From Caenorhabditis remanei (Eukaryota; Nematoda; Chromadorea; Rhabditida; Rhabditidae): DNA of 64,000 nt. This document shows positions 1 through 64,000 of the stretch, in pieces. The notes under the pieces were generated by a model, which saw nothing but the letters and a program-made list of their open reading frames with translations, searched no databases and was not told the origin of the DNA. How positions within the stretch are numbered: position 1 is the stretch's first letter; every line of letters begins with the position of its first letter. The stretch lies in assembly GCF_010183535.1 (NCBI RefSeq), contig NC_071329.1, positions 17,560,879 through 17,624,878 of the forward strand, given 5' to 3'. The translations under genes were made by a program, and so were the position numbers.

Positions 1-673
1 GTATTTTGATGACTGAATTTCAATGAATAAATTGATTCCCTCTTATATTAAAAATGTCACCACCTATCATAGGGTGGTCATGAAAAATTCGAAACATTTG
101 AAAGTGATGGATGTTTTGAACATCACACATCACTAGAGTGTCGCCTCGCGAGACGAAACTCGCGAAATTTCGGTGCGGCTCGTCTCGGTAGAGTTTGTCC
201 AAAATAATAAAACAAACGTTTTAGAAAAATAAACGGAGAAAAAATATTTGTTCAATTTCTGATTCCGATACTTCAGACAATTTTAAGAAATGCTTATTAC
301 TTACGCAGATGTTAAAAAATCGCTTCAATTCCCGCTCTCCTGACTCAAAAGGAGCCTTAATGGAAGAGTTTTCCCGCGCTACCGCGTACTCCTCTCGGAC
401 AAGATGTTTCCTTAATTATTCGTTTTCCCACCCTTTCCAATACATTTTCGTGCTTTTTATCAATTAACATCGCGAAAAAAATAGACTCACAGAATAAAAT
501 GTATTATTGAAATAATTAGACCTATAATATAATTTCGTGGAAAACTACTAGTTGATGATAGTAGATCAAAATCTTCGGTAGTTTGAGAATCTATGATCTA
601 CTAGAGCGCGCTATTGATCTTTCGATTTTCTTTTAAATTTTCTTTTTTGCCTTCCTCCATCTCCTTTCCCAAA
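1..673. other. intergenic; partial copy of a dispersed coding-like segment
   Basis: No gene is supported here. The stretch at about 240-420 resembles the arms of the foldback at 32.05-32.82 kb: the same order of words occurs (TTCTGATTCCGATACTTCAGA, then AAAATCGCTT, then AGGAGCC, then GGAAGAGTTTTCCC, then CCTCTCGGACAAG). It is therefore a degenerate dispersed repeat. Reading frames in this region are broken. Confidence 0.5.
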
Positions 674-3093
674 ATGAACAGCTCAACAAAAACCTACAAG
701 TGTGAAATTTGTCTCAAAGCATTCCCGCGCCTTTGTGGTAAGTCATATGTTTTGTCATAGCATTTTTTTCTAATGTTTGCATTTTTTCAGATCTGAAACG
801 ACATGAACTTGTTCACACTGATGAGAGACAGAGGCCATTCGAATGCGAATTCTGTCACAAAGAGTTTTCAACCTCTTACTGTAAGTGTTATTAGCACGGC
901 ACGCGTCTCACAACTGCGCTCCACCGAAATGTCCTTGTCTCTCAATTTCGCTTCATTGGTTCCGGTAGAGCGCGGTAGTAAAAAGCATGCCGTGCTAATA
1001 ATGATTGTTCTTGCAGACTTGCACCGGCATTCAGTCATTCACACCGGAGAGATGCCATTCGAGTGTGACATTTGCTTCAAAAAATTCAAGAATTCTTCCG
1101 GTAAGTACATATTTTTGAAAACACTTTCAATTAATTAAGTTATGTCTTTTTCAGACTTGAAACGACATACAGTTATCCACACAGGAGAGACGCCTTTCGA
1201 GTGTGAGATTTGCGGTCGGGAGTTCAATGACAAGTCCAATTTACGTGCTCATGGGTCTACTCATCTAAACAGAAAAAGCATACAGTGCTCGATTTGTGGG
1301 ATATTCACTGGGTAAGAATAATGCGTAATTCGCTTAAAACTCAATATGAAAAATATACCAAAATGTAGATCTCGCCGATTTCTATGTCACTGACCTAATA
1401 CGAACCGCATGGCTTTTTAGGGCCGGGAAAAACTTGCCAAGAAGGCCGAAAATGGAAAAAAAGGCGTTCCAGTCTGGGCAGTGTGAATGACAATGTAAAT
1501 GTCAGTGGATCTTGGTCACTGTAGTTTGGGCTAATGTGCCGCCGGCCGGCCTAGAATGGCTTTTGAATAATATTTGCGTTCTTTGTCGCCTTTCCCCGGT
1601 CCGCGGCACATTATCTGGCCTGTAGTAGGTCAGTTACATAGAACTCGGCGAGATCTACATTTTGGTGTATTTTGCAGCTTTTTGAAAGTGGTCCCCCACA
1701 GTCTTCATCTTTAATATTGTTTCAGAAGGAAAACCACACTACGACGCCACATTCAACGACAACATAATCTAGACGGAGATCATTTGGAGTACGAAGTGAG
1801 ACGATCTACTAGGAATGTATCGAGAGATGGTCATGGAACAACTTCTCAGACAGCTGTTATGGGCAGTAATCAATCAGCACAAAGATATGAGTATGAATCT
1901 TCTGAGCGGTGGAATGGTCGAGTGGATACTAGTAACCGTATGAGAGAACGAATCGACAATAAATGGACATATCAGTTTTCGGAAGTGCCACGTCACAACT
2001 GCAACTCGAAGCGTCTTCCAACTATCCATACAAGAAAGAGTGTCACCTGCCACAAACAATTTGTGCGACCTTTTGGTAATTACATGACTTTCCCAGTATA
2101 ATGTTTCCATATTTTTCTTTGAGAACGGAAACGACATCACTTTGCGGAGCGGCCATTCGAATGTGGAACTTGCGGCCAGACGTTCAAACAGAAGCCCCAT
2201 CTACGTTCACATGAGCTGACTCATCAAGATAATATGTTCAGATGCTCGATATGTGGAATATTTGTCAAGTAAGTAGTTATGTTACACAGGGTCATAGAAA
2301 GTCCATATGAAGCAAGAGGTTTAACCGAAAAGAAGCAAGAAAAATGGGAAAAAGGAGATCTTTATTCGAAACATTTAACTCCCTATCGACTGTCCACGTT
2401 ATAAGCGTGCGATTTGGCTGAGCGGCGACTCAGCCTGCCAAGTCGTGTGCAAACGCGCTTCACTAGACTGCCGGTTTCGCGGGAAAATGATTTGAATTCG
2501 TATGATCCTGTGTGTAATTCACTTTTCGAGAAGGCTCCCGTTTGAAATTCAATAACCTTATAATTTAGACACAAAGCTGGTATTCGACAACACTTACGGA
2601 AACAGCATTATTTCATGGGTGAACAATTGAATGATGCAGTGAAGAATATCTACGAGTCTTCTCGGACGAGGGAGAACGGAACTCATGAAATGACTGACGT
2701 TGACGGTAGTATTCCGATACTGGACGAGAGGTACTTAGGATTGTTGAAAGTTGTTTAAAACAATATGGACGTTTTAGATTTCTGGGAACAAATCTGGAAT
2801 ATCTGGAAGTTGGTCAAGAGTGGAAACCATCGGATCAATTTGTAGATGTTAGCAACACAATGGTAGCGAATACAGAGATGATCGAGCAGGGTTCTCAGAG
2901 AAATGACGATTCTCTAAATTTTAACGATCCGGAAGAAGTTCTCAACAAAGGAAATATAGAGTTAGATCAATTTGAATGGTCGGTACCTCATTTCGAAAAA
3001 ATGGACTATTCAAAGTACCCGGAATTGGATCCAGAAGTATGGTATTCTGGGATTATAAGAGAACAACTTGAGACTAGTCGAATGGCACTTTAA
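674..3093 (+). CDS. C2H2 zinc-finger protein, seven fingers (8 exons)
   Basis: Exons read as 674-737, 791-880, 1017-1100, 1155-1311, 1726-2075, 2124-2268, 2569-2730 and 2778-3093, giving about 455 aa with all phases consistent. Seven C2H2 fingers are visible, for example CEICLKAF...LKRHELVH, CDICFKKF...LKRHTVIH and CEICGREF...LRAHGSTH, with TGE(M/T)PFEC linkers between some. Several introns cut inside fingers, usually after the second cysteine pair. The last third is acidic and finger-free. The protein is presumably a nuclear DNA-binding regulator; target unknown. Introns 2, 4 and 6 each contain a MITE-type repeat. The exon 5/6 acceptor is the unusual TTTGAG. ATG 674 was chosen because it opens the first finger exon. 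Function beyond the family is inference. Confidence 0.8.
887..1001. repeat. MITE in intron 2 of the zinc-finger gene
   Basis: Terminal inverted repeats: TTATTAGCACGGCAC at the left, GCCGTGCTAATAA at the right. The interior carries CTGCGCTCCACCGAAAT and GGTAGAGCGCG in inverted orientation. Relatives occur at 23.17-23.32 kb and, much enlarged, at 32.05-32.82 kb. Confidence 0.7.
1345..1680. repeat. foldback repeat, ACCAAAATGTAGATCT family
   Basis: Arms begin ATACCAAAATGTAGATCTCG and end with the inverse word CGAGATCTACATTTTGGT; both flank ATTCTATGTCACTGAC-like sequence. The same family lies in introns at 7.26-8.09 kb and 15.2-15.56 kb and in intergenic DNA near 51.3 kb. Confidence 0.75.
2370..2510. 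repeat. dispersed 120-bp repeat (GCGCGTTTGC family)
   Basis: Contains TTTAACTCC, GCGATTTGGCTGAGCGG, CCTGCCAAGTCGTGTGC and CCGGTTTCGCGGGAAAA in fixed order. The same unit recurs at 19.44-19.54, 47.85-47.97, 48.04-48.16, 49.92-50.01, 55.91-56.02 and 56.36-56.47 kb in both orientations. Confidence 0.75.
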
Positions 3094-3956
3094 AAGATTG
3101 AATTGTTACGGAATTTTTGCATGTTTTAATTGAATTTATTCTTTCTTAATTTATATTATTGCTCTCAAGATAATTAGAAAAAAAAAATTAATTTATTGCG
3201 ACTTTTCATGGGATTTAGGGATACGCAGTAGTCAAAACTCACAAGGGAAGGTCATGGAGCCATCGGCGTGACCTATATAATTAGAAAGCTGGGAAAATGC
3301 TGATTCCAAATATATATTCTGTTTTTGCCCTTGAGGCCTGGTATTCAGAAAACACAAGGTTAAAGTTTAAACGTACTGTAGTTTCTGTCGTGGGACTCAA
3401 ACCAGTCCTAATTATACTCATTCGGAGCGTCTTGGCAAGCTGAATTTGGAAATTTAGCTGAAAATTGAAATGAAGCCAAACCAGCCGAGACATGGTCGTT
3501 TCAGACATCCTGGAAATATAGCAATCTTCTGATGTAACTTTACCTATACAGTAATTCGCTAGCGTGGCTAATTTGCGTCCTGATTCTTGTTGGGCCCAAA
3601 CTTTGACCTGATTTTTCTCGAATACCAGGTCTCCAGGGCAAAAAACTGAATATATATTTGAAATCAGCGTTTTCTCAGCTTTCCAATGATATAAGTCACG
3701 CCTCACGACTCAATGACCTTCCCTAGTCAGAAAACTTTTTAATAACATGTTAGACGTTAGAAAAAACTTGTAAAAAACATTAATTGCCCTAGCTGAAAAG
3801 GTTTCTGGTGCAGAGGCTGGGGTGCCCTAACCCTTCGGTTACTAGTACGGGGACACCTAGGACATCTTATATAAGGCGTTGCATACCAACAGAACAATCA
3901 GTTATCGATTGATTCATACACACCAGAATTTCCAATCTTCAACACTATCATCGAAA
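3094..3956. repeat. intergenic; foldback element at 3228-3735
   Basis: Arms of roughly 120-150 bp pair: GTCAAAACTCACAAGGGAAG...GACCTATATAATTAGAAAGC at the left with inverse GCTTTCCAATGATATAAG...CTTCCCTAGTCAG at the right. The centre holds a copy of the dispersed word CGTACTGTAGTTTC. A 141-codon minus-strand ORF inside is a by-product of the foldback. A TATA-like TTATATAAGG near 3869 precedes the next gene. Confidence 0.65.
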
Positions 3957-4390
3957 ATGCCAACGACGAGGAATCCACTTGTGTCAGATTTTGCTCATGA
4001 ATTGTTGACGAAAGGAAAAGACAAGACGTGTCGTGATTGTGAGTTTAATTTTTATTCATTTTAAAATCCACTCACCACTTTTTTCCAGACGTCTCTCGAG
4101 GCCACCCCGAGAAAACTGAAAATGACAAAACCTACCACAATTTTTGCTGTGAACTCGACAATTATTGTAAAATCTGGGCGCAAACTTGGTTTTGGCTCAC
4201 CATCGGAGGTGTCATCCTTCTTCTGATCCTCATCTCGATCGGCGGATGTGTATATTGTTGTTGTATTCGGAAACGCAATTCTGGAGGTGCAGATGGTGAC
4301 AGATACACGGTGGAAGAGCCGAAGGAGAAGGAATTGGCGGAGGATTTGTCGGAGGAGGATTCTTCAGAATCGTCGTGTGAATCGGATTGA
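3957..4390 (+). CDS. small single-pass membrane protein, CC-E-C-Q-W family
   Basis: Two exons, 3957-4038 and 4089-4390, joined in phase 1, give 127 aa. A short polar N-terminus leads to FCCELDNYCKIWAQTWFW (residues 46-63), then a hydrophobic helix at about 62-86, then the Cys-rich stop-transfer CVYCCCIRKRN, then an acidic Glu/Ser tail. There is no cleavable signal peptide, so the topology is unclear. Two paralogues in this window (9348-9679 and 20502-21309, minus strand) share the motif C-C-E-x2-[DN]-[FY]-C-[SK]-[FI]-[YW]-x-Q-x-W-F directly before the helix and the same phase-1 intron upstream of it. I do not recognise a named family or function. ATG 3957 was chosen because it is the only in-frame ATG after a TATA-like box. 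Confidence 0.7.
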
Positions 4391-4445
4391 TAGAGATGAT
4401 AGTGAAAAAGAAGATAACTTTACTTGTTTAGACTTTTGAAATTAA

Positions 4446-4451
4446 AATAAA
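4446..4451 (+). terminator. polyadenylation signal AATAAA
   Basis: Canonical hexamer 56 bases after the stop of the small membrane-protein gene; it matches the expected 3' UTR length for a nematode gene. Confidence 0.6.
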
Positions 4452-4499
4452 GTGTTTTTGATTTGAACAATCTTTCCCATAGAAAAGTGAAACGTTTTT

Positions 4500-5215
4500 T
4501 TCACTTCCGACTTCCGACTTCCGTCATTCCACAACTGCGAAATTTAGGAAGAATACATTTCACAGAAATACATGGAAAAATGGTCAAAAATGACATTTTT
4601 TGAAAATTTTACTTCCGACTTCCGTTTTAGAAGAATAACTTCCGCACAACTCTGCCTCATCGGTTTTCATTTCCATTTTCATAAAATGTTATCAAAAGTT
4701 TTCAGACGACTGGCTAGTGCGATCCAATAAATGCGAAATGGCGTAGCCTAGAAATATAAAAACCAAAAGTTCGGCCAGCACTCACCTTGATCATTTTCGA
4801 GCTGAAAATTCGCGGCTTGAGGAGTTTATCCGGGATTTTTGAGTTTGATCATAGGTGTGTCCGAAAACTGTACGGAACTCAAATTGCCAAAACGGAAGTC
4901 GGATGTCGGAAGTTTGGATTTGAAAACGGAAGTCGGAAGTTAACAAAATGTTTTCTAGTCATCACTAAACACAAATTTTGACATTGTTTTCATACAAAAT
5001 TGTATCAAAAACCAACAGGCGAAATTTCCATCGAAAATTCAAAAATTTTTGAAGCCGGAAGTCGGAAGTTAAATTTTCAAAACGGAAGTCGGAAGGTGGA
5101 AGTGGCGGAAGTAAAATTTTTGAAAAGGGAAGTTAAAAGTAAAATTTTCAGAACGGAAATCGGAAGTCGGAAGTCGAAGGAAGAAATTCCGCACAGCTCT
5201 GGTTTGTCCATATTT
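4500..5215. repeat. CGGAAGT-array element
   Basis: The left side carries ACTTCCGACTTCCG, the right side the inverse CGGAAGTCGGAAGT many times; the inner edges contain CCGCACAACTCTGCC and GCACAGCTCTGG. It belongs to a TIR-bounded family with other copies at 7.67-7.86, 8.74-9.39, 11.85-11.94 and 30.21-30.48 kb. The rest of the gap up to 5543 shows no gene. Confidence 0.7.
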
Positions 5216-5543
5216 TTCTACACATTTCGAAATACATTCCCAAATTCCCAAAATCCCTCTATAATGAAGTAGTTAATTGGTGTGTATTCCTGTGTACCGA
5301 GACCTGTTCCCGATTGGACAGTGACAATTAACATTGACAAACAATGAGAGTGTCAACCGATCTTAGATAAAAGTGATAAATCTCAATGTCATCTACAGAC
5401 AGCTAATGGATTTGTCACGCCCTTTTCTTTGTCAAAGATGACAAATATTACTGTGGGAAGAGTGTACTGTGGGAACGAGATAAGACAACCTGCCACCTTT
5501 TTTTTATTTCCCTTCACAATCGTTCTCTTTATTCTCTATCATC

Positions 5544-8500
5544 ATGTCTGCAGGATTGACTCTCTTGAGCAAAAAATCTGTAATTGAGTTCATAGAAGCT
5601 GAAAAAAGGTAAGACGAGTTGATTTTTTTACGAATTCAAAAACACAAAACAAATTACCGATTATAGCAGTTTTTTAACTAAATTACAGAAAAGTGATGAT
5701 TAAATTGACTCAAATTAAACAAAAATTAACGACAATCGCAAAATGTTACTTTAGGCTACTGTAGATGCACCATATCTCACGACAAAATGCACAATTTCTC
5801 AAAAACCTGTTTCTAGCCCCAAAAATTGTCAGAAAATAAGGTTTTTATGTTAAAACTGTTGAAAGCCTATCAAAATAAGCCAAAAAACTCAAAATTCCAC
5901 TCTAGACTCTTGTAGATGCACCATACCTGACGACAAAAAGCACAGTTTTGCCGAAAACTTAGAGAAACACATTTTTATACTTAGAAAATGTCAAAAATCT
6001 CGATTTTGATATGAAAACCGCCCTAACCCATTCAGGAATAGGTTGAAATCTCTCATTTCCACCCTAGACCACTGTAGATGCACCATACCTCACGACAAAA
6101 TGCACAAATTTTCCAAAAAAAAACCCAGAAAACATGTTTCTAGACCAAAAACACCGTCAGAAAACCAGATTTCCACGTTAAAATCATTTCAAATCTGTCA
6201 AAACAAGCTCAAAATCTGAAAATTCTACGCTAGGATACTGTAGATGCACCATACCTCACGACAAAATGCACAAATTTTCCAAAAAAGCTCAGAGAGCATG
6301 TTCCTAGACTTAAAAATTGTCAAAAAACCAGATTTTTATGTTAAAATTGTTAAAAATCTATTGAAATTACCCGAAAATCTCGAAATTCCACTCTAGGCCA
6401 CTGTTGCTAAAATGCTCTAAATATGCTAAAATCTAAAGTTGTCATACTAGAATATGCTGAATCTTATACACTTTACCGTTTGTCGATATAATTTTCCTAT
6501 ATTCAGATTCCTCACCACTTCCCGATGCCCATCACTCCAGAAGATTGATCGACACGTTCCCCTGCGCCTGAAGTCACTGGAATTCCACGATTGGGGTATC
6601 ATCATCAATGGATTTTCGTACAGACTACAAGAAGACAGACTGATTTTCAATAATCAAGTTTCGAGGCGATTACCTGTCAACTTTCCTGTAGCACTAAAAA
6701 TGTTACATGATTATTGGTTGATGGGGAGAAAAGTCTGTGCGAATAGTATGGTATTTCGTCTGGAGAATGATGAAAACATATTAATTCCGCAGATTTCAAG
6801 AATCAGGGTACAAAATTTGGATTCTGGAAATCTAGATCTAGATCTCCTGATTCCAATGATTGACTCTTCAATCCTCCCACTCAAAGAGCTCAGAGTCAAC
6901 TTACAAATGAGCCCGCGGTTCGTGGAACACTGTGAGATATCTCGAAAACTGATCATTATCGATCACGAGATAAATGATGATGCACTTCCACTCATTTTGA
7001 GAATTCTTGCCGAGCCAGAAATCAAGAGTGTGGTATTGGAAGGAGCACCTGAAAACAATGATGGACGGAACTTTGTTCAGCAATGGGTCAAGACAAATCG
7101 AGAAATTGGAAACAGTTTGGACATGTGTCTTCCAGCTGAACGGAGTGCTTGGTGGTTATCCGATGGAACACTTGGCTTTTTGAAAGAGAGCAACGGATTG
7201 TGAGTTGTCATCGTCATACCTGTCAACACGGGCGCCACGTAACTCGCTTGAAAGGCAATGTTATGAGCTGAAAAATATACCAAAATGTAGATTTTGACGA
7301 GTTCTATGTCTGTGACATAGTTGTCAGGATTCCAGACTCCGGATTCCGGGGTTTTTTTTTTAATTCCGGACCCGGATTCCGAATTCCGAACTTTAAAAAT
7401 TTTAATCCGGTTCCGGATTCCACATTCAGGAAAAAGGAAAATTTCAATTCGGTTCCGGATTCCGGATTCCTGTTTCCGGAAGTCAAAATTTTAAATTTTT
7501 TGAGTTAAAAAAAGTTTATTTTTCGGTGTTTGTTCTTAAAAGTAGTTTTCAACTTTATTTAACATTAAAACACTCGAAAATATGACTTGGTCTTGCAAAT
7601 TTAGCTCATTTTTTTCATTTTTTCCCAGTCTGTGCCAAATTAACAATTGGTCATCCGACCCGTAGCAGAGTTGCATGGAATTCCGACTTCCGACTTCCTA
7701 CTTCCGGGCATTTTTATCATTTCGACTTCCGACTTCCGACTTTCGGATAAGAAAAATCACTTCCGACTTCCGGATAAGGAATTTTACTTCCGACTTCCGG
7801 ATAAAAAAATTCACTTCCGACTTCCGGATAAGAAATTTTCACTTCCATGCAACTCTGGCCCTTAGTAGGTCACAGACATAGAACTCGCCAAGATCTACAT
7901 TTTCGTATATTTCTAATCTACAATAACCAAGTACATTGACATTTACATTGACCGGGCTAGTATGGCTTTTTGGCCGTTTTTCTGTTTTCAGGTACTTGTC
8001 CCCCGCCCGCACATTGACAATCCTACCCGTAGTAGGTCAGTGACATAGTACTCGCTGAGATCTACATTTTTGTATATTTTTCAGTTCATAATATTGAGTT
8101 TCAAACGAGTTACGCGACGGGCGGTTTGGTCATCGTGGATTTTCAGAAATTTGCTTCAACTTTTCAAAAATTTGTTTTTTTCAGAATACGCGAAGGAACT
8201 GGGATCTGTACTTTTATACCTATTGACAGTTCATCTGAAATAGTCATTCAAAAGTACAAAAACCAAAAAACGGAGCACATAAAACTGGAAGTGACTCCAA
8301 TTAACCCGTCGTATCGAATGACTTGCGAGAGTTTTTGTCTCCTGATGCGAAATCTCTTTGCGTCAGAACATTTTTATTTCAAATGGTTGTTCTTTTTGGA
8401 AAATGTTATAGTGTATAACAGGTATTCAAAGTGTTTCTTGAAATTTATTTTTATTATTGAAATGATTGTTGTTATAGGGGTTTCTTGCTTTTATGTACCT

Positions 8501-8605
8501 GATTATAACGGAACATTTCTGTATTTTAATATATTTTCAGTTTTCTCAGTTTTAACTGTTCTGATGTTTGCTTTTGCTTTACCAATTAATTTTAATTATT
8601 TTTAA
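5544..8605 (+). CDS. DUF3557-type nematode protein with hydrophobic C-terminal extension
   Basis: Exons 5544-5608, 6507-7199 and 8185-8605 join in phase 2/2 to 392 aa. The start MSAGLTLLSKKSVIEF and SRCPSLQKIDRHVPLRLKSL followed by IIINGFSYRL match my knowledge of DUF3557, a large nematode-specific family of unknown function, often near F-box genes. Exon 3 resumes the family pattern (GTGICTFIPID...EHIKLEVTPI). Where the second copy in this window ends, this one runs on for about 100 residues containing two or three hydrophobic stretches, which is odd. Without exon 3 a TGA at 7201 would end the protein after exon 2. Intron 1 contains a tandem satellite and intron 2 a nested foldback. The exon 2/3 join rests on phase and a good acceptor only. 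Confidence 0.65.
5752..6410. repeat. tandem satellite, about 151-166 bp, four copies
   Basis: The anchor word GTAGATGCACCATA occurs at 5761, 5912, 6074 and 6240; a fifth, broken start lies near 6404. Each copy includes ACGACAAAATGCACA and AAATTCCACTCTAG. The array fills intron 1 of the DUF3557 gene. Confidence 0.8.
7258..8090. repeat. nested foldback in intron 2
   Basis: Outer arms are the ACCAAAATGTAGATCT family (7265-7320 and 7865-8090). Nested inside are an array of TTCCGGATTCC words (7320-7490) and a complete CGGAAGT element at 7667-7862, bounded by CAGAGTTGCATGGAATTCC and the inverse CTTCCATGCAACTCTGG. Confidence 0.7.
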
Positions 8606-9347
8606 TTAATTATAAATCTGTAAATGACATGGAGATTCATCACTTTTATCTAGCATCTGTGGACATATTAAAAGAGGGATTTCGGGAGTTTTGGGGTATG
8701 ATTCAAAATGTATTCAAAAAATATGGGTATTCCTATTAGATCTGTGCGGAATTCCTTTTTTCCACTTCTGACTTTCTTTTTTGTTAACTTACTTCCGAAT
8801 TTCGTGGAAAATGTGCAGAAAATTGTGGAATTTTTGACGGGAATTCCGCCTGGCAGTTTTTGATGAAATTTAGTATGAAATCAACGAAGAAATTTTCCTC
8901 AAATTTGTTATTAACTACCGATATTCGCTTTTAGGACCCAACTTCCGTCTTTTTTTTTCAAAAATTTTATTTGAGCACAGCTCTGGAGAGGAAATTAACA
9001 AATGCCAGTCAAAACCTATCAAGCAAAGTTGCGTGGAAGTGATTTTTTTCTAAAACGGAAGTCGGAAGTCGGAAGTCGGAAGTGAAATTTTGAAAGCGGA
9101 AGTCGGAAGTGAAAAAATTCCCGGAAGTGGGAAGTCGGAAGTCGGAAGGTGGAAGTAGATTTTTTTTCGCAAAGATTTAAACTCCAAAAGAAAAAGTCAT
9201 AAATTCGCGAAATTTAGTGGAAATTAGTCTTTAGCTGAAGAAAAGCCTATTTTCTGTCTTTTCAGACAATTTTTCCTTGTATTTCTGCGAAATTTACTTT
9301 TCCTAAATTCCACCGATATGGAATGACGGAAATCGGAAGTAAAATTT
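8606..9347. repeat. intergenic; CGGAAGT-array element 8740-9390
   Basis: Inverted blocks of CTTCCG and CGGAAG words with TGTGCGGAATTCC and GCACAGCTCTGG edges. Its right end supplies the stop codon and last residues of the adjacent minus-strand membrane-protein ORF. No gene otherwise. Confidence 0.65.
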
Positions 9348-9679
9348 TCAAAACGGAAGTCGGAAGTGAAAAATGCCCGGAAGTCGGAAGTCTTTACTCA
9401 TGACATCTTCCTTCTTTTCACTGACTCCACGACTTCCACGTTTCCGTTTGCGACAAATCAAGAAGAAGGCCACTCCAATGAGGATACAGAACAGGAGAAG
9501 TGCACAACCACCACAAACCATCAGAAACCAGAGCTGAAAATATTTATAGTCAAAATTCAAGAGAACCACTTTGTTTCAATATACCTGTTTATAGAAAGAA
9601 CAAAAGTCAAAAGCCTCACAACACGCGTAGTAACCAACGTATTCCTTCTTGCCACTTGCGTATTCTTTGGATTTGAAGA
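9348..9679 (-). CDS. partial membrane protein, second CC-E-C-Q-W paralogue
   Basis: Two exons are clear on the minus strand: 9585-9679 (95 nt, the same length as in the paralogue at 20.5 kb) and 9348-9533. They encode ACCEAFDFCSFYKQ, LWFLM, a helix of about 22 hydrophobic residues, then basic RKRKRGSRG. The last 14 residues (DFRLPGIFHFRLPF) are translated from a CGGAAGT repeat, so the C-terminus has been replaced by repeat insertion. No convincing first exon is visible upstream, which is repeat DNA. A 37-nt exon at 10031-10067 would fit the phase but looks nothing like the paralogues' first exons. The gene may be a pseudogene. The role is unknown, as for its paralogues. Confidence 0.55.
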
Positions 9680-10030
9680 CTGAAACATTTTCAATGTTGT
9701 CTGATAAAACTTTCATTGCTGTATTCAGAATCAGAGCACCAAGACGCGTTGAATGACTATAATCATGACCAGAATCCAATCAATTTGAATTTTTCAACTG
9801 TTATGCGCCTTTAAACTACAGTAACCCGGGCGGTTTCGTGGTGAGACTCTACGTAAAGCGAATTGGGTCGATAGTATAGTCATTCGAAGCGTCTTGATGA
9901 GCTGAATTCAAATGTAGCATTAAAAACCCGATTGGGTCAAGTTTTGAGGTTGAAAACTCGATTTTTAATAATTTTAGTGGATTTGGATCGGATTTTATGC
10001 AAAATCCGACACTCGTTGAACTTTCATTAC
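9680..10030. repeat. dispersed repeat between exon relics
   Basis: Contains GCGCCTTTAAACTACAGTAACCCGGGCGG and TTCGTGGTGAGAC, words of the repeat families that fill introns at 37.5-49.4 kb, plus CATTCGAAGCGTCTTGA. No gene is seen. Confidence 0.5.
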
Positions 10031-10216
10031 AATATCCTTGTCTTCTTGGTGTAAATTGTGATACCATGGTTTGTAATCGTTGGAAAAAAGAAATCCAGCG
10101 TCGCGAATTTCTGTCTTTGCGAACTTCAAATAATCAGGGCACCATTCAATGAATGCTTTAACCATCTCTTCAAAGCTTGGATTTTTTGTAGTTTTAGCAA
10201 GATTGAAAAATTGAAA
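10031..10216 (-). pseudogene. isolated coding-like exon, unrecognised
   Basis: On the minus strand a frame bounded by an acceptor (CGATTAG, which also contains an in-frame stop) and a possible donor (GTAATG) encodes 62 residues of protein-like composition, including FEEMVKAFIEWCPDYLKFAK and AGFLFSNDYKPWYHNL. Both ends are phase 0. I do not recognise the family and see no partner exon on either side; it abuts a TIR element at 10.25-11.70 kb. It is either an orphan exon of a broken gene or a captured fragment. Confidence 0.35.
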
Positions 10217-10244
10217 CTAATCGATATTCACATTTTTTATCAGT

Positions 10245-11695
10245 ACACGGTCTCCTACACGTGAAAAATTTTATTAATTTGCACGTCGTCTGCGTCTCTC
10301 ACAGTGATTTTTATCTCTCGTTTTCTCTTTTATGACGTAATTTTAAACGATCTGGTGACCTGGAAGAAGATGGATTTTGATTGATTTTTATAAAAAATAG
10401 ATGGAGGAAGACATTCCCAGCATTTTCATATATTAAACATATATTTCTGCTGTCTATGGAGCTCAATATCTCTTGTGTAATCGAATTGATTGTTATGACC
10501 CGTTTTCGGAGATGTAGTCTACTTTTCGTTCAGGATTGGATGGAAGGCTGTTAATGAAGCCTACCGTAACAATTCTCTGAACCGATATCGTTCAGAAGAA
10601 TATCAGAAGGAGAAAAAAATCAGGAATTATGTAGATAATATGATGATTTTACACTGTCAATGACCTAATTACGATGTATTTCAAAAATCGCTTGCCATGA
10701 GTTTTTAGATCTGAAATTAATCAGTTTGCACCTTGAAATTTTGATTTTAGGCAAAAACTGAAAAAGTTGATTCAAAAATTCAATTTCAGTACAAAAATAC
10801 GATTTTTTCGCACTTTTTGGCAAAAATCTTGAAAACAAAATGAAAAATCAAAAATGTGGCGCCTTGCAAAGATTCTAAATTTTATTCTGATTCGAATGAG
10901 CCATAAATCGAGAATTTTCGTTGAAAAATAAAAAAGTAGATGCATATATAAGAATTACTACTCAGTCGATGGAACATCTTAAAACTAGATCAACTTTTTT
11001 ATTTTCCAACGAAAATTCTCGATTTATGGCTCATTCGAATCAGAATAAGATTTAGAATCTTTGCAAGGCGCCACATTTTTGAACTTTGACCTAATTCTTG
11101 AGAAAAAACGGAAAATGTGCAGAAAATTTGCCATTTTGAACTGCCATCGAAAATTGGGATCTGCCTTTTTGGTTTTGCTCTAGGAAGATTCATTCCACTT
11201 GAATAATGATCAGATCAAGAATCTCTACAACCTCATGGAAACAGTTTTTAATCAAATGTGGTAATTAGGTACACAGTATCTCAGCTGACTGAATATTGGT
11301 TGAGAACGGAGTGTATAGGAACATAAAAAGATTTCCGGACGATTTTTCAGAATTAAGCGATCACTAAAAACTTGTTCAACAAAATTATAGCTCATGAACA
11401 ACAAATAGTCGATTACATTTCTCAAATTCGGTCAAGTTTCCCAGTTTTTCTGTTTCTCGTTCACTGGCTTCCAAAGCCTAAGTTCATATTACTATTGCAT
11501 ATCAAAATGTAGGGATTTTTTTCCTCTATTCGTTTTGAAAACTTCCAGTCAAGTTGATACTTTTCCGTAAAGCTAGAGCGTTTCAAACAATTGCCCTACT
11601 TTCTTTCTCAAAGATAGCCAAGGACAATACTCAGCGTGAAAGGTCAGATGATGTGGAAAATTATTTAGAATTTTTTACGCGTAGGAGACCGTGTC
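10245..11695. mobile_element. TIR element of about 1.45 kb with internal palindrome
   Basis: The left end ACACGGTCTCCTACACGTG and the right end ACGCGTAGGAGACCGTGT are inverted copies, each followed inward by AAAAAATTNTA-like AT-rich sequence. Inside, 10851-11083 is a near-perfect palindrome: AAATGTGGCGCCTTGCAAAG at the left and its inverse at the right, separated by a short spacer. A plus-strand frame at about 10535-10664 (IGWKAVNEAYRNNSLNRY...) is coding-like but isolated. No transposase is seen, so the element is non-autonomous. Confidence 0.55.
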
Positions 11696-12339
11696 AGTAA
11701 AAACTTATCAACATCTTGATCAAGATCATTATCAGATCTTTATCGAAAGGTCATCGCTCTCATTTTTTTCTCTCTTGTCTGATTGCACTTTTCTGTAATT
11801 GTAAGTAAGCACGTGAGCTGCCAAAAATGCCAAATTTGTTTTCAGTGTCAGAATTGACTTCTAACTTCCGGTTTCAGAACCTGACGTCCGACTTCCTTTT
11901 CCAAAAATTTTACTTCCCCACAGCTCTGGGACAAACCTCTGATAATAGTCAGAACCCCTGGAGAAACTCATCAAATATATATTTTTTCTCCCTGAGAATG
12001 GTCGAAATTTCAAAGTGGTCACTGGTGGCCGAACTTTTTGGTTTTGGGTTTCTAGACCACGGAAAGTGTTTCCTCTGCCGTTTAGCCATTATTGTTTAAA
12101 TTTTATTTTGAAAATGTACACCGATGAGAAATAGTTTCCCATTCCAAATGCGATCAGATTTTTCAATGTTTCAATATTTTATGGGAGCATGCAGTGAATA
12201 TATTTGATAATTTATAAATTTACAGTTTTCATTACCCATCAACAACAGTAATAGAAAAATAAAAGATAATTGTTACGCGATAAGCACAGGAGCACTGTAA
12301 AACAAATCTATAGTTGTCTCTTTAAGTTTCTCACGCTGC
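11696..12339. repeat. intergenic; short CGGAAGT-family remnant 11850-11940
   Basis: Contains TTCTAACTTCCGG, GACGTCCGACTTCC and CCCCACAGCTCTGG, the edge word of the CGGAAGT family. Nothing else was recognised. Confidence 0.5.
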
Positions 12340-12876
12340 TTACCAAGAAAGAACGTGGATTTTACTTTTCTTTCCGTCATATTCTCCATTAGTTCCAACC
12401 AGTTTGCTTGGACTATTGCCCGTTGGGTGGTACGTGAACCCAGTTGGGTATTTTGTCACATACCACTCCTTGTTCTCACACATCATACCGAAAAGTATAA
12501 AAATATCCACAGGTAAACCAGTTTCCTCTCCCTCAAATGGATACGGAAAGAGTGCCTAAGTAAGTCCTTATTATTTGTAAACGTCCTGAAAATTCACTCA
12601 CTGCAGTGGCTCTTGGAGCTCCGTCATCCAACACGATTTCACTATCTTTAAAATAAAATGCAACGTGAGTGAACCTTTTTGAACCGCAGGTGATGTTTCT
12701 ATCACACCCAGCTCCTTCGGTAAACAATATTTCATCGTCATCTGAGACATTTTGTGAAATGTTCTTCCGAATAACTATTTAAGAATATATTTTCTCTTAC
12801 GGTTGGGGGACTGAGGATCTTTAAGTTCAAGAATGTTTGGGCATTCGCAAGATGTTGCAACACTATTGATTTTCAT
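12340..12876 (-). CDS. DUF281-like (Cys-rich, secreted-type) nematode protein
   Basis: Minus-strand exons 12801-12876, 12602-12774 and 12340-12555 join in phase 1/0 to 154 aa from ATG 12876. Paired cysteines (SCECPNILE; GAGCDRNITCGS; MMCENKEWY) with C-x4-C and C-x3-W spacing resemble DUF281, a family of nematode extracellular proteins of unknown function. A typical family member should begin with a signal peptide. A good one (MNYSVFLSVFLAV) starts at 12914 but is out of frame by two and hits TGA. Either a small indel has killed the gene or an N-terminal exon was missed. The assignment is inference from the cysteine pattern only. Confidence 0.5.
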
Positions 12877-12914
12877 ACAGCAAGAAATACAGAGAGAAAA
12901 ACAGAATAATTCAT

Positions 12915-15033
12915 TTTAGCTAGTTGTTAGATATTCTTTGTGAACTATGTTTTCCCGTTTTTATAGATTTTTGAATGATCTCTTGGTAATATGTTAATGA
13001 ATATGTAGATTTGAATCGATTTGCATATGAAGTATCAATAGTTCAGAGAACAATGAATATTAATAAATGTGTTCTGTACTTTCAATTTCTGATATTCTAA
13101 TTTTCGAATTATTCGACGATATTGAAATATTATCGGCCAGTAAAAAATTGTCACCGGGTTTCTTGTTGGTTTTATTGCCGGAGTAGCACACTACCTGTAG
13201 ATCACCCGATTATTTGCTGAGAGTGCTAATTGGAAGTGTCAGATGACAGTAAGGGAACAACGACGAGGCAGAATGCCCGTGTTACCCCACAAGATTAATA
13301 CAAGATAATCCACTTTCCCAGACTACTTTTCCCCGTTCACGGCGGGGCAGCGGCGACGCGCGGACTCCGCAGCCGAATTCCTCGGCCCCGATACGGCGGC
13401 GCGCGAAATTCAAACGCCAATTTTTTTCACAAAGCGCGCTGACAGGCTTTTCCACGTTTTCTGGCAAGTATTGGATATATTTAACACATTACAGGTGATG
13501 TTAACTGAAACAAGCGATTTTTCAATGTTGGAAATTGTGGAATAACAAAAAATCTCGATTATAATTACTTTTTATCAAAGAAAACGAGTATATTGAGAAA
13601 AAAAGTCATTTTCTCAAAAACTGGACTGGATTTTTTGCTGAAACAGTTTTTTAAAGTAAAATGAGGGTGTAGAATTCAATAAAAACATCAGTTTCAGTTC
13701 ATTGAAACATTCTGAAGGCTGTTTTCGTTGAAAATGTCGAAAAATTAGTGAAAAAAAATCATAAAATTTTTATTTTCTCAAAAACTGGACTGGATTTTTG
13801 TCTGAAACAGTTTTCTAGAGTAACACGAGGGTCTAGAATTTGATTAAAACATCAGTTTCAGTCTATTGAAACATTTTGATGGTCGTTTTTTCTTGAAAAT
13901 GTCGGAAAAATAGGGAAAAACAATGTATTTGTCTATTTTTTTCAAAAACTGGACTGGATTTTTTGCTGATACAGTTTTTTAAAGTAAAATGAGGGTCTAG
14001 AATTCAATAAAAACATCAGTTTCGGGCTATTGAAACATTTAGAAGTCTGTTTTTCTTTGAAAATGTCGAAAAATTTGAGAAAAAAACAATAAATTATTTA
14101 TTTTCTCAAAAACTGAACTGGATTTTTTTCTGAAACATTTGTCTAAAGTAAATTGAGGGTCTAGAATTTGATTAAAACATCAGTTTCAGTCTATTGAAAC
14201 ATTTTGAAGGCCGTTTTTTGGAAAATGTCGAAAAAATAGGCAAAAATGATTTTTTTTTTCAAAAACTGGACTGTATTTTTTGGTGAAACAGTTCCGTATA
14301 GTAAAATCAGGCTATAAAATTTAATAAAAACATTAGTTTCAGTCGATTGAAACATTTTGAAGGCCTTTTCAGTTTATTTCTCACATCAGCACAAATTGCT
14401 TAGCCCTCACACTTAATTTTCCATATGCGTTCTCTGAATTAGTGTTTTTATTTTCGTTCAAAGCAATTTTTGCCGATAAAGTCTTTTTCTCACAAAAAAA
14501 ACCACATTTTATCATTTTTTATGTGGTTTTCTGCATTTAAAAACATTTTTATATCATTTTCGGGTTACTGTATACACTAGTCCGCAAACACCGTGTGAAG
14601 TGTACACAACTTTTTCGGCTGAGTATTTAATGCGGATTTTTCTAGGCCACGCGTCGCCGCAGCCCCGCCGTGCCGTTAGCGAGTGGTGTCTGACCAGTCC
14701 TCATTCTACTGGTCCTGAGACAGTCTTGATAGATAAAATCATAAAAAGAGGGTGACTGAGTAGATGCCTACGAGAAGAAAACTGGTTTAGATGAGCAGAT
14801 GAACAGTGTTTGCTTGCAAAAACATCGCAAAACCCTCTCGTTCGAGTAATTCAAATACGACAACATTGGAAGATTAGGGGTCTCACACCTCTAGTACGGA
14901 GACCATCTGTGACTGAGACTGCATTCTCATACTGTCTGCTTTCTGCTCATTTTTTCCTTTTTCCTATATTTCTTTCTATTTTGTTCTCTCCGTGGACTAA
15001 TTTGTTATGTTTTCAGTTTCCAACTCATCCCCA
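12915..15033. repeat. 163-bp satellite flanked by inverted GC-rich repeats
   Basis: Five copies of a unit of about 163 bp: the word CTGGACTGGATTTTT (or a close variant) falls at 13621, 13786, 13949, 14113 and 14266. Each copy also contains GAGGGTCTAGAATT and ATCAGTTTCAGT...TTGAAACATT. The array is bracketed by GC-rich inverted sequences: ACGGCGGGGCAGCGGCGACG near 13340 and the inverse CGTCGCCGCAGCCCCGCCGT near 14652. No gene is supported; an 88-codon ORF at 14810 lacks family resemblance. Confidence 0.75.
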
Positions 15034-16842
15034 ATGCCCAAGAAATCTAACAGGCCGCTCTCATACGAGAGTTTGAAAAGTGTGCTATTACACATGGAAG
15101 CTAATCTCAGGTTAGTTACTTTTCAAATGATTGAACGTGAATCATTATCTCACAATAATAATCATTTGTGCAAGCCGAGCTAAAAAGGGCCGGCTCGTAT
15201 CTTGCTCGAAACGCATTATTATGAGCTGAAAAATATACCAAAATGTAGATCTCAACAAGTTCTATGTCTGTGATATAATATGGATCAAATGGCTATTTGG
15301 CAATGTGTCGTGGGCCATGTTAAAATTTATCTTTCTTACTTTTTTTGGACTGCGACGATTAAAATAGTGCAAATGAGTGTTTTAATCCATGCTACAATAA
15401 CCAAGTACACTGCCACATTGACCGGGCTAGTATGAATTTTTGGCTGGCTGTTTTTCTGTTTCTAGGTACTTTCCCCCCGCCCGCACATTGCCGATCCGGC
15501 CCGTAGTAGGTTAGTGACATAGTTCTCGCTGAGATCTACATTTTGGTATATTTTTCAGCTCATAACCATCATCTTTCAGATTCCGTTTATCCTTCAAACT
15601 CCCTGGAATCAGAACAGCTGAGAGAGCAACTCCGCTCCGAATCAGCTCTCTAACTCTGAGCTATTACAATATTGTTGTAGATGATATCGAGTACAGTGTA
15701 CTTGCCCAACGCAAGCACTCCAGTATGGAAGTGCCTAAACCATTCTCATGGTATCCCGTCACCTCTCGAGGTGCCATTTGTGATCGTTCGTGCCGCTTTG
15801 GTAACTATGATATAAACTTTTACGGAGGACTGGATTGGATTACCGAGGATGTAATGACTCCAGGGGATATGAGGATGGGGTGGTTGGAGACAGGATTGAA
15901 TGATCGAAAACGAAAAGAAAACGGAAAAACAAGAGGAAAACGGGATCAGCAATTGGCGGAGGACACTTTAGAAAAAATGATAGAAGATGCTAGACGTCTG
16001 CCAGAGAACAAGACTTCGCCAGAAGAAATCCTCAAGAAGTGGTACAGTACCACTATACAATTCACTATGAAAGGACGGACTTGCTATAAAACAGAAACCT
16101 TAACCTATGACAAAAAGTTAACCGAAGCGAAAAAGTATGTGGCAACTAGACTCTTTGGAAACAGAAGACATTCAATTATAGTGCGCCATTTCTATTTTGT
16201 TGAGGAAGAATCTGAAGTTGTTCGGTTGCCTTCTGGGTTCCTTCAATTCAAAATTCAATCATTGAAGACATGTACCAAACCTACCGCAGTTTTGAATTTT
16301 CTGGAGCCTATTCTGGATCCAGACAGTTTTCCATTGAAGAAAATATCGATGAATAGTGCGTATAGCGATTTCGAGAGAGAAGATTTTGAACACTCAGCAA
16401 TACATAATGCGAAGAAGTTGATTTTTGGAAGATTTTCGACGATATCAGTGTTGAAAAACCTTCAAAATGAATTTGTAGCAGTAGAGCTTGGAGACTTTAC
16501 AATTCAAAATTTGATGGATCTTTTGAATCATTGGATAGCAACCAAACGGAAAATCGGAAGTATTTTTCGATGCAGTTACGAGAGGGAGGAAGAGATCACA
16601 AGACTATTCAATTTGCTCCAAAATCGTTTTGGTGTAGTACATCATATTTCAGGGGATAGTTGGTAAGCTTTAAATTGAAATTAAATAAATTTGAAAATGA
16701 GTCCAATTTTAGGGACAACTTCTCGTCACACAACATGTGGATCCCTATAAACGAGACTTCGCAACTTCGTGTATTCAGTGGAATTCGGAAGACTTCCGTT
16801 TCACAAAGTTGGAGAGTCTACATGAAAGTTATTCATATTTGA
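15034..16842 (+). CDS. DUF3557-type nematode protein
   Basis: Exons 15034-15110, 15580-16662 and 16713-16842 join in phase 2/2 to 429 aa. The N-terminus MPKKSNRPLSYESLKSVLLH and the C-terminal WIPINETSQLRVFSG match my knowledge of the DUF3557 family. The central part is highly charged, with a Lys/Glu-rich stretch at about residues 115-160 (RKRKENGKTRGKRDQQ). The C-terminus ends just after the family's last conserved strand, unlike the copy at 5.5 kb. Intron 1 carries an ACCAAAATGTAGATCT foldback, as does an intron of the other copy. The exon 1 ATG follows a TTTTCAG acceptor, so the transcript is probably trans-spliced or has a 5' UTR intron. Molecular role unknown. Confidence 0.75.
15215..15560. 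repeat. foldback repeat, ACCAAAATGTAGATCT family
   Basis: Left word ATACCAAAATGTAGATCTC, right word GAGATCTACATTTTGGTAT. Lies within intron 1 of the DUF3557 gene. Confidence 0.75.
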
Positions 16843-17566
16843 TACCTGTCCTCTAATCACGCACCTGTCCCATTTCAAACTAAATTGCATTTATTGAATT
16901 TATAAATTATTCTAATTTATTCAATTATACTTATGTACTTTACTTTTTGGTATTCATTATTTATTCAATGTCTTTGTATTTTTTTCACTCAAACAATTTT
17001 TAATTCTAATGTTTACTCAATTGTTCATGTTTTATGATAAACAACTATAATTAACCAAAAAATACCTAAATTATGTGTTTCGTGTAAAATAGTGTTGGCA
17101 ACTTGTTACTGTTTTCGAAAAAAGTCGGAATTTTCTGATTGCCTTCATGTGTTTCTGGATTAGTTTTATCAGTTACCAAGAAACCTTATTACTCCAAAAT
17201 CTAACTTTAATGCGTTAGCGCAACGGAAGAAGCGTCTTCTGACGGCTACTGTGCGCGTTTCACCGAAAAAAAAAACTTTTTGGAGATTGGGGGCATTTTC
17301 GAAATTTTATTGTTATAAAACCCCAAAACTTCACTGAATTCGGTAGAAAACGGCTGATTGAGTAAATTTTGTATAGTTTACAAAAACTTTTTTTGCTATG
17401 CGCCTTTAAGTTACAGTAAGAAAACCTTTAAGTTACAGTAAAAAAAACGGGGATATCGATCCTTCATATCTGCACGCGTTCTGAGTCATTGGGTCGTTGG
17501 CTCATCTCCACTTCTGCTAGCACTGTATGCCTTCTGAATTGTCACGTTTTTCATGTCTCTATTACC
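16843..17566. repeat. intergenic; dispersed repeat 17215-17440
   Basis: The segment GCGTTAGCGCAACGGAAGAA...TACTGTGCGCG, ending ATGCGCCTTTAAGTTACAGT, matches a second copy at 50.24-50.44 kb in the same order. No gene is seen. Confidence 0.55.
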
Positions 17567-18602
17567 CATCCGCCGGTGGCTGACCGCTCGCTCAAAGTTC
17601 GGCCCGGGGACGAGGTGTGGGTCTCACTGGGTAACAGCGATGAACCTCGCGAAAACGCGCTCCGTTGATACGAGAGCCGCGTCGCCTCGAACGGAAAAAG
17701 CCGCGACGCGGCGGACGGCGCTGGGCGCTATGAGAAATCAGCTTTTTCCACTGAAAACATAATAGAAACGTGTCTGTTTTGAAGAAAAAAAGTCAAAATC
17801 AATTAGAATTACATTTTCCTGTTTCAGGAAACATCATTTTGAATGTACTGACTTTGAAAAATGCGAGAAAGACAAATAATCTTTAGGAGATTTTAGACAC
17901 TGAAAACTGTGAGAATACTAATAGCTGGTGGCGTTTACAACAAAAAACTTTCGAACAACATCAATTTTATTAAAATAGTAAAACAAAAACAAAGAAAAAT
18001 AAGAGAAATAATGAAAAATTTACACTGAATTTCGAAGAAGCGTTGTTGGTGTGAAGTTGCGCCGAAGATTCGCAATTTCAGCTGCTGCCAAGACGTAGAA
18101 GTAGAAACCTGAATGTTTTATTCATGAATCTACGGGAAAACTGTCTAAACGGAAAAAATACGTGGAAAAAATAACCTGAAATGTTCGCCTTGACTTGTTC
18201 ATTGATAATGTCCACTTTTCGCTGCATTAGTTGACTGAAAAAGATTTTTTTCGGTTCTGTAATAATATTTCGAACGAAAAACAAAGTAAATGTACGAAAA
18301 GTCGGTTTTAAACAAGAAAAAATGAAGAAAATTGAGCTTTTTTGACGAAAAACGAGCTTCGCGGCTTATCACTTGAAGGGAGCCGCGACGCGCACGCAAC
18401 GCATCTCTCTCGGTGTCGATTTACGAGATTGAATTGAGGTTCATCGCTGTTACCCCGTGGGGTCTCGACGCGACTACCGTAGTATAAAACTTTTTCATGG
18501 CGAAAGTACGGTCAAGAGCCGCCGTAAATCAAAATTCCGCAACGAGACCCACTCCGCGTCCCCGGGCCGAACTTTGAGCGAGTGGTCAGCCACCGGCGGA
18601 TG
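17567..18602. mobile_element. TIR element (1036 bp) with captured host-like exons
   Basis: The left end CATCCGCCGGTGGCTGACCG and the right end GTCAGCCACCGGCGGATG are inverted copies. Homology extends inward for about 80 bp (CTCAAAGTTCGGCCCGGGGA and its inverse). No transposase is seen. The interior contains two minus-strand exons in phase (18020-18234). The arrangement resembles Pack-type gene-capturing DNA transposons. Confidence 0.65.
18020..18234 (-). pseudogene. two captured 3'-terminal exons of an unknown gene
   Basis: Exon 18176-18234 (acceptor TTTTTCAG) joins exon 18020-18108 in phase 1 and ends at TAA. It encodes a C-terminus reading QLMQRKVDIINEQVKANISG then FYFYVLAAAEIANLRR and FTPTTLLRNSV. 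The intact acceptors, donor and stop argue that this came from a real gene. No upstream exons are present inside the element. I do not recognise the protein. Confidence 0.5.
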
Positions 18603-18711
18603 AATAATATTGATGAAATAACCAAGATTACAATTAGTTTATTGGTTTTCTACATACGATTTTCAACATTAAAATGAGTAAATTATAAAAAAATACAGAA
18701 GGGAACATTAA

Positions 18712-19182
18712 TTAGTGAATGCGTAGCCATAGAGAACCATCATTGTACTCATGCGTGTTGAATTGACAGTCACAACAACATCCATTGAAACACGTGAGAA
18801 GATGGTTTTTGATGAATGGAGTGTTGTTTGTCGAGTGATTTCCTCTTCCGGTAATCACTTCAACCTGTTTGATATTCCTTCTTCTCAAAACACTAACAAT
18901 CTCCTGGATGTATTCTTCTGCTTCATCAACCATCATTCCATGTAAATCATACTTTCGAAATGTTTCGTTATGATCCCGATTCCATTGTTTGACTATTCCA
19001 TTGATCTCATCCTCTATTTTCTTCCGTTCATCACAACCAAATGTTTCTTTCCGTTGATCATGAAGTTTCGAGAGATGTTTTTGGAAAAGTCGTTTTTCTT
19101 TTTTCGAATCCTTCAAATTGTCTGAGGTTTGCCAAGTTTTTTTGGAGAATCGGTGGGAATTTCGGAAAGTTTTACGAGCCAT
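18712..19182 (-). CDS. Smr (MutS2 C-terminal) domain protein, single exon
   Basis: Intronless minus-strand gene of 156 aa starting at MARKTFRNSH. A basic, helical N-terminal half (Lys-rich, residues 1-72) precedes an Smr domain at about residues 78-155, with the signature YDLHG (78-82), then VDEAEEYIQE, then VEVITGRGNHS (107-117). Smr domains are known nucleases or nucleic-acid-binding modules; the LDxH and GxG elements are both present here as YDLHG and TGRG. The Cys-rich CFNGCCCDC insert at 131-139 is unusual. An upstream in-frame ATG at 19284 would add 34 residues, but that extension is not domain-like, so ATG 19182 is preferred. Repeats flank the gene on both sides. Cellular role is inferred from family only. 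Confidence 0.8.
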   Translation of the reverse strand: MARKTFRNSHRFSKKTWQTSDNLKDSKKEKRLFQKHLSKLHDQRKETFGCDERKKIEDEINGIVKQWNRDHNETFRKYDLHGMMVDEAEEYIQEIVSVLRRRNIKQVEVITGRGNHSTNNTPFIKNHLLTCFNGCCCDCQFNTHEYNDGSLWLRIH

Positions 19183-20501
19183 GAATATAGTAGGGAAGTG
19201 AGTATAGGTATAGAGAAATCGATAGTGATGTCGTGCGACTTTGTAAAAGATTGAGAATGAGCATTCGTCTCGGTGGAAACGCATCTTCTCATTTAGTCTT
19301 TATTGATCCCTTGAGCGCAAACTCGTTACATGTTAAAATACGCGGAAGGTTACTCACACTACACAAATGCGTCATACTGTATAGTTTCCAAAGGGAGAGT
19401 AGCGGAAGCAATTCACATGGTCATTTTCAGTCCATATGAATTCAAATTTTGTTCCCGCGAAACCGGAAGTCTAGTGAAGCGCGTTTGCAGACCACTTGGC
19501 AGGCTGAGTCGCCACTCAGCCAAATTGAGTTTTTATGCCATCAACTTTTGGCAACTTTTTTTCGGAGCGCAGATTCCTAACATGGACTTTCTATGACCCT
19601 GTAACTATTCAACTCGCTACATCGATCTGCTGAAGCACGGGTTTGGGGATGAGCTCATAAATTAAACGCGCTCCACTAGACTTGGAGACAAATTCAGAAT
19701 TTAATTTTTTTTCCTTGCCAACTATGCTCAATAAAATGTCACTGTGTCCACTGTCTTCTGTCGAAACTTTAAGCCTAACACGGCTCTTTAGTTTTCTCAG
19801 ATTTATAAGGAATATTTAATCCATACAAAGTGTATATTTTCAGGTCGAAACTGCTCTCTTTCGCTCACAGTCTCGCACACAATTCCTAGACCTGCAATCG
19901 TCGCCATAGTTGTCGTCGCGCCCGCCGTCTCTTCAAGTCAACGCTCTCTTGCCGCCGCCGTAAAACGACGCTCCGCCATTCCGCTCTACAGGCTCGGCGC
20001 CACTAATTCGCACCCACTAACTCCGCCCACTTTTCGCCCTATATAAGCTGGCATTTTGCTCATTCTAGGCAGTTCCTACGGGGTTTGTCCCGAAACCATT
20101 TTCCTCCTTGTTTTCAACTTTTCATTCCTTTTTTGTAAACCTAAAATTTCCTCTATTATAAATTCACAACACTGCGCCGCATGGCTTTAAAGGCGCATCT
20201 AATTTGTTCAAAATGGTCTTGAAGCGAAAAACATTATTTGCATTTATTTTTAGACCTGCAAAGCTCGAAAACGCGGTATTTGATCTTTTTCGACTACGAG
20301 ACCACTCCGCGGAATTTCTGATAAATTAGATGCGCCTTTAAAGCCATGCGGCGTAGTGTTGTGAATTTATAATAATAAACTAGTAGTTGAGTACAAAAAT
20401 CTTACGTTGTTACGCTGTTAGTTAAAATAAAGAATTTCAAAAATGAACGCTTCATTCAATTCATCAGTACAGTACACTTCATTCAGCAATTCTCATTTCC
20501 A
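19183..20501. repeat. intergenic; dispersed repeat, promoter-like GC-rich block and MITE
   Basis: 19440-19545 is a copy of the GCGCGTTTGC 120-bp family. 19840-20100 is GC-rich, with a clear TATA box (CTATATAAGC near 20039), and could be a solo LTR or an orphan promoter; no ORF follows. 20156-20372 is a MITE with nearly perfect 50-bp arms (TTCACAACACTGCGCCGCAT and inverse). No gene is supported. Confidence 0.5.
20156..20372. repeat. MITE, 217 bp, near-perfect arms
   Basis: Left arm TTATAAATTCACAACACTGC...GGCGCATCTAATT, right arm AATTAGATGCGCC...GTGTTGTGAATTTATAA. The arms differ at very few positions, which suggests recent spread. Confidence 0.8.
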
Positions 20502-21309
20502 TCACAAATATGAATTTCCACTTGATAACAGTCCTCCAGTTGTTCTATTTCCTTCCTTTCCGGTAGAAGTCTTTCCAGTTTTCATTGGTTTCGCATCACC
20601 ATCCACCTTCTTCAACTCCTCTACCGCACCCACCACATAATGGGCCTCTCTTCGTCTATGATCTCCTATTCCTATATCTTTATGTCTTCTTTTGATGAGA
20701 CAACTAAAAAGCACGATGATAACGATAATGGAAATCAAAACTGCGACTTCGGTGCAAAGAATGAAAAACCAGCTCTGAAAAAAACATTTAGTTAGAAAAA
20801 ATTGGAATACGCTTTTTTCGCGATGAGGCCAGGACTACCAATGCAGCCGCGCTCTATTGACAAGAGGGGTACATTTTTTGCGTTACGGTGAATATTCGAA
20901 CTTGTTAGCATACTATGTCTATATAAATTCGAATGTTTACGGTGACGCAAAAAATGTACCATTCTTGTCAGTAGAACGGGGCTGCTTCGGTAGTCCTGGC
21001 CTCATCGTGTTACTTACCTGATAGTAAAACGAACAATAGTCGATAGTTTCACAACACAGTTTATATGAGCTCTTATTCTTGTCTCCACTTTCGTAATCCT
21101 TTGAATAGGTGACTGAAACAAAAGAATACTGAACTGATAAAACACAGAATGTTAGCTGCAAACAACAACTTACAATATTTGCAGATAAAATCTACTTTGT
21201 CTTGAATGGCCTTCTTTTGTTCTTCACTTCCACTCTTCAAAGTTTTTATCAATTCATCGCAGACCTGGTCTTTTGATTGAGGAGGCCTCCCAGTACCACT
21301 GAATGCCAT
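20502..21309 (-). CDS. small single-pass membrane protein, CC-E-C-Q-W family
   Basis: Exons 21174-21309, 21018-21112 and 20502-20774 (minus strand) join in phase 1/0 to 167 aa. The N-terminal 45 residues are polar and helical (MAFSGTGRPPQSKDQ...). Residues 64-80 read LCCETIDYCSFYYQSWF, followed by a helix of about 23 hydrophobic residues (VAVLISIIVIIVLFSCL), a basic stop (IKRRHKD) and a Gly/Lys/Thr-rich tail. Middle exon length (95 nt) and phases equal those of the paralogue at 9.3 kb. Intron 2 contains a complete MITE (20821-21007). The exon 1 ATG lies just behind a TTCTCAG acceptor, which may be a trans-splice site. Function unknown. Confidence 0.75.
20821..21007. repeat. MITE in intron 2 of the membrane-protein gene
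   Basis: Left CGATGAGGCCAGGACTACCA, right inverse GTAGTCCTGGCCTCATCG, with GGTACATTTTTTGCG words in both arms. A related copy lies at 28535-28735. Confidence 0.8.
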
Positions 21310-22693
21310 TTGAAAACTTGGAACTGAGAACTTTTCAGACAAAATGAACAAATGACACGATGATTAAAGTGAGAGGTCACGGGGTAGATCATCTGATAAG
21401 GCATTGCGTGACCTTCAGTAATTCAGCTTCAGAATAAAAGTAAAAACAAACGAAACTTCATGGGGGCCGTTTTTTCAGAGTATGGTGCATAAGGTCCCTG
21501 GTGAACACGCTGGATTTTATTTATTTATTTTTCACAGGTGTTCGAATGGATAAGTGGATAAGGGAAATGAACGTTAAAGTACACATGCTGGTTCGATTCC
21601 TTTCTTTTTCAATAACAAAAGTATACAAAATTTAACCATTTTGAGAACGAAAATATTTGAATTTTATTCGAGTCGCGTTGCGTGCGCGTCGCGTCGCGGT
21701 TCATATTGAAAGATACCACAAATGAATGTTAAAGTCGAATTTGGAGCGCAGCCAAGTCTTTTTTCGCGCCGTATCAACCGTTGTGCGACGGAGCAAGTTT
21801 CCGCGACCTTACGCCTCACAAAGTCTAGGCGTGAGTAGTGAAATCGAACGCGCTCCACTAGACATTGGCGGCAAATTCAAATTTTAATTTTTGCAATTCG
21901 CTGTTTCACTGTGGCACTTTGATACGCAGCCTAATCGACCAATCTTTGAGCCGATTTATGCCAGTTTTCCCGCATTTTTGGCCAGTGTTTCGACTGTCTC
22001 GCATCTTTTCAAGATCAATTCTATTAAAAAATTAAATAACATTTTTAAATAAAATTTTTTTTTCGCATTTCGCGCTAAAATTTTAGCTGATTTCAGCGGA
22101 GCGCGTTAATTTTCACTACTCATCCCGAGACCCTGTGACGCCTCGCACTGCTGTGTTTATTGTCAAAATAAAATATCATTATTTTTCAGACCTGGTTCTA
22201 TTTGGTTTGCATTGGTGCCGGTTTTTAACGAATACCTATTTCACTGAATTATGGCCAATAAATCGGTTTTCGACTAACATGATTATGTAAAAAATAACAA
22301 ATTACGAAGTTAAAAATAATTCCTCGACGCATTAAAATTCAAACTCCCGCGCTTTGCACACCGTGGCCGAACTGCACGGCCGAGTTTCAGACAATCGTGT
22401 ACTCCTCGTGGACAATTGCATTTTAATTTTAATTTTAATTGTTTTCCCGAAATATTGGGTCAATTTGATTAAATTTAAAGGTCAATCGTAAAGTAAAAAA
22501 TAGATAATCGAGTGATAAATTCGAAAATTTCAATAAAAACGACCTTTACTTTATATTTTTATGAAAATTTCGGTAAAGTTACTTTTTTTTGAATCGCGAC
22601 TGTATTTTCCGCTCTTATAAATCACTAAAACCAATTTTTCTTTCAGTTTCAAAAATAGCGAAGGGAAAAAGTGTCGATACACAAACGGTGAAA
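21310..22693. repeat. intergenic; inverted GC-rich repeats 21660-22150
   Basis: Contains GTCGCGTTGCGTGCGCGTCG (a word also seen near 18385, 31930 and 51040) and an inverted pair around AGGCGTGAGTAGTGAAA...CGCGCTCC and GGAGCGCG...TTTCACTACTCA. Near 22393 is one copy of TGTACTCCTCGTGGACAA, the word arrayed at 54-57 kb. No gene is seen. Confidence 0.5.
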
Positions 22694-23675
22694 ATGGAAT
22701 TCAATATCGGCGGCACTATTTTTCGAACGAAAAAACCAAATTGACCGAGAAAAAGAAGAGAAATCTTCTCGCTAGAAGGGAGTGAATAAGTAGTAATGTA
22801 ATTATTTAAAACAATTATTTTCTTAATTTTTTAAATTTTCAGAGCAATCCGATCTTCTTCGACCAATCACCGACACATTTCCAGTTGATTCTGAACTTTT
22901 TGCGTTACGGAGCAGAGTTGATTTATCGATTTTTCGGTGGAAAATGTCTGAAATTGACTGATTTTGGCTGAAAATCGTGGTTTCTTATCGATTTTTAGGT
23001 AAAAAATTAGGAGAAATTGCCGGGAACTCGGTTTTTCAAGTTCTTCATAGTCAAAATCAATAAATCTGCAGTAAAAACTAAAAATTCTGTAAATTTTGAC
23101 AAATGTATGACGTTTTTTTTCTGAAATTTCTTTCTATTCCGCACAAATTATCCTTTATAGCTCGGCCAAAGTTCTTACAACCGCGCTCCACCGAAATCCC
23201 CTTGAAAATGTCTATTTTTCTCTGAGTCTCTCAATTTCGCACACAATTTTCTTCGGTTTCGGTAGAGCGCGTTTGTGAAGAAGCGCGCCGTGCTAATACG
23301 AAAATATTCAAAATTTTTCCGCAAAACTTTCTTTGAAATAGGTAACTTTTCGACGGAAAATAGTTCCGAAAACAATCGGAAATTTCCGATTTCCGTTCAG
23401 CGCGTTCCTAGTTCAAAAAATCAAAAAAAAATTTAAATTTTCCTTCGAAAAAGTGAAAATTTTGATGACTTTTCAGAATCTTTTCTAATTCTGAATAATA
23501 GTCGAATATTTGACTTTTTCGCGATAAAAATTCGAAAAAAATTTGAATTTTAACGCCATTTTTTTCTTTATTTCAGTCAGTGGTCATCATCCGATACAAC
23601 TGGAAACACTGGGAAGATGTGTTCCATTCGATCGATGCAGCGGAATTCGTCAATTTGATCGAAAAATACTTTTAG
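22694..23675 (+). pseudogene. decayed BTB/T1 (K-channel tetramerisation-type) gene
   Basis: ATG 22694 opens MEFNIGGTIFRTKK, the first strand of a T1/BTB_2 domain, then hits TGA four codons later; another frame continues briefly. An acceptor at 22842 is followed by NPIFFDQSPTHFQLILNFLR, the second half of the same fold, then a stop at 22969. A third exon at 23577-23675 encodes a plausible C-terminus (YNWKHWEDVFHSIDAAEF...). Frames cannot be joined without repair, and a MITE (23165-23320) sits between exons 2 and 3. In the intact family this domain mediates oligomerisation or Cullin-3 adaptor function. The copy appears non-functional. Confidence 0.6.
23165..23320. repeat. MITE related to the one at 0.9 kb
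   Basis: Left ACAACCGCGCTCCACCGAAA, right GGTAGAGCGCGTTTGTGAAG and GCCGTGCTAATA. Lies inside the BTB pseudogene. Confidence 0.65.
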
Positions 23676-24597
23676 TAATTAATTTTTGTCAATAATTCCC
23701 CATAAAATTTCTTATTTTCCAGCACCATTGCCATATAATGAAATCCTCTGGCGTTCTTCTTCGCTTCGCGACTTCGCCACACTTTCGAGTGAAATTAATA
23801 ATAGAAATTTAACCTATAAAAATCAATAATTCATATTTTTCTCAATTTTACTGTAATTTCTCTCAATATTTATGCATTTATGTTATTTTTTCTGTAACTT
23901 TTATTGTTTTTTCGCTGTAATTTGTGTATAATTGTCAAGGACTCAAATTTTTCGAATTTTTTGAATTTTTTCGCTAAAAAAATCAAATTTTCGACTGTTA
24001 ATGATTGAGGATTAGAAGAAATTCTGAAAAATCATTAAAAATGTTCACATTTTCGATGAAAAATTGAAAAAGTGTTAAAAAAGGTTCTTTTTTAAAGCCA
24101 TGTCTTGACAAGTATGACATTTATTCGATTTTTCTCAATTTTGCTGTAATTTCTCTAGATATTCATGTATTTATGTGATTTTCATGTAATCTTCATAGTT
24201 TTTTTCGCTGTAATTGGAATTGTACCATTTAAAAAACTTCATTTATTGTTTCTAGTTAATAGTTTTTTTTTCAAATTTGGTTGCTTCCTTCAATTTTCTT
24301 ATCTGAAAAACTAACAGTTCTTTTTTGCAATTTCTGTTGCAAAAATTGATTTTCTGCTTAGATATTTTGATTTTTTCAATGGGTTGTGAAGAATATTTTC
24401 GGAAACTCGTTTTTTCAAGTTTCCAAATCTATAAATGCAGTAAAAAGTAAAAATTCTGTAAATTTCGATTCCGCACAAATTTCTTTGATAATTAGAAATA
24501 TATTTGAATTTTCGGAAACTTTGTAATCAAAGTTTTTCCGAAAAAATTTCTCGGGAATCGTAATTTTGAAAAACAAATTCTTTAAAAAATTTATCAA
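23676..24597. other. AT-rich upstream half of a tandem duplication
   Basis: AT-rich and gene-free. Words such as AATAATTCATATTTTTCTCA recur after each cassette gene (near 26.41 and 28.22 kb), marking this stretch as the flank of the tandemly duplicated unit that carries the zinc-finger cassette genes. Confidence 0.55.
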
Positions 24598-26371
24598 ATG
24601 TTCCAGACGTACGCTTCAATGAAACAATTCAAGTGCGAAGTGTGTCATAGAACCTTTTCGGAGATGTACAGTAAGTCAAATAATAAATATTATTCATTAT
24701 GGACCTATTCTGAACGTAGCAAAAAAGCAAAACACTTTTTTTGCTTCTTTTGCTACCTTGTGAATATAGGTCCATTACAAACGATTAAAATTCTTTTAGG
24801 ATTAAAACTACACGCCGTTACTCACTCAAACGAAAGACCATTTAAATGTGAAATTTGTGGAAAACCATTCAAAACCAAAATCTGCTTGAGACAACACAGA
24901 GAAGTCCACGAAAATGTGTCTTTCGAGTGTTCGGTCTGTAAAATAAATATTCGGTGAGAATTACGAAAATTGTGTTTTTTTTCACGAATACAAACTTTTT
25001 CAGCCAAAGAAAAAATCTGTGGAAACATATGAAGAATGTCCATGATCTTGTAGGCAATCAACTGGACACAGCTATGGAAAAATCAATAAATAAGAAAGCT
25101 GCTAAAGTGGAGAATGGTGAAACAGAAAAGGAACCAAGACCACAACTCCATAACTTTTTTCCTATGTCGGCTTCGGATTCAGAAGAACCATTGTCAAAAA
25201 TCGCAAAAATTGAAAATTCAACCGATCATTCATTGAAAACTAGTTGCTATTCAAACCGTCTGGATGCGCTGAAACAGGAATTAATTAAATACGAAAATCA
25301 GTTGAAACTGATTCAAGAGACACCAGAATCAACGCCTCTGGAGGATCAGAATCGGTCTCCGTCAGCAGAAGTATCCACGTCGAAGGATGTTATGGGAAAT
25401 CATGAGCCTCAGCTGTCCGCTAGCCAAGAATTCCAAGCTGCGCACTTCCAGAATACAAATGACGTTTTCCCGAAGGAGTCGGTGCTAGTAGTTCAACAAA
25501 AAACTGTACGTTTTAGCGGCTCCGGGAGACGTTTTCCCGTTTTTCAGTGATTGCTTGACTTTTTCAGATAATTAATTGTTTGAAAAGTAAAAAGGAACAT
25601 ATTTGGCAATTTTGAGAAACAGAATAAGTTTTTTTTCGTAGAAATAGCGGGTTTTGTCATTTTTTGAACCTTTAAATTTGTTGGTTGTATGGCTGGTTCT
25701 ATGAGGAAAAAAGTTTTGTTGGTTTTCTGGACAAAATTTCTGTCACCTTTATCAAAATTACCAAAAATATTCCTTTTTATTTCTCAAACAATTAATTATC
25801 AGAAAAAGTCAAGTTATCACTGAAGAAAACGAAGAAATTGAGGCTGTGGAGCTCATGGCTTTGGAATATCCCGGAACCGTTGTAGCCTGGTCATCAATCA
25901 AATTAATATAGACATGCTTCAGAATCAATCTCTGTCAGCAATGCATCCTATTCACAAAGCAAGATCCATGTCTCAGAATGCTGTGGGAAGTCATGAGTCG
26001 CTGCTTCCACAACAGAGATTTTTTGAAGCTAGTCCAGCAACGCACTTTCAGAATTCAAACGGCACTTTGCCGATGCCGACGATGCCAGTAGTTCAACAAC
26101 AAACTGTAAGTTTTTTGTCAGGATTCCCTCTAGCCTGTCCATCAATCAAATTAATATAGACGTGCTCTCTTTTCAGCCACCAAACTTCGATGAGGACTCC
26201 CGTCAGATCTCCCATCAAATTATGCGAGTCGCTGCCAACTCAACGAAAGATCGTCAAGACTGTTTCAGACAACTGTTGTTTGCAACGGTGTTTGCATTTG
26301 AGAGCTCTCCGACCTGCACCAACGTTGAAGAATTCTTCCGGATGATGGGCGAACGATACGCGAAGAAGTGA
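24598..26371 (+). CDS. C2H2 zinc-finger cassette gene, copy 1
   Basis: Exons 24598-24670, 24800-24953, 25004-25505, 25923-26105 and 26177-26371 join in phase to 368 aa. Fingers: CEVCHRTF...LKLHAVTH, CEICGKPF...LRQHREVH, CSVCKINI...LWKHMKNVH; introns fall inside fingers 1 and 3. They are followed by GNQLDTAMEKSINKKAAKVE, a Ser/Glu-rich linker, and a 64-residue C-terminal exon (PPNFDEDSRQISHQIMRVAA ... NVEEFFRMMGERYAKK) shared with two downstream genes and, as DNA, almost unchanged. Exon 4 repeats the layout of the end of exon 3 (HFQNxN...VVQQxT), so it is an internal exon duplication. Probably a nuclear regulator; the C-terminal module is unrecognised and could be a small helical interaction domain. 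Confidence 0.75.
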
Positions 26372-27168
26372 TCGTTAATTGTCCAATTATTGATTTCCCA
26401 CCCAGCTAACCGATAAAAGTTAATAATTCATATTTTTCTCAATTTTGATGTAATTTTTCTAGATATTTATTAATTTATTTTATTTTCCATTTATTTGAGC
26501 AGTTTCATAGTTTCTTTCGCTGTACCATGAATATTAAAAACCGCTTATCGACAATATTTGTAATAATTTTTTTTCAAATTTGGTTGTTGCTTCCTTCAAT
26601 TTTCTTATCTGAATTTGCCATTTCAGTTGCAAAAATTCAATTTCTCCCCAAATTTTGTTGTCGACTAACATTTTTAGGCTAAAAATAGGATTTCGTCATT
26701 TTTAAAGCCAAAAAAACGAATTCCTTAGTCAGAAATCTGATTTTTCAAGGCAGAAAATCGATTTTGATCTCAGATTTTCAGTTTTTCTTGTAAAAACCGA
26801 CAGCATAAACTTCGAAGCATAAATTGGATATTTTTTGAATCAAATTTCTGATTTTTTGTGAAAATTCGGAATGGAAAAACGATTTTTGGGTTTAAAAATG
26901 TAAAAAAATCAGGCTATTCAATGGAAAGTTCTCTTTTTCAGGTCAAAAATCTCTATTCGGCAATTTTCAGTCTAAAAATGCAAAAAAGTGAATGTTTTGA
27001 ATTTTGTTTTGAAAAATGTCAAATTTTCGACTATCATTCAGAATTAGAAGAAATTCTGAAAAATAGTCAAAAATGGTCACATTTTCGATGAAAAACTGAA
27101 AAATTTCGAAAAATAAGAGTCTTTTTTGCAGCCGAGCCTTGATAACTATGCATAAAATTATTTTTCAG
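26372..27168. other. spacer between cassette copies
   Basis: AT-rich, no gene. Resembles the spacer upstream of copy 1, supporting tandem duplication of a unit of about 2 kb or more. Confidence 0.5.
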
Positions 27169-28170
27169 ATGTTCCAGATGAACGGTTCGGTAATAAAGTG
27201 CGAAGTGTGTCATAAAACTTTTCCGGATATTAGCAGTAAGTCAAAAATGAATATTACTATTTAAATACAAAAGATTTAAATTCTTTTAGGATTAAAACTA
27301 CACGCCATTACTCACTCAAACGAAAGGCCATTTAAATGTGAAATTTGTGGAAAATCATTCAAAACCAAAGTCAGCTTGAAACAACATATAGCAGTTCATG
27401 AAAATGTGTCTTTCGAGTGTTCGGTTTGTAATAAAACTATTCGGTAAGTTAATAAAAGTTGATGTTTTTCACGAATAAATACTTTTTTCAGCCAAAGAAA
27501 TAATCTGTATAAACACATGAAGAATGTCCATGATCTTGTAGGCAATCAACTGGACACAGCTATGGAAAAATCAATAAATAAGAAAGCTTCTGAAGTGGAA
27601 ATTATTTGGGTTGAAAATCCACAACCACAACTCCATAATAATTTATCTATCATACGGATGTTGGCTATGGATTCGGAAGGGCCATTGTCGAAAATCGCTA
27701 AAATTGAGAATTGTTCTCAACCAATCAAGCGTGTGGGTTTGAATGATTCTCAACCATTTTCAACGCTTCTGGATGCAATTAAACTGGAAGAGTACGAGAA
27801 TCAATTGGTTCAAGAGGCATCAGAATCAACGCTTCTGGAGGATCAGAATCTATTTCCGGCAGCAGAAGTATCCACGTCGAAGTCTGTTATGGGAAACCAT
27901 GAGTCACAGATTCCACAACAGGAATTCTCTGAAGCTAGTCAAAAATTCCAAGCTACGCACTTCCAAAATCCTCAGCCATCCAATTTCGATGAGGACTCTC
28001 GTCAGATCTCCCATCAAATTATGCGAGTCGCTGTCAACTCAACGAAAGATCGTCAAGACTGTTTCAGACAACTGTTGTTTGCAACGGTGTTTGCATTTGA
28101 GAGCTCTCCGACCTGCACCAACGTTGAAGAATTCTTCCGAATGATGGGCGAACGATACGCGAAGAAGTGA
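27169..28170 (+). CDS. C2H2 zinc-finger cassette gene, copy 2 (fused terminal exons)
   Basis: Exons 27169-27235, 27290-27443 and 27492-28170 give 299 aa. Fingers CEVCHKTF..., CEICGKSF...LKQHIAVH and CSVCNKTI...LYKHMKNVH match copy 1 closely. Here the linker runs straight into the C-terminal module without an intron: ...THFQN then PQPSNFDEDSRQ. The PQ is encoded by CCTCAG, which looks like the tail of the lost intron (copy 1 has TTTTCAG immediately before the same exon). ATG 27169 directly follows TTTTTCAG, a probable splice-leader acceptor. The C-terminal module differs from copy 1 at two residues only (S for P at the junction, V for A). Function as for copy 1. Confidence 0.75.
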
Positions 28171-28818
28171 TCGTTAATTGTTCAATTATTGATTTCCCAC
28201 CCAGCTAACCGATAAAAAGAAATAATTCATATTTTTCTCAATTTTGATGTAATTTTTCTAGATATTTATTAATTAATGTTATTTTCCAGTAACTTAAGAT
28301 GTACCATAATAAAATCTTTGCATATCAAGCATGTTTGTGATAGTTTCTTTTCAAATATGATGGCTTCCTTCAATTTTATTATCTAAATTGTTTGAAAAAA
28401 TCAGATTTATTACGAACCGCTTTAAACCAAAAGTTGAATTTTTTGAGAAAAGTGTTTTTAAAACTTAACATTCAAGCAAAATGGGAATATATAAAATTTT
28501 GAGCACTTTTACTCTGAATTTTGTCCAAAATCAGTTACTACCAATGCAGCCGCGCTCTATTGACAAGCATGGTACACTTTTTGCGTCTCGGTGAACTTTT
28601 GAACATTAGAATTAATTTTTCAACGTTGAATGTTCACCACGGTATGCACAGAAGTTCGAAAATTCACCGAGACGCAAATAGTGTACCATTCTTGTCCATA
28701 GAGCGCGGCTGCATAGGTTGTCCTAGACTCTACGTGAAATTGACTTTTTGTACAGTGAGAGACGCATCCCAACATTTCGCACAACCTCTTAAAACAATTA
28801 TTTTTTCAGTTGTACAAA
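28171..28818. repeat. spacer with MITE 28535-28735
   Basis: The MITE arms TACCAATGCAGCCGCGCTCT...GCGTCTCGGTGAA and inverse TTCACCGAGACGC...AGAGCGCGGCTGCA match the element at 20.8 kb. No gene. Confidence 0.65.
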
Positions 28819-29745
28819 ATGAACGCTTCAATTAAAAAAATCGAGTGCGAGGTGTGTCATAAAACCTTTCCGAATATGTACAGTAAGTCGGATGCGTATT
28901 GTTTTATACGATTAACACTATTTCAGGATTAAATGAACACGCCGTTGTTCACTCAGTGGAGATACCATTTGAGTGTGAGATTTGTGGCAATCTATTCAAA
29001 TCCAATTCCACCTTAAGACAACACATGATAGTCCATACGGGAACTGCAACTTTCGAGTGTTCGGTTTGTAAAAATTATATTCGGTTAGTTAAACGAAAAT
29101 TGAATGTTTTGCAAGTACACAAACTTTTTCAGCCGTAGAAAAAATCTGAAGTATCATATGGAGCATGTCCATGGTCTTGTAGGCAATCAACTGGAAATAG
29201 CTATCGAAAAATCAATAAATAAGAAAGCTGCTGAAGTGGAACATTGTGAAACAGAAAAGGAACCAAGACCACAGCTCCAGAACTTTTTTCTATGTCGGCT
29301 ACGTATTCGGAAGAGCCATTGGTAAAAAACGTGAAAATTGAGGATCATTTTCAACCATTTTCAACGCTTCTGGATGCAATTAAACTGGAAGAGTACGAGA
29401 ATCAATTGGTTACACCAGAATCAACGTCTCTGAAGGATCAGAATCGATCAGAAGTATCCACGTCGAAGTCTGTTATGGGAAACCATGAATTTCAGATTCC
29501 ACAACAGGAATCTTTTGATGCTAGTCAAAAATTCCAAGCAACGCCCTTCCAGAATACAAATGACATTCTCCCGAAGGATTCGGTGCTAGTTGTTCAACAA
29601 CAGACGGTAGGTACTCAGGGGTGCGCGACGTAAGGTCGCGTAAACGCGCTCCATCTCACAACGGTTGGCACGGTGCCCCTTCGAAGTTAGTCAAAAAACA
29701 GCGTATTGCCGATAGGGCCGGTGCCAGTAGTTCAATAATATAATG
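28819..29745 (+). pseudogene. C2H2 zinc-finger cassette gene, copy 3 (frameshifted, truncated)
   Basis: Exons 28819-28882, 28927-29083 and 29133-29606 preserve three fingers (CEVCHKTF, CEICGNLF...LRQHMIVH, CSVCKNYI...LKYHMEHVH) and the linker. One base is missing near 29290, where copy 1 has TTTTTTCCTATG and this copy TTTTTTCTATG, so translation ends at TAA 29325. The rest is readable in the shifted frame up to VVQQQT and a donor at 29607. A decayed relic of the duplicated exon 4 (GTGCCAGTAGTTCAATAATA) lies near 29722. No C-terminal module exon follows before the next gene. Judged a pseudogene; copies of the same GC-rich repeat follow both this donor and the one in the next gene. Confidence 0.7.
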
Positions 29746-30980
29746 TTAATCGTATAAAATCACAGCAGTGCGAGGTATAAGATCCGCAACGAACAGAATT
29801 TTTGAATTTTTTCAATATTGCGTTGCGAGCGCGTCACAGTTTATATTGAAACAGGTATGTGCCTGGGTGGCGTTGAGCGCCTCGCATTTCTTCAAAGTGT
29901 GATGAAAAAACTCGAAAACGCGAAAAGAGAGAGTGTGTAAAAATGAGAGACGATATCTGGTCATTTTCGCGCTGATTGGCTGATTGAAAGGGGCGGAGTC
30001 TCTCGGTGAACGCTGATTGGTCGCTTGAGATTAAGCATGAGCAATATTCGCATTTTTGCCGTGGCCGAAGCGGAAACTAGTCCCCCTCGCCAGACATCGT
30101 CTCTCGATTCTACACACTCTCTCTTTTCGCGTTTTCGCACACTTTTGATTTTCTCAGCGCCCAAAGCGCCTCTATAGGCACATCCCTGTATTGAAAGATA
30201 CAGTACTGGCCAGAGTTGCATGGAAGTGATAATTTCTTACACGGAACTCGGAAGTCGGAAGTCGGAATTAGATTTTTTCCCAAATATTCAAAAACTCCAA
30301 GAGAAAAGATTATAAAATTGGCGAAAATCAGTGGAAAATTAGGTTTTGGATGAAGAAAAGCCAAATTTCTCGCCTTTTAGACCATTTTTCCAAGTATTTA
30401 TGTCATATGTACTTTTCGTAAATTCCACAGTTATGAAATGACGTCTGTCGGAAGTTGGAATTCCATGCAACTCTGGTACTGGGCATAAAGAATGCGACAC
30501 TTGCAGTTTTCAGTTGAAAATGGTCAACTTTGTGAGTGTGAGACGACCTCCCTGATAGTCTCACAGTATTGATTGTTTATGGACTGTACAGATCACAAAT
30601 AGAGCTCCATTTTTGTAGTTGACTACTTTTTTGTACGGGCACAACCTAAGAAGTTATCAATCGTCAAAGTAATTTCTCGCAATTTTTGCCGTTTTTCAGT
30701 GCTAAAAGAAGAGATTTTTGAGCTGTATACATTGACTGCCTGTAACTTCTTAGGATGTGTCCGTACAAAAAAGTTGTCAACTACAAAAATGTAGCTCTAT
30801 TTGTGATCTGTATAGTCCATAAAAATCAATATTGTGAGACTATCAGGGAGGCCGTCTCACACTCACAAAGGTGACCATTTTCAACTAAAATCAGTACTGT
30901 ATTCCAGATAAACGTGAAAATCTTTGTACGGCGGAGCGCGCACTGCTGTTTTCTCTTCTTTTTACACAGTTTCTCAATAA
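29607..30980. repeat. repeat cluster between copy 3 and the chimeric receptor gene
   Basis: Three stacked elements. A foldback at about 29858-30190 has arms ending GTGCCTGGGTGGCGTTGAGC and its inverse. A CGGAAGT element at 30209-30477 is bounded by CCAGAGTTGCATGGAAGTG and the inverse TTCCATGCAACTCTGG. A foldback at about 30510-30905 has TTTTTGTAGTTGACTAC...GTACGGGCACA and inverse, with GTGTGAGACGACCTCCCTGA at its outer edges. No gene. Confidence 0.65.
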
Positions 30981-33053
30981 ATGTCTGCTTATTTACAGAA
31001 ATCTCATTCCGTCCGTCGACCCCCTTTGCTCTCGGACCATATGGATCTCAATCCTCCTATTCATCCAACTTCTAAACGAAAAGAATGTATGATATGTGGA
31101 GATATTCCTGTTGGTTACAATTATGGAGTGCTCACATGCGAAGGGTGCAAGGTAAGGAAATGTTTTATATCAATATATATCCCAAACCTTTAATTTCCAG
31201 ATATTCTTTCAACGTTACTACCATAGACATGCTGAACTGAAATGCCGAATGCATAGTACATGTTTCTCGAAAAAAATGGACAAAAACTCACGCAGATATT
31301 GTCAGAGTTGTAGAATGACCAAGTGTTTGGCACAGGGGATGAAATGTGAGAATCTCTATTTTTTATTTAAAAAAAAACTTAATATCAAACTTTTTTGTAG
31401 GCAATCAACTAATAGCTGAAAAGGACAAAGCTTCTGGAGTGAAAAATCTACTTCAGAATATTTTTTCAATCAAACGGATGTCGGCTACGAATTCGGAAGA
31501 GCTATTGGTAAACAATGTGAAAATTGAGGATCATTCTCAACCATTTTCAACGCTTTTGGATGCAATTAAACTGGAAGAGTACGAGAATCAATTGATTCAA
31601 GAGACATCAGAATCAACGCTTCTGGAGGATCAGAATCGATTTCCGGCAGCAGAAGTATCCACGTCGAAGTCTGTTATGGGAAACCGTGAATTTCAGATTC
31701 CACAACAAGAATCCTTCGAAGTTAGTCAGGAATTCCAAGTTACGCACTTCCAGAATCCAAATGACATTTTCCCGAATGAGTCGGTAGTTCAACAACAGAC
31801 GGTAGGTACACAGGGGTGCGCGACGCAAGGTCGCTTAAACGCGCTCCGTTTCACAACGGTTAGCATGGTGCTAAAAACAGACTTGGCTGAGTGCCAAGTT
31901 TAAGTTTAGCGTGTGTTATCTTGCAATGAAAAACGCGACGCACACGCAACGCGGCTGGCGCGGTAAATTCAAAACGTTTCGTTGCGGACCTTACGTCTCG
32001 CATCCCTGTGTAGGTATCAATCTAATAAATATAAGCCGAGCATTTTTGTTACAACTGCGCCCCACCGCAAACGAGAGAGTATCGACGGGAGACGCGGGGC
32101 AAATTTTTGCGCTGACATGGAGTTTCACAGTTTTTGACTCATTTTCGCTCTTTTTCAGAAGTTTTTGAAAATAATTATTATTAAAGGAGGACTGAAGTCA
32201 TATTTTTTTATTTCAGATTCTGATACTTCAGAAAATTCGGAGCAACTTTCATCATTGGAGCATATGCTAAAAATCGCTTTAAACACCCTAAATTCACGTT
32301 TTCCCGGCTCAAGAGGAGCCTATGTGGAAGAGTTTTCCCACGCGAATTTTTGCCCCCGTGTAGTCCTCTCGGACAAAACTGTTTCTTTTTATTTCTCGAT
32401 TTTTTGTTTTCTTGCTTTTTTCAACACAATTTTGTGTTTTTTTTCAATTTATACCGTAAAAAAAGAAGAAAAACACGAAATTTTGCTGAAAAAGCAAGAA
32501 AACGAGAAATCGAGAAATAAAAAGAAACAGTTTTGTCCGAGAGGACTACACGGGGGCAAAAATTCGCGTGGGAAAACTCTTCCACATAGGCTCCTTTTGA
32601 GCCGGGAAAACGTGAATTTAGGGTGTTTAAAGCGATTTTTAGCATATGCTCCAATGATGAAAGTTGCTCCGAATTTTCTGAAGTATCAGAATCTGAAATA
32701 AAAAAAAGTATGACTTCAGTCCTCCTTTAAATATGGAAAAATGCGAAAACAGGAGAAAACTATGAAAACTCTGCGTCTCTCGCCCACACTCTCTCGTTTG
32801 CGGTGGGGCGCAGTTGTAAGAGGGGTGGGCTGCTAATATAGAAGTGCTCTATTTTCAGCCACCAAACTTCGATGAGGACTCTCGTCAGATCTCCCATCAA
32901 ATAATGCGAGTCGCTGCCAACTCAACGAAAGATCGTCAAGACTGTTTCAGACAACTGTTGTTCGCAACGGTGTTTGCATTTGAGAGCTCTCCGACATGCA
33001 CCAACGTTGAAGAATTCTTCCGAATGATGGGCGATCGATACGCAAGGAAATGA
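30981..33053 (+). CDS. chimeric protein: nuclear-receptor DNA-binding domain + zinc-finger-cassette C-terminus
   Basis: Exons 30981-31151, 31201-31345, 31401-31801 and 32859-33053 join in phase to 303 aa. Residues 36-94 form an NHR C4 zinc finger: CMICGDIPVGYNYGVLTCEG, then FFQRYYHRHAELKC, with C72-x5-C78 and C91-x2-C94; the C78-C91 spacing is 12, not the usual 9. There is no ligand-binding domain. From NQLIAEK onward the protein equals the linker and 64-residue C-terminal module of the neighbouring C2H2 genes (LLDAIKLEEYENQL, EVSTSKSVMGN, then PPNFDEDSRQISHQIMRVAA). The exon 3 acceptor TTTTTTGTAG corresponds to coding CTTGTAG in those genes. Intron 3 is swollen by a foldback of about 770 bp. 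Presumably nuclear and DNA-binding; frames and splice sites are intact. Confidence 0.75.
32049..32820. repeat. large foldback in intron 3 of the chimeric receptor gene
   Basis: Arms of about 380 bp: TTACAACTGCGCCCCACCGC at the left and its inverse at the right. Both arms carry the same coding-like segment, preceded by TTTCAG, encoding SDTSENSEQLSSLEHMLK and SRGAYVEEFSH. Related to the short MITEs at 0.9 and 23.2 kb by its terminal words. The long ORFs in it (both strands) are consequences of the palindrome. Confidence 0.7.
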
Positions 33054-33660
33054 TCGTTAATTGTCCAATTATTGATTTCCTTCTCTCCATATTCAGTAAA
33101 AACCGTTATTTCTCAAAATCCAATAGAAAATACATCATTTTAAATTTCTGACGCTTATTTCATATCTGCAAGTAAACTGTCTAGCTACGTTGTCCAGCAC
33201 TGTCTTCATGGATTGGTAAAAATGTGGTTTCCATACTTGCAGATTTACGGCCCGTCCCGGCTTCAAAAAAGTACCTATTTTTTACCAAATTTTTTGAAAT
33301 TTTTTGAAATTTTACATTAAAATGTTCAATTTTTTGATGCATAACTATCGTTTGATTAAATTCTGAAGTATAGTCAAAAAATCGACATTTTTGGGAAAAA
33401 ATTCAAAAAAATACAAATTTTCGTTCAAAATTTCAGTTCAAATTTTTCAGCCAGGATCTCAAAGTCTATAAACCGATTTCAGCCGATCTTCAGTCCGTGA
33501 ACTTTCATTATAACGCGGGAAAAAAGAACAATGTAAATATGCAAAAATATTTGAAAAAAGCGATTGTTTCAATGTAAAAAGTGGGAAAAAACGCAGAAGA
33601 GAATAAAATAAGTTAGAATTTATGTCTTCTCTAGCAGCAAGTTCTCAGGATCCCTAGTGG
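33054..33660. other. intergenic, AT-rich
   Basis: 3' flank of the chimeric gene (starts with the same TCGTTAATTGTCCAATTATT as copy 1) and convergent 3' end of the large minus-strand gene. Nothing else was recognised. Confidence 0.5.
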
Positions 33661-36600
33661 TCAAGTAAATGGGATACTGTTATCATCGAGTTGTTCGTTC
33701 ATATCACCCGTGGGAACGAATTCCGCTTCTTGAAAATGACCCGTCATTTGATCATCAAAGTTCATTGGCTCCTCCTCTATCATGTCTCCAGCAATAATAT
33801 TCACATTGAATTGTTGAGAGATAACATGAAGAAGACGTTGCTCATCCTTCTCGTAGAGCAGTCTGAATAACTTGTCGAACGTGTCATCAATGTGTGTGTC
33901 GTTGTACTGTTTCTGAGCGATTCGCCACATTGCTTCGTATCTCTGATTGCCACGAACATATCCAGTGACTAGCTAAAACACGAAAGAAATATAAAAGACT
34001 ATTTCAGCTCATTTTTTAAAAACAAATTGAATTCCTTATTATTGAAAATTAGCAGAAAAAGTCAAGAGTTTCATTTTTGTAGTTGTCAACTTTTTAATAG
34101 CTCCGCCCACTTTTGAGATATGCGCCTTTGAAGATAGATAGCTATAGAATGGATTGAGCACAGAAGCTAGCGTGTTTAAAGGCGCATATCTCAAAAGGGG
34201 GCGGAGCTATCAAAAAGTTGTAAACTACAAAAATGAAGGTCTAGATTTTATCTACAAGATCAAAAAATTGAAAAACAGAAAAAATGAAAATTAGAAAAAA
34301 ATTGCCCCAAGCGGGATCGAACCCTGGTACCCATTCTCATAGTGGTGCACCTTGACCAAGAGCTTCTCGGCCAAATTTTTACTAAAAATGTGGTTTCCGA
34401 CATGGAAAATTAGGTTTTGATTAGTTTTCAACGTCAGAAATGGAATTTTCCGAGAATTTTGATGTAAAAATCACATTTTGGCGTTGAAAATGACTAATTT
34501 ACGAGTTTCTAACTTTAAAGGCGCATATCTCAAAAGTGGGCGGAGCTTTCGAAAAGTTGGAAACTACAAAAATGATCTACTAGTTTTGATCTATATACAA
34601 ATGCGAATTCGAAGAATTTGATCAAAACCGGAAACCCTGGACGGGACCTCAAAGTCAGAACCGATTTCAGCCGTTTTCAATCGATCTTATCATCCCTACA
34701 GGATTTTAAAGAAGCATATCTCAAAAGTGGGCGGAGCTATCAAAAAGTTGCTAACTGTAAAAATGATCTACTAGTTTTGATCTACAAATTGAACACAATT
34801 TAAATAAAATCGATTGGAAAATGAGATAGTGACGGGATCTCAAAGTGCAAAAATGGAGATTTTAGGTAACTATTGGATTTTTTTTAAATTTACCGTTGGT
34901 TTCTCAAGGAAATGCGATGGCGTTGGAATTGGTGAAGCCTCTATAACTTCACTCTGCTCAATGACAATTTCTCCATCCACCATCATCTCATCCTCCTCGA
35001 CCAAAACTTCCTCAACATGAGGCTCCATCACATCTTGAAGTCGTGTCCGGTGTCTCAAGTTGTAAATCCACTCAGGGTTGATATGGACACCATGCAACTC
35101 AAAAATATTCTTGACCACTTCAGCGGGTGTCATCGATTTCGACAGTTGTTGGATATCTTCACGGATTGGCTCCTCGAGCTCATTATACCAGTCTTGAATG
35201 CTGGACAGCGGTAGTGGCGGGTCTCCATGTTCCGTATAGTTGTACATGATCAACGCGTGTCCACACTGTCGTCCGTTTCGTTCGACATAGACAACTTTTT
35301 TTCGGAGACGAGGACACCGAGGTAGTGTCGCCATGTAGGTGTGGAGTTGGTAGCCAGTAGGCTCACTGACCGTCCGTTGAACGCGGAGTTGGCCGTGATT
35401 ATTCAGTTTTAGTGGGGTCTTTGCAGTTTTTGGACGCATTGTAGTAGTGATATCTGAAGGATATCGAAATTTGAAAAAAAACATTTGAAAATGTGGTTTA
35501 TATTGCTTAAATTCGGTTTTTCAAAAATCCCAATTTCTTCAATACATATCATGAGTATAGTCATTAGAACCGTCTTGTTTTGCTGATTCTAAAACAAATT
35601 TTATTTTTGCACAAGCTCCAAAACTCGCTGAGTTACATAAGTTTTTATGTTTTTGTGGTGACACCCAAATTTTTTGAAATTTTTGAAATTTTTCACATGT
35701 TAGGCATGATTATACTTTTCTGAACCGCCTGAACACGCTAATTTCGAAAATGTAAGTTTCATCAGTTTTGGACAAAATCTGACAAAGTTATAACAGAAAA
35801 TGTGAATTTTTGTGAAAGAAAAAATCGTTTGTGAGAAAATATGTCATAACTTTGTCAGTTTTTATCCAAAACGTTTGAACAAAAGATATTAGAATTCAGC
35901 GAGTCTAGACGGTTCGAATAAGTATAATCATGACCCTATTCGGTGAAAGTTGGGTCCCACCACGAAAACTACAGTAATCCGTGATTTTCGTGTCGGGACC
36001 CAATTTCAGCCGAACCTATGCATGATTATACTCATTTGAAGCGTCTTGACGTGTTGAATCGAAAAATATTGATTTCAAACGAATTGGAGCTGTTCTGAGC
36101 GAGTTATGCGGATTTGAAGGTCACTTACTTGAATTGAAATTCGAGCTCTCAGACCATGGCGCAAGTTTGTCTGCTGTCAATAAACGGCAGTTTACTTCTT
36201 CCCCATTGACGAAAAACGCAAACATTCCTCTCGTTGAAATGGGCGGCGGGAGGTTGGGCACTTTGTTGTTGAGGCATCCCAGGCTTGCTCTGAAAATTGA
36301 AATTTTTGAATAATTCCAAATTTTTTCAATATATATCATGAGTATAATCATTAGAACCGTCTTGTTTTGCTGCTTTTGAAAATATTTTTATTTTCGTTCA
36401 AGCTCCAACACTCGCTAAGTTACATAAGCTTTTAGGTTTTCGTGGTGAGACCCAAATTTTCAAATTTTTTTGAATTTCTCAAAAGTATGGCATGATTATA
36501 CTTTTCTGAACCGCCTAAACACGCTGATTTCAAAAATGTAAATATTATCAGTTTTGGACAAAATCTGACAGAGTTATAACAGAACATGTGAATGTAAAAA

Positions 36601-39600
36601 AAAGTGGATTTTCGAAAATTTTCGGAAAAAAATATTGAAAAAAGTTCTATTCGTTCCATATTCCCTTTCAAACTTCAAAACTAGACTTACACAATATTCG
36701 GCTCATTAACCAGATACTGAATTTGTCGATTACGATCATTCCAGAATACCGTGTCAATAATTTCAAGGTAATAAGTACCATCAACGGTTTGTTGTGGTGA
36801 CAAGTTGAATGGCGACACACGATCTGCTTCCTGAACCAGAATGTCGTCCGTTGGATCATTAGCATCGAATTGCGCGGCACTTCTCAACATCTTCTTTGGC
36901 AAGGGCTTGTACAAGCCAGCGTTGAGTTTCACAATGTCTCCAGAAGAGTTATAGTCGTAGAGAATCAGAGCGTGACTGATCACCATTTTGGATTCAGTTT
37001 CCATCAGATAGTAAATCTGGAAATAACCAAATAACTATCACACATCGCTATCACTATCACTAACCTTTTTTCTCAATCTTGGGTTCCTTGGATTCATAGA
37101 GTACAAGTGGACCAGATGGAATGGGCAATCTTTGTAATCTCCGTCTTTCATCTGAAACAACATTTTTAATTAGATAATGATCTGATTTCCCTTCAAGTAC
37201 AATACCATGAATATCGAAGTATCCGGATCGACAATAACTCCCATCTTCCGGACTTTGGTACGGTAGCACGTCGGATTCTCCTCAGTACCACTGTGAGACC
37301 ATGGGGAGAAATCGTCTTTAGTGATATCATGTGGGACGATAGCGGTTCCGGCGACGAAGAAAGCGTAGGCACGTGCGTTGGTGACTATTGGTGGATGAGT
37401 TGGCTTGGTTTGGTTGAGAACTCCGCGCTCTTCACTGGAAAATTGTTAATTGAGATGAAAATTTGCATAATTGAAATTTCTCGAAAACTTGAAATCCTAC
37501 ACTCAAACAAATTTTATATCTGAATTCAATTTGTTTCAAGCTTTCAGAAAAGTACCTAAAAACCTAGATTTCCTTCACTTTGGGTCCCACCACGAACCTC
37601 CCGGGTTACTGTAGCTTTCGTGGTGAGACCCCAAATCGCTCGGAATATAGGCTGATCTAACTTTTTCAGTTTTTGAGTATTCACTATAATTTTTGCAGAT
37701 TCATATTTAGCTAACTGAGACGTTTCAGAAAAGTACCCACAAGCCATTGTTTGAAGCATTTCGGGTCCCACCACGAAAACTACAGTAACCAGACACGTTA
37801 ATCGTGTTGAAACCCAAATCGCTTCAAACCATGGCAGGATTATACTTTTCTGAACCGTCTCGACTAGCTGAAAATGAATGTGCAAAAATTACGCTGAATA
37901 CTCAAAAACTGAAAAAGTTAGAGCTGATTTTATTTTTGGAAAATTTTCGAAAATTTTCGAAATTCTCTAACTTTTTCAGTTCTCGAGTATTTACTAAAAA
38001 TTTTTACAGATTCATATTGAGCTAGTTGAAACGGTTCAGAAAAGTACCCACAAGCCTATGTAGGGTCCCACCACAAAAACTACAGTAACCCGACTCGTAA
38101 ATCGTGTCGAGACCCGATTCGCTTCAAACCATGGCTTGTGGGTACTTTTCTAAACCGTCTCAACAAGCTGAATTCGAAAATCATTATGAAATCTCGAATA
38201 ATTCTATCCACGGGAATGCGGTGCAAGTTTCTCGCTGTAGTTCCATCTTAAAGCGAAACATTTGTCTTGAAACAGCAAATCCGTATTTTTCGAGAATTTC
38301 ACGATAATTTTTAAATTCAACTCGTTGAGACGGTTTAGAAAAGCACCCACAAGCCTATATTCCGAGCGATTCGGGTCTCGCCACGAAAACTACAGTAACC
38401 CGGGAGGTTCGTGGCGGGACCTAAAGTGAACGGAATCTAGGCTTGTGGGTACTTTTCTAAAAGCTTGAAACGAGGTGAATTTAGAAATAAAAAGTATTTG
38501 AGTGTAGAATCTCAGGTTTTCGAAAAATTTCGAAAATTGAATTTTTCGACTTTTTGAAAGAGAACTCACACATGATTTGAATTGCAGATCCATTCCAAGA
38601 CATGTTCCGTAGAAGTCACCATCTTCTTATGGCGGACAGTCAAATATACATGACCAGTTGACAACTCACGGACCAGATCGTAGTACGCTTCTGGTTTCTC
38701 TGAATTGTCGATTGGATCGTCCTGCTCCTGGAACTCTGCGTCATAGCCGTTTTGCAGCATGTCAGGATACTGTAGTTGTTCTTCCACTTGGGACTCCATC
38801 ATATCTTTTGACATTATCATGTCATCCTCGTCAGCGACAAGTTCGTCATATGATTCTTGGCTACTAATCATGATCGACGCCTCCTTTTTATGAGTAATTG
38901 GGGGATGAATCAGTTGCGGTTCATCTTCATATGAAGCCTGTCTACTAATCATGTGCGCCTCCATTTTTGGGTATCTGGTTGAGTGGCCGGGCTTATTCTC
39001 TGGCGATGTAATGAGTTCCGGAAGAGGTCCGACGGTCAAGAACTCATAAATGTAGCAAACATTTCCAAGAAGACGAGACGCGTTTTGTTGGATGTACAGC
39101 ACCTGAAAATGGGGAATTAGATCGACTAGAAATAGGTTCCTGAACAATTTAAAAACGCGTGGCCTAGAAATTCAAGTTTTGGATTCCTAGGCCACTAAAT
39201 GAAAATGAAAAGGTTTTAACATACTTGCCAAGACCCGGGTTATTGGCGCCAAAATTCAAATTTTTCGAAAAATGTTGGAATTTTTTTTTCGAAATTTTGT
39301 AAAAATTCTGAAAATGATAAAAACTACATTCTGAAAAAAATCAATCAAGAAATCAATGTGTTTAGGCGGTTAAGAAAAGTATAATCATGGCTAACTTGTG
39401 AGAAATGTCAAAAATTTCAAAAAAATTGGGTCTCACCACAAAAACATAAAAGTTAATGTAACTCGGCAATTTTTGGAGCTTGTACAAAAATAAATATATT
39501 TTTAGAATCAGCAAAACAAAACGGTTCTAATGATTATACTCATGAGCCTTGACAAGTATGAATTTTATGACTTTCTTACCCTCTTTCTGACTCTGTTGCA

Positions 39601-42600
39601 TCTCGCCAACGTCGTCATTGTCTCAAACAGAGTCGTGTCAGTTGTCTCTTTCTGATCCCGTACCAAGGTGAAAGTTCCATCCGACTCAGAGTACAGTGGT
39701 CGTTTTGTTGATCGAACTCTAGATGGTCTTGACACATCGTCGCGTTCGTTTTCTGAAAAAAATTCGTTTTAATTTATATATATATATATAGTACCCTCAA
39801 AAGGTTATCAAGATACGAGCTTTGGCCTTTTTCAGTCGAAAACGTCCAACTTTGAGATTGTGTCATGGTAATACTTATTGTACCATCAAGTGCTCAGGTA
39901 TTTTTGGGCAAGGGTGGGGCAACGAAACTTTCGATTGGGCCATGTGGCCCGTGAATAGAGCACAATGCCCACAAAAAGGGCCACATGGCCCAGTGGGCAC
40001 TAGTTGGGCACAGGTTGGGCCACAGGTTGAGAGATAGGAAATACTTGGTGGATGTGGGCACAGGTTGGGCGCATGGTGAGGCAGGATGGGCACAGCATGG
40101 GCACGGAGTGGGCACAGGTTGAGAAATCGCGCTCTACTGCGCACTCTGTTTTTTCGCCACGATTTTTCTTATTTATTTCGTTTCTTTTTCAATTTTATCG
40201 TCCTTTTATATAATTCTACTTATTTCGCACAGAAGATGAAACAAATCTAAACTCGACTGAACAGGTAAGACAGTATTTTTTATTTGTTTTTGTTTACTTT
40301 TGGTGAAATTTCAGCTGAACAAAAAATGATTTCAACAACAGAAGAATCATCACCAACGCTCTCCAGCTGCTCATTTTCTTCTATCTTTAATTTTTTGCAT
40401 TTACTCTGAATTTTTTGTTGTAATTTGTATATTTGTAGTTTTCAAAATTATTTCCTGTTTGACCAATTTCAGCTTATATTATCCTATTACTTTCCATAAT
40501 TATCGAAATAATTGTTTTGTGTTTGAATTTGACAAATAAATAGTAGAAAAGTACAAAAATGTGTAATCTTGTTAATTATTGTGATTAATGGGAAAGATAA
40601 AAGGGAGCTGAATGCTGCGCGTTGAACCGAATTTCGGCACTTTGCCCACGAAATGGGCCATGTGGCCCAGAATATGGGCATGATGGCCCGCGTAGGGCGG
40701 GCCATGTGGCCCATTTGGTGGGCCACATGGCCCAAAAATACCTGAGTGGATTTTTAATGGATCATACAGATCAAAATTAGAGCTCCATTTTTGTAGTTGA
40801 CAACTTTTTTGTACGGACACTCCCTAGAGAGTTACATATCGACAAAGTAATTTCTCCCTCAAATCGACTGTTTTCAGTGCAAAATAGTGTGATTTTTGAG
40901 CTGTCGTCTTAAAATGGCCATAACTCTCTAGGGAATGTCCGTACAAAAAAGATGTCAACTATAAAAATGGAGCTCAAGGTCTGATCTGTATGATCCATTA
41001 AAAATCTACTTAATGGGACAATAATTATAACCATGACGCAATCTCAAAGTTGGGCATTTTTAACTGAAAAAACCAAAACTTAATATACTTTTCAGCGGTA
41101 CAGTATATAAATTATCATAATTTGTAAAGACTTACGAGATGCGGTTGTCCACGGTGACAATCCGTCCGCCGCATGATGAAGCTGATTGGTAACGTATTGA
41201 GATGATACAAAGTAGACAAATACCCCGACATCTTCAATAAGGGGCGGCAGATCTGGACGGGATTGGTTGAGATTTCGTACTTGATTGAACAAGTCTTGGT
41301 TGTTGTACATATAGTCCAACAGAAGCTCCTTGTTATGTGCCCAACCCAATTTTCCAGCTCTCAATTTCAGGTAGACACCACCGCGCATTCCTTCGTAAGT
41401 GTCTTCTTCGAACTGTAATAATAATAATTTTTTTGAAAATCAACTTTTCAAAAACTCAGATTTTCTGTTATATCTCTGCCAGATTTTGTCCAAAACTAAT
41501 AAAACTTAATTTTTTGAAATCAGCAGGTTGTGGCGGTTCAGAAAAGTATAATCATGCCATACTTTTGAAAAATTTAAAAAAAGTTGGGTCTCACCACGAA
41601 AACACTAGAACTACCGTAGCTCAGTCAGGTCACATGCAAATATCATGAATTTTTTATTTTCGAAATCAGCGTGATTAGGCGGTTCAGAAAAGTATAATCA
41701 TGCCATACTTTTGAAAAATTCAAAAAAATTCAAAAATTTGGGTCTCACCACGAAAACACTGGGACTACCGTAGCTCAACCAGGAGGCATGTAAATATTAT
41801 GAATTTACTATTTTCGGAATCAGCGTGATTAGGCGGTTCAGAAAAGTATAATCATGCCATACTTTTGAAAATTTTGAAAATTTTTGAAAATTCGGGTCTT
41901 ACCACGAAAACATAAAAACTTATGTAACTCAGCGAGTTTTGGAGCATGTGCAAATATAATTATATTTTCAAAATCAGCAAAACAAGACGGTTCTAATGAT
42001 TATACTCATGATATATATTGAAAAAAATACGAATTTTTTCAAAATTATGATTTTACGCGATTTTAACCGAATTTTTAACCGAAAAACTAACCGGTGACTC
42101 TGTATCTGGTTCCATTGCGTTATCTACATTATCCATTGCAGCTGTTCGTAGACGATTATTTCCGTGAGGAAGACTGATCGGAACCGGGGCGATTCCTTCA
42201 CGAACGTAATCGTAGATGATGAGGACATTTCCAACAATCGCGTTGTCTCGGGTCAAGTAGAAAATCTGGAAAAATTTTCTCAAGTAGTACGTCACCCTGC
42301 GCCTGCGACATTTCGCCACTAGCCATTTCGCAACTGCGACGTTTCGCAACTTTGCATATTTGGGTCAGTTGAAAATGTTTAGTGTACCGAAGAGTCTGGG
42401 AACATATTTGAAAACAATGAAAAAGAAGAAAAAGTTGTCTGACCCATTTTCTGACAAAACTAGGTTAAACTGTGATGGTTGCGAAACGTCATAGTTGCGA
42501 AATGTCGCAGTTGTGAATTGTCGCGGAGCCTTCTAAATGACCATTGGGATTACTGACGCTTTAGCAGTGCAAATTCTTACTGTAGCTTAAAGGCGCATAA

Positions 42601-45600
42601 CAAAAAAAAGTTTACATCCAGCATACAAAAATTAGCCTTCTGAATTCAGTTTGGGAGCAAAAAATTTCGAAAATTTCCCTAATTCCTCCAAAAAGTTAGT
42701 TTTTTTTTAGTGAAAACAATTTCAAAATTTTTTTTTCGAAATTTTTGAAAATTAGACATTTTTATCGAGTTCGGATTATTCTACTGCTAAATAGTAAAAA
42801 TGGAATATAAAAATCAAAAAACGGACAGAAAATCCAAAATTCGGGTTTCTATGCCACCAAGTGGTTTTCTAGGCCACCACTTCAAAATTATGTTTTTTGA
42901 TGACCGGAAATTCTGAAAATGGAAAACCACCACCAAAAAAGCGATCACCGAATGATCACCGAATGGTCCGAGAATGCCAAGTTGGAATTAAATAAATCTA
43001 AAACGTATGCGCTGAGCCTGGGGAAAAATCCGACCAAAGTAGAATATCGGCTTCAAAACGAGCCAATAAAACGGGAATTAACAGTTAGAGATCTCGGATT
43101 CATACTCAACGAAAAACTTGACTTTAAACTTCACTGGCGCACTGCTATCAAAAAAGCGAATTTTGCGATTTACTCTATATTTAAATCATTCTGCAGCTCC
43201 AACGTCAGATTACTCTTACTGCTTTATAAAACTTTTGCAAGACCATTCTTAGAATACGGGACGGTGGTTTCCAACCCAACTGATATGAAAACAGTGAAAT
43301 CCATAGAAGCGGTGCAAAATAATTTCACTAGAAGAGTAATGTTTAGAGTGGCACGTAAAAGAATTCTTAATACGGACCCAGAGTACCGGAGTGCTGCTGA
43401 ACGCCTTATTGACTACAACCTTCAAACTCTAAAAGATCGGCGGGAACACTTTGACGTTAAGTTTTTTCCAAAAACTTCTACTGGGTAAAATTGCAATCGA
43501 CCACAACAATTACTTTAGTTACTCTCCCACAAAAACCAGGCGTGGCCACTCCTACCGATGGAAGAAATCAAAAACCAAAATAGGCAGATTATTTTTTACA
43601 AACAGAGTGCTGAATAAAATAGTAAATCAAAAGCTCTAGAAGAAACACGGATTCTGACATTTCTGAACTTGACTTCTGACTTCCCCTCCTCTTTTTATTG
43701 TATTTTTTATTTTTTTTGTATTCTATTTTCAATTGATTAACCTTCACGTATCGAGCATGCGTAAATAAATAATAATAATAATAATAATTTCGGAAAAACC
43801 CCGAGAAAATCAATAATTTGGGTTTCTAGGCCACCAAAAATTTCTCGGCCACCAAATTATTTTTTCAAATTTTCGGAAATGCGCACAGCAGACTTCTGAC
43901 GAATTAAAATTCGATTTTGGAGTGATAGGTTCTAGTAGAGAAAACTAGTCTTACCTTCTTTCTCAATCTTTGTTCTCTCGGCAATCGAGCGGTGTACTCT
44001 GTCAAATGAAACTCCGCCAGACGTGTCTCGTGTTTAACAATCCTCAATTCCCCATTGAGACGAGCAACCGGATGTCTCCGGACATTCGGTTTGATTTTGA
44101 AAGATTTGTTGCAATCATTTGTAGAGCTCCATGGGCGGAGTTCATCAAACGAGATGTCCTTCGCGTTTTTGCATGTTTGTCCGTCGACGTAGAACACGGC
44201 ACACATCTTTTCAGTGGTTAGCGGAGGTAGACGCGGAGGTTTGGGTAGAAACCATTGTTCTTTGCTAGTTTGGAATCTGAAACGTTTTTCTTTTCTTTTG
44301 AAAAAAGCCTAGTTTTCAACTAAAAATTTAAGACGCACTCTCTGACTCGTTCGATCACCCATGTTCACCCGAAAAAAGTTGACCATCTCCGATTGGTCAA
44401 TCCTTTTGATCAGAGATAGTATAAAGTGTCCTCAGTAAATTGGGGGACTTTTTGGCCAGGTCCGTCACCTGGTTACCTAGAAAAATCAAAAAATCGATAT
44501 TTTTCGAAAATTTTTCCTGAAGGAGTTAGGAATGAAGTCTCAACAGGAAATTAATGTAGACACTATTTTAAGCATTTTTTGTGTTCAGAACAAAATTCCA
44601 GCTCAACACCTTCATAGTGAAAATTTTGAAAATTCATGAAATTTTCGGGTTTTTTTCATGAAATCGTTTTTATCTCGACAGTGACACGAGAAGACAGCGT
44701 TTTTTATTTGATATTCGAAATCTACATAAAATTTGGTATCGGAAACATGTTGTCCCTACTTGTAACTCGGGGACCAAAGAACGGTTTTTGAGGGAAGAAT
44801 GAGAAAAACTTGGATTTTAATTTTCGAGGTCCTCCGGTAAATCATTTTTGATGTTCCAAAACAAAGGTTTTTTGAAATTTTTCATTCAGTCATGTCATTT
44901 TATTTTATCCCCAACTCGATTTTCGATCATACCACAAAAATTTTTTCGAAAAAATTGAATTTTTTGAATTTTTGAAATTTTTTCCTGAAATGAATAATTT
45001 GAACTGAAATATGAAGGATAACAATATAAAATTAAGAGGATATGATTGAAACATAATTTAGGTTTATGAAAAAACTGATTTCCATCATCGGGTCATCTGC
45101 AACGTACGATTTCATGATGAAATTTAGAGAAATGTTCAACTACGGTAGTTGATGCATAGGAACTTTGTACTTGCAACGTTATTTGGCAAAGGACTGTGTT
45201 GAAAATGACAGAAAACATAAGAAAACTGCAAAAATTGATCAATATAGCGAGACTTTCGAAAAAAAAATTGAAAAAAAAAACCTTTTCTGACTTCCAAAAA
45301 AGATCAGACCATTGAACATGTATGAGTCTCTTTTTTTCAATTTTTTTTTCGAAAGTCTCGCTATATTGATCAATTTTTGCAGTTTTCTTATGTTTTCTGT
45401 CATTTTCAACACAGTCCTTTGCCAAATAACGTTGCAAGTACAAAGTTCCTATGCATCAACTACCGTAGTTGAACATTTCTCTAAATTTCATCATGAAATC
45501 GTACGTTGCAGATGACCCGATGATGGAAATCAGTTTTTTCATAAACCTAAATTATGTTTCAATCATATCCTCTTAATTTTATATTGTTATCCTTCATATT

Positions 45601-48600
45601 TCAGTTCAAATTATTCATTTCAGGAAAAAATTTCAAAAATTCAAAAAATTCAATTTTTTCGAAAATTTTTTTGTGGTATGATCGAAAATCGAGTTGGGGA
45701 TAAAATAAAATGACATGACTGAATGAAAAATTTCAAAAAACCTTTGTTTTGGAACATCAAAAATGATTTACCGGAGGACCTCGAAAATTAAAATCCAAGT
45801 TTTTCTCATTCTTCCCTCAAAAACCGTTCTTTGGTCCCCGAGTTACAAGTAGGGACAACATGTTTCCGATACCAAATTTTATGTAGATTTCGAATATCAA
45901 ATAAAAAACGCTGTCTTCTTGTGTCACTGTCGAGATAAAAACGATTTCATGAAAAAAACCCGAAAATTTCATGAATTTTCAAAATTTTCACTATGAAGGT
46001 GTTGAGCTGGAATTTTGTTCTGAACACAAAAAATGCTTAAAATAGTGTCTACATTAATTTCCCGTTAAGATTTCATTCCTAACTCCTTCAGGAAATATTT
46101 TCGAAAAATATCGATTTTTTGATTTTTCTAGGTACCCAGGTGACGGACCTGGCCAAAAAGTCCCCCAATTTACTGAGGACACTTTATACTATCTCTGATC
46201 AAAAGGATTGACCAATCGGAGATGGTCAACTTTTTTCGGGTGAACATGGGTGATCGAACGAGTCAGAGAGTGCGTCTTAACTTTTTTCAAAAATTAAAAA
46301 AAACTGCTCTAACTTTTTCAGTTTTTGCGTATTCAGCAAAATGTTTGCAGATTAATATTCAGCTAACTGAGACGGTTCAGAAAAGTACCAACAAGCCTAT
46401 GTAGGGTCCCACCACGAAAACTACAGTAACCCGACACGTAAATCGGTTCGAGACCCGAATCGCTTCAAACTATGGCTTGTGGGTACTTTTCTGAACCGTC
46501 TCAACTAGCTGAAGATGAATCTCCAAGAATTATAAAGAATAATCAAAACCTGAAAAAGTTCGAAAATTTCGAAAATTTTCGAAAAATTAAAATAGGAAAA
46601 TAAAACACTGCTCTAACTTTTTGAGTTTTTGAGTATTTAGCAAACATTTTGCACATTCGTATTCAGCTAGTTGTGACGGTTCAGAAAAGTACCCACAAGC
46701 CATAGTTTGAAGCGATTCGGGTCTCGACACGATTTACGTGTCGGGTTACTGTAGTTTTCGTGGTAGGACCCTACATAGGCTTGTGGGTACTTTTCTGAAC
46801 CGTCTCAGTTAGCTGAATATTAATCTGCAAGAATTTAAGAGAATACTCAAGAACTGAAAAAGTTAGAGCAGTGTTTTATTTTTAATTTTTCGAAAATTTT
46901 CGAAATTCTCGAACTTTTTCAGGTTTTGATTATTCTTCATAATTTTTGCAGATTCATATTCAGCTAATTAAGACGGTTCAGAAAAGTACCCGCAAGCCTA
47001 TGTAGGGTCCCACCACGAAAACTACAGTAACCCGACACGTAAATTGTGTTGCCTGTGGGTACTTTTCTGAATCGTCTTAGTTAGGTAAACATGAATCTGT
47101 TAACATTTCGGTAAACACTCAAAACCTGAAAAAGTTAGAGCAGTTTTATTTTTTCTATCCCACCACTTACTGTTGAGCGTAATCATCAACATTGATCAAC
47201 ATCTCAATTATTTTTTCTTTTCTCATAAATTCCGTCAAACAACCGTCGAGCACAACTGCGTAGGCAACCCCTTCAGGTGTTATTTCCAGCTCATCCCGAA
47301 ACACCTTCACAATTCGCTGATTTCGATTTGTCGCATGGGTTACTGTAGGGGGAAGTACTCGGGGAATGTGTGTAGTCAAGTTCACTTGTACCTTGCGTCG
47401 ATTTTTGGGTCCATCTGGTAGTCTCGGTCGACCTCTTCGTTTTGGTAATCTGAAAATGTGGGAATTGTGGAATTGTGTTGTCATTTACAGGTCCAAAAAA
47501 ATTAGCGTAAAATTTTGCGCGAAATTCAAAAAATGCATCCAAAAAATTTTTGTGTGAATTTAAATCTTTCCTTTTTTGATAAATTCGATATTTTTTGTAT
47601 AATTTTGGTTTTTGGTTTAAGAAAGGGTTTTTTGACTGAAAATCGGGATTTTTTGACTGAAAATTACGGTTTTTTGATTAAAAAAGTGTTTTTTCGGGTG
47701 AAAGTCTTGGTTTTTTGACGGAAAATCGTATTATTTAGATAAAATCCTAGTTTTTTGCCTAAAATCATGGTTTTTTGCTAAAACTCATAGTTTTTCTACT
47801 TAAAAGTTGTGTTTTTTGACTGAAAATCGCGGTTTTGGGTTGAACATTTAACTCCGTATCGTTCGTTCACGTTATAAGCACGCGATTTGGCTGAGCGGAG
47901 ACTCAATTGGCAGCCTGCCAAGTCGTGTGCAAACGCGCTTTACGGGACTTCCGGTTTCGCGGGGAAAATAATTTGAAAATCACGGTTTTTGGCTGAAAAT
48001 TGTGGTTTTTTGACGAAAAATCGTGGTTTTTTGCCTGAACATTTAACTCCGTATCGTTCGTTCACGCTATAAGCATGCGATTTGGCTGAGCGGCAACTCA
48101 ACCTGACAAGTGGTTTGCAAATGCGCCCCAATAGGCTTCCGGTTTCGCGGGAAAATAATTTTTTTTAAATTTAGTAACTTTTATGCCACTCACGGATTCT
48201 TTTCCAAATCCGGCGCCTCCTCGTCATCAGATGCATCATCCATTCCACCGTACTCCACTGTACTGTCTCCATCGTATTCGGAACCAAGAACTGGAGGACC
48301 ATCATTATCATGTGGAATTTCGAATTCCATTGCAACGTCCATGTCTTCATCTCGTGTGATATGAATTTCTTTGGGTTTCTGAGAAAAAAAGTATTTTTAT
48401 AGGTAGTCTTAAAAATTCCGCAAATTTTTAGCCAAAAACCAATAGATTCCAATAAAAATGGAAGGAGTTCTCGATTTTCAAAAATTTTCGAAAATCGGAA
48501 AATTACCGTATCTCGGTCAGATTTTGTCCAATACTGATAAAATTTATATTTTTGAAATCAGCAGTTTGTGGCGGTTCAGAAAAGTATAATCATACCATTC

Positions 48601-49695
48601 TTTTAAAAATTTTCAAAAATTTCAAAAAATTTGGGTCTCACCACGAAAACACTCGAACTACCGTAGCTCACTCAGGAGGCATGTAAATATCATGAATTTA
48701 TTATTTACGAAATCAGCGTGGTTAGGCGGTTTAGAAAAGTATAACCATGCCATACTTTTGAAAAATTCAAAAAAAATTCAAAATTTTGGGTCTCACCACG
48801 AAAACACTGGGACTACCGTAGCTCAACCAGGAGGCATGTAAATATTATGAATTTACTATTTTCGAAATCAGCGTGATTAGGCGGTTCAGAAAAGTATAAT
48901 CATGCCATACTTTTGAAAAATTCAAAAAAATTCGAAAATTTGGGTCTCACCACGAAAACACTAGAACTACCGTAGCTCACTCAGGAGGCATGTAAATATC
49001 ATGGATCTAATATTTTTGAAATCAACGTGATTAGGCGGTTCAGAAAAGTATAACCATGCCATACTTTTGAAAAATTCAAAAAAATTCAAAATTTTGGGTC
49101 TCACCACGAAAACACTGGGACTTCCGTAGCTCAACCAGGAGGCATGTAAATATTATGAATTTACTATTTTTAAAATCAGCAGGTTGTGGCGGTTCAGAAA
49201 AGTATAATCATGCCATGCTTTGAGAAATTCAAAAAATTTCACAAAAAATTGGGTCTCACCACGAAAACATAAAGACTTATGAAAGTCAGCGAGTTTTGGA
49301 GCTTGAGCAAAAATAAATATACTTTTAAAATTAGCAAAACAAGACGGTTCTAATGATTATACTCATGATATATATTGAAAAAATTTGGAATTTTTTTAAA
49401 ATTAGGATTTTACGCGATTTTAAGCAATTATAAGCGATTTAAACCAAATTTCTAGAGATAGTTAACTTTTAAAAATTCTTACCTGGTCTGGTTTCAATTT
49501 TTCCAGGTTCGGTTCCTCTACATCCAGCACGGGCGCTTTTGTTTTCTTTGAAGATGAGGAGTTGGCAGTTTCCATATGTCCCAACTCATAGTCCGCATTA
49601 TTGTAGAGCACATTTTTGCGTACACTCCGTCGGGGTCTTCCATGAGTGTCTTCTATTGGCGGAGTCTCTTTGGAGGATAAGCTTTTGCGGGGCAT
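33661..49695 (-). CDS. large AT-hook protein with four tandem composite modules (14 exons, 1276 aa)
   Basis: Minus-strand exons 49483-49695, 48194-48378, 47171-47449, 43955-44276, 42092-42265, 41136-41412, 39580-39752, 38570-39102, 37206-37434, 37065-37151, 36691-37016, 36129-36289, 34894-35453 and 33661-33972 join in consistent phase. A basic N-terminus and an acidic stretch precede an AT-hook (KRRGRPRLP, about 136-144). Then a composite unit occurs four times: (B) h-x-FFV...-[DE]xLxPWS, for example VFYVDGQ...LRPWSS and AFFVNGE...LAPWSES; and (A) LPRxxRLRKK followed by h-Y-h-x-x-N...hLIhYxY...G. In units 1-3 a phase-0 intron falls right after RKK or RKR; unit 4 lacks it. The C-terminus has MTPAEVVKNIFELHGV. 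Likely nuclear and chromatin-associated (inference). I do not recognise A or B as a named domain. Confidence 0.75.
34060..34770. repeat. repeats in intron 13 of the large gene
   Basis: Inverted and direct copies of TTTTGTAGTT, ATAGCTCCGCCC and GCGCATATCTCAAAAGTGGG near 34070-34230, 34515-34570 and 34710-34760. Confidence 0.55.
34304..34375 (-). ncRNA. tRNA-like sequence (probable pseudo-tRNA)
   Basis: The minus strand has TTGGCCGAGAAGCTC and, about 40 bases on, GGGTTCGATCCC (a B-box) and GCTTGGGGC. I could not pair the acceptor stem, because the 5' side lacks GCCCCAAGC. It lies in an intron among repeats carrying ATATCTCAAAAGTGGGCGG. A relic or tRNA-derived SINE is more likely than a working tRNA. 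Confidence 0.3.
37545..38470. repeat. intron array, GTGGGTACTTTTCTGAACCG family
   Basis: Several copies, some inverted, of GGGTCCCACCACGAAAACTA, AGTAACCCGACACGTAAATC and TTGTGGGTACTTTTC. The same family fills 46300-47110 and lies near 51480-51640 and 52140-52330. Confidence 0.65.
39829..41072. mobile_element. foldback with a second TIR element nested inside
   Basis: Outer arms: GTCCAACTTTGAGATTGTGT near 39843 and the inverse near 41035. Nested at 39893-40746 is an element ending CTCAGGTATTTTTGGG and CCCAAAAATACCTGAG, with GGGCCACATGGCCC-rich ends. Its interior (about 40230-40340) contains an exon-like piece (CACAG acceptor, GAAGATGAAACAAATC, donor CAG/GTAAGA, then ATTTCAG/CTGAAC). All of this lies in intron 6 of the large minus-strand gene. 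Confidence 0.65.
41450..42020. repeat. intron array, CATGATTATACTTTTCTGAA family
   Basis: Three to four copies of a unit of about 155 bp with GGCGGTTCAGAAAAGTATAA, GGGTCTCACCACGAAAACA and CTACCGTAGCTCA. A longer array of the same unit occupies 48480-49380 in another intron of the same gene. Confidence 0.75.
42905..43795 (+). mobile_element. 5'-truncated non-LTR retrotransposon (LINE), antisense in an intron
   Basis: The plus-strand ORF 42919-43488 matches the C-terminal part of LINE reverse transcriptases (KLELNKSKTYALSLGK, VRDLGFILNEKLDF, LYKTFARPFLEYG, VQNNFTRRV). A frameshift near 43460 moves the conserved tail (KTRRGHSYRW, FFTNRV) to the next frame. The 3' end is a (TAA)n tract near 43766-43790, typical of the class. 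The copy is dead. It sits in intron 4 of the large minus-strand gene. Confidence 0.75.
44328..46280. repeat. 1.95-kb near-perfect palindrome
   Basis: The left arm 44328-45280 and right arm 45328-46280 are about 953 bp each with a spacer of about 47 bp. Outer ends: TTAAGACGCACTCTCTGACT and its exact inverse. Only a handful of differences were seen by eye (for example GGTTACCTAG against CTAGGTACCC). It sits in intron 3 of the large gene. No transposase is encoded; mirrored ORFs on both strands are artefacts of the symmetry. Confidence 0.85.
47600..48165. repeat. array of GGTTTTTTGACTGAAAATCG words with two 120-bp repeats
   Basis: Roughly 20-bp tandem words (TTTTTTGACTGAAAATCGCG and variants) interrupted by two copies of the GCGCGTTTGC 120-bp unit (47845-47970 and 48035-48160). 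The mirror-image arrangement occurs at 55.9-56.47 kb. Confidence 0.7.
48480..49380. repeat. intron array, unit of about 155 bp, five to six copies
   Basis: Repeating words: AGGCGGTTCAGAAAAGTATA, GGGTCTCACCACGAAAACAC, CTACCGTAGCTCA and GGAGGCATGTAAATAT. Same family as 41450-42020. Confidence 0.75.
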
Positions 49696-52539
49696 TTCCT
49701 GGAAATTGGAATTTTGAGTAATTAAGAATTATATAATTAAGAAGAACAGAATAAGATTAGAGGAGAAAAGAGCACAGGAGAGTTGCATGGAAGTGTCCGT
49801 ATAAAGCATCTGGGCTCCAAAAAAATGTATGTAAAATTTGAGCGAAATTCAAAAAATTCACCCAAATTGTTTAGTTGTGTTGAAAATTGGTAGTCTTTTT
49901 TTTGAGAAATTCGATATTTACACGCGATTTGGCTGAGCGGTGACTCAACCTGCCAAGTGGTGTGCAAACGCGCTTCTCTAGACTACCGGTTTTGCGGGAA
50001 AATAATTTGAATTCAGACGAAAAAAGTAAAATCGATATTCTCACGATGTTCGGACGGCTGTTCTGTTTACGCGCTATGGAAAGAGAGAGAGTGATGAGAG
50101 AGTAGGTCGCAGAGAAATTAGGTCTTGGTCCAGCGGAAGGTCAGAGAGTATGCGCAGGAGAGAGAGAGATAGAGAGAATGACAGTGTGACACTCAAAATG
50201 CCAAGAGAATAGACTCTAGATGAGTCACACGGCACCCTATCACTTAATGCGTCAGCGCGACGGGAAAAGCGTCAAAAATCTACTGTGCGCATAACGCGAT
50301 GAAAATTCTTTACCAAAAAAACTAACTTTTTTGAAATTTTATTGCTAACAGACTGAATTTGGAAGAAAACGGCCGAATGACAATGCGCCTTTAAGCTACA
50401 GTAAGAATTTGCACTGCTAAAGCGACAGTAATCATTTGGGTAGGTTGGAGGTGCAGGGTGCCGTGCGCACAATAGCTCACAAAAAATTGTTGAATTTTTA
50501 TCCGAAATTTTTGTTAAATTGATGAAAAAACTCATTTCGAAAAAAATCCGACACAAAAATCATAGGTTTTACAGTATTTTTCAAAAAATCTTTGCCGAAA
50601 CTCAGAATTATCGTTTTTTCTATGAAAAATGTAATTTCAACATGTACTTTTTAATATTTCAATAAAAATCGATATTAATCCTCCAAAAAACCAAGAAAAA
50701 ACATCGAAAAACAAGCAAGAAATAGAAGACGAATTGATTATCGAGTGCCTGTTGCATTCGAATCTGCCGCAAAAGGGGAAGTGCGGTGGAGCGCGATTTC
50801 TGTGTCCCCCTTCCCTCCGCCGTGGGAAGTTGTCTGCGTCTCTCCACCTCTCACACTCTCTCATTGTCTTTCTCGTAGTGTCTGCGTCTCTCCTTTTCTT
50901 GTTCGACGAGAGGTGGCCAGGCCACCAGCGGAGGCCCTCTCAATGCGCAGAGATTTATTGAAAAAAAGTGAAAAAGCACGCTCCACCGCACAAAAGTTGG
51001 CACGGTGCCAAAAAAAAGTTGGCTGAGCTCTCACTATAAACCGCGACGCGCACGCAACGCGACCCGAAAAAAACAAAGCTGCGCACTTTAAGCCATGTGA
51101 AAAATGACAAGGAAAAATGAACAAAATGAACCAAAAAGACCCAAAAAAGAAAACAAAAACTAGATGAAATTAGATTTGGTGTGTTCCCGCCGGCATTATA
51201 TAGCATGTAGGTCAGAGCGCGTTTGCATTAGCAATATGGCAGGTCTAGAATGTCAAGCGGGCCGGCGCGTAACGCGTAACTCCCTTAAAACTCAATATTA
51301 TAATCTGAAAAATATACCAAATTGTAGATCTCGATAAGTTCTATGTCCCTGATGAAATACGGGTCGGATGGCTAATAGATAATGGGCCTCGGACCGGGGA
51401 AAAGGGAGAAAAAAAAGTAATTTTCGAAATTTCTCGAAAACCTGAGATTCTACACTCAAATAATTTTTATTTCTAAATTCACCTCGTTTCAAGCTTTTAG
51501 AAAAATACCCACAAGCCTAGAGTCCGTTCACTTTGGGTCCCACCACGAACCTACCGGGTTACTGTAGCTTACGTGGTGAGACCCGAATCGCTCTGAATAT
51601 AGGCTTGTGGGTACTTTTCTGAACCGTCTCAACGAGCTGTATTTGAAAATCATTATTAAAATCTTGAAAAATAGGGTCCTACCACTGAAATACCCTTATT
51701 GTTGTAACGGAACTATAGTGACCAAGTTACACCGCACAATCCAGTGTGTCTGTGACCTACTACGGGTTGGATGGCTATTTGGTATTGAGCCGTGTGCCGG
51801 GATAAAGTGCCAAAAACAAGAAAATGACCAAAAAAGCTGTTCTAGCATAGTTGATTTACATACAGTGACAAAATACAGTGAAGTGACCAAGTTACACTCG
51901 CCTCTATTCTTTTTTTGTCAGTGTAACTTGGTCACTGTATTTTTGTCACTGTACTTTAATTGACTACGGACCGGCCTAGAATATCTTTTTTGGTTATTTA
52001 AGTTTTTTTTGACATTTTTCAGGGCACCCTAAAGTTTAAAAGTCACAAAACTCTTCATTTATGTGCAGTGGCGTTTAAAAAATGCGTCAATAACGCGGCA
52101 TCCTAAAACGAAAAATTTGTTTTGAAACAGCAAATCCATAATTTTCGAGAATTGCATTATAATTTTCAAATTCAGCTCGTTGAGACGGTTTAGAAAAGTA
52201 CCCACAAGCCTATATTCTGAGCGATTTGGGTCTCGTCACGAAAGCTACAGTAACCCGGGAGGTTCGTGGTGGGATCCAAAGTGAACGGAACCTAGGCTTG
52301 TGGGTATTTTTATGAAAGCTTGAAACGAGGTTAAATCAGAAATGAAAATTATTTGAGTGTGGAATCTCAGGTTTTCGAGAAATTTTGAAAATTTCATTTT
52401 TTGACACTTTTTCTCGGCTCGAGGCACATTGACGGACGGATAGCCATCCGGTTAATTAAAAATTTGAAAAAAAATTATACAAAACCTTTTTTATTGGTGT
52501 AGAAAGACGGTATTAGAGAGGTCAAAATAATCAATATGG
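49696..52539. repeat. intergenic repeat cluster
   Basis: Contains a GCGCGTTTGC unit (49920-50010), a GA-rich block (50080-50180), a second copy of the 17.2-kb repeat (50240-50440), and a GC-rich unit at 50750-50960 (GAATCTGCCGCAAA, GTGCGGTGGAGCGCGA, GGCCCTCTCA) that recurs at 58425-58615. It also holds GTGCGCGTCGCGG-type words near 51045, an ACCAAATTGTAGATCTCG half-element near 51310, and GTGACCAAGTTACACT inverted words at 51720-51950. No coding gene was found. Confidence 0.5.
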
Positions 52540-55500
52540 TTAGTCACAATCAGCATTTGTAGATTCAAGAAGTTGACTCAAACTCAGACTTTTCGGTTTC
52601 GGAATCTCGTAGACTTCACACAAAAATAGTGGAATTTTCATGAATTTCGAGTTGACTTGTAAGAAGGAAATCGTGTTGTCGCGGTGGAGTTTATCTGGAA
52701 GAATTAATTATAATTACATAATTGCTCATAAATTCAAATAACCCCGGAATTCCGGAATGACGAAAAAACCCGGAATTCCGGATTGTCAAAAAACCCGGAA
52801 TTCCGGAATGTCAAAAAACCCGGAATTCCAGAATTTTGGAATCCGGAATTCCGGAATGTCAAAAAACCCAGAATTCCGGAATGTCAAAAAAACCCGGAAT
52901 TCCGGAATGTCAAAAAACCCGGAATTCCGGAATGTCAAAAACTCGGAGTTCCGGAATGCCAAAACCCGGAATTCCGGAATGTCAAAAAACCCGGAATTCC
53001 GGAATTTCAAAAAACCCGGAATTCCAGAATTTTGGAATCCGGAATTCCGGAATGTCAAAAAACCCAGAATTCCGGAATGTCAAAAAAACCCGGAATTCCG
53101 GAATGTCAAAAACCCGGAATTCCGGAATATCGGAATCCGGAATTCCGGAATTTTGGAATCCGGAATCCGGAATGTCAATAAACCCGGAATTCCGGAATGT
53201 CAAAAAACCCGGAATTCCGGAATTCTGGATTCCAGAAAAAAGGAAACTCAAAAACCCGGAATTCCGGAATGTCAAAAACTCGGAATTCCGGAATGTTAAA
53301 AAAACCCGGAATTCCGGAATGTCAAAAAACCCGGATTTCCGGAATGTCAAAAAACACGGAATTCCGGAATTTTGGAATCCGGAATCTGGGTTCCGGACAA
53401 CTCTGATTGGTAGCCCTGGCTTCATCGTGAGTATGAACTTACTAAGATCTTCTAACTTAAAAGTCATCTCATCGAGCTCAGAAATAGTGTCATGTCCATT
53501 TTCGTATTTTGAAAACATCCGATTGAGAAATGTTTTGTAGCAGTGATAAACCAACTCCAATGTTTTGTGGCTTTTGAATTTCTCCTTATTTCTTGTTCTT
53601 TCCGGAGCATCCGCCGTGAACGGAAGAAAAAAGACGAGTGCCGTGAAAAGAGATAGCTCATGATGGCTTAAATCCATTGATTCGAGTTTTGAAGCAATTG
53701 AAATGATCTCATTGATGAGAAGATCTCCATAGACTATTTTTAATGTTTCATAGGGAATCTTGATCTTGGAATTGAGTTTCGATGGAAGCATGAATCCATC
53801 AGAACTAAATTTGGTGATGTTTCTGAGTACAAACATCAGAAAACTGCTCCTTTTGAATAGAATGACCTTGTCATTTATTTCAAAAGTTTTGATAAATGGC
53901 AGGTGATTCACAAAGAGTCCAGTCTGATGGTTCTCGAAATCTATTATTGGAGCATAGACTTGCCACGCATTGATTCGATTAATCAATGGGTCGTCGAAGC
54001 GGGTCTGAAAAAATAAAAAATTGTTGAAAATTTCCTTCAAAAGAAAGTTTTTAGAGAAATGACTTTCAAACGATCTATAAATTAGTTCATAGGTATTTTC
54101 GACTACGGGGAGTGTAAAAATCCAAAAAAATCCGCAAAAATCGAGTAAAACCTAAGGCAGGCTCGTGTACTCCTCGTGGACAAGTTGGGGGTGAAATTTT
54201 CGAAATTTTGTCATGTTTAGCTATTTTTTTGGAATTTTTCGTGATTTTTTGATATAACGATGTTGCAAACCGTTTAAATTGACGTTTTCTATGGAAAAAT
54301 CCGCAAAAATCAGTGAAAACCTAAGGAAGGCTCGTGTACTCCTCGTGGAAAACTTTTCATATGGCCCAGATTTTTCACATGGAATTCCAAACAGGCCGCA
54401 TATACGTCCCGAAGCGTCTCTATTGTCTGTCTAGACATCTGTGTATCCAGATGTCTAATTTGCACAAATTTTATATGACTAGAAAGCTGAGGTGCTGAAT
54501 CTACAACAGTTTTAAGGTTGCAGGTGGTGTACTCCTCGTGGACAATTTCTGCGGCAGCCTTTCATCGTCTATATCTCATTTCACACGGGTCTAAACATAA
54601 AATTAGTTGGGTTTTTAAAATCAGCGTTTCTAAAAGTACCTATGCAGCAATTTGTAGAAAATTTCAGCTCGAGGGTTTCGTGTACTCCTCGTGGGCAAGT
54701 TGGGGGTCAAATTTTTGAAATTTTTCGCCATGTTTAGCTTTTTTTTTGGAATTTTTTGATATAACGATGTTGTAAACCGTTTCAATTACCAATTTTCTAT
54801 GTAAAAATCCAAAAAACCAAAAAAAAATGGTCTAAAACCAAAGGAAGGCTCGTGTACTCCTCGTGGACAAGTTGGAGGTGAAAGTTTTTGAAATTTTTCA
54901 TAATTGTTTAATATAACAACATTGTATACCGTTTAGATTGGCAGTTTTCTATGTAACATCAAAAAAAATCGACTAAAATCAACTAAAATCGAAGAAAGGC
55001 TGGTGTACTCCTCGTGGACAAGTTGGAAGTGAAACCTTTCGAAATTTGATTATTTTTCAGTTATTTTTCAGATCTTTTTGTGATTTTCACTCATTAAAAC
55101 GTTGTACACCAAAAAATCCAAAAAATTGACTAAAATCGACTAAAACCTAGGGTAGGCTCGTGTACTCCTCGTGGACAAGTTTGGGGTGAAATTTTTCAAA
55201 ATTTTGTCATTTTTAACCGTTTTTCGGTATTTTAAATTGCTTGAAAGCAGCGTCTCCAAGACTCATCAAAAACTAATTTTAAAAAACTAACCAATTCGAA
55301 ATTGCTTTTTTCTACGCTTTCAATATCTGTATCCTTGTAAGTACAACTTTGTCCAAAACTTCGACCCACTTTATTGACTATCTGTAATAGAAAACATGTG
55401 GATTACGGTAGACTATTTTAAGATACCTCTGTAAACTCTGATTTCGAAAAAACTTTATGTTTCAGTCCCATTCCTGCTTCCAGACACTTTTTCATTCGAC

Positions 55501-58140
55501 AACTTTTACATGTGTTTCGTGAAATTATGTTGATATCACAGTTGCCATCCACTCGACATTCAAGTTTTATATCTTTCTCATGATGAGTACGGAAGAATCC
55601 CTGGAATTGCATTTTTTAATTAGTTTAATTGGTTAGATACACATACCTTGCATCCTTCACATGCTACTATATCAAAAAAGTGTTCAAACGAAATGTCTCC
55701 ACAGACTCTACAGCAATCATGGGCGCGTTGAATCTGCAAAAAAAATTTAAAAAAAAATTAATTATAAAAATAAGTGAGTTTTCCAACTAACCTTTTTGAT
55801 AACTAGTTTTCTTCCTTTACCAAATCCACCGTTTGCAGGTCTACGCAAGTTATCTGAAAAGACGGTAAGAGTTATGAAAACTATACCAACACACAGGGTC
55901 ATAATTAGTCCGAAACCGGAAGTCTAGTGAAGCGCGTTTGCACACCACTTGGTAGGTTGAGTCGCCGCTCAGCAAAATCGCGCGCTTATAACGTGAACGG
56001 ACGATACGGAGTTAAATGTTCAGCCAGAAAACCACAATTTTCATTCAAAAAACCACGATTTTCACTCAAAAAATCACGATTTTCATTCAAAAAATAACGA
56101 TTTTCATTCAAAAACCACGAATTTTAGCCAAAAAACCACGATTTTCATTTAAAAGTCACGATTTTCATTCAGAAAACCACGATTTTCAGCCGAAAAACCA
56201 CGATTTTCACTCAAAAAACTACGATTTTCATTCGAAAAACTACGATTTTCAGTCAAAAAAATATGATTTTCATTCAAAAAATCTCGATTTTTATTTTAAA
56301 AATCGCGATTTTCCTTCAAAAAACCACGATTTTCATTCAAAAAACCACGATTTTCATAGTTTTCCCGCGAAACCGGGTGTCTAGTGAAGCGCGTTTGCAC
56401 ACCTCTTGACAGGTTGAGTCGCCGCTCAGCCAAATTGCGTGCTTCTAACGGGAACGAACGATACGGAGTTAAATTTTTTTAATGAATCTCACTTTTTTGG
56501 TCAAACTTCGTACAAAAAATATAGAATTTATTCAACATAAAAAAATTTGGATCTGAATTTCGCGGTAACTTTACGTTCAATGACCCTGTGCGAACATACA
56601 AACTCACAGTCCATTCCCAATTTCAGACATTTCTCCATTCTGCATTTCCCACATTTGTTGCGTGAGTATTTATCGACCACACACTTGTTACTCTTCCGAC
56701 ATTTCAATTCCTCTTTTTTGTCCCGATTAGTACGGAAGAACGACTGAAAATTTAATAATTAGGTTCTTGTTTCTCATAAGGGAAGTCTTTGGCTTGCAAA
56801 CAACCTATAAATTTGATCGTAGGTACTTTTGACTATGGGGACTCCATTTCTGCCATCAAAACCGGTTGAATATATCTGCGAGCCAAGTTATGAGCTCTCA
56901 AAGTTTTCAAATGATCAAACTTTTTCACAAATCACAATTTCACACTTTTTCACACAATTTTTCAAATTGGCAAATAGTATTCGCAAAGATTTCCTCATTA
57001 TTTTAGCATACGAGCAGCGGTAAACTGCTGGGGAAAACAAATGGAACCGCTCTGTGGCGTATATGCGGCCGATGTGGAATTTTATGTAAAAAAGTTAACC
57101 ATATGAAAAGTTTGTCCACGAGGAGTACACGAGCCTTCCTTAGGTTTTAGTCGATTTTTGCGGATTTTTTGGCATTTTTATAGAAAACGTCAATTTAAAC
57201 GTTTTACAACGTTGTTGTATTAAAAAATTTTGAAAAAATTCGAAAACTTTCAACCCTCTCCCTCCCCCCCCCCCCCCCCCCCCCCAACTTGTCCACGAGG
57301 AGTATACGAGCCTTTCCTAGATTTTAGTCGATTTTTGAGGATTTTTACATAGAAATATTGTAATTGAAACGGTTTACAATGTTTTAATGACTGAGAATCA
57401 CAAAAAGATTTGAAAAATAACTGAAAAATGACCGAATTTCGAAAATTTTCAACCCAACTTGTCCACGAGGAGTACACGAGCCTTTTCTAGGTTTTCGTCG
57501 ATTTTAGTTGATTTTTTCAAAGAAAACGTCGAATTAAACGGCTTACAACGTCGTTATATTAAAAAATTATGAAACATTTTGAAAAAATTCCAAAAAATAG
57601 CTAAACAAGACAAAATTTTGAAAACTTTGACCCCAACTTGTCCACGAGGAGTACACGAGCCTTCCTTAGGTTTTAGTCGGTTTTAGTCGATTTTTTTTGG
57701 ATTTTTTGGATTTTATATAGTTTAATGATTGAAAATCACAAAACGATCTAGAAAATAACTACAATTTATAGCTCATAACTCGGCTCACTGAGACAATTAG
57801 CCTGGACTCCCCGTAGTAGAGTATATATGACCAATTTTATAGATCGTTTGAAAGCCATGACTATCCTTGTCAGAATTTTCGAAAAATGAAATAAAATACT
57901 CACCCTACAACCTTCACACGCTAGAACTCCATAGTGAACTCCGCGGGGTTTATCTCCACAAACTTTGCAGGCGAGTGTGGAGATTTGGTTATTTTCCGCC
58001 AATATACTTGTTGATTGCAGACGGCTCGGCTCATAGAATATAGGGTCCCGATTGATATTCTCTTGATCAATGACATCTGATTCGGCAGTGGAGGTAGTGG
58101 ATGAATCGGACATTATTGAGTGTGTAGACAGGGAAGTCAT
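52540..58140 (-). CDS. nuclear hormone receptor with two DNA-binding domains
   Basis: Minus-strand exons 57904-58140, 56608-56743, 55792-55853, 55647-55733, 55427-55600, 55292-55381, 53443-54004 and 52540-52694 join in consistent phase to 500 aa. DBD1: [44 protein letters not shown] (residues 58-120). DBD2: [44 protein letters not shown] (about 154-215). Both keep all eight cysteines with C-x2-C-x13-C-x2-C and C-x5-C-x9-C-x2-C spacing. A linker ([11 protein letters not shown]) separates them. The last two exons are a helical ligand-binding domain of the nematode HNF4-derived type ending [11 protein letters not shown]. It presumably acts as a ligand-regulated transcription factor. Alternative: two adjacent genes, but DBD1 has no other ligand-binding domain and DBD2 no other start. 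Confidence 0.65.
52740..53405. repeat. 25-bp satellite with palindromic GGAATTCC core
   Basis: More than 20 copies of CCGGAATTCCGGAATGTCAA-type units with poly-A spacers, in the last intron of the receptor gene. The array lacks stops in several frames, so long spurious ORFs appear on both strands. Edge word TTCCGGACAACTCTG resembles the CGGAAGT family termini. Confidence 0.85.
54150..55190 (+). repeat. forward array of TACTCCTCGTGGACAAG
   Basis: Seven copies of CTCGTGTACTCCTCGTGGAC with slight variants, near 54162, 54331, 54523, 54678, 54849, 54994 and 55156, spaced 145-190 bp, in intron 6 of the receptor gene. Confidence 0.8.
55905..56470. repeat. two direct 120-bp repeats flanking a 20-bp array
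   Basis: Copies of AGTGAAGCGCGTTTGCACAC...GGTTGAGTCGCCGCTCAGC...CGATACGGAGTTAAA at 55915-56012 and 56370-56473 bracket about 16 copies of AAAACCACGATTTTCATTCA. Lies in intron 2 of the receptor gene. Confidence 0.75.
57100..57680 (-). repeat. reverse array of TACTCCTCGTGGACAAG, with poly-C tract
   Basis: Four inverted copies (CTTGTCCACGAGGAGTACAC) near 57113, 57288, 57459 and 57640, in intron 1 of the receptor gene. A run of about 20 C residues precedes the second copy near 57266. Confidence 0.8.
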
Positions 58141-58620
58141 CTACAAGAAAGGGCAAATGAATGAGAAAAGTCTGGGAAATTGCCTTGAGTGAGAACGGCC
58201 AGAGTCTCAAAAAGAAAAGAGGACGAATGAGATAAGTGTGAGGGTAAAATATTCAGGGAAAGTGGATTAGGGTGAGAACGGCCAGTACAGTGTATGTATG
58301 TAAAACAGGCAGGTGTAGGTCACACAAACAATAGAGAGCAGATGTTTACTCTAGATAACGTAATGACGGTAATTGGGGGTACACGGCACCGCCAAAATCA
58401 ACTGTTGAAAATCAATTTTCGTTCGAATCTGCCGCAAAGGGAAGGTGCGGTGGAGCGCGATCGTCTATTCCTCCACACTGGGAAGTTGTCTGCGGCTCTC
58501 CACATCAAACACTCTCTCATTCTGTTTCTCGTAATGTCTGCGTCTCTCTTTTTCTTGTTTGATCCCTTTACCAGACCCCACACGGTCTCCAGCAGAGGCC
58601 CTCTCACTACCAATGTTCTG
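58141..58620. repeat. intergenic; GC-rich repeat copy
   Basis: 58425-58615 matches 50750-50960 (GAATCTGCCGCAAAGGGAAG, GTGCGGTGGAGCGCGA, CACACTCTCTCATT-like, GAGGCCCTCTCA). The upstream region of the receptor gene has no recognised promoter motif. Confidence 0.5.
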
Positions 58621-58711
58621 ACTTATAAGGCGTGGAACCCCAAGTCAGACTAGTTTGGCGACAGTAATAACAAGAAGAAGTTTCACAACTTTATTAGGGA
58701 ATAATACACTA

Positions 58712-58984
58712 CTAACCGAGTTCATTCAGCAATGGGATTTTGGGCTTTCCTCCAACGGGCTCCGTGGTATCCATAGGCACGGGCGGTGGCGGCATCTCGT
58801 CCTTCTCCTTCTTCGGGATGGTTCCTTTCGAAGCAGATGATGGCGGGGATGGCATGAAGGCGGAGACGGCTTGGCAGTTGAAGCAGGCTTCACAGGAAGC
58901 GGTTTGAGTGATCTTCTGGTCGATTCTTCTTCCTTTTATGTACAGAATGTAGGGCAGATCGTTATCTCCAGGGCACACGGTCAC
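58712..58984 (-). CDS. short Pro-rich ORF downstream of Pao pol
   Basis: 90-codon minus-strand ORF with CEACFNCQ and PPPPVPMDTTEPVGG. Within the retrotransposon's 3' region. It is not a domain I recognise and could be noise or a 3' accessory ORF. Confidence 0.3.
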   Translation of the reverse strand: MTVCPGDNDLPYILYIKGRRIDQKITQTASCEACFNCQAVSAFMPSPPSSASKGTIPKKEKDEMPPPPVPMDTTEPVGGKPKIPLLNELG

Positions 58985-59170
58985 GATTGAAGGCCAAGGT
59001 CACGGGTATTTGTTGTAGTCGAGAAGGTTAGCATTGCCAGACGGTTGGAAGGTCACGTGGGTTAGTTAATGTATTATTAATGTGAAGTTGTAGTCTGGTG
59101 GAGACAGTTGTAATTATGCTGGAGCCGTTGTGGCTTTGGTAGATTGTGTTAGGTCGTGAATTGAGACCTA

Positions 59171-59377
59171 TTAATTCCGCGACACTGGGGGGGCGCAAGA
59201 GGTGCTCGGAGCACTGGTGGGTTGTCCCGAAGCCACAGGTGGGGCGTCTGGGGTGGTCTCGACTGCTGCTGTCGATAACTCCAACGGTATGAGTTGGTTT
59301 ATTGTGCGTTCTACAAGTTTGTTCTTGCACTTTACGATTACGGATCGTACCTGTCCATCTTTGGATGGGAGTAGTTC
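59171..59377 (-). pseudogene. C-terminal tail of Pao polyprotein, cut off by a foldback insertion
   Basis: The frame resumes after the inserted element with LLPSKDGQVRSVIVKC and NKLVERTINQLIPLE, the conserved end of BEL/Pao polyproteins (DUF5641), then a Pro/Ser/Thr-rich tail and stop at 59171. The preceding part of the same domain (NLPRYRWPLARI) lies on the other side of the insertion, at 60525 and above. Confidence 0.75.
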
Positions 59378-59379
59378 TA

Positions 59380-60524
59380 CAGTAGCGAGCATAAGTGAGT
59401 ACCCCTAGGTACTTTTATGTGTAACTCAGCTGAATCATGTCCGTTTTGCCTAAACTTTTTTTTGAAAGGAAGCCAAAATATTCAGCAATACGAATATAGG
59501 TTTTTTGAAAAACTTCCATCACTGATTTTTTCGATAATCGATTTTTCCTGATCTTGATTTAAAAATCCGAAAAAAAACTTTTTATTTTTCTCTTGGAGTT
59601 ATTGAGTTTTTGATGTCAAAATGATGGAACATGTTCAGATAAACAAAAACTTATGTTGAATTGGCTTCTCAACTCCTGAGCATCGTGCTAGAGCTCCAGA
59701 AGTCAAAAGTAGTGCATTCGAAAAAATCTTCATAACTCCTCAAAAAAGGCTTCAAATTAGCCGAAACATGCACCAAAAGACGTGTCTTAAGTTTTTCTAC
59801 AAACCAACATTAAAAAATTACAGTTTAAGAAAAATTAATTTTTCTAATTTTTTCACTAAAATTTTTTTTTAATTCCTATTTTTTCTCAATTTCTGGTATT
59901 TTCTGCATGAAAAACAAACATAACTTTTAAATACTGCATGCAAGATGCTTTATCACACATAATAAAACACATTTATGTGTTCCTTGTTCGTGTTGTAGTC
60001 AGAAAATACCAGAAATTGAGAAAAAATAGGAATTAAAAAAAATTTTAGTGAAAAAATTAGAAAAATTATTTTTTCTTAAACTGTAATTTTTTGATGTTGG
60101 TTTGTAGAAAAACACAAGACACGTCTTTTGGTGCATGTTTCGGCTAATTTGAAACCTTTTTTGAGGAGTTATGAAGATTTTTTCGAATGCACTACTTTTG
60201 ACTTCTGGAGCTCTAGCACGATGCTCAGGAGTTGAGAAGCCGGTTCAACATAATTTTTTGTTTATTTTAACATGTTCCATCATTTTGACATCAAAAACTC
60301 AATAACTCCAAGAGAAAAATAAAAAGTTTTTTTTCGGATTTTTAAATCAAGATCAGGAAAAATCGATTATCGAAAAAATCAGTAATGGAAGTTTGTCAAA
60401 AAACCTATATTCGTATCGCTGAATATTTTGGCTTCCTTTCAAAAAAAAGTTTAGGCAAAACGGACATGATTCAGCTGAGTTACACATAAAAGTACCTAGG
60501 GGTACTCACTTATGCTCGCTACTG
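59380..60524. mobile_element. 1145-bp mariner-type foldback inserted in Pao pol
   Basis: The termini CAGTAGCGAGCATAAGTGAG and its exact inverse are flanked on both sides by TA (59378-59379 and 60525-60526), the target duplication expected of Tc1/mariner. Arms are about 525 bp with a spacer of about 95 bp. No transposase. Removing it restores the pol reading frame across the site. Confidence 0.85.
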
Positions 60525-63107
60525 TATGATGCGTGCTAGAGGCCATCTGTATCGAGGGAGATTTGGCGTGTGGACCAGAACAACTTGGTTCGGTTCTGGA
60601 GCTATTGTGCAGTGTGATTTGTTTTTGTATGTTGGGGCATTGTACCCTGTGTACATTGAGTTGTAAAATTGGTCCCACAACTGGAGTCGGATATTGTCGA
60701 GATGCTTGAGGTATTCTCTGGTTTGTTTCTCTGTTAACCCCATGTGGGCCGTTGTGGTATCTCCGGAGTGGTTCGGGAGGGATAACTCAGCTTGTGGACT
60801 GATGAAGTCTACTGGGCGTATTGCTTCTGTGTCCGAGATGCTTACGGGATTCGCCGTTATTGGGCGGCTGTTTATAATCCCTTCACATTCTATCAACAAT
60901 GTTTCTACTTCGAGGAACGACAGTTGTAGTCGACCGATGGATTTATAAAACATGTTTTTGACAATTGCTACAATTCTTTCGTACACCCCTCCTTGCCAGG
61001 GAGCGAATGGTGTAATTTGTTTGACTTCTATCGCTTTTGATGCGAGAAAACACGTGAGTGTTTGACTTGAGTTAATCAATGTGTTTATGTCAGCATTGAT
61101 CATAGTGTATCCCAATGTGAATGCTGGTGCATTGTCGGAAATTATAGTTTTAGGGGACCCTCTGCGGCCAATAAATCTTCTCATTGCCAGAAGGAAGCTT
61201 GCTGTCGTGTTGTCTGGTACGACTTCGATATGGACTGCTCTCGTGACGAGACAAGTTGTGAGCATGGACCACAACTTTCCTGTTTGCCCGGTCTCTGTCT
61301 TGTATCCAATTGGTCCAAAATAGTCCAATCCAATGTGTTGAAATGGTCTACATGATTGTGTGCGGACTGTTGGTAAGGATGTGGCAAATGGGTATGTGTA
61401 TGGTAGGCCGTGTCGCCGTTTGCATGTGATGCATCCTTTTCTGACTGATCGTGTTAAGGATGTGATCCGTTTTATCCAATATTTTTGTTGGATGTCGGTT
61501 GCCATGTCTTTGGGGCCTTGATGCAGTAGACTTTTGTGGGAGTCCAAAGCAATGAGTCTTGCCAAACGATGTTTGTGGATGATGTATATGAGCGATTTGG
61601 GCATGTTAAGGTGTTGTTTGTTTACATATGTGTTGTGGTAGAGGTAAAGTCCATCCTCCGTTTTCTGGATTTGTTGAGACTTTGGTATCTCGATGTTGAG
61701 CTGACTTTTGGAGTCTGCGTAGTGGTCTTGAATGATATACTTGTGGGCAACTATGCGTTGTTGAACTTCGTTTCTGCTCATTCGAGCTAGAGCAAAGGTT
61801 TTCAAAGTTTGGGATTGCCACAAATATGGGTGTTGTGGGTAACGTTCGTTGCGTTTCCGAACCACGATGTGTATCCATCTCATCACTTTTTGAACAATTG
61901 TTGTTAGTTTCACCAAACTGTTGGTGTTATCGTATGGTATGATGGATTCATATTGGTGTGGTGGATATTCAGACGGTAGCCCTCGGTGTGGAGGGAATGG
62001 TGGTGCTGAGGTGTCCAGAGTGAAGAAGTGAAACTCTTTGGGATCTTCTGGAGATTGTTCCAAGGACTTGGGCCAGTAAGCTTGATCTTGTAGAAGGAAT
62101 TCTGGTCCGTGTTGCCAGAGATTGCTTTCTTTAATTTGCTGTAACGTGGCTCCACGTGATGCGATATCCGCTGGATTTCTATCCGTTGGAACATATCGAA
62201 ATGTTGGAGAGAGTTTCTTCTTTGTGAATTCTTGTTCGAGTTCAGTTATTGCTCGCACTCTGTTACTCACCCATTTGTCGGATGAATTTTTGTGTTGAAC
62301 CCAGTTGAGTACCGCGGTGTTGTCGCAAAAAAATGTTATTGATGAAAGTGTGATGTTCACTTCCGTAAGTATCGTGGATGCTGCGTTGACGGCTGTGAGA
62401 ACTCCTAAGAGTTCCATTCGTGGTATTGTAAGGTGCTCATTGTTCATTGGTTTGATCCGTGTTTTTGAGAAGAGTAACTGTACTTGTGTGGTGTTATCTT
62501 GACACTCGAATCTCAGATATGCGCATGTCGCATAGTGATCTTTGGAGGCATCGGAGAACATGACAAGCGATGCGTTAATGAACCCTTGAGCTGGTGTGAT
62601 CCTCCTTGGAACTGTGTAGGATTTTGCTGTTATTGCTGCTTTTATTTTTTCCCAATCAGATAACAGAGTAGTTGGTAGTGGGTCCTTCCATTTCAGTTTA
62701 TACTTCCATACTTTCGCCATCAAGGATTTACTTGCCACTCCGAGTGGGGAGATTAGTCCTTGAGGATCGTATGTTGAAGCTATGAACGAAGCGAGTTGAC
62801 GTTTCGTTGGAATGCCTTCTGGTGGCTGAGCTATCTTGATGGTCAAGGTGTCCTTATCAGCATCCCAATGATGTCCTAGGAGCTTACAGATCGTGCTTTT
62901 GGATCTGTCTTCTTCAGGTATTGCGTTCATGACTGTCTTGTTATTGCACAAGAAGTCTCTGAGTCTCATATGCATCGATGAGAAGGTCGCTACGGATTCT
63001 TGGTAGTTTTTGAGGAGTTCTTCTGTGGACTCTGGTGTGAACATAACGTTGTCCACATAAAGATTTTGTGTGATCTTTTCGTGGATTGGATGTGGGTTAA
63101 GTTCCAT
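60525..63107 (-). pseudogene. Pao pol: RT active-site end, RNase H, integrase
   Basis: About 860 codons on the minus strand. YVDN at residues 17-20 is the RT catalytic box (usually YVDD in this family; N replaces the second D). Peptidase A17/Pao region with RNase H residues FSDAS (184-188), RMELLG (230-235), FCDNTAV (260-266) and ADIASRG (313-319). The integrase has H523/H529 and C559/C562 for zinc, then catalytic D595 (GLDYFG), D658 (SDNAPAF) and E710 (GGVYERIV). The start is created by the frame change; upstream RT is in another frame. The 3' end is truncated by the foldback at 60524. Confidence 0.8.
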
Positions 63108-64000
63108 GTACCTGAGTTGTGATCGCCAGGAGAAAAGGTGACGCGGTTATGCCAAATGGCAGCCGTGTAAACCGGTACGTGACGATATTGTCTGGAGTGG
63201 CCGGTTTGGTGTGGTCTTTCAACCAAAGAAATTTGGTGCAATTTCTGTGTTGAGGTTGAAGTCTGACCTGATGGAAGGCCTTCTCCAAGTCGGCAATCAT
63301 GAGGTACGGCTTGGTCCGTGATCTGAATAGGATACCGAGGATCGATTTCAGAATCGATGGGCCTGGGTGTATACATTGATTCAGTGACTGTTCGTTCTTC
63401 ATGTGTGAAGAGGCGTCGAGTACGATGCGGAGTTTTGTGTTTTGAGCATCGGGTTTGATAATTACCCGGTGGGGGATGTAATAATGTGGGCCGATGTGCT
63501 GCTCATTTTCTGGAACTAGTTCGATTATGCCAGAAATTAATTGCTGCTGAATAATGTTGTTGTACGTTGCCCGATCCGTCATGGAAGCTAGTTGTACTTC
63601 TAATAGTGATATGAGACGTTTAACAGCGACTAAGTAGTTGTCGTGGAGTGTGGCCTCCTTTCCGTTGAATGGAAACTGAACGTATAGTTTGTTGTCTTTA
63701 TCTAGAATGGCTGTCTTTTTGTACTTGAGTATGAGATCCTGATTGAGCTGTACTCTTTGTAGAATAGCAGTTGGTGGTTCTATTCCGAGAACTTCGAGTT
63801 TCCAAGATTGTTCAAGAAGCCAATCCAGGCGTGCGTTTGTCACTTGTGGTGACTGACTTATTTCGACTGATAACTCTTCTGGGCGATCATAATCGGACAT
63901 GTCGATAGTGTTAATGTATGACTCGTTGTAGTCATTGTTCTGATCTGAAGAGTCATTTTGTGTTTCCGTGGCCCGTTGGAGTGCATCTGGCACTGGACTT
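63097..64000 (-). pseudogene. Pao pol: N-terminal reverse transcriptase part
   Basis: A frame of at least 298 codons, open towards the window end, contains the family pattern LRIVLDASSH (188-197), the first catalytic Asp in MIADLEKAFHQVRL (232-245) and RLPFGITASPFLLA (277-290), then stops at 63097, 11 bases past the start of the next ORF. One-base frame displacement separates it from the rest of RT. Whether this is a mutation or a frameshift site cannot be told from one copy; BEL/Pao elements normally encode this as one frame. Confidence 0.75.

What the first reader, a model, noticed from the sequence alone, without database searches (positions are those of the whole stretch)
24598..33053. 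Tandem gene family in which C2H2 fingers were swapped for a nuclear-receptor DNA-binding domain
Four adjacent plus-strand genes share one linker and a 64-residue C-terminal module. Three start with C2H2 fingers. The last starts with a complete NHR C4 finger and has no ligand-binding domain, so two unrelated DNA-binding folds are attached to the same effector. The shared module has no name I know. Its DNA is almost identical between copies while the linkers differ more, which suggests gene conversion or strong constraint. This is the best candidate here for a new, lineage-specific regulator system.
Basis: partly seen in the sequence, partly recalled or inferred. Interest (0 to 1): 0.88.

Follow-up and report, generated by a model that had tools for sequence, protein, structure and literature searches.

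The report
Nuclear-receptor finger fused to LIN-8 tail
In a free-living worm, a cluster of zinc-finger genes that share the tail of the known worm chromatin protein LIN-8 also carries a nuclear-receptor DNA-binding segment joined to the same tail, an unusual but possibly decaying twist on a known gene family.

Summary
The window is Caenorhabditis remanei PX506 chromosome II. The shared 64-residue module is the C-terminal end of the LIN-8 domain (Pfam PF03353), usually on its own 3' exon. C2H2-LIN-8 (LIDO) proteins of C. remanei are published; I found no description of a nuclear-receptor (C4) version in the papers searched. Of 19 module places in this genome, 17 have C2H2 fingers upstream, one has neither, and one, this locus, has a C4 domain. 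"Four genes" is probably wrong: "gene 3" has no module exon. The C4 exons plus a second linker exon form a 699-nt frame-keeping cassette between gene 3's linker exon and the module exon, and the cassette's last intron uses an acceptor made from sequence that is coding in three paralogs. Two public gene models, one per assembly, join gene 3's linker to the C4 exons, but each assembly shows one frame break. Module identity reflects purifying selection plus exon-level gene conversion. Best reading: a recently shuffled, partly decaying composite LIDO gene whose tail recruits a LIN-8-type partner. No transcript or structure evidence was available.

The parts
24598..26371 (+). gene 1: C2H2 fingers (24598-24670, 24800-24953, start of 25004-25505), linker A exon, optional second linker-type exon (25923-26105 or shorter), LIN-8-C module exon 26177-26371
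   Evidence: spliced translation; Pfam; repeats
27169..28170 (+). gene 2: C2H2 fingers + linker + module; exons 27169-27235, 27290-27443, 27492-28170 (linker and module in one exon)
   Evidence: database match P0001 (CRE_14557)
28819..29606 (+). gene 3 / 5' part of the composite gene: three C2H2 fingers and linker exon 29133-29606; frame broken after the fingers in this assembly; no module exon of its own
   Evidence: joint reading of fingers, linker and part of the C4 domain in P0014
31346..31400 (+). intron joining the C4 exon to the second linker; donor placed as in the NHR gene of L022; acceptor TGTAG|GCAATCAACT formed from sequence that is coding in genes 1-3
   Evidence: 15-mer at 25049, 27537, 29178, 31396; L022 donor
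31401..31801 (+). second linker exon, paralog of the gene 3 and gene 2 linkers
32859..33053 (+). LIN-8-C module exon of the C4 gene
29843..30890 (.). repeats in the intron between gene 3's linker exon and the C4 exons: two with many listed copies (29843-30193 and 30476-30890) and a stretch between them (30210-30453) with only a few listed matches
   Evidence: 40 of 3,200 candidates scored
32181..32730 (.). 550-bp palindromic repeat (MITE-like) with many listed copies at 90-95% identity, in the last intron
   Evidence: (40 of 1,456 candidates scored)

Best explanation
The locus belongs to the LIDO (LIN-8 domain) family in its C. remanei C2H2-bearing branch. The shared module is the last ~57 positions of the LIN-8 domain; in most copies read it is on its own 3' exon, which is exchanged between paralogs. 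At gene 3, exons for a nuclear-receptor C4 domain came to lie upstream of a duplicated linker exon. Splicing was achieved with the receptor's own post-domain donor and an acceptor made from formerly coding linker sequence. The result is a frame-keeping cassette between the C2H2-linker exon and the module exon, that is, one composite gene (C2H2 - linker - C4 - linker - LIN-8-C), of which PX506 now has only the part after the fingers in one open reading. Inferred function: a DNA-bound adaptor. The finger part (C2H2 or C4) chooses the site, and the LIN-8 tail recruits a partner shared by the family, plausibly a repressive chromatin complex as for LIN-8. Shown: module identity, exon anatomy, frame, splice-compatible signals, selection pattern. 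Inferred: transcription, DNA binding, partner recruitment.
For: Module = Lin-8: Pfam 30-32 bits on the window proteins (just under the 34.1 cut-off), 39-40 bits on two sister modules and 41-85 bits on four canonical C-termini of the same genome. A profile of 8 canonical LIN-8 C-termini finds the three window modules (E 4e-10 to 4e-9 among 3,784 ORFs), and profile-profile comparison gives 98.5% probability, E 4e-15. Composite gene: no module exon in gene 3. The cassette is 699 nt, a multiple of 3, and joins in phase 0 on both sides. The 1,392-bp intron before the C4 exons is 766 bp many-copy repeats plus 244 bp of a rarer repeat, leaving 382 bp. P0002 joins gene 3's linker to the C4 exons, linker 2 and module; P0014 (CRE_14561, the other assembly) joins C2H2 fingers and linker to the C4 exons. 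Acceptor from coding sequence. Selection: module dN/dS 0.07-0.12 against 0.4-1.0 in linkers and 0.6-0.8 in fingers.
Against: No transcript was seen; both public models are predictions whose evidence I did not see, and they leave gene 3's linker at different donors (P0014 after QQESFE, P0002 after QQQT). In PX506 the fingers run into a stop soon after a frame change. In P0014 the C4 frame is lost early in finger 2 and the model has no module. So no single assembly shows the whole composite open, and the gene may be decaying. The C4 domain has unusual cysteine spacing. In the genome-wide Lin-8 scan gene 1 passes the cut-off (34.7) but genes 2 and 4 do not (33.3 and 28.5). No structure could be predicted.
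Confidence: 0.55

Rival explanations
1. Two genes: gene 3 is a truncated C2H2 pseudogene, and gene 4 is a separate NHR-LIN-8 gene with its own promoter and start at ATG 30981, formed when C4 exons replaced the fingers of a fourth tandem copy.
For: ATG 30981 is in frame with the C4 domain. Gene 3 is frame-broken in PX506. Linker exon plus about the first 70 bp of its intron are duplicated at about 2,190-2,200 bp spacing (D3, D6, D13), as a tandem gene copy would leave.
Against: Only 108 bp lie between the last repeat and the C4 exon. Two public models in two assemblies join gene 3's linker to the C4 exon at the same acceptor. No module was found after gene 3's linker exon.
Confidence: 0.28
2. 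Dead end: the whole C4 segment is a pseudogenised fragment caught in a repeat-rich intron; the real gene 3 product is C2H2-linker spliced straight to the module, or nothing. (Overlaps with the other readings as to anatomy.)
For: Repeats on both sides; one frame change in each of two assemblies.
Against: In PX506 the C4 reading, linker 2 and module are all open over 699 nt plus the module exon with usable splice sites. Between the two models the C4 core (P0002 residues 134-181) differs at 2 of 48 residues, the part before it (106-133) at 4 of 28, and gene 3's linker (1-75) at 9 of 75 plus a 3-residue gap (read); numbers too small for a test.
Confidence: 0.25
3. Module identity is due only to selection, without exchange between copies.
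For: g2 and g4 have about equal synonymous divergence in linker and module (0.18 and 0.175), so for this pair constraint suffices.
Against: g1-g2: linker dS 0.47 against module dS 0.083. Modules of two subfamilies with unalignable linkers and introns differ by dS as low as 0.05 (g4 against II:17530667), though each module has only about 38 synonymous sites. The module at II:17354735 changes type inside the exon.
Confidence: 0.08

Closest known systems
LIDO / LIN-8 domain family (Pfam PF03353; C. elegans lin-8, lido-1 and others; Rahe and Hobert 2019, PMC6643894)
   Same: Same C-terminal region; clustered matches on C2 and C6 of this genome (that C6 is the X is my assumption), as lido clusters lie on II and X in C. 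elegans; C. remanei members with C2H2 fingers are reported (21 of 88)
   Different: Only profile positions ~251-310 of 311 are convincingly kept here; a C4 nuclear-receptor domain is not among the added domains named there (C2H2, MADF, SET)
Nuclear hormone receptors (zf-C4, PF00105)
   Same: C4 DNA-binding domain over nearly the whole profile; introns after the first finger and after the domain sit as in the receptor of L022 and, read from translations, in neighbouring chromosome II receptors
   Different: No ligand-binding domain match; the 11 other DNA-binding domains compared are 37-52% identical; C-terminus is LIN-8
KRAB- or ZAD-type C2H2 gene clusters (recalled analogy)
   Same: Lineage-specific tandem expansion, conserved effector, fast-changing fingers
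   Different: Unrelated effector, two or three fingers, and here a second fold of DNA-binding domain; analogy not tested

Membership tests
LIDO / LIN-8 domain (PF03353) | Sequence match to the Lin-8 profile | tested here: met
   30-32 bits on window proteins, under the 34.1 cut-off; genome scan 34.7, 33.3 and 28.5 for genes 1, 2 and 4; supported by canonical-only profile and hhalign
LIDO / LIN-8 domain (PF03353) | Full-length LIN-8 domain, most of the protein | tested here: not met
   convincing match is to the last ~57 positions only; weak extension into the linker starting at profile position 152-218
LIDO / LIN-8 domain (PF03353) | Nuclear location and binding to LIN-35/Rb (reported for LIN-8) | not testable with these tools
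   reported for LIN-8 in PMC6643894 section 25, citing Davison 2005 (not held)
Nuclear hormone receptor | C4 DNA-binding domain with eight cysteines | tested here: met
   67 bits, profile 2-69/70; spacing unusual in finger 2
Nuclear hormone receptor | Ligand-binding domain | tested here: not met
   no PF00104 match in g4 at E up to 10 or in P0002 at E up to 0.1
C2H2-LIDO branch of C. remanei | C2H2 fingers + linker + LIN-8 C-terminus | tested here: met
   genes 1 and 2; 17 of 19 module places have fingers upstream on the same strand

The most novel reading that the evidence does not exclude
C. remanei has evolved a site-selection system in which a frozen LIN-8 tail exon, homogenised by gene conversion, is offered to changing DNA-binding exons. 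The window holds a transcription regulator with two unrelated DNA-binding folds (C2H2 and nuclear-receptor C4) in one protein feeding the same LIN-8 effector, formed by turning coding sequence into a splice acceptor.
Probability: 0.17. Interest if true: 0.75.

Novelty: new variant of a known kind. Interest (0 to 1): 0.45.

Why it matters
It catches domain shuffling nearly in the act: receptor exons with their own introns, a frame-keeping cassette, and an acceptor whose coding counterparts survive in three neighbours. If expressed, it is the first C4-LIN-8 protein that I could find, and it gives a way to ask what the LIN-8 tail does when brought to DNA by different folds. [quoted passage not shown]

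Tried and rejected
Module as an unknown domain: rejected. Module as a common receptor part: no PF00104 match, and, read by eye, no zf-C4 place listed lies within 5 kb of the 59 PF03353 matches except this locus and II:17.350 Mb. The latter is about 4.5 kb from a LIN-8 module with C2H2 fingers between. Those zf-C4 lists are lower bounds (150 of 188 and 150 of 531 candidates scored, and the second is cut short).

Parent of the C4 domain: not found. DNA search of 30880-31410 returned only itself. The 11 domains compared are 37-52% identical. That comparison is partial: of seven fetched loci tried by pattern, L010 (the best other hit), L015 and L016 gave no clean domain and were left out, and L014, L017 and L019 were not tried. 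II:17.348 Mb alone shares the longer cysteine spacing; the 'win57' row joins two exons by hand about 1 kb apart and may not be one gene.

A solved relative of the module: none found (one chance hit at E 1.7; the 60 shown of 353 were zinc-finger proteins, because its alignment holds whole proteins). Relatives outside C. remanei: the two module searches returned only C. remanei, and the C4 search returned two C. remanei proteins and one ordinary receptor (P0015). The search needs shared 5-residue words, so this is not evidence of absence. tRNA scan: none. The bacterial promoter scan has no bearing on a worm and is not used.

Literature. One search ('nuclear receptor', C2H2, LIN-8, remanei) returned one paper, PMC6643894, whose lido section (read) does not mention the fusion and whose main text has no 'zf-C4' or 'nuclear receptor domain'. 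Only open-licence papers are held. PMC11778786 (passages) gives different lido counts (3 in C. remanei, 58 in C. japonica, as I read its spellings) from PMC6643894; 59 exon-level matches here fit the larger C. remanei number.

Full report
Where it is. The whole genome holding the window is 130,466,896 bases in 186 contigs and the window is C2:17560879-17624878. C2 has the same length (19,935,723) as the contig that carries the chromosome II GCK72_ proteins of Caenorhabditis remanei, and C1 has the length printed for chromosome I of C. remanei (PX506 x PX553 map) in PMC10461856 (17,247,545; passages). I therefore read it as PX506 chromosome II.

What is there. Spliced by eye, gene 1 (24598-26371) and gene 2 (27169-28170) each give C2H2 fingers, a polar linker and the 64-residue module in one open reading. 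Gene 3 (28819-29606) gives three fingers, then its frame changes and stops; its linker is open in another frame up to the same exon end, and no module exon follows. The C4 reading (exons 30999 or 30981-31151, 31201-31345, 31401-31801, 32859-33053) is open throughout.

What the module is. Pfam names it Lin-8 (PF03353) at 30-32 bits, under the curated 34.1. In the genome-wide scan gene 1 reaches 34.7, gene 2 33.3 and gene 4 28.5. I tested this in three ways. Several sister modules in the same genome pass the cut-off. A profile built only from eight canonical LIN-8 C-termini finds the three window modules at E 4e-10 to 4e-9 among 3,784 ORFs of the window and 11 fetched stretches. Profile-profile comparison of canonical and window-type modules gives 98.5%, E 4e-15 over 55 columns (two of the eight canonical rows contain a stop, which was dropped from the letters, and two long rows were cut to 66 residues). 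Homology is to the last ~57 of 311 positions. C. remanei LIDO proteins with C2H2 fingers are published: 88 lido genes, 21 with C2H2; MADF and SET additions in other species (PMC6643894, section 25 read). The section does not mention nuclear-receptor domains on LIDO proteins, and 'zf-C4' and 'nuclear receptor domain' occur nowhere in the main text.

How special the C4 copy is. The module search found 19 places. In 17 of 19, C2H2 fingers lie upstream on the same strand, up to about 2.3 kb away; II:17532853 has none of its own; the window's last copy has the C4 domain. That finger and module belong to one gene is not shown for each: the GenBank model P0004 holds two modules and no fingers although fingers lie upstream of one of them. 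GenBank already holds the C4 reading as P0002, GCK72_007700, with both domains.

One gene or two. P0002 starts in gene 3's linker, after its frame change, and joins it to the C4 exon at 30999 (coordinates). P0014 (CRE_14561, an older assembly; strain PB4641 by recall) runs from gene 3's fingers through the linker into the same C4 exon start, though from an earlier donor (after QQESFE, not QQQT), then leaves the C4 frame after CFSKK in a way that fits one extra base in a run of A; I saw only protein. Each assembly thus shows one break, in a different half. The C4-linker cassette is 699 nt and joins in phase 0 on both sides. The intron before it is 1,392 bp: 766 bp are two repeats with many listed copies, 244 bp a stretch with only a few listed matches, and 382 bp are neither. 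I favour a single composite gene, at roughly two to one over two genes.

How the join was made. The receptor exons keep two introns seen in the receptor of L022: after CEGCK and after GMxT|GT; translations of neighbouring chromosome II receptors fit the same positions. The second intron splices to TGTAG|GCAATCAACT at 31401. That 15-mer occurs four times in the window; in genes 1-3 it encodes VGNQL right after the last finger. So what is coding in the paralogs serves as an acceptor here, and phase is kept. The direction of change is inferred from the three-to-one count. The parent receptor was not found.

Why modules look alike. For genes 1, 2 and 4, module dN is 0.007-0.021 and dS 0.083-0.208; linker dN is 0.08-0.21 and dS 0.13-0.47 for genes 1-4; finger dN is 0.10-0.29 and dS 0.17-0.38 for genes 1-3. 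Strong purifying selection on the module explains g2-g4. Conversion is needed as well. g1-g2 modules are far closer than their linkers. Eight close modules from subfamilies with unalignable linkers have dS 0.03-0.24, on about 38 synonymous sites, and homology between the two main subfamilies begins within the first bases of the exon (the ninth, III:5443564, is more distant, dS 0.34-0.53). The module at II:17354735 is one type at its start and the other at its end. Gene 1 carries an extra linker-like stretch before its module (25923-26105).

Finger change. In four finger sets from the two subfamilies, mean pairwise difference is higher at the four usual base-contact positions (recalled) than at other non-structural positions (0.70 against 0.50, 0.90 against 0.45, 0.76 against 0.56, 0.64 against 0.35, on 6, 5, 12 and 11 distinct fingers). 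This is common for C2H2 families and was not tested for significance. Third fingers and P0006 were not in the sets, and P0016's only finger, counted as a first finger, may be a second.

Another captured N-terminus. P0005 (CRE_14558) has a related linker and the module behind a different N-terminus, whose only match in PX506 is on C1 at 88% identity. If that model is right, the cluster in the other assembly has picked up a third kind of front end; a mis-assembly or mis-joined model could also explain it.

Mechanism. From LIN-8's reported nuclear location and LIN-35/Rb contact (PMC6643894, citing work that I could not read) I infer that the tail recruits a chromatin partner and that fingers or the C4 domain choose the site. 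Which part of LIN-8 binds LIN-35 I do not know. Nothing here shows transcription, DNA binding or repression. The finding is a new variant of a known family, with a real chance that it is dying.

Noticed in passing
window 25923-26105: Linker-like extra stretch inside gene 1, close to the linker of P0005 in the other assembly; gene 1 may be a recombinant of two paralogs.
   Followed up: partly
L024:2736-2918 (II:17354735): Chimeric LIN-8-C module: starts as the IAHQLSRVATARPE type and ends as the RMMGERHANK type with that type's 3' flank.
   Followed up: yes
L046 (C1:13876406-13876783) and P0005: N-terminus of CRE_14558, joined there to a LIN-8-C module, matches a C1 reading in PX506 at 88%; possible capture of a third front end in the other assembly. 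No convincing Pfam match.
   Followed up: partly
window 55421-58140, minus strand: Several nuclear-receptor DNA-binding exons, split where the C4 cassette is split as far as translations show.
   Followed up: partly
window 742-2269, plus strand: Further C2H2 finger readings upstream in the window; no module match lies near them, otherwise not examined.
   Followed up: no
window 32203-32706: 218-nt inverted arms, 99% complementary, inside a 550-bp repeat with many listed copies at 90-95% identity, in the last intron of the C4 gene.
   Followed up: partly
PMC11778786 against PMC6643894: Published lido gene counts for C. remanei and C. japonica disagree strongly (3 and 58 against 88 and 5).
   Followed up: partly
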